Assembly (NCBI RefSeq): GCF_030704535.1
Contig: NC_081822.1
Span: 10,843,001 to 10,907,000, forward strand
Length of the DNA: 64,000 nucleotides
DNA from: Vitis vinifera
Taxonomy: Eukaryota > Streptophyta > Magnoliopsida > Vitales > Vitaceae
Reading direction: 5' to 3'
Position 1 is the first letter of the stretch, and each line of letters opens with the position of its first letter. The notes below the pieces were generated by a model. It made no database searches, was not told the DNA's origin, and was given only the letters and a program-made list of their open reading frames with translations. The translations under genes were made by a program, and so were the position numbers. Shown one piece after another: positions 1 to 64,000 of the stretch.

Positions 1-69
1 TACTTGATACTGATGTTAAAGTTTGTGATGTGATAGTTTCCTGAGCAACAAGCATCAATGTAAGAATCA

Positions 70-9918
<9,849 letters not shown>

Positions 9919-9983
9919 TGCTTTTGGTGGGAAGTACTGTGGAGCTTCGCTGAGGGGCTTGTATAGGACGCCCCTTTACACAA

Positions 9984-11303
9984 ATGACCCTAGTTTTAAA
10001 TTAAAAAAAAACCCTCAAAATAGACTTTTGTTTTTTTTTTAGTAATCGGTTTGGATTATCCATTCACAGTTAGTAAGCGGGCCATGATTTCAAGCCCGCT
10101 GGATCTGGGCTTAAAATGGATCAATATAGACAAAGTTGGGCTTGAAATTAAACATGGAAGGAACCGGGCCCAGGCGAAACTCTTGTCACTTCACACATTT
10201 TGATTATAATGTTATTATACCCTAGAATGAAAGGCATTTATTGCAATGATGTAATCTTTAAAAAATGATACATGAAAAAAATTTCATAGCACTCATCTTC
10301 TATAAGAAAAATTATAAAGGTTTTTATTTGATTCTCAGCCATGTAGCTGTAGTAGATTTAGAGGGTCTTCCGTAAATCAGTTTAATCACTTAATAACTTA
10401 ATTTAAGTTATTAAATAGATTAAATATATTTAGTAATTAATTTAATATTTAAATTATTTTAATTTTAAGTATTAAATTAAAATAGTTAACTTACTTTTTA
10501 TTTCAAATCTTTTTTACCTCCATTACCCACATTTATAATTGTATATTTTAAAATTATAATTCCATATCCATATATAACTCATTTTTTGTAATAAATATTT
10601 TATATATCTCCAATACTTTAAATATAAATAAATTTATTACTTAAAATTAATGAAAATAATTTGAAGTTAAAAATAATGAAGATAAATGTGTCGATTTGAT
10701 GATTTAGAATAAATTTAAAATTAATTTTATTCAACAACTTTAATGCTTAAATAAAAAAAAACAATAAGTTTAAAATTAATAACTTAATAACAATTTAAAT
10801 TAAAGTCAACTTAAGTTATTAACTAATAAATATTAAGTTTACCGAATATTCACTTAATAGAAATTGTAAAAATAATTTGTTAATAAAAATCATTAATGTA
10901 GAGAATCATTTTTAAGAGCCTTTTACAAAATTATGACTGCCTCTTTACGAATTAATGGGTACGTTAGCTTCAAGAGTAATTTGGTTGGTTCTTTATATGC
11001 AAAAGATAAATGCTTTTTATATCCCCAATTGAAAAGATATGCAAAATAAGATCCATCAATTCATAGTTCAAACCACGTCGTGTGATTGTAATAATGTTTC
11101 TTGTTTTATCAACTTTAAAATTAAGGGTGCTGTGAGATGTTACTTTTTGAATAAGACCATTCATTTGCAAAAGAAATGGAAGCACACTGACACAGCCCAC
11201 ATTTTTCGTTTTCTAACGAATGCGACATTTCATTGCAACATATAAGACACCATGCTTGAAAATGATAGGCAGTCTCTTTCTCGCTTGTGTCATCGACGCG
11301 GAT
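9984..11303. other. OTC upstream / array-flanking spacer
   Basis: No gene seen. The central 10366-10850 part is a possible AT-rich inverted-repeat element, described separately. The rest is AT-rich non-coding DNA. Confidence 0.5.
10366..10850. mobile_element. Possible AT-rich MITE with imperfect inverted ends
   Basis: The left end reads TCTTCCGTAAATCA and, soon after, ACTTAATAACTTAA. The reverse complement of the right end reads ATTCGGTAAACTTA and then GTTAATAACTTAAG. The interior is almost wholly A/T. No target-site duplication was identified, so the borders are approximate. Confidence 0.35.
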
Positions 11304-12837
<1,534 letters not shown>

Positions 12838-12968
12838 TATTTTCAAAATTAAGGACGAAATCAAATAAAATAATTAAAAGATAGTTAATTTGAGGAAGTA
12901 TTAATAATGCTTGATGAAGTACTGATATTGGCTCGTTTCTGGTGATGGAAAGAAGAGGAATGGTTGCA

Positions 12969-12975
12969 TTTTATA
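12969..12975 (-). promoter_or_regulatory. TATA box of the DFR pseudogene
   Basis: TATAAAA on the minus strand, about 130 bp above the pseudogene ATG. The bases around it (CGAATTTCAT) align with those upstream of the DFR TATA box (CGATTTCAT), which supports shared promoter ancestry. Confidence 0.6.
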
Positions 12976-12992
12976 CACCGAATTTCATCGTC

Positions 12993-13127
12993 GTCGTTTA
13001 CGCTTGGAAGTATGTATTATACTAGTATTACGCTTGGATGCCACTGCCGTCGTTTACGCTTGGAAGTATGTATTATACTAGTATTACGTTTGGATACCAC
13101 CGTCGTCGTTTACGCTTGGACATGTAT
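12993..13127. repeat. 56 bp tandem repeat, about 2.4 copies
   Basis: Units start at 12993, 13049 and 13105 with GTCGTTTACGCTTGGA. The first two units differ at a few positions and the third is truncated. Each unit carries the core ACGCTTGGA (or close variant) twice. The array lies between the pseudogene TATA box and its G-box/MYB-like module. Confidence 0.9.
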
Positions 13128-13144
13128 GCTACCAGTAGGTTTGG

Positions 13145-13161
13145 GCACGTGGGTGGTAGCT
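13145..13161. promoter_or_regulatory. G-box/MYB-like module upstream of DFR pseudogene
   Basis: GCACGTGGGTGGTAGCT contains the G-box CACGTG at 13146-13151. It differs at one base from 16811-16827 in the DFR promoter. It is 308 bp from the pseudogene ATG, against 176 bp in DFR; the intervening tandem repeat accounts for most of the difference. Confidence 0.6.
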
Positions 13162-14166
13162 AGGTGGCAGACCAGTTGATGAGATTAAGAGATTTCATTA
13201 CTTTAGCGGCACATAGACAGAAAGTGGGCAAAGTGAATTGACTTTGTGTGTCCCATACGTGGCATGAAAGGACAGCGCGGCTACGTGTAACTTGGTGGTG
13301 TCAGGTGGCATGGAATTAAACGGTCAAAGATCACGTGGCACAATCCTACCAAACACATAAGGTGTCGATGCCTGTCAATTTATTGCTTCATTCTTTAATC
13401 ATCACACTCACCGCAAAAGGGATTTTGTTATTATTCCCAGGAATCTTTTAAATAAAGAAGAAATTTGACATGGTTCTTTTACAATTTATGATTATTTTTA
13501 TCTATATCTACAACATTGAGGATGGATTGCATTGTTGGATTTGTTTTTAACTAGTGATTTTTAAACTTTGTCCGATTGCTTTGTGATATTGCATATGGTT
13601 TTGTGATACAATATCATAAACTTTCATCCACTAAAAAAAAAAAAAAAAATTTACTACATATTAACTATTTGCAAGTTTTTGTAAAATAACTCCCGTGATA
13701 AGGAAAAAGAAGACATTAAGACATCCTCCTGGTCCAACCACTGACACTATAAGATCCTTTTTATCATATTATTAAAAAAAAAAAAAACATCCCTTTATCA
13801 TATAAAATTTCCATTAATGGAAATTGCAGAAGAAAAATGTTGTAGATGATTGCGGGTCCAAAAACAAGCTTTTGTCGCATGGGCTTCACCCTATGCAAAC
13901 ACAAACGACTAGGAGAGACTGGGCTCATGGTGGGGGAATGCATGCCCATGCAGAGACCACCTTGGGCCATTCCGTTTTATTAAAGCTCAAAGGGAACGAA
14001 CTCTCATTTCCGGCACATTGACCATTAGAATAATTTCCTTTAATGGATAAAATAGTACACAAATTTCATACATAGTTGGCCAAATCAAACTACCAGAAAA
14101 CCTTGATTCCACAGAATGAAGGACATTTCTACGCTCTCGCTAGAAAGCCTGACAGAAATTCTTCTT
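13162..14166. other. Spacer between DFR and its pseudogene
   Basis: No gene seen. It holds A-runs at about 13634-13649 and 13773-13786 and otherwise mixed AT-rich sequence. The part nearest 14166 is the DFR 3' flank and probably contains its 3'UTR. Confidence 0.5.
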
Positions 14167-16635
14167 CTAGGTCTTGCCATCTACAGGTTTCTCATGTGAA
14201 GGGGGAAGCAATCCCTTGGCCCGGCATGTGTCCACAGCTCCAGTAAACATGTCCTCTAAGCTGTATTTAAACTCAAACCCCAAATCTGTCAGCTTCTTGG
14301 AGGAGAAACAGACACTCTTCAAGTTCTCATCAACACCTTTGAACCTGGGCACCAACATTCAGTTAGCTCTATAAAACAGATGCCCTTATTTTAATCAAGT
14401 CCCAGTGCTATAATCCAAAAACAAGGCATGTCAAAATTTAGGAAGGATTTAAAGGCTAACTCTGTGGGGATATTATACTCGGGGTATTTTTCTCTAAGCA
14501 TTTTTGCAAGATCGAGAATGATACAATCGTGGGAGGAGCAAATGTAACGTCCCTCTGCCTTAGGATTCTCAAACAAGTAAATATGAGCATTGCAGAGGTC
14601 ATCCAGGTGAACAAATTGGCCCTGCCGTATAATTGAATAATGAGCTTCGTTTCCTGTAACCAAACACAAAAATAAGGTGAATAGGGACAGCACTCATGCT
14701 TTTAAGTACTCTGGCAGAAAAAAAGAAGTACCAGTGATCGGGGAAAGAGCAGTTATGAGGCTTGGAGGCATTGATGACATTATGAAGGGGCCAACCACAA
14801 GAGTCGGTATGATAGTGATGAAGTCAATGTTATTTTCCTTGGCATACTTCCATGCAGCTTGCTCAGCCAGTGTCTTGGAGACAAAGTACATCTGAACAGC
14901 AGAAGAAAATGTTTCTCTTCTAAGTTGTTGCCTTCTAAAAAACTTCCTTGAAAGCATTTTACAGGTTTGGTATTTTTCACCTCTAAAAATTCCTTCAAAT
15001 GGATGAGAACATACAGATAAAGTTTAAAATTTAATTCAAGTTGTGAAAATGATTTTGAAACTTAGGAAAACCATGAAGTTTTCAATTGAATTAGAGCATT
15101 TCAATGATTTTCAACATATGTTTTGCTATTTGATAATTTTTTGAGTAACCACTTCCTGAACATTTGTGTATGAGTATATCAAAAACTAGAAGTTGAAATA
15201 CAAACCCATGCAGTCATCTTTTTAGCCCGGCAAAATTCCATATCACTCCAGCAGCTTTCATCGTACACTGGCAGTTGGTGTTCTTGAATGTTCACAGTTC
15301 CTGCGGAGGATGTGAATACAAGCCTTCTGACAGTCTTTGCGGCAGCACACGATTTCATTATGCCCAACATCCCTTCAATAGTTGGCTTTATCACTTCATT
15401 CTGAAATACAGAAAAAAACAATCGACTTTGTAATTATAATCTATAGTTAATCATGAACAAACAGCCATTTCATTTGTGGACAATCAACCCATACATGTCG
15501 GAATTCAGTAATATAGGGACCACACAACCTCAAGGGAGCTTGATCGAGTCCAAAGTGGGTTTCATAATAGAAGAATAAGCACATGTGCTTTAGAAACTAA
15601 AAACCAATTACGGTATCTCCCGCTCGCATAAAGAAATTGCTTTCCCATTTTGAAATAGCAATTTCAGGGGAAGAAGATTGTCTTCCAAACCCTTTATCCG
15701 ACGCCCCTTTGGTATATCCGTTTCTGGTCTTTTAATTTTCCTATAGCCACCAGAGGATGGTCGCGGATTGGTTGGTGACCCAAATTCTACTCCAAATTGA
15801 ATAGGGCAGAGCCTGGTTCGATTGACAAAAGTGAAGAAGTTCTCTGAAATTGGTCACGGCCCATATGAATGGACTAGAGCCAGACTCACCCACTTTTCTA
15901 CTGTTTGCTTATCAACCTAATTGACCATTGTATTCCGCCCCGTATTCTGGACAGGAGGATACAAAAAAAATCACTCCATACACAGTCTACATCGGAAATC
16001 ACAGGACCTATGGCAAAGACAATATACTGTTATCGCCATGTCATCTGTGATACCCACTAAGATTTCAATTTGGGGAGCCAAAACCCAGCAGCCACTGAAA
16101 AAGGGCATGACTCTTTCACCTGCTGCCGCAACAGCCAGAAACACCGGCCTGTCCAAGGTTCTAAATCATTCTTCTTAAATTTCCTTAAAAGATTTTGTAG
16201 CACACCCAGGCACATGTAATTTAGGTATTTCATTCTGAGAACAGTACCTCAGGATCCTTCGATTCAAAATCCATGGGTGTGGCAACATGGAAGACGCCGG
16301 TGCAGCCTTTAATAGCTTCATCGAAACTTCCTTCATCAGCAAGATCTGCCTTCCAGAGAGTCAGATGCGTCTCCGCTTTGGGCAAGTCCAGCAAATGCTT
16401 CACTTTTTTCACGTTAGCTGAGCACAAAACAGTCACAAAATCCATCAACCATTTTGGGTCAATTAAAGAAAAAAGAAAAGAAAAAAGCGAAGAAGTAGAG
16501 TGAAAAAGAAACCCTACTTGGATCGCGAACGGTGGCCCGAACAGTATAGCCGCGCTCCAGGAGCCTCATGACCAGCCATGAACCGATGAAACCGGAGGCA
16601 CCGGTGACGCACACGGTTTCACTTTGTGAACCCAT
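14167..16635 (-). CDS. DFR: Dihydroflavonol 4-reductase
   Basis: Reduces dihydroflavonols with NADPH to leucoanthocyanidins, the committed step towards anthocyanins and condensed tannins; cytosolic or ER-associated. Six exons: 16635-16518, 16417-16248, 15400-15206, 14891-14732, 14653-14461 and 14344-14167. They total 1014 nt and encode 337 residues. Residues 10-18 (VTGASGFIG) form the Rossmann dinucleotide loop. The catalytic triad is S128, Y163 and K167 (MYFVSK). N133 is the Asn known to govern dihydroflavonol preference in DFRs. The sequence agrees with the grape DFR of known structure as I recall it, which fixes both gene and species. The start is MGSQSE; an upstream in-frame ATG would add a hydrophobic extension lying largely in the 5'UTR. 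A TATA box is at 16728-16734, and a cluster of MYB-like sites and a G-box lies above it. Confidence 0.98.
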
Positions 16636-16727
16636 ACTTCTCAAAAATGATCCGGGGAAGAAAATGAAAGCAACAAGAAAGATTGGAAGGCCCAAATTGT
16701 TTTGTTGCTTCCTCGCCGATTCCAGGA

Positions 16728-16734
16728 TTATATA
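16728..16734 (-). promoter_or_regulatory. TATA box of DFR
   Basis: TATATAA on the minus strand, 93 bp above the DFR start codon. The context reads GCATATATAATCC. Confidence 0.75.
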
Positions 16735-16781
16735 TGCACTCGATTTCATATCTAACACCCTGTTTTGGCCTCGTTTAGACG

Positions 16782-16833
16782 GGTTGGTGGTGTGGGCCTC
16801 TACGGTTGTAGCACGTGGATGGTAGCTCCTACC
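16782..16833. promoter_or_regulatory. Predicted MYB-bHLH module of the DFR promoter
   Basis: Within 52 bp: ACCAACC on the minus strand (16782-16788, AC-element type), CGGTTG (16803-16808, MYB core), the G-box CACGTG (16812-16817) and CCTACC (16828-16833). GGTAG at 16821-16825 pairs with CTACC at 16829-16833 as an inverted repeat. It lies 50-100 bp above the TATA box. DFR genes are known targets of MYB-bHLH-WD40 complexes; assigning these particular sites is inference. Confidence 0.55.
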
Positions 16834-17669
16834 TGCTCACTCTTTCTAAGGATTGTAGTTTCGAATTTGCTAGTTAAGAAGTCTTCCACGAGCGTCACAA
16901 CTTCTAGAAATCCAATTTCACGAACTGTAGGAAGGAAGAAGGTTAGCTGGTCATGCGGGTGGCGCCCATCGCTCTCGGGGTCCAATAGTTTATTCACCAT
17001 CATAATAAATTCTCGCATGATTCGGGGAAAATGCACTTCAACACAGCGTGAGCCCTTCGAAATATCTTCTATAGCAAGAAGCAAGCCACCAAATCTTCCA
17101 ATGAAATATATATATCGTTTGCGATGGGAACTCGTGTAATTGTCGAAAAGCGTTAAAAAAAGAATGGCATTAGGAACAATCTTTACACGATTAATTTCTT
17201 ATCTGATCCGCTAATGACAACTTGGGATATACTTCTTTCCCATTTATGCAACGAGGCAAAATCATCAGAATATGGAAGATCGTGATGGCCTCCCTATTAC
17301 GCAATCAGAAGATCAGGAGTCCAATATGCTCGTAGGAACGGTACTGGAAAAGGCATGAAGAAATAAAGGAAAAATTCAAGTATTAATGACTAATAAGCTT
17401 TCCCCCATTCATGGTCCCTAGTTGACTGATTGAAAAGTCAAAAGTGACAACTGAACCCACGAGCTACAGCTACAGCTACAGTATTTTTTTCCACAATTTT
17501 TTCGTGGCACTGCTTTCTGCTCCTTAGTGGATGCCCAAAGCTCTTGACGAAGCTTTATGATGAAAATTTTAACCTTTATTTAAACCAAATGCACTTTGTA
17601 ATTGGATTGAGAGATGGATGATTAACTTTTGATCAGCTATGCTTTCTTAGGATACATCTTCTTTTTATT
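16834..17669. other. DFR distal upstream region
   Basis: No gene recognised. Two overlapping open frames (16765-17139 plus, 16800-17084 minus) have no family resemblance I can name and overlap the promoter. A short AGCTAC repeat lies at about 17460-17481. Confidence 0.5.
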
Positions 17670-20060
17670 TGTAAAGCCCTCATATTTAATTTAAAAGAGT
17701 TTCTCATTTTTAAAACATTCCCAAAATCCTTTTTAAATCAAAACACCAATTTTATAGAGAAATAAAATTTTAAAACTTAACAAAAATATTTTGAAGTAAA
17801 ACCGAGATATAAAGTGAATTAAGAAACATAAAGTAATTATTTATTACTATCATTTTTATTTTATTTTTCCTCATTTCTTCCCAACCTACCTACTCCACCT
17901 AACCCCCTGCGCATTCCCTTCTTCGCTACCCGCCTCCCCTCTAACTTCTTTTATTTTTGTTATTTTTTTCTCCATTCTTTCCTAGACCAAGAAAAAGCCA
18001 CATAAGGACACCAAGACGGTCGCTTGTCTCCCTCCCCACTTCTCCAATTTTCTTACTCTCCTTTCTTCTTTCTTTTGCTCCTCTTCCTTTTCGTTTTCCT
18101 TTTTTCCTTTTATTTTTATTTCCCAATAACCTATTAAACCTCATTGCTACCGGTGACACCACCATAGGTGACACCATCGGCCAGTTGCCACGGTGAGCTA
18201 CGGTCGGCTGGTGACCCATTCCCTTCTCTCACACTCTCACCTTATCCATTTTTCATCTTTTATTATTATTATTATTATTTTTTTCCTTTTTTTTTTCACT
18301 TTCTTTCTTTCCCCTCCAACTCCACCTTTTTATTATCATTTTATTTTATTTCTCCTTTTCATGTTTTTTCTTTCTTTCTTTCCCCTTCAACTCCACTATG
18401 AGTCAATCCATAAGTTCTTAAAAAAGTATAACTCTATTTATGCATTTTTTTATTTTATTTTATTTTTCTCTTAATTTGATTTCAATGGTAATTACATGTG
18501 AAATTTAGATTTTGAATTAATATGAAATTTAAGCTTTAGTAAATTAATATGAAATTTGTGTTGTTAATGAAATTTGGTGGATTGATTTATGGCTGATATG
18601 GATTTTACCATTTTAAATTATTTAATTTGACATGAGATAATTGTGAGTTATTTTGTACGATTATTTTAGGTTTGATTTTAACTGTGGATTTGGGATTGTA
18701 TATTAAATTGGAATTGGATGTATATTAAATTGGAATTGGATGACGTGATATGAAATTTAGATCTAATTAAATTTATTTTGATTTGTTTTATTTTATGCTA
18801 GGTTGATTATGCTTGTATATTGACCTATAATCTTGAAATTTTGAACTAGGGTTTATAACAAGTGAGATATTTTGTTGGGTTATATTTATTAATTTGGATC
18901 CATTTTAATTTATGAAATTTATTAGACAACTTTGAATTTGTACTTGAATATCTATTTTGGACTTTGTATATTCCTAAATATTTACATTTGACTATTTTTA
19001 TTTTTACATGAACCAATTCCATTACTCTCATTGGAATTCTATTGGTCCAGTTTGAATTTATAACATATGGGAATTCCTCTCCGCCGTCATTCCATCCGGA
19101 TGTCTCACACCCGGAATTCTTCTCCGCCGCCATTCTATCCGGATGTCTCACACCCGGAATCCTTTTCCGTCGACATTTCACTCGGATGCCTCACACCCGA
19201 AATCCTGTCTGCTGACGTTCAACCTTCCCCGGATATCTTGCATCCGGAATTCTGTCCGGCTGACATTCCACCTTCTTCTCCATCCTTAGAGCATTTTCTT
19301 GAGGTTCCCAAGATCCCATTTTCAATAAATTTGGCCGCTATTTTCTTTTCGACGAGCAACTTCCGAATTTTTCATGATTTTAAAAAGATTTAAAATAAGC
19401 ATGAATTTAAATTCTGTAATTCCGAGTGATGGAGTTTACGGAATTAATTCATGCAAAATAAACGGGCTTTGGTGGGGGCCCGATATCAAATAAATTTCCT
19501 TTAAAATAAAAATGGATTTGAATGGAATGTCATGCGTGCTATTGGTGATTCTTTCTGTTTGGTGATATGAGTGACATACTTTATGTTCATTACTATGCAC
19601 TAACCCTATTTTGTGATAGCGCGTTGCCGTTTGCTGATCAGGTACGCACCCACTTCCACTTTGGTTATTCTCTATGCATATTCTGATACTCATACGTGCA
19701 TGATAGATTCGGGTAGCCATTGATTTCCTTATTAGATGCCATGATTGTTTCATTTTATTAGTAGAGACCCGTTTTTAGGGACTTAGAAGGGTGCTACGGT
19801 TTTTACCGTACCTTCCTGATAAGTAACCTGACCCCCGAACCCGATCCGGTTTTTCGCAGATCACCTTTTTCAAAATAAGGAGTCACATTTAGGGTTTTTC
19901 TTTTTTATTTTGTTTACCTTTTAAAAAATAAAACAAAAATAAGTGGCGACTCCAACTCATTTTCTTAATAAATGAAAATCATAATTTTTCGAAATCAAAA
20001 TCGAGCTCACCATCGAGTGGGAAACGCATTGAGCTGAAATGCGAGGTCCACAAAGCCTTA
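17670..20060 (+). mobile_element. LTR-retrotransposon-like segment (gypsy type, solo leader region)
   Basis: The block starts near TGTAAAGCCCTC (17670), runs through a pyrimidine-rich part (17.9-18.4 kb), and includes short tandem repeats at 19.07-19.27 kb. At 19944-19954 it reaches TGGCGACTCCA, which fits the 3' end of plant tRNA-Arg and so looks like a primer-binding site. The 19759-20056 part (GTGCTACGG, TGGCGACTCC, GAGTGGGAAACGCATTGAGC) resembles a high-copy repeat I associate with gypsy-type leaders in plants. No gag or pol is present. Borders and class are inferred. Confidence 0.4.
19072..19275 (+). repeat. Degenerate 42-48 bp tandem repeat
   Basis: Four to five diverged units share CCGGAATTC, TCCGCCGNCATTC and CGGATGTCTCACACC motifs. 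The period is close to 42-48 bp, a multiple of three, so one frame stays open and reads Pro-rich repeats, but there is no sign of a real gene. Confidence 0.75.
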
Positions 20061-20657
20061 AATAATTTTTTTAATAAGAATGGAATTTGCAAAATGAAGT
20101 TATAGAAATCATCTTTTTTAAAATAAAATTCGATTGAAAATATTTTTTATAAATAAATTGTAAAAAAAACAACACTTTTTTTTAGATAAAAAAAATAGAA
20201 ATCAAATTAAAATACATTTATAAATAAATTTGTAAAAAATCATTCATTTCTTGTAAAAGCAAGTAAAAATAATTTTTATTATCAAATTGAAATTTTGTAA
20301 TAAATTCTTTTGATATAATAAGTATAAATAACTTTTTTTTTTTAAATTGAATACAAATGAAATTGAATCACATCACTTGAAGAAAATAAATGGACACTTT
20401 TTTTTTATAAATAAATAATTTGAAATCATTAATTTAAAATTGTTTTTAACAAAATCCTTTGAAATTTCTTGAAAACTAATTCTTCGAAATATTTTTTTTA
20501 TTTAGTACAATAAATCATTTTATATAATTCTCTTGTCATTTATTTTGTACATTCTTATAATCCGACTTTATCATCATTTTTGTATATATTGATTTATGTT
20601 CTTAGTCTTAATATCCATAATTAATTAATTAATTTTCACAAATCTCTCTACTTGTTT

Positions 20658-20872
20658 AGTAGAGACCGTAAGTATACGGGTTTAGAAAGGTGTTATGACT
20701 TTTTCAAATAATGAGTCACATATGTTTTTTTTCTCCTTATTTTGTTTTCCCCTTAAAAAATAAAATAAAAATAAGTAATAACTTCAAGTTTTTTTTTTTC
20801 AAAAAGTCAAATTTTCACAAATAAAAAGTGAATCTCACTACGTACATGAAAAATGCGGGTCCACATAATATT
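20658..20872 (+). repeat. Second, decayed copy of the gypsy-like leader
   Basis: Begins TAGTAGAGACCG and continues through ACGGGTTTAGAAAGGTGTTATGAC, GAGTCACATATG, AATAAAAATAAGT and AAAAATGCGGGTCCACA. Each piece aligns in order with 19759-20056 in the same direction. Confidence 0.6.
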
Positions 20873-21128
20873 TATCCTAATTTCTTGTATTTGTAATTCC
20901 AAAAGCTTTACCAATAAAAAAAAATGCATACTGATCTTGAAATTAATGACTTTGAATCAATCTAAATCCAAATTTGATAGATATTCAAAGTTTTCTCTAA
21001 ATAGATAAGACTCAAAAGTAAATTGCATCTAATCAATAATAAATTGAACAAAATTATAATAAACTAATAAAAAATACACTAAAATTTACTATTAAAAAAA
21101 ATGAAATTTCTACCATTTTTTCATTTAA

Positions 21129-21179
<51 letters not shown>

Positions 21180-21799
21180 CATGATATTGTATATTAACAT
21201 TTAAATTATATTATAAACATATTTTTTAATCCAAATTTTTTGTTTTACAAAATGAGCAATATATAGAAAATTGAAAAATTAAGAAAATAAACAAGAGAAA
21301 TGAATTTATGATCCATTAAAATGTATATCCCATACTCAAGAAAAAAAATGATTGAATGAATTATTTCATCACTTCCCTAATTTTATATTTGATTTAATAT
21401 TTAATTTAATATAAGATTTGATAAGTAGTAATATTAATTTTTTTTTTCTTGATAACCATGCATCTATCTCCATACCTTATCCTTTATTGCATTTTTCCAA
21501 TTCTTAGAGACGATGTCGATTGTCGGAGGGAGAAAACATTAATGTTAGGGAGATGAAGAATCCAAAACATGGTTTCAGTGGAGAGATTAGTGATGGAGAA
21601 AAGTGATGGGCAGTCTCTTTTAACAATGCAGGATGGACATAGAAGACCCAAAGAAGTTTACAATGGAGATGAGAAGCGGAGAAACACATGCCCACGCATT
21701 GCCGTAATCAAATCCCCCCTCACAAGTATTTTTGTTGCTCTGTTTTTCATTCCGATCTCCACAATTTTTATTTTGTGTTTCTCCGTGTAGTGGGGTCAT
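20873..21799. other. AT-rich spacer with TA microsatellite
   Basis: No gene seen. A long (TA)n run lies at about 21131-21177 and is likely polymorphic. Confidence 0.6.
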
Positions 21800-22033
21800 G
21801 TTTTGTGACCCATTCTGAAATTTTGAATTTAGGCTTGGAAGATTTCATAGACCGAAGCCCATGTACAATCGAAAAGGCAAAACACATCAAACATCGTACA
21901 TAACAATGAAATTTCCACATAAATGAGAGCAAAGCACATAAGTCACAGTTTTAGTGGCCAACATTATCGCCTAATATGGTACAACCATGAAGTCTATAAG
22001 AAATATGATAGAAGAGAGGGATAAGAGTTCGAA

Positions 22034-24454
22034 TGTCACGCCCCAAGACCCACTCCAAGAGCGTGACGATCATTTCACACCTCAAACCTGAAGGCTTAAA
22101 GTGTAACCTGACCCAAACAATCATAGTGTAACTGGAAGTAATCAATTACCAAATACCTATTCAGAGTAGCGAAACAAAATTCTAAAATCTTCAAACTTAA
22201 CTTCAAAACTAAGCATCCATCAACCAAAATCCATTATCCAAATAGATTGCAAACTCAAACAAATCAAGTGCTAACAAATTTTCATAATCTCCAAATCTCA
22301 ACTTCAAACTATCATAAAAAAAATTGTAAGTTCAAATCTAAATAGCTTCCAAAAACCAAATAATTCAAATAAACATAAACTTATAAGCTAACAATGTCAA
22401 AAAAATAGCATTCTAAGCAAAATCCTAATGATGACTATTCCTTAACCTAGCCATCACTCCTCGCCCGAACTAAGGGTACCTAAAAAATTATCAACAAATA
22501 GGAATGAACTCAAAGTCCAATAAGGAACATTAATGCAGCCCATGGATCAAACATTTGAAGTTCACTTGCAAAATAGGAAATATTATAACTAATTATTTTC
22601 ATAAACCTTTGAGTCAGTTTTTCCAATATATTCAAAACTTTTAATTGTACACTTTCATTTCTGATTCAAACATTTTCATATCAAATTCAATTAAAACATT
22701 CAAATTATTTATTTACTCTGGTCATCAAACATCAAATGGTGTCCAATTATGTAGGACTTTTCAAATAGGTGGCTAGCCTCAAATTGTTCATTTAAGGTGG
22801 ACGGAACCAAACACTACTAGTATTAGTAACCTCTAACCACCAAGAAATGTAGTCAACTATTATATCTAGTTGACAATGGTCAAACAAACCAGAGTCAAAC
22901 ACTTATTTCAACTATTCAAATTTGCAAAACATAATATCTTCACATTTCTCTGTTATAAACAAAATGTAAGGTTCTAACATACTTTTCATGCAAAACATAT
23001 TTGATCTATGCATAAAACGAATAATAACTCAAAACATTTCCAAATGATGTATATAAAAATTTGTTTCTAAAAAAAAATCAACTGCATTAATTTCCTTTAC
23101 CTCAAAAGAAGTCTTCAAAAACTTTGGAGAAAAATAATCTTGAAAATCTACTCTCACCTGACAAAATATAAGAGAAATAATCATTACTATTTATCTAAAA
23201 TTATAGGTTTGACAATCCTAAAATTTTAGGTATTCAAATTAATGTTTTTTAATTATGAAAGATAATTTAATCTATTCCTATTTTAGAAATTTTAATAAAT
23301 TTCTAATTCATATAAAACTTAAATTTTATTTTCAATTTATTTCTTGGGACACAACATAATTTAATTAAATTATAATTTATTTCATTAATTAAATTCTATG
23401 CTATTTATTTACTTACACCCATCATTAATATAATTATAATACCGAAAACTTTACTTTCTTTTATTTATAAATTATATTTTCTCACTTCCAAGTTTTTTTT
23501 TTCACCAAACATAGCCTATACACAACAACTCTCCATCATTGCTAATATATATATATATATATATATTAACCACCCCAATATCATCCGTACACATATTCTT
23601 TTATTAAATAATACAGTACCCATCAAAGCCTAATAACACAAAGCCTGGAGTCCTGCTACTATTAAATATTACATACCCAAGTATCCATCAAAGTCTAATA
23701 ATAGAGTATGTGAAAATCCACCAACTAGATTTCAATCATAAAATCCTTATATAATGCTACAAAAAGTGGCAACACAAGTCCCAATGGCTAAGTCTAATAA
23801 TAGAGTATGTGAAAATCACCGACCCGTAAAATCCTCACATCATGCTACAAAGAGTGGATGCACAGTTCCCACACGTATGCAACCAGTGCACATGCATTTT
23901 TTTTTTCTTTTTCTAATCCCTTAAGCCACAATTAACAATATATTTATTTACTTTTTTTTTTAAATAAATTGACCCTAGCCTAAATCAAAATCTTCCAAAG
24001 AATCTTTTTTTTTTTTTCATCTAAAAACTTAAGGTTTTCCAATTTCCAACAATAAATCAAAATCTTAAATTTTCACTATTTTGATATTAAAATGAATTAA
24101 AAATAAATAAATTAACCCTAATCTAGATTTGGGTTTTCCAAAAAAATATATAATGTACTTGAAATTAACTAATGAATTTAAAATATTAATTTAGGGGTTA
24201 TAATCTTATCTATAGAAATATGTTCTTTAAACCCTGAAATCCGACTTCAACCTTACATTTTCTAGAATTCTGTGAATAGGAACGCTATTCAGAAAAGAAC
24301 AGGAAGAACATAATTTCTAATTTATACCTAGGGTATTTATTCATAAAATTACATTTTTACCCCTATTTCAATTTTGTTAAATTGATTAATTAATTAATTT
24401 AATTATTATTAATATTTTCCTAAATTACCCCTAAAAAAAAACTTGGGCATTACA
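22034..24454. mobile_element. 2.4 kb LTR-like insertion (TG...CA)
   Basis: Starts TGTCACGCCCC and ends GGGCATTACA, the ends typical of many plant gypsy LTRs. The flanks TCGAA (22029-22033) and TCAAA (24455-24459) are a possible 5 bp duplication with one change. The sequences on either side join into the DFR-like 3' flank as it stands at 27625-27660, so both borders are supported by a filled/empty-site comparison. No coding sequence is seen inside, so it is probably a solo LTR. Confidence 0.65.
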
Positions 24455-24489
24455 TCAAAACTGCTGGCTTCTTTGTTTCTCATGTGGCC

Positions 24490-25626
24490 ATGGTTCAAAG
24501 TATTGGCCGAGTCCAATACGATTTGGCCGAGTCGTATCCGCCTCAAGTCTCTTCGCGCCGAGTCTGATACCTGATACCTGATACCCGATACGATCTAAAA
24601 CTCAGACTCAAATCAAGAATTGTTTTAATCTCGATTGACTCGATCTAGGATTTTGAGTTGACTAGATTGAACCTTCCGAGTTATCAAAAGAAATCATTTT
24701 TTCACTTCGAAATCATAGCAAATGAACAACAATTGAGATCTAAACCTAAAAAAACCTCTAAAAAAAATCAGAGATTGCCTTCAAATGGAAAAAAATTTCA
24801 ACAACCAAGACCCATGACCCATTATGAAGAAGAAGAAAGGCATCGGTCTAACCATGAGTGTTGGAGGTGTATAAGAAGAGGAAGTTGAGGGCATCACTAA
24901 TTGCATAATGGATGTGGAGCACCCTCGGTGGTGCCGTTGGGAATGCAACAACAGTTGTTGCCCTTTTCTCTCTGTTTTTTTGGACTTATCTCACTGTGGT
25001 GTGGGTGAGTCCTGTGAATGAATTGGTGATATTGAAAAAAGGATCGTGGGTGTGATTTGGGTATTTGGAGAAAGGATATTCATAATATATTAACTGATTT
25101 TTTAAACTATTATTTCATATGATAATGATTTATTGTTTTATATATTAATGGTGTGATATAAATGATATGTAGTGCATTATTTTATATGGTAATGGTAGCA
25201 TATTTGGTGTATTAATTTCTTATTAATAATCTATTCAAACCATTTAATTTGTTATTATATTAATATTATTAAAATCATTTAATCAAAATTAAAAATGGAA
25301 TTGATGATTGAGTTATGTTTTTTAGTAAAAATATTATTATATGTGAAATAAAATAATTTAAATTTTTTAATATTATTATAAATTGTTTTCTGCAAAGGCT
25401 TTATAATTGTTTAAATAATGTTAAATGTGAAATAAATTTTATTTTATAATTATTTAAAACTATTTAATTATATTTATTTTTCTAAAAAATTTTATAATAT
25501 TTTTATAATTTTTAAAAAATTTTAATTATTATATTTTGCTTATTATCCGAATATCAAGCCGAGACACCAAAACCGATGTGCCTCGAGACGTCCGAGTTAA
25601 TGACCGATATCGCAACTTTGAACCAT
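24490..25626. mobile_element. 1.1 kb terminal-inverted-repeat element
   Basis: The left end ATGGTTCAAAGT (24490-24501) is the exact reverse complement of the right end ACTTTGAACCAT (25615-25626). Subterminal parts at both ends carry CCGAGTC and CCGATA-type motifs. The interior is AT-rich without a transposase. No clear target-site duplication was found, so the superfamily is unassigned. Confidence 0.6.
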
Positions 25627-26121
25627 AACACCTATGGAACTCAGAAGGCAGAATGAAGTAAAGAAAATTATATGAGTATAAATATGTATTAGTAATCTCT
25701 TTTGTACATTAATTTATCAAAACACGCCATCACCATCACCATCACCATCACCATCACGAACCGTAGGTGAATTCAAACCCTAGATGAACAGCAGGGGATC
25801 CTGATGAGAGCAAAATCTTTAGATGAAAGCTTTGAATTATTTTGATGAGAGACGACCTAGGTTTGATCTTTGGCCTGAAGCATCTCCATGGTAATTGCTG
25901 GACGTTGTGGAGTTGCAGAGAGAATGCCTCAGAAACCAAAAGCTAAATGGTCTACGATAGAAATTGGTACTAGTTCTTCCTTTTATATATATATTGGGTC
26001 TTATGGTAGCGAAAGGAAAAATTGCATCTATAGAACCCAGTATCTGCGGAAGAAAAAAATGTTGTCCCACAATAGGCCTAGAGTTAAGGTTAGAATAAAA
26101 CCACATCTATAGACGCAGAAC
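25627..26121. other. Unassigned segment with ATCACC microsatellite
   Basis: Contains (CATCAC)n at about 25729-25757. No DFR-like sequence or gene was recognised. It ends in the AGAAC duplication of the solo LTR. Confidence 0.5.
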
Positions 26122-27030
26122 TGTTGGGTTGGGTTACTTCCTTCTTGTGGAGGAAAGCCCAAAGCCCAAACATTTAAGGCTTCTTAGGCCTTAATGTATA
26201 AAAGGGAAGAAGAAACCGTTTTCTCTTCTTCTTCTTTATCTTTGCAGCCTTAGGAGGAGAATAAGAAGAAAAATGAAGAGAAAGTTAGAGAGAAAAAGAG
26301 CCACTGAATTTTTGAAGTTAGAGAGAAGAAAAACGCTGATTTCTTTTCTTCTCTTTACTGTCCAGATTTCATCAAACGGCCGATCCCGCTTCGTGTGTGG
26401 TCCGATCGACCTGAAATTTGAAGGAGAGATTTTCAACTCATTGATCTCTAATCTGAACGATGGAGATCGGATTTGGAGTTATGGAAGGTTGTTGTTTCAG
26501 TCCGTGAACAGTGCGTCTTTGTTGCTAATTTCTTCTCACCCGGGCAGTTCTAATCTTCAGCTTTGATCGAGATTAATCCGTGGTCTGATCGAGATGATTT
26601 TTGGTTAGCACGCTCTTAAATCATTGATCTTTCATTTTGAACAGTGGAGATTGGATTTGGAGTTTGGAACAATGGTGATTTGTGTCCGGGAACAGTGACT
26701 CTATTTTGGTGAGATCTCTCCATTGTTTTATGCAAGTTGTTTTGTATTTGCCAAGACTAATTGTCTTGAGATATGACTGATGTAAATCTCTAATTTCATC
26801 TAGAGAGAATTGTGTAACCCATTGATTATATTAGTGGAGGGTTTAAGTGGCCTAAGGGTCTCGTGGTTTTTACTTCTCACATTTGGGAAGGTTTTCCATG
26901 CTAAAAATTGTTGGTGTTCATATTCTTGTTGCATTGGGTGAATTGTTGTTACTCTATTAAATTGATTCCTATTAGGTTATCACAAGAGGGGATAAAATCT
27001 GGTTGTGCATTGTTTGCGTTTATCCCATCA
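26122..27030 (+). mobile_element. Solo LTR, 909 bp, with perfect 5 bp target-site duplication
   Basis: Begins TGTTGGG and ends CCCATCA, short near-perfect inverted ends with TG/CA termini. AGAAC occurs directly on both sides (26117-26121 and 27031-27035). A TATAAAA-like sequence near 26199 followed by a CT-rich stretch fits an LTR promoter. Neither a second LTR nor pol is nearby, so the copy probably lost its body by LTR-LTR recombination. Confidence 0.85.
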
Positions 27031-27655
27031 AGAACCTGCCATGATCGGGATAATACACTTCAGCGGGAAAATTTTCCCCCAAATTTTGGCTCCACCAGCA
27101 CCTGTAGAGACTGTCAAGGTTTACGTGCATGTACATGTTCTATTTAGGTGTACGGGTTTTATTGACTGTCTCTAAAGTTGTGTGACAGTATATTCATCTT
27201 CTTGTATTGGTCTGTAGAGAACTGAGACAAGTGAAATTTTTTCACACGTACTAGTGAGCAAGGCCAGTGAAATTTTGGCACCAATTGGGAAGGAAGGTGT
27301 AATAAACGGACCAATCACGAAAGGGGATAAATGTTAACAAGATAAAAGGCCTTTCTGTTAGGCTAAAGGCCAAAGAGATCATGGTTATTGACAATGTATA
27401 TTATATATGTGGTAATGTTGTATTATTTGACCCTAAATAATGAGGGCAACCGAACTGAAGCCGGCCCAGTACAAAGGCAAATCACACATCAAGCATAGTA
27501 TATAATCATGAAATTTCCATGGAAATAAGAGGAAAGCACCTTAGTCACAGCTTCAGTGGCCATCATTATCGTCCAATAGGGTACAATTATGAGGTCCAGA
27601 AGAAATATGATAGAAGAGAGTGATAAGAGTTCATAATTCCTGGCTTCTTTGTTTC

Positions 27656-29777
27656 TCATGTGGCACCAGGAGATGGCATCAGCCCCTTCTCTTTGCATGA
27701 TTCAATGGCTCCAGAACACAGATCCCCAATGTCGTATTCCTCTGAGTTGTACTTAAATTTGTAGCCAAGGTCCAATAGTTTCCTAGAGGAACAAGGGATA
27801 GATTTCAAGGATTCATCCACACCCTCAAATCTGAGTAAAAATCACAGTGTACCAAGTTCATCAGGCAGGAGGTAGAGATGAGTCAGTGCATCAAAATTAA
27901 ACAGAGCATATGGTGATGCATACTTGGTTGGGATATTGTACTCTGAGTACTTGAGGCTCAATGATCTTGCTAGCTCAATGATATTAAAACAATGGGAAGA
28001 GCAAATGTACCGTCCCTTTGCCTCTGGATGTTCAAATAGGTATATGTGGGCATCACATAGGTCATCTACATGCACAGCTCGTCCTCGAGCCAACAAGTTG
28101 CAGCCAGCTTCCTCTCCTAGAGATATATATTTATTACATATGGTAAGTTGTACTGTAAAAATATAGTTATGGTAAATAAAATCGCACAAGTTGCCAGAGA
28201 CCAAGACAGCGAAGAATTTCAGACGTACCAGTGAGTACCGCGAGTACAAGTTTAGCGCTAGGAGGCAGGGAAGGTGTAACAAATGGCCCCACCACAACAG
28301 GGGGTTGAATGGTAACAACATCCAGGCCTTTCTCTTTGGCGAATTCCCACGCAGCTTTCTCGGCTGTTGTTTTAGCAATAAAATACATCTGTAACAAAAT
28401 GAAAACTTAGACTGGGATCATTAGATTATGGCTACAGTTCATGGCTATTGAAGATCAGTCATTAGATTTTGTATGTTGATCCTAAATAAAATAGCTGCTG
28501 AACATGACCTGTTGGAGTTCGCTAACTATGATAGTACTAATTAGGTAAAAGTGAAATTGGTTTTATTTACAAATTATTTTGGAATAATTTGGAATTCATT
28601 AATTGTTCGAAAGTCTATTAAATCATTTGAAGTGAATCAAGTGATCTTGAAAACAAGTCATGACTTTTCACGGAGGAAATTAAGCAATAACCTTTTAAGA
28701 TATGCTTTTGCAATGGAAAATGTTATTAAGGTTATAATCACAGGTCCAAATTAAATAGAATTTTGAAAAAAATGTGACATGAAATGGAAAAAATGCTGAC
28801 CCACGCAGTCATCTTCTGAGCCTTGCAGTAGTCGACGTCAGTCCAAAAGCTTTCATCGTACTCAAGCGGGAGTGGTTCTGGTCCAACTGTAATGGTTCCA
28901 GTGGTTGAAGTATAGATGAACCGCTTGACGGTCTTGGCCTTGGTGCAGGCTCTCATGATGTCTAAAACCCCATTCACTGTTGGATCTATCACTTCATTCT
29001 GCCACACCATTAATATTCTAATATCTTCATCAGTACTTGTCATTCACCGTTATCAGGAACAATATAGATCATTTCAAGAATTAAACTGTAAGTTTGGCTG
29101 CAGTAGCATTCCTGCAATATCTATCATTGTTATCATATGGGGGAAAAACAGAAGTTCTTGCCCATAGGTTCAAAAGACTCGCATGCATCAAATTTCATTC
29201 TTTGTTTGCCAGTTCAATTTTCAACTGTGTTAAAGATTTAAAGGAAGAAGAGTTTGCTGTTCCTATCAGTGAAGAGAGGTCCGACAGCCCCTTTCATGGA
29301 AATATCACTTAAAAATGAAAAAGGAAAAATAAATAAAATAGAATAAGATAACTGATCGTGGATCCTCGAAGCATGCTCTAAGAAAGAATACCTGGGCATC
29401 CTGAGTCGATATGTCCATAGGGGAAGCCACGTGGAAGACTCCAATACATCCCTGAATAGCATCGTCAAAACTTCCCTCTTCCTTCAGGTCTGCTCTCCAC
29501 AAGCTCAGGTGTGTGCTGGCTTTGGGCAACTCTAAAAGATGCTTCACCTTCTCCACGTTGCCTGCACCAAACCCACGTTATAACTTATAAGATTGTAATT
29601 AAGAATTAATGTTATTAGAAAATTAATTGGGCAAGGCAGTGAATGAGTAGTACCAGGATCGCGTACGGTTGCATGAACATAGTAGCCTCGTTGGAGAAGC
29701 TTCATAACCAGCCATGATCCTATGAATCCCGAGGCGCCCGTGACGCAAACGGTGCCCTTCTCACCTCCTTCCATCAT
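27656..29777 (-). CDS. DFR-like reductase, paralog 1 (intact)
   Basis: An extended short-chain NADPH reductase of the DFR/CCR/vestitone-reductase group; its substrate is not known. Six exons: 29777-29654, 29561-29392, 28998-28801, 28388-28229, 28116-27924 and 27830-27656. They total 1020 nt and encode 339 residues. Exons 2, 4 and 5 have exactly the DFR lengths (170, 160 and 193 nt). The Rossmann loop VTGASGFIG is present, and Tyr and Lys of the active site are kept (MYFIAK). The position of catalytic DFR S128 is Thr (YTSTTGT), and that of N133 is also Thr. The start could be either of two adjacent Met codons (29777 or 29774). A partial duplicate of this gene lies directly upstream. Confidence 0.92.
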
Positions 29778-30022
29778 TTTTATCAAATTGAGATATTCAG
29801 AAATTTTTTTGTACTTGTATTAGTAAACTCAGAGAAGAAGGGAGCAGGTTATCTGACCTCACAGCCACGTAAGTGGGGATGAAAATGCTCGTGGAAATTC
29901 AATGTACAGGTCCCAGAATGTTTGGGCCCGGCCCGTAGTCATTATCATTGCTGTCGCCGGCCCTTGAATAGTTTCATTTTATCACTAGTCCGCGTCCGCA
30001 GTCACCGTCATGGTTGTATTTT

Positions 30023-31396
30023 AAACGGTGCCCTTCCCACGCAGCTTTCTCGGCTGTTGTTTTAGCAATAAAATACATCTGTAACAAAGTGAAAACTTAG
30101 ACCGGGATCATTAGATTATGGCTACAATTTCATGGCTATTGAAGATTAGTCATTAGATTTTGTATATTGATCCTAAATAAAATAGCTGCCGAATATGACC
30201 TGTTGGAGTTCGCTAACTATGATAGTACTAATTAGGTAATAGTGAAATTGGTTTTATTTACTCATAATTTTGGACTAATTTGGAATTCAGTAATTGTTCG
30301 AAAGTCTATTAAATCATTTGAAGTGAATCAAGTGATCTTGAAAACAAGTCATGACTTTTCACGGAGGAAATTAAGCAATAACCTTTTAAGATATGCTTTT
30401 GCAATGGAAAATGTTATTAAGGTTATAGTCACAGGTCCAAATTAAATAGAATTTTGAAAAAATGTGATATGAAATGGAAAAAATGCTGACCCACGCAGTC
30501 ATCTTCTGAGCCTTGCAGTAGTCGACGTCAGTCCAAAAGCTTTCATCGTACTCAAGCGGGAGTGGTTCCGGTCCAACTGTAATGGTTCCAGTGGTTGAAG
30601 TGTAGATGAACCGCTTGACGGTCTTGGCCTTGGTGCAGGCTCTCATGATGTCTAAAACCCCATTCACTTTTGGATTATCATTTCATTCTGCCACACCATT
30701 AATTTACTAATCATCAATGCATGTCATTCACCGTTACCGGGAACAATATTAATCGCTTCAAGAATCATTAAACCATAAGTTTGGTCGCAGTAGCATTCTG
30801 CAATCTCTACCATTATTTTTAATGGGTCAGGCCACCGGGGAACAGAAGTTCTTGTCTTCTTGTCGATAGGTTCAAATGATAAAAGATTCACATGCATCAG
30901 GTTAATATTTTTTGTTGCCAGTTCAAATGTGAACTGTGTTATGGTGCAAAGAAAGAATTAATTGTTGTTCCAATCAGAGAAGAGAAGTCGGATAGCCCCT
31001 GTCATGGAACTGTGTTGACCACAATCTTTGCAGTATACATATTTACATTAAAAAAACAAAAAAAAACCTGTACATCCTGAATCGTTGTCATAGGGGAAGC
31101 GACGTGGAAGACTCCAATACATCCCTGAATAGCATCGTCAAAACTTCCCTCTTCATTCAGATCTGCTCGCCACAAGCTGGGGTGGGTGCTGGCTTTGTGC
31201 AACTCCAGAAGATGCTTCACCTTCTCCGCGTTGCCTGCAACAAACCGTAGTTATAACTTTGTAAATCGATGATAGTTGCATGAACATGGTAGCCTCGTTG
31301 GAGAAGCCTCATAACCAGCCATGATCCTATGAATCCTGAGGCCCCCGTCACGCAAACACTGCCTTCCCACCTCCATCATTCTCTCCTTCTTCCATC
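30023..31396 (-). pseudogene. Truncated tandem duplicate of DFR-like paralog 1
   Basis: Nearly identical to 28346-29780 plus flank. It carries exon 4 only as its first 43-45 nt (30078 down to about 30034), exon 3 (30687-30491), exon 2 (about 31237-31070) and exon 1 (about 31396-31285). Exon 3 has lost one base near its start (197 instead of 198 nt), giving an early stop. Exon 1 is frameshifted just before [11 protein letters not shown]. Most of intron 1 and its donor are gone. Exon 2 is one codon short near its end. Exons 5 and 6 are absent. The upstream flank (to about 31605) also matches that of paralog 1, so the duplicated unit was about 1.6 kb. Confidence 0.9.
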
Positions 31397-31605
31397 TGTT
31401 TTATGGAATTGAGATATTCAGAATTTTTTCATTTTCTGTAATGTCGAAAAAGCAGCAGAGTAGATTACCACGACTCACGGCCACGTGAGCAGTGACGAAA
31501 ACCTGGCCGTAATCATTATCATGGTTGTTGCCGGCCCCTGGAATGGTTGTATTTTGTGACAACTCACAAGTTGGTAGGCACCGTCATGGTTATATTTTAA
31601 ATGCT

Positions 31606-33615
31606 ATAAGAATAATAAACCCTAAACGTATTTTCAAATTTTCAGATTATTTTTTAAGATGAGTTCTATTCGTGCAAGTTTGTCTATGCTTAAAAAGCAT
31701 TTCCTTTTGTGGATTAGTTGAGGCGTCAATATCAAGGAAAAACAATAATTAGTGAGTTGAATCTAGGACTAGGGGCCCTGTCCAGTCCTATTTCATACCA
31801 ACCGTGCCCATTTTGAAGTACAATCAATAGCCCACCAAGAAAAGCCTCCGGCATAAGATCATCGACAAGAACTTTAGCCAACCATATCATCGGTCACTCT
31901 CTTGAACTTTGGGTAAGTTACAATTCGGTACCTTAGGATCAATTGAGTTTTTGTTTTTGTTTTTGATCCCTTTAATGTTAGGTTCATATCAAAATAACTG
32001 TAAAGAGCCCTACATGAGTGATAAATTTTCTTTCAATTTCTTCAGTAATCATACCAAATACCCAGCTGATCATGCATTCAGATTCTTTCATGGAAAATGT
32101 GGGGAGGGGTTTTAGGTCTGCAGGATGCGAGCAACTTTGGGCTCTCAATGGCTGAGGAATATGACTATTAAAAACACCTTATGGTAGCCCATTTATTTAT
32201 ACTTTGAATTGTAAATCCTTCCTCTATCGGATGTTTTTCATTTTTCTTTTCCACCTATGTTTCTTCGGTATATACTTTACATGTTCATCTTCATATCATA
32301 ATTAATATTTTCTCTCTCATGTCTCATAATATTATAAAGATATCTACGCTTTCCTTATTCAATAACTATATCTTATTTTTCAAATAAACATTAATTGTAG
32401 AGTTGAGAATTTGATTATTAGAAGTTGACTGATTAAACAATTAATAGTTAGTGAATAATTAGCTAAAGTTTAAATATTTGGAAAAAATAAAGACTTAAAT
32501 TAAGAATACGATAAAATATAGTTTTATTGTAACACAAGATTTAATTAAATTAGTAACTATGTAGGCATAGTATATGATATTTTAAGAAGATGAGAGATAA
32601 ATAAATAAAATCTATTAAGAAAGATGAAAGTGGCGTTAAAGCCATTGCTAGAAAGGAAAAAAAGAAGAAAGGATAGCAAACCACAAAACCACTTAGAAAA
32701 AAAAAAAAAAAAAAAAAACCTAGATAGTTGACTTACTAGAAATGTTTGAAACATCATTTGATAGACTAAACATAATCAATTTCATATGAAATTTTAGGAA
32801 GATATTCTACTTTATATAGAGAATATTGTTACAAAATTGGATTTTGGATCCAATGTTGGGTTTTTGGATTTTAGTAAAAAAATTTATAGATATTATTACT
32901 GAAAGTTAGATCTATTTATTTATTGTGATATTTTGCAAGTGATTCAAAGTATATGGTTATTTTTTAAAATTTATTTGCAATTATATGTATTTTTAATTAA
33001 TTTTTAGTAAAAATTATGTTAAAATAAATTTTCAATAATTATTTGTTGATGAGACAATTCATATGAATCAAAGAGAAATATTTATCAGAAGCATTAAAAT
33101 TATTCAAACTAATTATTAGTGATTTATTAGTGATATATTAATGTTAAAAATATGTGAAGCTTCAAAATTACTTGGATTGTGTTTAGAAGATGAAATTAAA
33201 ATTTATTAATGATATATTACTGTTACAAATAATGGAGATTATTTGTCAAGAATTTAGGAGTACTTTTATATATTTAAACTAATTATTTTAAATTATAGCA
33301 TAATATTATTTGAGTTAAGATTAAATAATTATATTATATCATATTTATTTTGCATCCGTATGGAAAGAAAAGTAAATAAATAGTTGTGTGAAATAGAAAT
33401 GAGAATAAAAAGACCTTAAAGAAGACAAAAATGAAAAGAAAAGAAAATAAGAAATAGGACCCTAGAGATAGCAAATCAAGAAGGAGGTGAAATTTTTAGT
33501 ATACGAAAGACACAAAATTTTATTTTAGAAAAACCCTGAATGAAGTGTATATTTGGATACAAATGTGTATCTTTCGATGAAAGTTCGATAACAATAATAC
33601 ATTAATTGTTTAATT
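31606..33615. other. AT-rich spacer: no gene seen
   Basis: Long AT-rich non-coding DNA with an A-run at about 32696-32718. Nothing recognisable was found on either strand. Confidence 0.5.
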
Positions 33616-33707
33616 GCCCTTGAAGCCTAGCTCAAGTGGTAAAAGGATAGAGAGGATTTGTGGGAGATTTCATGTTTAAGTCTTAATGGGAACAAAATTT
33701 ACTTATC

Positions 33708-33752
<45 letters not shown>
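33616..33752 (+). mobile_element. tRNA-derived SINE with (AAT)n tail
   Basis: The head has an A-box TAGCTCAAGTGG at 33628-33639 and a B-box-like GTTTAAGTCT at about 33674-33683. The body is short, and the tail is TTTACTTATCAA (33698-33709) followed by about 14 AAT units. AATACATT lies on both sides (just before, near 33597, and after the tail at about 33750), an imperfect target-site duplication. The 12-base tail equals the LINE 3' end at 8646-8657. Confidence 0.75.
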
Positions 33753-33754
<2 letters not shown>

Positions 33755-34602
33755 ATTGTCTAATCGAATGTAAATATTTGCATCATATTTGTCTTTGGAT
33801 GAAGGATTGATTTAGCAAAAGTGATAATTTGGATTGATTTACTTAATTTTGTGTAAATAATGTTTCATTTCATGTATATCAGGTAAATGAAATATTATAT
33901 TCTGATATGCAATGGTATCATGTTCACCTAGAATTTTTTTAATTCCTTTGCGTGCAAGATGCCCTAATAAGTAGTGTGAAAATGCGTACCTTTTTCCCTA
34001 AATATTTTAGACTTGGATATAATTTATGAAAACCATAAAAAGACGAAAGAAAGTTCCAACAAGTCCCACAAAGCGAATAACAACCTAAATGATTGTTTTT
34101 AATTTATGTTAAATGTTCTAACATATATTAATTTGAGTTATATGAATTATTGTAACTTAATCTCTAATTTTTTTAAAAAAATTTGTAAAGAACCTTTGAG
34201 AATATTTTATCGTGGAAATTATTGTAAAAATTTAGAATAATCACCTTGAATAATAAGATGATTAATAGAGTTATAATACTTATAAATAAGTCATGGTTGG
34301 TTTGAAAAAAAAAAAATCATATAGTAAATTTTAGTTTAATAAATTTATTTGAAATTAGATTTCAAATTATTAAAAAAAAATCAAGTTTTTAGGTAGATTT
34401 CTAGCTTAGATAGCATTATGAGAAAACCACAACAAAGAATAAAAGTAGAAATGAGAAAATAAGAAAATGATAAAAATAAAATAAAATAAAATTTAAAAAA
34501 AAAAAAAAAACACACACACACACATACAAAGCACATGATCATTTACATAATTCGAATTAAAGCTTATATTTATGCATGAAGATGGGGAATAACTTACATT
34601 AT
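33753..34602. other. AT-rich spacer with short CA repeat
   Basis: No gene seen. A-run and (CA)n at about 34495-34524. Confidence 0.5.
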
Positions 34603-34900
34603 TGTTGAAAAAGATTACAACTTGAAGCTCTCAAATCCCAAATTCTCAATTACACCCAAAAAAAGACTCCCTCTTTTAAGTTAAAAGCTTTTCTTATATA
34701 GTTTCCTAATTACATAGAAAATTTTCATATAAGAAACTAATGATATAATTGTCAAATATACCTATTCCTAAAAGAAGATCTCACAATAAGATATTTCATT
34801 TATGATAATAGGAAACTCCTTTAAATGAATATATCATATTAAGAAACTATTAATGACGTTTCTAATTAACTCAAAATGGAATATGAGACATTTTTCAACA
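34603..34900 (-). mobile_element. 3' LTR of decayed Ty1/copia element
   Basis: 298 bp bounded by TGTTGAAAAA and TTTTTCAACA inverted ends. On the minus strand it begins right after a purine-rich ACATGGAGAT tract, which is the usual copia polypurine tract. The pol remnants lie on the other side of that tract. Confidence 0.75.
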
Positions 34901-36900
34901 ATCTCCATGTTGGCTTAAATTTCTAAGATTCAAATAAAATCAAAAGTCTTTCATGTTACTTTATTCTCACATTTTTGTTGAGCCTTCAAATGCTACCAAC
35001 ACCGTTAAGTCTAAACAATTAATTCTAGGAATGAATTTAGTCATCATATTTGTTGGAATGTCCCTATAGGGATTTTTTTTTCACTATAATAGCACCCCAT
35101 GCAATCACATCTCTAATAAAATGCATTCTAACTTTAATATATTTGGTCCTCTCATGGAATATTTAATTTTTAATTAAATGTATAACACTTTGGTTATCAC
35201 AATACACAATAGTCAAACCTTGTTGCATAAGCCTAAATCACCAATCATACCCTTAAGCTTAAATAGTTTCTTTCACTACTTCTACTGCAATCATGTATTT
35301 TGTTTCATTTGTTGACAAAACAACTATAGATTCCAAGGTTGTTTTCCAACTAATAACACTATAACATAAAGTGAATACATATCCTATTAGAGACCTTCTA
35401 TCCAAATCTCCAGCATAGTCAAAATCAATATAAGCAACAGTTGCCTTAGAGACTTACTTCTCTTATTATATACTAAGCCAACATGTGATGTTCCTCTCAA
35501 GTATTGAAGCATTCATTTCACTAACTGCATGTCTGACCTAGTGCAAACTATAGCATACATGATCTTTCCCATTGAACAAGCATAAAAAACATGACATGTG
35601 TTCCCCCTCTTCCTTAATCTTTGGTGATAAAACACTTGAAAGTTTGAAGTGAGCTACTAATTGAGTACTCATTGGTTTTGACCCTTACATTCCAAAATGT
35701 TCCAACACTTTCTCAATCTTTTTTGGTGAAAAATACAATTTCCCCTACTCTCAATCTTTATGAATCATCATACTTAATATTTTCTTCACAATTTTAAGGT
35801 ATTTCATTTTAAACTCCCCTTTAAGTTAAGTTTTAAACCAATTGACATTAGACATATTCTTATAGCTAGGTAATTAACATGTCATCAATACAACAATAAA
35901 TAAGTGAAAGAATCATTAAAAAAAATTAATTTTTTTTTTAAATTCCTTGTGATGAACACTTTTTTCATACTTAGTCCTAAAGTAGTTATTACCAATCATA
36001 AAAGTATCAAACCTTTTATATCACTTCCTAGAAGATTACTTTAAATCATAAAAAGATTTCTTCAACAAACAAACATAGTCATCCTTTCCTGAAGTAATGA
36101 ATCCCTTAGGTTGATGTAAACAAATATGTTCTTCCAATTCGCCATATAGAAAATCAATTTTGACATCAAATTACTCTAACTCTAAATCAAATAAAGCAAT
36201 CATAGCAATAACACTTTGATTGAGTTATGTTTCACAATTAGAGAAAACACTTCATTGAAACCCTTTCCCTCCTTTTATGTGTAGCCCTTTAGCTGAAAGA
36301 AAGTGTGAACTCACCTGTAAGCTCAACAAGCCTTCGTAGACTATAGACAACTTGACTAGGCTTCTCAACTAGTTGTCAAATATGGTTCTTTTGAAGAGAT
36401 TCAAACTCTTCATTCATAACAACAATCCATTATGTAGACTCCCTATTAGTGATAACTTCATGATAAGTACAATGTTTCTTATTTTCAATGTTTTCTATCA
36501 CACTAAGTGCATAAGCATACCTTTGAGATGGTTTAATCTATCTTCTCATTCTATCTCTAATCAAACTATATTATTACTCTTATGATGTATTTTCTTTATC
36601 ATTAGAATGTTGCACTCCTTTCTCCTTTGACTTCAGCACTTAAATTGTTCTTTCGATGGTTCTTGAAACTTTAGGCACAAACTCCACCTTCTCTTTTAGT
36701 TGAAGTTGTTTTCTACATCAAATTGCTCCTTCCTATGACTTAACATCACAAAATCATTATAAATCATATCTAATAAGACATTTGGAGAATGTTGAATATG
36801 GGCACAATAGTTTGTACTCTTTCACTCCATTTGCATATCCCAAAAATATACACTTTATTTTCCTTTTTATTCTTAAATTAGCATAACTAGAAGGGGACTA
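34901..36900 (-). pseudogene. Ty1/copia pol relic
   Basis: The minus strand shows, with many stops and frameshifts, pieces of copia polyprotein in normal order. Near 36850 is FLGYANGVKEYKL (integrase C-terminal side). At about 36000-36240 are FLYGELEEHICLHQPKGF and DDYVCLLKKSFYDLK (reverse transcriptase). YIDFDYAGDLDRRSLIGYVF and LSTNETKYM (RNase H) lie at about 35300-35440. No 5' LTR was found, so the element is truncated as well as mutated. Confidence 0.85.
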
Positions 36901-37931
36901 GACCATACCAAGTTTTCTATAATTTTTTATTCATGGTTAGAAAGAAAAGGAAAATATTGCTTGCTTTTCTCTTACTAACAATATTGATGTTTGCATTTCC
37001 AAGTAACTAGTTTGGAATTTGCCTAGGGTGTGGTGCTACTTAAACAAGTTGGTCTAAATCAGTTTATATCCAACATGATATTTAGGATGGTTTGAAAAAA
37101 TATTTATAATACTTGAATTGGGCTTAGATTGAGAGAAATCGGCCCTAACTCAATTTGAATTGGGCTTGAGTCAAGAGTTCAACCAAAACAAGCTTAACTA
37201 ATTCGATTTAACAATTTATAATATTTATAATCTATATTATTTCACATGACAATGTTCAATTTATATAATTCAAATAATTTTCAAAGTGATGTATCAAAAT
37301 TTAATTATGCAAGATAATAAATTTTTTTATTGTTATCTTAGAATGATATATTATTTATTATTTAAGTTTTGGTATAAATGTATAAAAGATAAAATTTTAA
37401 AAATTCATTACAAATGGGTTTAACTCAACTCAAATTTAACTCAATAATCCGAACATGTCTAACCCAAGTTTGGAAAAATGAGAATAAATTACGTTTGTAT
37501 TGACTATCTTGGATTTGAGGTTGGGTTGGGTTAAGTAAAACCGTAAGAGTTGAACGTTTATATATTTGGATTGGGCTCTGGTTGGGTGCAAACCCAACCA
37601 ACCCCTCGATTTGCTGGCCTATGTTTACCTGCCAAGATCCAGGGCCTCCAACTTCTCTCAGGCTTTCCTGAGACCTAGCCTGAAAATTTGACGTACTTAG
37701 TCACTTAGGTCTACATTTCATGGACCGAAGCCCACGCCAGGGGTGTGGGGTACTAAAGGCAAATCACACGTCAAATTCAATGGCCATGAAATCCAACATA
37801 AATGAGAGCAAAACCGCATAAATCACAGCTTTAGTGGTCAGCATTATCACAAAACAGTGCACAATTGTCAAATTTAAAGGAATATGATAAAAGAGAGTGA
37901 CAGTATCCATCACTTCTGGTCTCGTTGCTTC
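36901..37931. other. 3' flank of DFR-like paralog 2 and spacer
   Basis: No gene seen. From about 37715 the sequence (CATGGACCGAAGCCCACG...AGCTTTAGTGGTCAGCATTATC) matches the 3' flanks of paralog 1 and the shattered relic. This shows the duplicated units included downstream DNA. Confidence 0.6.
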
Positions 37932-39779
37932 TTACTTGTCAGCCGGAAGTGGCAGAAGCCCCTTCTCTCTGCATGATTCAATGGCTTCAGCACACACATC
38001 CCCAATGTCGTATTCCTCCGAATTGTACTGAAATTTGTATCCAAGGTCCAATAGTTTCTTAGAAGAGAGCGGAACGGGTTTCGGGAATTGATCCATACCC
38101 TCAAATCTGCTCAAAAATCAATATACAAAGTTCATCAAGTGGTAGCTAACGATGAGCCAGTGCATCAAAATCAAATATAGCATATAGTCATTCAGTAGAC
38201 ATGCATACTTGGCTGGGATATTGTACTCTGGATACTTGTTGCTCAATGACCTAGCAAGCTCTGTGATCTCAAAACAATGAGAGGAGCAAATGTATCGTCC
38301 CCTTGCCTCTGGATGCTCAAACAGGTATATATGAGCATTGCACAGGTCCTCTACATGCACAGCTTGTCCTCGAGTCAAGAGCACATAGCTGCGTTCATCT
38401 CCTATATATGTATATAACATGAAGGATATGTCATAGTGTGCAGTGATCGTGGTATAATAACAATAGTAACAATCAAAGTAGCCAGTCAAGTGAGACTTTT
38501 TTCAGACGTACCAGTAAGCAAGGCAAGTGAAATTTTAGCACCAACTGACAAGGAAGGTGAAATAAAAGGACCAATCACGAAAGGCGGATGAATGGTGACA
38601 AGATCAAGGCCTTTCTCTTTGGCGAATTCCCATGCAACTTTCTCCGCTGTTGTTTTAGCAACGTAATACATCTGTAGCAGCACAACTAAAATCGTCAGGC
38701 CAGGATCATAGTATTCTTGTTAATTACCGGGTCATGGTTATTAATTATGTAGTAATTTTGTTAAAAAAGAAAGATGAGTTCTGACCCATGCAGTCATCTT
38801 TTGAGCCTTGCAGTAGTCTATATCAGTCCAGAAGCTCTCATCAAACTCAAGCGGAGGCGGTTGTGGCCCAGTGGAAATGGTTCCGGTGGTTGAAGTGTAG
38901 ATAAGCCGCTTAACGCTCTTGGCCTTAGTGCAGGCCCTCATGATGTCCAACATTCCATTTACTGTTGGTTTTATCATTTCATTCTGCCGCAGCAGTATAT
39001 AATATTATTCATCTTTACCAAAGGAAAGGACGTCCATTGTTATCATTTATCAACATATGATAATAACAGTTATTATAATGATAATAATAGTAATAATTAA
39101 TAGTCAAATATCAAACTGTTTGGCTGCACTGAGACGAGACATTTTCAGAATATGTTATTCTTTTGAGTGCTCCACGCCGTTGGAGAAAACAAAAGAAGTA
39201 TTTATCGGGTGGGGTTCAGGATACAAGCTTGTTGCAAACAGAAATTGCTCCATACCACTTTTTTTTTTTTTAACCATTTCAAATGCCTAGGCTGCAATCA
39301 CGGAAGATGGCCAAAAAGATCACCTCTTTCATGGAAATATTAAGCTAACAATTATAAATTATTACCTCGGCGTCCTTAACCGATATGTCCATAGGGGAAG
39401 CGACATGGAAGACTCCAACACATCCCTGAATAGCATCGTCAAAACTTCCCTCTTCCTTCAAATCTGCTCTCCACAAGCTCAGATGCGTGCCGGCTTTCGG
39501 CAATTCCAGAAGATGCTTCACCTTACCATGGTCCGCTGCAACAGACCCTCGTTATAAGCTTATGATATGAAATGCATGAATGGTATTAAATCTTAGAAAA
39601 TAAACCAAGACAGTGAATTACGAGTAGTACGAACCGGGATCGCGCACAGTTCCATGAACATAGTAACCTCGTTGGAGAAGCCTCATAACCAGCCATGATC
39701 CTATGAATCCTGTGGCCCCCGTCACGCAAACGCTGCCCTTTCCACCTCCCTCGTTCTGATCAGTCCGACCTCCTTCCAT
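37932..39779 (-). CDS. DFR-like reductase, paralog 2 (intact)
   Basis: Same family as paralog 1; substrate unknown. Six exons: 39779-39635, 39535-39366, 38983-38786, 38671-38512, 38401-38209 and 38106-37932. They total 1041 nt and encode 346 residues. Exon sizes 170/198/160/193/175 equal those of paralog 1. The N-terminus is longer and Gly/Asp-rich before VTGATGFIG. Active-site Tyr and Lys are kept (MYYVAK). The DFR S128 position is Thr (YTSTTGT) and the N133 position is Ser. A possible TATA box at 39818-39824 lies only about 40 bp above the ATG, so the 5'UTR would be very short or another promoter is used. No in-frame stop or broken splice site was found. Confidence 0.93.
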
Positions 39780-39817
39780 CCCTCTGCATGAAATTCACTG
39801 CTTGGTCAACTTGGACA

Positions 39818-39824
39818 TTATATA
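39818..39824 (-). promoter_or_regulatory. Possible TATA box of DFR-like paralog 2
   Basis: TATATAA on the minus strand inside TTATATATAATGTCC. It is unusually close to the start codon. Confidence 0.45.
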
Positions 39825-42800
39825 TAACAGATGCCTACCCTCTATTTGTTGACAAAAGATTGGCCTACCTTAATAATTTGCTAATAAAATATTGGGCCCT
39901 TGTTTTTTGAGGTTGGCTCCTACTCTTTGCCTGTATTGGCCCGGCCTAGGGTTATTACGCGTACACCATGAACAGAAAAAATAGAGGGAGTGAAAAGGTC
40001 CCCCTAAGACACATCATATCATTGACCGATGTCTTCCGGTTCCTATTCACTTTGGTTAATATTGTAATATAATAAAAATTTATAATAATAAAAAAAATAC
40101 AACTACATAAAAAGAAATTAAACTAATGAACACATTGGTTTATTTGCAAAAAACTCATTATGTCATCCGTGTTGAAGCCTAGCCAATGGGGAGTGGTGCT
40201 TCTCCCTTCTTCCTTGTGAACGTTGTCCAGACACACTCTTCGAAGCCCAAGTCAAATGATTAATGTCAACTTGAGAGATTGCCCCCTTTTTTGGAGCTAA
40301 AGAAGGAGTGTTGTATTGTGCGTGCACCTTGATTTTGGGTTGGAAGAGAACTTTTATAGTGTCTAAAATGATGGCACATCTGTGTTGAAGTGGCTTCTTG
40401 ACTTTCGCAGTCATAGTGATAGCGACAGAGCAATCATCACACTTTAAGCGGTTGATAGGAATTGCTAATAGAGATGACCTAATGGTTCACTTGTCACCAC
40501 AATCTACAGGTCGTATGGTGCAGCGTGTAACAGGTTGCCTGCGAAGACAAGGTGACGTCCTATCAAGCGTACTTCTAATATGAGGAGAATGATTGCTCAT
40601 AGGAGTGGGTCAAAAAACCTATTCGGAATATATCGTGTAGTCTTAGAGAAACATAATGTAACCGGCTACTGATACTCATAGGCCAAATTGGACATTTCGA
40701 TCTGGTTATGCTCGTCCGGACAAAGATAGAAGGATGTCACGTGAAGCAAAGGTGGCCCACCACATGGCCACATGGGAAACCCCTACAATCCATAGCAAAA
40801 CATAAAATTAAAATAGAATTGGAAAAATAAAATAAAACTAGAAAATACAAAAAATGACAAAAAAAAAAAAAAATTGGTTTCTCAATCAAAATCCATCTTC
40901 TATTAACACTCACCTTTCTTTTTTGCTTATACATCTTTTAGAAACATTTGTCTTAATTGTGTTTTAAATATTGCAAAAAATAATTTCTTTTTTAAAAATT
41001 TCACATCCTATTTATTCTCTTCCAAAATTAAAAACGTTTAATTTATGACTTTGTTCATACATCAATGCCAATGGCAATTTTAAAGGAAGAGAACTACAAT
41101 TTTTAATCTACAACAAGATTTCCTTTACTCTCCTTTTAATTCTTTTGTACCAGGCCTTGGACATCTTAGAGTTCAGGAACAGCCCACATAAAAGCCCATT
41201 TTAAGCTGGAAGCCCAGTTTAGCTGAGCCTAATATATGGGTTTTCATTTGAAAATTTGAAATGCCGCCTAGTGTTGCTGTCCTATTATCACAAAAATTGG
41301 CAAACATAATCATGTGGGTTTGGTTTGAAAGCTTGTCGTTAATTTCAGGAGAACAAATTGGAACGCCGCCCCGAACCAGACCCTGGTTTCAAGTTTCATG
41401 CCCGGGCCGAATTTGATTTCAATCTTAGTGATCGGAGCAAAATGGAGCTGGTGCGAGGTACGATTAGAATCATCCTGGGCTAGCCCATTCACCAAATTCA
41501 AGAGTGTCTTCTTCCATGACCTATTAACTATATGGATCCGGTCCAAGACCATAAATTTTTGTAGTTAAATCATAAATGCTGTCAGTCACGGACTCATTGA
41601 AGATCACGTGCCTATCAGACCACTTCCGCATTGATGATTCCAGTAATTGCCAGGCTCAGTTAAAGTAGGACCCACTGATGGAACCTCCATTTTTGCAGCT
41701 ATCTCGCATTTGGAACTCTTTTATTTCTTCGATGCTTTATATTTGTGGTATGATTTGAAAGGAGAAACAAAAAGTTGTTTTCACTTTTCACCCGCACCAG
41801 CCAGAACCTGGCTACAAGCCTACAACATCTTCCTCTCATGATTTCTTGAGAGCTTTTAATTACTTAAGCATATTTTCTGAAAATAAGAACAATAAATGTA
41901 TTTGAAAAGTTTGGAATGATTTTTAATTTTGAAATCCTAATAGTATTCATTGGATTTCCATGGGGGCCATGAGTGCAATAAATCTGATATGATTTTATGA
42001 ATACGTTTGGGTCGTTGGGGCACAAGCGCACAAGGGATCACAAGAGAATCCGTGGTATCTGGGTGCCCATATCTATAAATGGGTCCTTCATCTCCAGGAA
42101 CATATAGCTGCTCATGCACAGTATCCGAACCAAGCACATGGCCTCATCTACACCCAAGGTTAACGTCACCGAATGATAAACCATTTGATTATAGTTCAAG
42201 GCCTTAAGCCCAGCAAAGTAGTTTCACTAATGAAAACTCTTTCCAGCCTCGGGATGGGGGTTGGCGGCAGGAACCCAGGAAGCTGCACGATGGTGTGCCG
42301 ACACTTTTGTTGCAACGCTGATCACGGACCCATATTTCAGGCCACAGAAGTGCGTCGGTGGTTGGTACTTGGTACATTCAAAAGGACACAATACGTTTTC
42401 CATTTCCATTTTCACAGTGGAAGGTAAAGTATGGTATAAAGGAAAAAGATAAAAACGCATGCCGGACTCACATGCACCCACAAACAACATTAATGGCAGC
42501 AATGTGGAGAGTGGGGCCAGTTTTCACATGGCGACGCCATTCTTTAGCCGCGTCTTCCTTTTTTGGAAGTAGCTCACCTGTTATCGCATGTAATTCTTTT
42601 GTGCTGGCTTTCTCTCTGAGTAATTAAACCGGCTTGACTTGAGTATCATAAAGATGCTACAATTTTTTTACCCATGCGAACCAAACAACTCGTTCCATTG
42701 GGATAGTGTAAATTGTATACATACAGGATAATTCCTGACCACTCCCAATGTAACCTAGACATCGCTAAAAGTTAAAAAGAGATAAAAGACCCACCACCTC

Positions 42801-43571
42801 CCATTACGTGAGGTACGGGAATGTGATTGGAACACAACGCCCAAATTACGTCCGACTACAACTCACTAAATGACCAAAAGGGCAAAAGGCCAAAGAGAAA
42901 GGAAGATGCTCTGTTTTTCTTTTCCTGTTCCTAGATTCTTCCACTTCGCATGCACTCTTTCGTCTTTATTCTTTGCTTTGAGGTTTTGAGTCTCCCATTT
43001 GCCTTGCCTCCGTTTAGATACCAAATCCATGGATTCGATTTCCTTATACGACGTCAGGACAATCATCGTGTCTCAAATTCCCAGGTCTAAACTCCAAAGT
43101 CAAAACAGAGCTGTAATGCGGCCCACTGAATTACGCCGTGATGTTCGCATTAGTTGGGAAATGACTTAAACCTGCTTTCCGCCAATGCACTGCTCCGCAT
43201 TCAGGGTGGGGAAGGTTATAACTTAGAACCAGCCACGTCTAGAAATCTAACATAACAACTACAAACAAAAATCTCGTGACTATCTCACAATTTATTGCAG
43301 GAGATTCTTACCTATATAAGTACCGAGGAACTATGTAAGGGAATCGATGCTGTCAGCGGCAATCCCCTTGTTTTGTATCCAGTAGAACAGTTAAAGAACT
43401 TCGAGGAAAGGAAATAATGAGTGACATGGACGATGGCAGTTAATCTTTGGGGCCCCACCAAATTGAGTGTAAGCCCCTACAATTCTTCAAGACGGCAATA
43501 CAGGGGTAGAAGCCTATGGACATTTTCACCCTCATTGTTCAACAGAGATCTTCAATTAAGTGCTTAATTAG
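39825..43571. other. 3.7 kb spacer: no gene recognised
   Basis: Mixed AT-rich sequence between divergently oriented genes. Several short open frames (for example 40163-40414 and 42173-42627) have no recognisable family or plausible splice partners. The two ends should hold the promoters of the flanking genes. Confidence 0.5.
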
Positions 43572-43578
43572 TATATAA
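43572..43578 (+). promoter_or_regulatory. TATA box of the mannanase gene
   Basis: TATATAA 69 bp upstream of the ATG at 43647. Confidence 0.65.
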
Positions 43579-43646
43579 GTTGCTTTTTATACAACTATAT
43601 AACCCACAAAAACTCTGAGAAGCTTTTCCACATTGAACTGTGAGAG

Positions 43647-46048
43647 ATGAAGAGTTGGGCTTTAGCTTTGCTTGTTCTTGTGTTTATTCAAAAACAGGGG
43701 AATTTCCTCCAAGTGGAAGCAGCCGATGGGTTCGTTAAAACCAGTGGAATGCATTTCGTGTTGAATGGGCTTCCGTACCATGCAAATGGGTTCAATGCGT
43801 ATTGGTTAATGTATGTGGCCTCAGACCCATCTCAGAGAAGCAAAATCTCATCTGCCTTTGCAGAAGCTGCAGGTCATGGCCTTACGATAGCCAGAACATG
43901 GGCTTTCAGTGATGGTGGATACAGACCTCTACAGTACTCTCCTGGCTCCTACAACGAACAGATGTTCCAGGTTTGTCTAAGATTTCTGCCCCTTTTTTTT
44001 TTCTCTCTCTTTTTTATTAAATTTTTAATCCATGTATTATTGTCCATGACCTTTCTTCTTCATTCTTTCTTTCCTTTCTTGGGTTCAAAAGGGGTTGGAT
44101 TTTGTAGTATCAGAAGCAGGAAAATATGGGATAAAGCTAGTGTTGAGCTTGGCAAACAATTATGAAAGCTTTGGAGGAAAGAAGCAGTATGTGGACTGGG
44201 CAAGAGGTCAGGGGCAGTATTTAACATCTGATGATGATTTCTTTAGGAACTCAGTGGCGAAGGGATATTACAAAAACCATATCAAGGTGGGTATCACATA
44301 CAACAGATCTTGTTCCTAATTCCTATCGTATTTTGTTGTTCTTTCTTATTAACATTTCTTACTGGATTGTTTTGCTTTATTTGATTTTATTACTTCTGAA
44401 TTTTGTTTTGGTGTCTTGGATTTTGGGTAATGGGATGAGTTTCTGCATTTGTTATGACATCAGTTCAACAAGGGTTTCCACCAAATTTTCTTCTCCGCTT
44501 TGGCAAATAGCTTCCATGATTACAGCTACTCATTTTGTGAAAAATTATTGAGTGTGATCTCCTCCCCCCCCCCCCCCCCCCCCCCAAAGAAAAAAAAGGA
44601 AAAGGAGCAAAAATGGTGATATTGATTCTAATTAATTTTCCATTTCTCATTAGACTGTTCTTACAAGGCGTAACAGCATCACTGGAGTTGTTTATAAGGA
44701 TGAGCCAACGATAATGGCTTGGGAGCTTATGAATGAGCCTAGATGCACTTCAGATCCATCAGGGAGGACGATTCAGGTTAGGCAAATCTCCCTCTTTCAT
44801 TTGCTTCATCGTTACCTCACTCTGAAGTTCTTATTTTTATTTTTTTACATAATATAAGATATTGGGTTCTTTTTTCCTTTTACATTTTTCCTTGACAAAG
44901 CGATCCATCCTGCCAATCAAATCAGACTTTGAGCTCTTAATCTTCCTATTAGTACTTATTCCAAAGCAGGAACAAGAAATGCCTAATTGCAGCATAATTC
45001 TTTTGCAGCGTCCGTAACAAGGATTCTAAAATTACCATTTTTTTATCATAGCTTTTCTTTGAAATTAATATTTATATAGGGACCACTAAATCCACCACCA
45101 AACTTGTAGCCAAGTTCCATTTAGTGGGTCTCTAGTTGAGTAGTGGGAAGGGCTGTAATTTTCGTTGCTAGTGGGAGCAGGAATCTTAGCCCCATGACCG
45201 GCCATAGGTTTAGGTTGGGTTACCTACCCAGAAAGATAAATAAATATTGTTGTATTTGTGTGACAGGCTTGGATTACAGAGATGGCCTCTTATGTAAAAT
45301 CCGTTGATGGAAATCACTTACTAGAAGCAGGTTTGGAGGGGTTTTATGGACAAACATCACCTCAGAAGCAGCAATACAATCCAAATTTTCAAGTGGGAAC
45401 AGATTTTATTGCAAATAATCAGATCCCTGGCATTGATTTTGCTACAGTTCACTCATATCCTGATCAATGGTAATAATCTTAAAATACATGGCGTTCCATC
45501 TTGAAACTGGCAATTTTACCGTTAAAAGCTCCCATCCTATCTATTTGCCTACAATGCCTCCTGAAATGTGTTATTTCTTTTGGATGAGCAGGTTCTCTAG
45601 CTCAAGCGATGACACCCAACTTTCATTCTTGAATGAATGGCTCAAGAATCATATCCAAGATGCACAGAATGTTCTTCGAAAACCGCTTCTCTTTACTGAG
45701 TTTGGGAAATCGTCAAAAGATTCCGGTTACAGCACATACCAGAGGGACATGCTGTTCAACACAGTCTACTCTGCAATCTATTCATCAGCCAGGAGTGGAG
45801 GTGCAGCTGTTGGTGGCATGTTCTGGCAACTTCTAACCGAAGGAATGGACTCTTTCAGAGATGGCTATGAGATAGTCCTCAGTGAGAGCCCCTCAACAGC
45901 CAATGTGATTGCTCAACAGTCCCACAAGCTTTACCTGCTTCGGAAGATGTATGCTAGGTTGAGAAACATACAGAAGTGGAAGAGAGCCAGAGCCATCAGA
46001 AGGGCTCAATGGTGGAATAGGAACAAGGGCAAGAATACGGGAAATTAA
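43647..46048 (+). CDS. Mannan endo-1,4-beta-mannosidase (GH5, secreted)
   Basis: Hydrolyses internal beta-1,4 links of cell-wall mannans; acts in the apoplast. Five exons: 43647-43970, 44092-44286, 44654-44776, 45267-45469 and 45592-46048. They total 1302 nt and encode 433 residues, the usual plant MAN length. Residues 1-26 are a hydrophobic signal peptide ending near VEAA. The GH5 acid/base Glu is in ELMNEPRC (about E201), and the nucleophile Glu is in LLFTEFGKS (about E318). [22 protein letters not shown] and GGMFWQL are further family blocks. The C-terminus is strongly basic ([14 protein letters not shown]). Intron 2 contains a 22-base C run. All catalytic parts are intact. Confidence 0.95.
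44564..44585 (+). repeat. 22-base poly(C) tract in mannanase intron 2
   Basis: An uninterrupted C run (G run on the other strand) about 70 bp before the intron 2 acceptor, followed directly by an A-rich stretch. Confidence 0.95.
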
Positions 46049-46547
46049 CTAAATAAAGAACATGACACAAGTTGTCCTAAAATGAAACTAGAGATGTTTT
46101 TAAAAGATTTAGCTAAGTTAAAGCTTCATGTTTGTTATGGATTTGGTAAGTTTGCAAGGAGGTGAATGCTCTCTTAGAGATGAGTTTTATTCATCCAAGG
46201 GAGTGAGACATATAAGATAACGTGATTTTCATAGATACATCTATGTGTAATTTAAAGGTAATTCTTATCTACTTGTGTTTTGAGCCCAGTCTACCATGTA
46301 CTTGGCTGTAACATTGTCCTCACTACCAAATGGACTACAAATCAATAAAGCAAAAGAGCCTTTTATTTATTGGGAACTATTCTCAACTAGCTATCTTTGC
46401 AAGGCTCCTTTTTATCAGCGGAACTTCACTTCAAATATCCCATTTGTAGTTTCTCATGGCAGACAAGTTAAAGCAGCGGACCGCCTGCTCTTTTGGCTTT
46501 ATGACTGCTCAACTTGAACAATGATTCCGTGGTACTGCTTCAAGGTT
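46049..46547. other. Convergent 3' flanks of mannanase and AGPase genes
   Basis: About 500 bp between two converging genes. It must hold both 3'UTRs and polyadenylation signals; no separate gene is seen. Confidence 0.6.
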
Positions 46548-49500
46548 CTAAATGATGGTTCCATCATTAATTGTTGCATTCTTCAGGATAACTGTGATCC
46601 CGGATCTAATATAGAATCCTTCACTTGGCCTGTCCGCTTCTTGAACACCCTGAGCCATCAAAACATTCAGCGGATGAGCATCACTCAAGTAAAAAATAGA
46701 AAATCATTTTTCTTTGAGTAAAACATTTTTGTTTGCTTTCTACAAGAGATATTCTAAGAGCAGTGAAACTTCTAGTGATAGTATATAACTATACTTACAT
46801 CTGCATTTGCAATGACCACGTCTCTTCCTATCTTGGCATTCTTGTCAATTATGCAGTTCCTACAAGAAAATTGACACAACCTTATCAGCTGTCTGACAGA
46901 TGTCATCTTTATCTATAATCATTTTAAGAAACTTAAACAAGGAACATGAATCGTGACTGCTTGGTAATTGTCAATGCCGTGACGTTTTTGGCCCATGACA
47001 TCAACATGGAGCTTGTTTGGTGAGTGTCAATTGCCGTAAAGTATTTGGTGAGCAGGGTCAACACACAGCCTTGAAGTTGAATGGTTGGAACCATCAATCA
47101 GCATAAATTTAGGGGCCACAGCAAAAACATGGTCTCCTTCAAACATGTGACTCAGATTCATTTCACTGAAAACACTTTCACCAATAAGCAAAATGCTTAA
47201 TGTCTCCATTTTCTTTGCCATTTAGTTTCCATGGTTAGTTGTTCATTTTTTATTAGTCCCTTAATTTTTAGAAGAATGAATTTAAGAGAACAAGAACTTG
47301 CAACAGACATGGTGAAATGAACCAGTGAAGAAACCTAGTGATGCATAGCTCAAGAATAAGATCACTAAATTTTTTATATTGGAGCATAACTGTTTCTCAG
47401 TTTATCACTTTTTACATGCACATGTGAAAGAGGGAGATGGCAGAGAGAGAATGAGAGATGTACCTGATTCTGGTGTTCTGTCCAACACCAATTGGAACCT
47501 TTCCTTCTGCTAGCAGAGACGCAATTTCAGATTCAGTTTGATAATAGTCTGCACCCATCATCATAGTATCCTGAAAACAAAAACACATGTTCAAAGCCAA
47601 ATAAAATCATTATTTTCACTCTGAAAACAGAAACAAAAATTCTTGAGCAGCACGCTATGAAATTTGGATGCATTACGGCCATGGTTGCACCCTATTCAAA
47701 ATGCTTCCTGAAAGCACGAGGAAAAGCAGGCAATTGCAGCCTCATGGGATAAGAAAAGGGACCATTTACAAGGTTATCTTGTAGAACTACAAACCAAAAC
47801 ACAATTCTGGAATTGGATTAGTTCATTAGCTCTATAGTGGCCATTAGAATTCAATCTTCCATGAAATTTCTTCATAATGCACTTCTATGTTCACAAATAA
47901 AATTTCTTTGCATAATCTGGAGACAGTTTCATCCAATGTAGTCTAATGAGTAGGTCTAAGCTGTACACGTTGGAAAGGGTTCACCTGTGAAACACTGGTA
48001 TCCAAAAGCCTGCTTCTCTAATTAACCTGGTTACATCATCGAATCTAAAGGTTCTGCTAACTCTAAAAGGGAGACCAAACCTTAGCATAAAATACGATAA
48101 CTTACCTTAAGCTCAACACCATACTCCAAACGTGAGCGCACACCAACTATTGAGCGTTGGACGCTACATTCCCGCAAGAAACAACCATGTGAAATAATTG
48201 CATCCAAAATCTGTATGGACCAGTTAAACCATGAGACAGAAAGAAACATTACTTAAGTCAAAAAATGATTAAAGATCACTGTCATACCCTGCATTCTTCA
48301 ACTTTAGTAGGAGGCAAGAACCTAGGAGATGTGTAAAAGGGAGTCTTTGGATCATAAAATTCAAACTTTGGAGGCTGCAATAATAGAAAGATGAAGTTAG
48401 TTCACAAAGCCATTTTCTCATCCCTGGGATAGAAAATTTGATTTATGTTGGATATTATTAATGAAGTCTCATTAATGGTCCTGGATTATTCATTGCCAAA
48501 ACTATTTAGAACTTCTGCATTATTTTGAATAAATCTAGGTTGACAATATCTGGTCCCATGTCTTCCCCAAAATACCACATTCTAAAATTTTTATTTTCCT
48601 TGATATTCTCAAAACATTTTTCAATTTCAAAGTATTCAATGTAGCTAGTAGCACCTGAAAGTGCTATGAAATAGTACTTTGGGTCAATAAGAATACATGC
48701 ATATAAAAATACAAACCTGTTCTGTAAGAGCCAAGTTGGCATCAAAGAAAGATTTTATTGTTCCAATGTCCTCCCAATAGTCATTGAATAAGTATGCCTG
48801 ACAATATAAAGATATTAAAAAACTCAGCAATTTGATTATGGAGTTGAGACCTAACTTACTCAAATCCAAGAACCAACTAGAATGAAAATTAAAGAAAAGT
48901 TCCAAAGAGCAAAGAAATATAGAGTCAGAGCAATCACTCACTTGAACATTGTGGTCTTTCACAGCCAAAGGAATGATTTCAGAGCCAAAGTCATTGCATG
49001 ATAGGTACTTCCGTGTTAAAAGCTTTAGCAGGACATCAGTTCTAAATACATATACACCCATTGATGCAATATAAGGACACTTCTCTGCTTCCTTCTCAGA
49101 AAGACCTAGGAGGGTGGTATTAACTTTCTGCAGTGATAAAATCAAAGAATGTCATTAGATTAGATAAAAAGGAATTGGGCATCAGCTGGGATTACAATGG
49201 GGAAATACTAGAAGTAAAAGTAATTCTCAAGGTAAAAGCAAAACATCAAGGAAAAATTGAATCAGACAAATATTGATGAAGCAACAACAGGAAGTAAAAG
49301 TGATCTACCATTGCTTTCAGATTGGGGCCCTTTGGTTTTTCAGAAAATTGGATGATTCGTCCTGTATTGTCAATCTTCATCAATCCATAGTCTGACGCAC
49401 GGCTGTAGGACAATGAAATTGAAGCGATATCCAAAATTCATCACTAGAGAACAAGTATCTAAACTCTTTGTATTTACTTTTGTTCTCCAAATCATTATAC

Positions 49501-51147
49501 ATGCCAAATTAAAATAGAAATGATGAGGCATTAATATCAGAAGTTCCTTATAACAGAAAACAAAATCCTAATAATAAACTATCAACATGTTTCTTACCTT
49601 TCTAAGATCTAAACTTATGATATAATTTTGTTTCCAAGTTAAAAATCAAAATGACGCTCTGTTTCCACAATTTGATATCCCCAATGCCTTCCAAATATGC
49701 AAGCATTGCACTCCATCCCAATGCAGACACCAAACCATTTTTTCCTCCAATTAACTTCCCTATTTTACAGTATTTGCTTTCCTGTGTGTGAAAATGGACT
49801 ACTGCATGATTTGACATTAAAGTAAAACAAACCTACCTGTCATCCATGGGAACGCATGAAACTGTAATATCAGCATTCGAGTCAATATGCTTCTGCAAAA
49901 TGATTATGAATCAATAAGAAGGAATTTTTTGAAATATACAATAAGGCATTTTATCCATTTTAGGTAAATATACCTGCACAAAATCCATATAGTCCATCCT
50001 ATAGAGATGATCACCAGACAAGATCAATATATGCTCCACATTCTTGTTCTTAGCATCCTACAAAAATCATCCAAAAGCCAATTTGCTTCATTCTCAGCCC
50101 AAATTTTTTCTAATGCATGTAGAAAATTACAGAAACCCACCTCAAAAACCCATATAAATTGCCTCACAGCATCTGCTGTTCCTTGGAACCACTTCTGTCC
50201 TGCTTCCCCTGGTGTTTGAGTGGCAGCCAGAACCTGTAACATGGAGTGAATTTGCTTTTATCCACCAAGATTGATCTCGTTTTCCTGATTTATTTTTTCT
50301 CCATATTTTGAAAAAGTAGAGAATGCAGGTGTGATGTAATATTCTCCTAAACAATCCTACCTCCACAAATCCATCTCCAAAATTCACCCCGTTTCCAAAA
50401 TTATATATGCGAGCAATATGCCTATTGAGGGATGCAGAATTGAACTGTGTCAAGATGAATATCTTTCTTATGCCACTGTTGATGCAATTACTCATAGGGA
50501 CATCAATAAGCCTGTAACAACCTCCAATTGGAACCTGCAGACCAATTTGAACACAGATTTTAAGAACTTACTTCCATGAATAAACAATCAAAACCTCAAG
50601 TTTCTTTCCTCAAACCACAAACAACCATAGAACATCTTTCAGGGGTTATCAATCTGGAACACAAAAACATGCGGCATCAGTGTTTCTTACAGCTGGTTTC
50701 GCCCTTCTACTGGTAAGAGGAAATAATCGAGTCCCAGCACCTCCACCCAGTATGATTGCAGCCACGCTACTTGGGTCGGCATGTTGTTTCTCAAAAACTG
50801 GTCCTTCAAATATCTGAAATCAAAATCCAAACACAAAAAATATATATATAATTGTACGAGAATTAAAATAGTATGGATGGACAAATTAAATTGATCATTG
50901 CATGGTGTTTGCATAGTATACTTACCAGATTCTCTTGGTCAACATCCGGTGTAAGAACAGCGCGATTAATCGTTTTGGCCTTTCTTTCCTTTCTCAAGCT
51001 CTTCCATTGTCGATTGCTGAAACTACTGCTCCACAAACTGGTCCCAATCCTCTCCCCCCAAAACCCACTACCTACTTTACCAACACCTCTGTTTCTAACT
51101 GGCACCGGATGTACATTGCCCTTCACTTTCGCACAGCAAGAATCCAT
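46548..51147 (-). CDS. APL3: ADP-glucose pyrophosphorylase large subunit, APL3-type
   Basis: Large subunit of the plastid enzyme that makes ADP-glucose for starch. Fourteen exons: 51147-50926, 50813-50691, 50534-50361, 50233-50141, 50057-49974, 49892-49837, 49402-49309, 49127-48942, 48797-48717, 48374-48288, 48210-48106, 47570-47464, 46859-46799 and 46649-46548. They total 1575 nt and encode 524 residues. Exon 1 is a transit peptide starting MDSCCAKV. Then come [12 protein letters not shown] (about 97-108), [22 protein letters not shown] (D220) and [18 protein letters not shown]. The beta-helix repeats end in [20 protein letters not shown]-terminus and C-terminal half resemble Arabidopsis APL3 and the potato large subunit as I recall them. 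R103 and K113 occupy positions where those non-catalytic subunits have Lys and Thr. Confidence 0.95.
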
Positions 51148-54100
51148 TGCCGTACCAGCCCAGAACTTAAAACCCCAGATAATTCACCAGAGATTCTTCT
51201 TGGGAAAAAAAAACCTGCAATGCAACTCCACAGAGATATGGAATCTTAGTGAATCACCCACATAAAAGTAAAACTACTTTCCCGGAAAACCAAAAACAAA
51301 ATCAAATACCCAGATGAGAGAATATACATAAATAGAAAACCAAAAAGTGACCCGATGCCAACAACCATTGAATAAATAAAATCAGGAAAAAAAAATCCAA
51401 AAATTGATCGGACCAAAAAAAAAAAAAAAAAAACCAGAGATGAGTAAATGTACTTGAATGAAGGTGATCACATGCCTTGTGGTTAGGTGAAAAAAGAAGG
51501 TCAAAGTCCAGACTCCGGAGTGAGGAAACGCGTGAAGACGATGATGGCAGTCGAAGTAGCAGCGATGGTAAGTAGGTTGAAAGCCTGTGAGCCGTCACGA
51601 GAAACCTGCAAATGGTTAGCTTTAAAATGGCAACTAACAGGTACAATCATGTTGACGCAGATTTTTTCCGCATGCCATTTGCCGACGTGAGTTCACTTCC
51701 AAGCAAATCGACCCTCTCTTCATCCGCCTCCGCCTCTCCTCTTTAGTTTCTTCTGTGTAACATGAACAATTTTTTCCATTGCATAAAGAAATATTTGTGC
51801 AAAGGGCCAAAATATTTCCCCTCTATCAAAAACTAACCCCCATCTTTTAAAATTTGAAAATATAACCTTAGAAGTATCAAAATCTCCTTGCTTTATTTAC
51901 AAAAGATAAAAAAAAATTATGTGAGATTTAGAACTTTGTAGTGAATTTAGAAAACACTTTTAATACTTGAAAAGTTTTATTATTTAATATTAAAAATATT
52001 AAAAACATTTTTTAAAATCACTCTTAAATATAATTTTACTATTATTTAGTTGAAAACATGAAGATAATTATTGTCATATTGGATGAGACCTCGTTTCAAT
52101 CTTTTAATCAAATATCTCATATATAATTTCCTTTTTTAAATTATATTATTTATTATTAGTTACAAAATAACATAATTTTAATATAATTTAATAGCTTAGT
52201 TTAATTTAATTTTTTTAATGCAACTTAATACTTTGACTTAAAAATTAAAAATAATCTTAAGTATTAACCCAAAATAATTAACTTTCCTTTTTGGGAGTCA
52301 TTTAATTTAATAATTTTAAAAAAATTAAATTAATTTTAACAAATAACTTTAATAATTAAAATAAAAATCAAATAATAAATTTATAGTCGACAACTTAAAT
52401 GGCCAATTTAACTTAGATTGAATTTAAGTATACTAAATTTTACCAAAGGTTTTAAATTTAAATTTTAAAGTAACATATCAAATAAAATTTAGGGTTATAT
52501 TCATTTTACCTCCATATTTTTTACTTCATTTACACTTTTCCTAAAACTCGTTGAATATCAATATTTTACCCTTAATTTCAAACCCATCATAAAATTATAA
52601 AAGATTAACGGCTTGGAATTTCGGGACGATTAGGTAGGTTGCGTACGCCGCCAGGGGAGGGCCACGTTAGCATCACCCTTCATCATCGGTCTTCTTCACA
52701 ATTTTCAAACCGACATCACACATGATGTGGACGGCTCTGATGAACCACATGGAGGGCAGATATTGAATAAAGAGACCTCAATGGCGTGACCCCACGTGGC
52801 TGTCATCTCAGTATCTTGGTCTTGTCACTCAGCTTCCAGCCCTCCACCTCATTCCATTCTCCCGTAAGTCGCAGCTTTGATTCATGTGGTGTGAACCCCT
52901 GAATTATACTGCCTTTACCCCCTTTTTTAAATAAAAAAAAATTTATGTGATAAAAATAAAATTGAATGTCTATGGGATGAGCAGGGGAAATCAGATCTGT
53001 GATCCTGTGCATCGCGAGCTGTGTGAAAAAAGTGTGGTATGGTCCAAAAGCCAATAACCACACGGAATGTGAGCATTGAGGAGGGAATCTCCAATGCCAT
53101 GTCCGAATACAAACCAGGACGAATGTACACGATAAAAGCTAGTGACTGGGATGGATGCAGAAATTATGGTCTCACCTCTCACAGGTGGCACAAAATGAAT
53201 GGTCCATTATTATTTTATGTGTTAGTCGTTAAAGAAGACCAGCAATAAGGTTGTTGGATAATCGAGACTGGATAGTCATCATGGTTCATAATTGATGGTG
53301 ATGTGGACCGCCCATTCAATCTGCTAACCAAACTATTAGTCGTGGTACGTGAGCATTGTCATGCAATTAAGTATTTTTAAAACTTAATGAGTTTTGTTAG
53401 AAAAGGAAAATGAATATACAAAAATGGAACCAAAGATTAGGACTAGCAAAAAAATTTTAAAATAGAAAAATTTGTATTTTTTTTTCTTAATTCTCGATTT
53501 GTAATTTTTTTTCTATTAGTTAGGTTAGATTAGGAGAAGGAAAGTGTTTAAAAATAGAAAAATTGTAGTGAACCAAAGACTGCAGAGCTACATCCGACTC
53601 CAAATTCTATATTAAGAGCTAAAGTTACAATCACTGCTTACTAGGTTTTTGTCTCTATGTTTCTTTTTTTATCCACCGCTGATCCCTACTCCCTATCCCC
53701 ACTACTTACCGATATGGATATCCATCTCCACTTCTGGATGCCCTTAAATTAAATGTTTAATTTATTGATGACTATTTAATATTCATGCTCAACAACCAAG
53801 GTTCCAGAGGTCTCAACCTGGTGGACTCTGCGGGTCCGATTGTTCTGGATCACAAATCCCAGGCGCATGAGTCCGAAGCCTCGGAAGAAATGAATGAGTA
53901 AAGAGAGGAAAAATAGGAATGTGAGGAGGTGGGTATGAGGAATTTGATGAATGTGGGGAGGAGTGTAGGGGAATCGAATCCACGCTTGACTTTCATTGAA
54001 GTGCTCGCCACCAAAATTGGGTTTACATCAAAACCAGCGAGTCCCACCCCAGACTTTTCCGGTTGGTAAAGGGAGAAAGTGACGGGCATCAAAATCATGG

Positions 54101-54300
54101 AAAAAGGAAGGCAACAAATATAACACGACAACGTTTGGATTGGTGATTGACTGGGATTTGACTCTCTTTGCAATTTGCTCGGTTTACCGTAAAGTTGGAA
54201 ACGGTATCCCATTTTTTGCATCTCCATGCTTAAAGTATAGGACAATATTTTCAATATAAATGATAAGCTGTATTTGATTTAGAAAAATATTAAAATATTT
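51148..54300. other. AGPase upstream region and spacer: no gene seen
   Basis: The first few hundred bases probably hold the AGPase 5'UTR and promoter; A-run at about 51416-51433. Beyond 51.9 kb the DNA is AT-rich, and the stretch near 52440-52470 ends in TTTTACCAAAGG, like the ends of the AT-rich element at 10.4-10.85 kb. A minus-strand open frame at 53850-54254 has no family resemblance. Confidence 0.45.
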
Positions 54301-57085
54301 CATTTTGTTATAAAATATAAAAAATAAATAAATATAATTAGAATTAGTTATAACCTTGTTATTTTTAATTTAATTAATTTTATGTAAAAGATTAAAGATA
54401 AATAAAATGAATTTTAAATTTATTTTTCATTTTATATCAATTTTCTCTCTCTACCCTTTCTTCCTTTTCTTTTTTTTTGAAAATTTTAAAAATCAAATAT
54501 AACTTAAAAAATTAAAACAATAAATAACTAATAGAACTATGACACAAAATAATGAACTAAAAAACTACAAAATAATAGAATCAAACTTGATACAAAGTAA
54601 TAAAATCAAAATACATGTAATACGATCTAATTGGCTACATTTTTTGATACGTACTTCTGGCAATAGGTCAAATTGTTTAAGAGCTTTGGCTTCAATTTTA
54701 AGTTATTTAATAATAAATTCAACCAATAATTTATTTGTTTTCATGTTGAAGATGCAAGCAAACGTTATAATTTTCAACTTGGTACAACAATTGCTCGCTT
54801 GAGGAGCTCCTCGACTCAAGTCTAGAATGGAAGGGCCCAGTTTGAAGGTATTGTTTTGGCTATAACCTCAATTTCAAATCCAATTTTGAGTTGGGGTTAG
54901 GATTTATTTAGGTTATGTTTGGTTCCCATAAAATTAGAAAGAAAATGTAAGGGAAATAAAATACAAAGGAAAAATATAAGGAAATAAAAAGTAAGGAAAA
55001 ATAAAAAAATAGATTAAAAATCGATAAATTATTAGTTTTGTTACTTCAAACTCATTTTATTTATTTTAACTCATTAATTACATATTAAATAATTTATAAA
55101 TATATAAGTTTTTAATTAGTTTTAATTATATTTGATTTTCTTTTATATTTTTCATAGGACAGCTAAACATGAAAAAATCATTTTTCTTTATATTTTTTTT
55201 TTCTTAGCAGAACCAAACATAATCTTAGAATATCATCCAAATTATTGTATATACTTTATCTCTATATTGTATATAGAGAGAAAAATAATATACTCCTTTT
55301 TTTCCTCAAATACCCTTATTATATCATTTATTTTATCTCATATTTCATATCTTTATTATCCACCTTTTTATTATTTATCTAGATATAATGTATAAAATTA
55401 AATTTATCATTTTCTTCTTATATAAGAGTTTTTACAATTTTTTTTCTCGAGACTTTCATTCACAATAATTCATACACTTATATTTTCATAAAATTAATTT
55501 AATTTATTTCTAAATAACACCTAATAGTTTTAAGTTTTTTTTTAAGAAAAAAATAATAAAAGAGTGAAGTCTTAAATTGTTTGTATCATTTTTTCTAAAT
55601 AATTTTCTCTTAATTGAAAAAGTATTTAAAAAAATAATCTTAAAAAAATTATACAAATGAGATGATTAATCTACTATCAATTATTTTAGCACTATCACTA
55701 TGAATGAATATTAATGCTCATATTAAAAAGAACATAAATGAAGTTTAAAAGACATAGATATTGATTTTGGATGTAAACCAACCTTTAAAAACAATTTTCT
55801 TTTAAGAAGTCAATTGTTCAACTAACCATCTAGCTAGTCGTTGGCATTAATGCAAGTCATGAATGATTGTCATAAGCTAAACCTTGAAAATTAATCAATT
55901 GATCATCTGTCAAACCATAGGTGCGATGATTTGTTACATTTTTCTCTTATTGTTTCAAACAATATCACTTTTTTTCTTTGTATATTTTCAAACTCACACA
56001 CATATTTCTTTTGTAGTTATTTAAATAATTTTGTTAAAAGAATTTATGGCTTAAAATATTTTAGAAAATTAATATAAAAGTTATAAAATAATTTTTCTAA
56101 CTACATTTCAACTTAAGCAAAAAGTTTTCATATATTTAATAAAATATATGATGTAACAAGTCACTCTCAATTATATAGATACCGTTTATTCTAAGTTGAA
56201 ATGACACTTATGAATCATAATTTTAAAATACATCTTCAAAATTAAAAAAAGCTAATTTTATCATTTGAGATATCACATATGATGTCAATATTATTATCTG
56301 AATTTCTTCATCTATAAATGATATTTCATGGGAATAATTTAAATTTTTTGTACTTTCTAATTAAAGGTGGTACATATTCAAGTTAAATTTAGCACATGTA
56401 TTTTTTATATCATTAAAATTTAGTACATGGTTATTACCTTCGATCTAAAAGTACACAAAATATTATGTTTAATTGTCCTATAGAAAATATAAAAGAAATA
56501 TTAAAGTTATTTAATATTTATATAAATAATAAAGTAACTAACATCAATTTGAAATAATATATAAAAATAATTTATTTTACTTTCTCTCTATTTTTTTTTC
56601 CTTAATTTTATTAAGAACCATATATAATTTAAAGAAAACAATTTTATTATATTTGAATCTACTATAAAAAAATAAAATACTATTAACATTAATTAGATAT
56701 TATATATTTTAAATTTATTTAATCTTTATATAAGAGGATTAAAATAATTAAAATGAGTTAAAAATGATATATAAAAATAATTTATTAATTTTAAATATAT
56801 TTTTTATTTATTTCTTTTTTCGCGCACTATTTTCTTTACCTCGTATTATTCGGTCTTCCGAGCCAAACGTAGCCTAAAGCAAGCTCAGTGTTGCATCCAA
56901 GTGGATTTGGGCCAAGTTCTTCCAGCTGAGCTCAAAATTTACTGGGCCCTCAGAGCTGGATGGGCCTCAGAGTATGTGTATGGGCCAAGACCATCCCCAT
57001 TCACAGCCCCTAAAACTTTACGCACAACCACATAATCTCATCTTCCTCGCATCCTTGTGGCTCGCACACACAGACAGAGCAAGAA
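54301..57085. other. AT-rich spacer: no gene seen
   Basis: Very AT-rich non-coding DNA on both strands until the 5'UTR of the ribosomal protein gene close to 57000. Confidence 0.5.
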
Positions 57086-57617
57086 ATGGCGCTAACACTA
57101 AGCAACACCTTTCTCCAGAGAAAGCTCTCTCCTCCAACTCTTCCTATCAAAAAGGTTAATAGACGAAGCTATCTCTTTCTCTAAATTTATAGAAATCCTT
57201 TCCAATCAATCTGAATTTGAGATTAGTTTTATTTTTTTTCCCAATTTAATTTAGTGATTTTCTTGGTGTTAATTCCAGGCAAATGCTGTGAGGGCATATC
57301 GTCCTCAGTGGACGTGCAGGAAAAAGGACATACACCCACAGTTCTATGAGGACGCCAAGGTGTACTGCAATGGTGAACTGGTGATGACCACTGGTGGGAC
57401 TCAGAAGGAGTATGTGGTCGATGTCTGGTCTGGAAACCACCCCTTCTACCTCGGGAACCGCTCCGGTCTTCTAGTGGACGCTGATCAAGTCGAGAAGTTC
57501 CGGAAGAAGTTTGGGGAAATATCACAGATTATGGAAATTCCTGTACTCAAATATGGAGAAATTGTGCTACCACCTAAACGCAAATCTGGTTCTGGTAAAG
57601 GGGGAAAGAAGAAGTAG
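57086..57617 (+). CDS. RPL31: 50S ribosomal protein L31, chloroplastic (bL31c)
   Basis: Plastid large-subunit ribosomal protein, encoded in the nucleus. Two exons, 57086-57154 and 57279-57617; 135 residues. Residues 1 to about 30 (MALTLSNTFLQRKLSPPTLP) are a plastid transit peptide. The mature part has the L31 signature blocks CRKKDIHP, YCNGELVMTTGGT, YVVDVWSGNHPFYLGN and DADQVEKFRKKFG, then a plastid-type extension ending in a Lys/Gly-rich tail. The exon 1 donor and exon 2 acceptor are canonical and in phase 0. It is close to the Arabidopsis protein as I recall it. Confidence 0.95.
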
Positions 57618-59615
57618 TTGCCCAATTTCACGGTAAAAAGAAATAGCCTCTGTTTGGTTGCAAGGAAAAAAATTGGAAGCAAGTTATGAATCTTATCTGT
57701 TTATTTTCTTACTTTTCTCAGCTTCCAAATAGGGCAATTAGGGTTTTGGTTTTCTGTTTATTGGACAGTGTAATTTGATTACTTGTTATAAATTTTTTAA
57801 AGTAATCCCTATTTCGTGTTCAGTAGTATGTCTTAATTTTTTTCTTTTTCATTGAAGGAGGACTATTTGTCTTTGCTTGTGTTACTTTATTGAATATTTA
57901 TAGAGGGTGAATTAGATTCAGGTATCTCATCTTGAATTTCTGTTCTGTGGCAGTAAATATACTAAGGCAGCCTTCAGATTGTGCTTTCATTGCACTTCTC
58001 ATTTGTAGGACAGAAAAAATAATGGAATTGCTAAAATATTAGCATTGCAGTAACCATAACTGTTTTATGGTGATTATATGTTTGCATTTGTTCTGAAAAA
58101 GAATTTTTGGTAGCCTAGATAGGATGTTCTAGAATGGCCACTGCATATTCAGGTAGGATTTGTTCATGTTCTCTAGGATCTTTTAATAAGCTTTTGTTTT
58201 ATTTGTTTGAATTGGAAGTAAAATTCTGGAATAGAGCATCGGCACTGTTGGATGAATGCAACTTTGGCATCCACCCAATTCCTAGAGACTTAACTCTCCA
58301 AGTTTGATCCCTCTTTTTAGGTTGATTGTATGCTAACATGGTAATATTGTTCACCTTTTTACAAGTATCTCCAAAAACAAAATTTTCCTATTCTCAACAG
58401 AGCTTTTTCTTTTTCTTTTTTCTTTTTTCTTTTTTTCTTCCAATATATTATTATTAATTTTAATTGTATATTTTATTAAATACTTTAAAATGTCCTATAG
58501 TCCAAAAGAATAGTTTTGTCTAGAACCATGTTCACTGATTGTGATGCACTAAGTGAATATTGGGTGGCTTACTCTGGGAAACCCCATTGAGATTCTGCAG
58601 TTCCCAGAACAACAATAATATAAGCTGTTGAGCTAGAGATTAGAAATTAGTGCAATTACACAAAACGGAGCACACTCATTCTAATAAACTTACATTTTGT
58701 TGCTACTTGACCAATAGCCATGACATAGATGACAGTGTGTTGGTGCATTTTAGTTAGATTTTGGTTTGGTTGTCTTTTTTTTTTTTTTCTTTCATCTTCA
58801 CCTTCATTAGTACATGTAATCAAATGCCTATGCTGCATAGTGGAATACTGGAGAGTATCCAACCTGCATTACATGTGCAAAGTTCTTTTTAATATATCTT
58901 TTGTTTGCATCCAATTGTTTAGGTTGTGTCATATTTGTCCATTTTTTTTTTCTGGAGTTGCCACAAGAGTGTAGGGAACTGGTGTTAACCGGATGATCAT
59001 GATGCCTATTATATATAAATGTGCCTTGGCTGAATATAGTATTAGTTCTTTCATAAATCTTCAACACTTAGAAAAGAAGGAAGAGAACATAGAGTTGTTC
59101 TGCATATTGTTGGTACAGCATGCAATGGGGTTCTCAATTCTATCACACTCGACGGTGTAGTTCTCCTCCATCATGAGCCACTGAAGATTCCAACTCAATC
59201 TGACGGTGTTCCAGAGTATACTTGCTAGCCCAGGAGTGCCACAGGCCTACACCTTTTGCCTTGAATGTAAGTTTTCAGTTCCCTGCAAATTAAGTTCCCC
59301 TTTTCTTTGTTTTTTCTCTTTTTCCACATTGATCAAGTTTCTTTGAAATCTATTAGATAAACATCAATCCAGTAAAAGAGGGGGTTTTTTGCAATCCTAT
59401 GATAGGTGCACTTAGGCAAAAACAAAGAGCAAGGTACAGCAAAGAACTCCTAGAGTGCCTTGCCTTGCTAAAGTCAAGAGGCACCTTTAATTGAGTGTGT
59501 GGCTTGGGGACTCAGTGTAGTTGTCTTTTAAAGCCCAAAATGTACTAAAGGTATACTTTCGACAAAAGTAGTTTTTAAAGGTTACAAGGTCAAAGAAAAT
59601 AGTAAAAGGAAAGGA
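57618..59615. other. Spacer downstream of RPL31: no gene seen
   Basis: The first part is the RPL31 3'UTR. A T/C-rich simple stretch lies at about 58405-58440. No coding sequence recognised. Confidence 0.5.
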
Positions 59616-59623
59616 ATGTCAAG

Positions 59624-59648
59624 AATTATTATTATTATCATCATCATT

Positions 59649-59683
<35 letters not shown>

Positions 59684-59758
59684 TATCTTTATCATCATCA
59701 TTATCATTATCATTATCATCATCATTATCATTATCATTATCATCATCATTATCATTTA
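59624..59758 (+). repeat. Compound trinucleotide microsatellite (ATT/ATC)
   Basis: About 135 bp of mixed TTA and TCA units, including a higher-order pattern of TCATCATTATCATTA in its second half. It produces a spurious poly-Ile open frame. Confidence 0.95.
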
Positions 59759-60049
59759 TTTTTTTAATTTTGATCTTTTAAGATTTATAGAATCGAACAG
59801 AAAATTAGATGGGACTAGATTGGATGTGCAATGGGACTTGCTGAGACTTTCTGCAATGACTGCTAACAGTAAAGACACAGCAGTTTGCTGTGGCTTCTCA
59901 GTGCAGAAGGTACTTTCACAGTTTTACTCATAAAAAGGAGGTAAGGGAAGATAATAGGGATAGGGGTGAGAGTAGGAATAGTTGGATGCATGTGCATATT
60001 TTTGTATTTTAGAAATTGAAGAATTACCAATGACAATATTGTCTCATTC

Positions 60050-60790
60050 TAATTTATGTAATTTAAGCAATTTTCCTGCAAAATTTAGGTTTGTTCCAAT
60101 GTTGAACAGTGGATGCTTTCTGGGGGAATTGATAGGGAATTTGAGGATGTTCCAATTGAAACCTTTCTATAACTCCTTACATGATGAGAATCAAGCCCTG
60201 TTTGCTACCAAAGAAATTCAGGGCACTTGTGCCCCTATGAGAGTTTGGTTTTTTTGCTTGGGTGGCTGCATGGGACAAGATCCTAGCCTTTGATATTCTT
60301 CTGAGTAGAGGATGAACAATGAGCAATAGATGCAGTCTTTATAAAGCTAGTGATGAATCAACAAAGCATGCACTCCTCCATTGCGAAAGAACCAGAAAGA
60401 TGTTGATGTTATTAGCCATCTATGGGATTCAGTGGGTATTTCTGGATTCTGTTAAAGAGCTCCTTCTGGGTTGGGAGGTGAAAGGAATGGACAAAAGGCA
60501 GAGGAGGGTGTGGAGTATGGCCCCTGTCACAGGAAAGAAATAAAAGAATCTTTGGCGGGGTAGAGTTCAACAACCTTAAGCTAAAAAAAACCCTTATTAG
60601 CCTCTGATGGGATTGTTTGGAATCTTGTCTAGGAGGGATTCTGCTTGTTTGTTGGACTTTATTGATGATCTAAATCGTGGATAGTGATTCTTAGTTCTTG
60701 TATTCGGTCTACCTTTTTTGTCTAGGTGGTGCCTCTTGTATAACCCCATGTACATAGGATGTGTCCCCTTTTTTGGATGGGCTATTGTCT
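60050..60790 (+). mobile_element. LINE relic (ORF2 C-terminal part)
   Basis: The plus strand keeps decayed pieces of the zf-RVT region: FFCLGGCMGQDPSL (from FFAWxAxWGKIL), SNRCSLYKASDESTKHALLHCE, LLLGWEVKGMDKRQRRVWSMAP, and LLDFIDDLN before a stop. Frame breaks occur between blocks. It belongs to the same broad LINE group as 2640-8667 but is much older. Confidence 0.75.
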
Positions 60791-61268
60791 GGGAAGGAAG
60801 AAAAAGTAGAAACTAGTATGCACTAGGAAACCAGAATTTAAACTCAAAAAAATAGGATAACTACCAAATAGATAGCTATCTTTATTTTCAAACTTAAATA
60901 AGACTCCTGATCTGATAAGCATAAAATTTAACCAACAAAGATTAATTCAAATAACTTATTTGAACCTAAAGGAATTCAAATGATATTTCACTCTAACTTC
61001 CAACAGCTATTTTAATATATGAAGGATATATTTGAGTTTAGTCATTCAACGTAACTAGTTATTTTAAAGACTTGCCAGCAATATCTAATCAGAAGAGTAT
61101 TACATTCGTACTTCTTCTGTAGGTAAACAAGCCTCTACATGCATGTGGATATTGTTAGTTACTTGATGCTAACATAGGCTTTGGAGAAGCTAACTTTATT
61201 TGCTGCATATGACATTAGAAAGTCACTCACACTTAGTCTGTTCTCTCCCACTTTCACACACTCCTCAC
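60791..61268. other. AT-rich spacer: no gene seen
   Basis: Nothing recognised on either strand. Confidence 0.5.
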
Positions 61269-61276
61269 AGTCACAC

Positions 61277-61938
61277 CATAGTTTTAAAAGGCTCAAGGTG
61301 CAAAGTCCTCCCGGAGCCTAAGGCGCAAGGCTTTAGTGAAGTGAGGTGCATCTTATTTTACATATATATTTTTATATAATATAATCAAGTGCCCGGAAAT
61401 TTTCCTCTATTTTTCCCCTTCTTCTTCATCTTTGTCTCTTCTTCACACTGTTTAGGAGGCTAGGGTTTTTTTTTCTGTTTTACAGGTCCAAAATGAGCAT
61501 ATATTGGGTTCTAGAAGAAGAACAAGCCAAAATGTGGCCTGCTTTTTTTTAAAAAAAGATCAGGTTGTAAAACAACGTCATTTTGGCCTATTTCTTTGAA
61601 AAGAACAGGGGCGTCCTTTTGGAGCTTGATATTTTTTAGAAAAAAAAACAGGTAAAAAACGACGTCATTTTGGCCCCTGTTCTTTTAAAAGAATAGACCA
61701 AACGACATCGTTTTGGTCTCAGGAAATTAAAAAGCCAAAAACCTCATCATTGTCCCTTTGCTGCCCTGCTACTCGTTGCCAGAGGGAGAGAAGATGGCCA
61801 AAAAAAAAAAAGACAAAGAAGAAGACGGCAACAAAGGATAGAGGTGCACTTGTTGGGGGCGTTGTGCCTGCAGTCAGGCAAGGCGCTTGAGGGTGGTGTC
61901 ATGCCGCTTGGAGACTAAGCGCGCCTTTCACAACTATG
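61277..61938. mobile_element. 662 bp hAT-like non-autonomous element with 8 bp duplication
   Basis: The left end reads CATAGTTTTAAAAGGC. The reverse complement of the right end reads CATAGTTGTGAAAGGC, so about 14 of 16 terminal bases match. AGTCACAC flanks it directly at 61269-61276 and 61939-61946; 8 bp is the hAT size. The interior has no transposase but repeats CGTCATTTTGGCC and related ACATCGTTTTGG, and paired AAGGCGC-rich arms. Confidence 0.85.
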
Positions 61939-61946
61939 AGTCACAC

Positions 61947-62486
61947 CCTAAAAAATATGCCGAATTTGATGTTTGCATTATTCTGAGAGAGGGAGGCGAT
62001 GATACTTGTTTAATTACATGCAAATTACATGGTCGTCATCCTGTCTGAAATTGAGGAACCAAATATTTTTTTACGAGTGATACATCTCAATTATAAGGCA
62101 ACCAACCTAGAACCTCAGGAAGGGAATTGGATGATGGTAGGCTGAGGACAAATAACAGCATCAACAGGTCATGGTTGGCTAGGCAGATATTGTTGGTTGT
62201 GCTGCCTTCAATACGCTAGTGTAATGACCAACTTATATGTTAGATGCCAAGCAGACAAATGTAACAGTAGTAGCTTTTGTTTGCACAACAAAAGCAGCTC
62301 TTATGTAGTAGATGTGAGTAGACACCGGTAGCTGTAGCCAAGGACAGAGTTGCAATTAACATTGCAATGGGCCACTTATTTAGTACACATTTGGCAGACA
62401 CTTGTAACAGCAGCTTTTGTTTTCACTAGATGTTACTCATTTATGAAACTGGGAGCTCAGGGCATGGTCTTATTATTCATACTTGA
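61947..62486. other. Defensin 3' flank: no gene seen
   Basis: Mixed sequence. TGTAACAG(T)AGCAGCTTTTGTTT-like strings recur near 62262 and 62404, suggesting a small internal duplication. Confidence 0.5.
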
Positions 62487-62895
62487 TTAACAATTGAAGT
62501 AGCAGAAGCATGCAACTCCCGGGAATTTGGCATGACAAGCTCCATGCTTGGCACCCTCCCAGTTCTTGCACTGACGATCACAGTTCTTCGAGCTTCCACA
62601 AAAACCGGACCAGGTCTTGCTAGGTCTTTGGCAGACCTTTGCTTCCAACATCACCATCTCTGCACAGCACAGGACATCACTATTTATTTTCTGTAGTTTG
62701 AAACTCAACAACACACACACAAATTCCTTTGCTTATATTCTTCATTGTGATTATAGAAGCAACATATGAATCACCTAAATGTCTATTTATCAGAAAGTAG
62801 AAAAGGCATATTTGCATACCAGTGGAAACAAGAAGGGCAAAGAGGGTGAGGAAGGAGAGGGCATAAGAAAGAAGATAACCAAGTAGCTTAGCCAT
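62487..62895 (-). CDS. Plant defensin (gamma-thionin type)
   Basis: Secreted cysteine-stabilised antimicrobial peptide. Two exons, 62895-62820 and 62659-62487, encode an 82-residue precursor. Exon 1 and the first residues of exon 2 are a signal peptide, with the hydrophobic stretch about 5-26. The mature part, from about KVCQRPSK, has eight cysteines in the C-x-C-x-C-x3-C-x-C-x-C-x-C-x-C defensin order ([12 protein letters not shown] and CFCYFNC at the end). The single intron interrupts the signal peptide region, the usual place in plant defensins. A TATA box lies 61 bp upstream. Confidence 0.93.
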
Positions 62896-62955
62896 ATCTG
62901 TTTATACTCTTAGAAAATGAGATGAGTCTATTTCTTGGTGTTGTGATTTTCTGCT

Positions 62956-62962
62956 CTTTATA
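62956..62962 (-). promoter_or_regulatory. TATA box of the defensin gene
   Basis: TATAAAG on the minus strand, 61 bp above the defensin ATG. Confidence 0.65.
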
Positions 62963-64000
62963 GCCCAATGTTGATGTGTGAATTCGAGGCTCCAATTAGA
63001 GAAAAACAAAGACCAGCTCAAGAAGTCAGGCGAATCCCTTGTCTGTAAGCCCATCGTCTCAAACATTTAATACAAATTTGGCTGAATGCATTGCAATTGA
63101 AATCTAGTATTTAGATTCACATATGCAATTCAAACTTGTGTTCGTCACTCATCTGGTAGTTATATTTGTTCCCTGAGTTTCATGAATTTTAAATGGAGGG
63201 GAATTCTAGGTTTGAAAAAAGAAATGGAATGTAAAGTTAGGACTCATGAAGTTGGTTAACCAATGTCTTTCAGCCACTTGAGGGACTCAGCTCCTTGTGA
63301 CGAATCCCGGTTTGTGATTATGGTGGCTTATATATGCAGGCTCCACCAGTCCAATTGGAAAATTTTGGTATTTGTTTCTGCAGTGGCTATCTGATTGAAA
63401 AGTCTCTTGTTCATATCTGCCATATTTGACCTTCAGGCAGGGCCAGGGGTTCAATTTTCTAAGAGGGCTGCTTGAGATTACAACAGCAAATGCAGACACA
63501 CATGGGACCTGATAGGAGTTTACTTCTCAGACTGAATGGATTTGGAACCAGGGGTGACTTCCATCATGTGATGGGAAGAGGGCCTCAACCGTATTTACTT
63601 CGGATGTGGTTAAATGCTATTGAGTCCCAAAGAGAAGTACTGCAATCTTTTCGTGCACATAGTGATCTATTAATCAGAATACAGAACCTTTACAACCAGA
63701 AAGCAACAATTAAGACCCACAAAATAATTATTAAAAAAAAAAAAACATGTACTTTTCCGGAACGCCACATTTGGTGAGTTTCGCCTCAAAGAAAGCATTG
63801 ATAAGATAATTTGTACTCTTCACTCTTCAGCGTCTACAGAAGAGTGGTTTGATTTTCTTGGCAGAGCTGAAGCTTTTGCTTGGAGGATAATCTAATTTAA
63901 TAAGCCCCGGGATGGATAATTAAGAGAAAGAAATAAAGACAAATAGTAGAAATTATGGAGGGAATGGAGCCCAGAGATCCATCACCTCTGAAAAAAGACA
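62963..64000. other. Right end of window: no gene seen
   Basis: Should include the defensin upstream region. Short open frames (63287-63499 and 63472-63777) show no recognisable family. Confidence 0.5.

What the first reader, a model, noticed from the sequence alone, without database searches (positions are those of the whole stretch)
27656..39779. Two intact DFR-like paralogs with altered catalytic and selectivity residues
Both paralogs keep all six exons, the Rossmann loop and the Tyr/Lys pair. Where DFR has the catalytic S128 they have Thr, and where it has N133 they have Thr or Ser. DFR structure work gives S128/Y163/K167 as the triad and N133 as the dihydroflavonol-selecting residue. Two open genes carrying the same Ser-to-Thr change suggest a retained but different reductase activity beside the anthocyanin gene.
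Basis: partly seen in the sequence, partly recalled or inferred. Interest (0 to 1): 0.75.

Follow-up and report, generated by a model that had tools for sequence, protein, structure and literature searches.

The report
Two kept sister genes of grape DFR
Next to the grape gene for the pigment enzyme DFR lie two intact, selection-maintained relatives that split from it long ago; their unusual active-site letters do not by themselves prove a new activity, because working DFRs with such letters are known.

Summary
The window is grape chr18. Gene A (29777-27656) and gene B (39779-37932), minus strand, have six exons each, GT-AG introns, no stop or frameshift, 339 and 346 aa. Against the neighbouring DFR (337/337 identical to PDB 2c29) both have Thr for Ser128; Asn133 is Thr in A and Ser in B; Tyr163 and Lys167 are kept.

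The inference is only partly supported. Switchgrass PvDFRa is an active DFR with natural Thr at this catalytic position, and its Thr-to-Ser mutant keeps substrate preference. SbDFR3 with Ser at the 133 position is active. Thr and Ser at 133 also occur in ANR and vestitone reductase, so they need not be losses.

A and B form one old clade (A-DFR dS about 2.5) that joins the DFRs (98/98). A-B dN/dS is 0.30. A truncated copy between them drifts (0.70, compatible with 1) while A stays constrained (0.25). Retention is supported; a changed substrate is plausible, untested. Non-Asn/Asp DFR-like classes, said to include Vitis, are in print. A new member of a known kind.

The parts
27656..29777 (-). 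Gene A: DFR-like reductase, 339 aa; exons 29777-29654, 29561-29392, 28998-28801, 28388-28229, 28116-27924, 27830-27656
   Evidence: spliced alignment and open reading; T128, T133, Y163, K167, R227
37932..39779 (-). Gene B: DFR-like reductase, 346 aa; exons 39779-39635, 39535-39366, 38983-38786, 38671-38512, 38401-38209, 38106-37932
   Evidence: spliced alignment and open reading; T128, S133, Y163, K167, Q227; TATATA at -47
30034..31395 (-). Truncated pseudogene copy of A: exons 1-3 and the first 45 bases of exon 4; single-base gaps in exons 1 and 3 when aligned to A and B
   Evidence: the outer end (31395) is approximate
30026..30033 (.). Junction: the broken exon 4 of the pseudogene abuts the 5' flank of A, leaving A about 250 bases of upstream DNA shared with the other copy
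   Evidence: self-alignment blocks 28344-29586/30034-31259 and 29928-30025/31502-31601
14167..16635 (-). Anthocyanin-pathway DFR, six exons, 337 aa, identical to PDB 2c29 over 337 of 337 residues; the reference for numbering
11283..12846 (-). Broken DFR copy with several in-frame stops and two frameshifts
27253..27372 (-). Exon-4 relic of a further, B-like copy with stops
21873..22030 (-). Relic of the 3' flank of an A-like copy

Best explanation
A and B are an old sister lineage of DFR in the SDR108E family: NADPH-dependent carbonyl reductases with the ordinary Rossmann loop and a working Thr-Tyr-Lys triad, in which Thr takes the place of the catalytic Ser as in switchgrass DFR. They most likely reduce a ketone of a flavonoid-like or other phenolic compound that is not the main dihydroflavonol flux, since the residues around the B-ring side (133, 225, in A also 227) and others nearby in sequence (189, 192, 206, 208, 219) differ from DFR. 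A tandem duplication made A and B; a later unequal duplication made the truncated copy and shortened A's upstream region. Shown: gene structure, residues, grouping with the DFRs, purifying selection. Inferred: fold, cofactor, activity, substrate class, and which of these residues line the pocket (only 128, 133, 163, 167 and 227 are taken from a paper).
For: Intact models; best sequence matches in the PDB are grape DFR (E 1.3e-139), a 'ketoreductase' 9m3k that is DFR-like (1.5e-132) and switchgrass DFR (3.6e-122), ahead of ANR at 4.1e-78. Tree: A+B 100/100; A+B with the DFRs 98/98; VvDFR + 9m3k + chr4 broken copy without A/B 84/84, which is not a firm value. A-DFR dS 2.5, B-DFR 2.8 (saturated, so only 'old'), A-B dS 0.45. 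Constraint; in a neutral simulation without indels 0.2% (A) and 0.1% (B) of 3000 runs kept no stop at 0.22 substitutions per site. 38 of 192 DFR-invariant positions changed in both; at 18 of the 38 the A or B residue is found in one of six ANR or VR-type rows. Thr is catalytically competent in PvDFRa. Tea CsDFRb1 and b3 showed no DFR activity in two studies.
Against: No transcript, protein or assay evidence for either gene was obtained. The place of A/B relative to the monocot DFR is unresolved (65/49; A/B with the eudicot DFRs not rejected, p-AU 0.41; A/B with VvDFR alone not rejected, p-AU 0.24). B keeps Gln227, and each of its residues at 128, 133, 163, 167 and 227 occurs singly in an active DFR. 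With DFR as the third leaf, dN/dS = 1 on the A branch alone or on the B branch alone is not rejected (2dlnL 2.45 and 0.76). A appears to have lost most of its upstream region, and no TATA-like motif was found within 300 bases of its ATG. The truncated copy looks mosaic, near B in exon 1 and near A in exon 3, so the branch estimates that use it may be disturbed.
Confidence: 0.55

Rival explanations
1. A and/or B are minor or tissue-specific true DFRs: the triad works with Thr, and Thr/Ser at 133 only shifts preference among dihydroflavonols.
For: PvDFRa (Thr) and SbDFR3 (Ser at the 133 position) are active; Anthurium S133 DFR is active on DHK; B keeps Gln227; a gene numbered VIT_18s0001g12820, called a VvDFR isoform, fell in co-expression modules with ANS and ANR in grape cells (PMC10993317), but whether it is A, B or neither I could not tell.
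Against: A and B sit on their own long branch (0.42) with 38 DFR-invariant sites changed; A has Arg227; Lotus S133 DFR1 and tea CsDFRb1/b3 lack activity.
Confidence: 0.22
2. A and B belong to a hormone- or isoflavonoid-type branch (BEN1-like, phaseic-acid-reductase-like or vestitone-reductase-like) rather than to the DFR side.
For: A literature tree puts a dicot-only BEN1 clade next to DFR, and CsDFRc with the phaseic acid reductase ABH2; A shares RFIYTS and R225 with vestitone reductase.
Against: In the grape tree the VR-like cluster of chr15 and a chr19 protein that I take from memory for PAR-like lie outside the DFR + A/B clade (98/98; the chr19 row has a long branch); identities to A are 43.5% (L041, the one chr15 model compared) and 35.5% (L056) against 59.8% for DFR. 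BEN1 and ABH2 sequences themselves were not available.
Confidence: 0.1
3. One or both genes are silent or on the way to loss, and the constraint is mostly past.
For: The cluster holds several decayed copies; A keeps only about 250 bases of shared upstream DNA; branch tests with DFR as third leaf do not exclude 1 for either gene alone.
Against: A is still constrained after the truncated copy arose (0.245, 2dlnL 5.5 against 1); no lesion in either gene.
Confidence: 0.13

Closest known systems
Grape DFR (PDB 2c29), the neighbour in the window
   Same: six exons with the same pattern (exons 2, 4 and 5 of equal length), Rossmann loop, Tyr163, Lys167, 58-60% identity
   Different: Ser128 to Thr, Asn133 to Thr/Ser, Gln225 to Arg, Gln227 to Arg in A, one extra residue before YDES/FDES and five near the C-terminus
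Switchgrass PvDFRa (PDB 8fem/8fen)
   Same: Thr at the catalytic Ser position
   Different: keeps Asn at 133 and Gln at 227; 55.6-55.8% identical to A and B but 66.7% to VvDFR
Tea class II and III DFRs (CsDFRb1, CsDFRb3, CsDFRc)
   Same: six exons, DFR-like, outside the core DFR branch, reported as neither Asn nor Asp type; the paper says classes II and III hold Vitis members
   Different: sequences not available here, so orthology untested; PMC6932780 gives Glu at this site in CsDFRb1 and calls it perhaps Asp-type
Grape ANR (2rh8) and Medicago vestitone reductase (2p4h)
   Same: Thr (ANR) or Ser (VR) at 133; several other shared residues
   Different: 42-43% identical to A; Ser at 128

Membership tests
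SDR108E / extended SDR (Pfam Epimerase) | NAD(P)-dependent epimerase/dehydratase domain | tested here: met
   PF01370 98.8 and 97.0 bits, cut-off 20.9
SDR108E / extended SDR (Pfam Epimerase) | Ser/Thr-Tyr-Lys catalytic residues | tested here: met
   T128, Y163, K167 in both; Thr variant known from PvDFRa
Dihydroflavonol 4-reductase (core) | falls in the clade of proven DFRs | tested here: inconclusive
   A/B group with the DFRs at 98/98, but inside or outside the monocot/eudicot core is unresolved
Dihydroflavonol 4-reductase (core) | Asn or Asp at 133 (the usual type) | tested here: not met
   Thr in A, Ser in B; some active DFRs also lack it
Dihydroflavonol 4-reductase (core) | Gln227 facing the B-ring | tested here: inconclusive
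   kept in B, Arg in A
Dihydroflavonol 4-reductase (core) | reduces dihydroflavonols with NADPH | not testable with these tools
   needs enzyme assay
Tea-type class II/III DFR-like group | orthology with CsDFRb or CsDFRc | not testable with these tools
   no plant protein collection held; only the statement that Vitis members exist
Anthocyanidin reductase / vestitone reductase | falls in the ANR or VR clade | tested here: not met
   ANR rows and VR-type rows form their own groups, 100/100 each, without A/B

The most novel reading that the evidence does not exclude
A and B represent a separate enzyme lineage that split from DFR near or before the monocot-eudicot divergence, kept beside DFR by selection, with a Thr-type triad and a remodelled B-ring pocket that reduces a distinct ketone (flavanone, isoflavanone or non-flavonoid) not yet assigned to any grape gene.
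Probability: 0.35. Interest if true: 0.5.

Novelty: new member of a known kind. Interest (0 to 1): 0.32.

Why it matters
The grape papers seen here name one gene at this site as DFR, and one calls a near-numbered gene a DFR isoform. If A and B do not act as DFRs, transcript counts that pool them mislead, and they are a ready test of what a DFR-sister reductase does. If they do act as DFRs, grape has reserve DFR genes with another B-ring preference.

Tried and rejected
The idea that Ser128Thr alone signals a new activity was rejected on the switchgrass DFR data. Ala at 113 (tea position 117, where Ser to Asn lost activity in tea) was dropped as an argument because PvDFRa and the 9m3k protein also have Ala there. 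I first took Gln225 for the B-ring contact; checking the numbering showed that it is Gln227, which B keeps (the wrong statement stands in note 1, and is corrected in note 2). Promoter scan of 1 kb before DFR, A and B for one G-box and two MYB patterns: at most one match each, reached by 66 or more of 500 shuffles (mononucleotide shuffle only). Literature: the miRNA-targeted 'DFR-like' genes of grape whose numbers appear in the passages seen lie on chr13 and chr3, not here (the full target list of the second paper is in a supplement not seen). Seven paper searches were made; no paper on the function of A or B turned up in their listings, and one of them (contact residues) gave 0 papers. Structure prediction was not tried because a spliced protein is not read from one stretch of the window.
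Full report
What is there. The window is G000:C18:10843001-10907000 of a 495.6 Mb genome, which I take for grape chr18: its DFR is identical to the Vitis vinifera protein of PDB 2c29 over all 337 residues. On the minus strand lie, from low to high coordinate: a broken DFR copy (12846-11283), DFR (16635-14167), a 3'-flank relic (21873-22030), an exon-4 relic (27372-27253), gene A (29777-27656), a truncated copy of A (about 31395-30034) and gene B (39779-37932). A and B are complete: six exons, GT-AG introns, no stop or frameshift, 339 and 346 aa.

Residues. In VvDFR numbering A has T128, T133, Y163, K167, R227 and B has T128, S133, Y163, K167, Q227. Ser128 is otherwise nearly universal: of 20 other grape models built from the strongest matches 19 have Ser and one, with two frameshifts, has Pro. 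Position 133 is free in the family, and Thr or Ser there are also found in ANR and in vestitone reductase. Both genes also share Gln225 to Arg, and 38 of 192 positions invariant in three DFR rows (VvDFR, PDB 9m3k, PvDFRa) are changed in both; 9m3k is labelled only 'ketoreductase' in the PDB and I take it as a DFR by similarity. At 18 of the 38 the A or B letter occurs in at least one of six ANR/VR-type rows.

Does the change mean a new activity? Not by itself. PMC10531346 (passages and section 2.2.1 seen) reports PvDFRa with Thr143 at this position in a DHQ complex; T143S raised efficiency 1.09-fold (DHK), 3.53-fold (DHQ) and 2.26-fold (DHM) without altering preference; Q242A (VvDFR 227) shifted preference toward less polar substrates; SbDFR3 with Ser148 (133) is active. 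PMC11356453 (passages, sections 11 and 16) lists Ser133 proteins that are active (Anthurium) and inactive (Lotus DFR1). PMC9250652 (passages, section 6) found no DFR activity in CsDFRb1 and CsDFRb3 but activity in CsDFRc, and states that its classes II and III hold Vitis members; PMC6932780 (passages, section 11) found no activity in five putative CsDFRs, CsDFRc included, so the two papers disagree on CsDFRc.

Ancestry. A protein tree of 19 rows puts A+B together (100/100) and with the DFRs (98/98), while VvDFR, 9m3k and a broken chr4 DFR copy group without them (84/84, not firm). In an 11-row tree the DFRs exclude A/B only at 65/49, and tests do not reject A/B with the eudicot DFRs (p-AU 0.41) or with VvDFR alone (0.24). 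dS to DFR is about 2.5-2.8, beyond reliable dating; A-B dS is 0.45. The split from DFR is therefore old, its exact depth open. In a genome search with part of A (184 residues, exons 3-5) 87 stretches matched at E up to 1e-5, exon by exon and only among scored candidates; the highest-scoring ones outside the window are four of the chr15 cluster at 42-45% identity, and none of the grape rows in the tree joins A/B more closely than DFR does.

Selection. A-B dN/dS 0.30, against 1: 2dlnL 47.5. Three-leaf model with the truncated copy (173 codons): A 0.245 (5.5 against 1), truncated copy 0.70 (0.36), B branch including the stem to A 0.21 (28.2). Three-leaf model with DFR: A 0.22, B 0.38, neither single value of 1 rejected (2.45 and 0.76). 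A simulated neutral gene, point changes only, keeps no stop in 0.2% (A) or 0.1% (B) of 3000 runs at 0.22 substitutions per site, about half the A-B dS. The weak point is that the truncated copy is near B in exon 1 (91.8% over 110 bases) and near A in exon 3, which hints at exchange between copies.

Upstream DNA. Self-alignment shows that the stretch before A that matches the other copy's upstream region ends near 30025 and is followed by the broken exon 4 of the truncated copy (30034). The simplest reading is an unequal duplication with ends in exon 4 and about 250 bases upstream of the ATG: the copy that kept the full upstream region lost its coding end, and A kept the coding region with a short promoter. 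No TATA-like motif was found in 300 bases before A; B has TATATA at -47 and DFR at -99. This makes expression of A the first thing to test.

Expression in print. PMC10993317 (passages, section 3.4) calls VIT_18s0001g12820 a VvDFR isoform in modules with ANS and ANR; DFR itself is VIT_18s0001g12800 (PMC5226110, PMC3283566, passages). By its number g12820 may be A or B, but I could not map it.

Verdict. A real, correctly read pair of intact paralogues under constraint; ordinary in kind for a family known for clustered, non-Asn/Asp DFR-like members (PMC3541173 passages); substrate unknown.

Noticed in passing
window 30026-30033: Duplication junction that leaves gene A only about 250 bases of shared upstream DNA, next to a pseudogene exon 4 fragment.
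   Followed up: yes
window 2623-8315, + strand: Two long open frames: one with DUF4283, one with endonuclease, reverse transcriptase and zf-RVT domains; looks like a LINE-type element.
   Followed up: partly
L045 (chr4, about 20.04 Mb): A DFR copy with Ser128 and Asn133 but Thr at Lys167 and broken frames; possibly the old genome-triplication partner of DFR (that link is recalled, not tested).
   Followed up: partly
window 31274-31382 and 39648-39757: Exon 1 of the truncated copy is 91.8% like B, while its exon 3 is nearly identical to A: a mosaic that suggests exchange between tandem copies.
   Followed up: partly
window 43647 onward, + strand: Start of a gene whose first exons read to me like a mannan endo-beta-mannosidase (recalled; the piece 43644-44165 gave no Pfam match at the default threshold).
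   Followed up: no
window 22031-24450: About 2.4 kb of unrelated DNA separates the 3'-flank relic at 21873-22030 from a short stretch at about 24455 that resembles the next part of A's 3' end; looks like an insertion (seen by eye).
   Followed up: no
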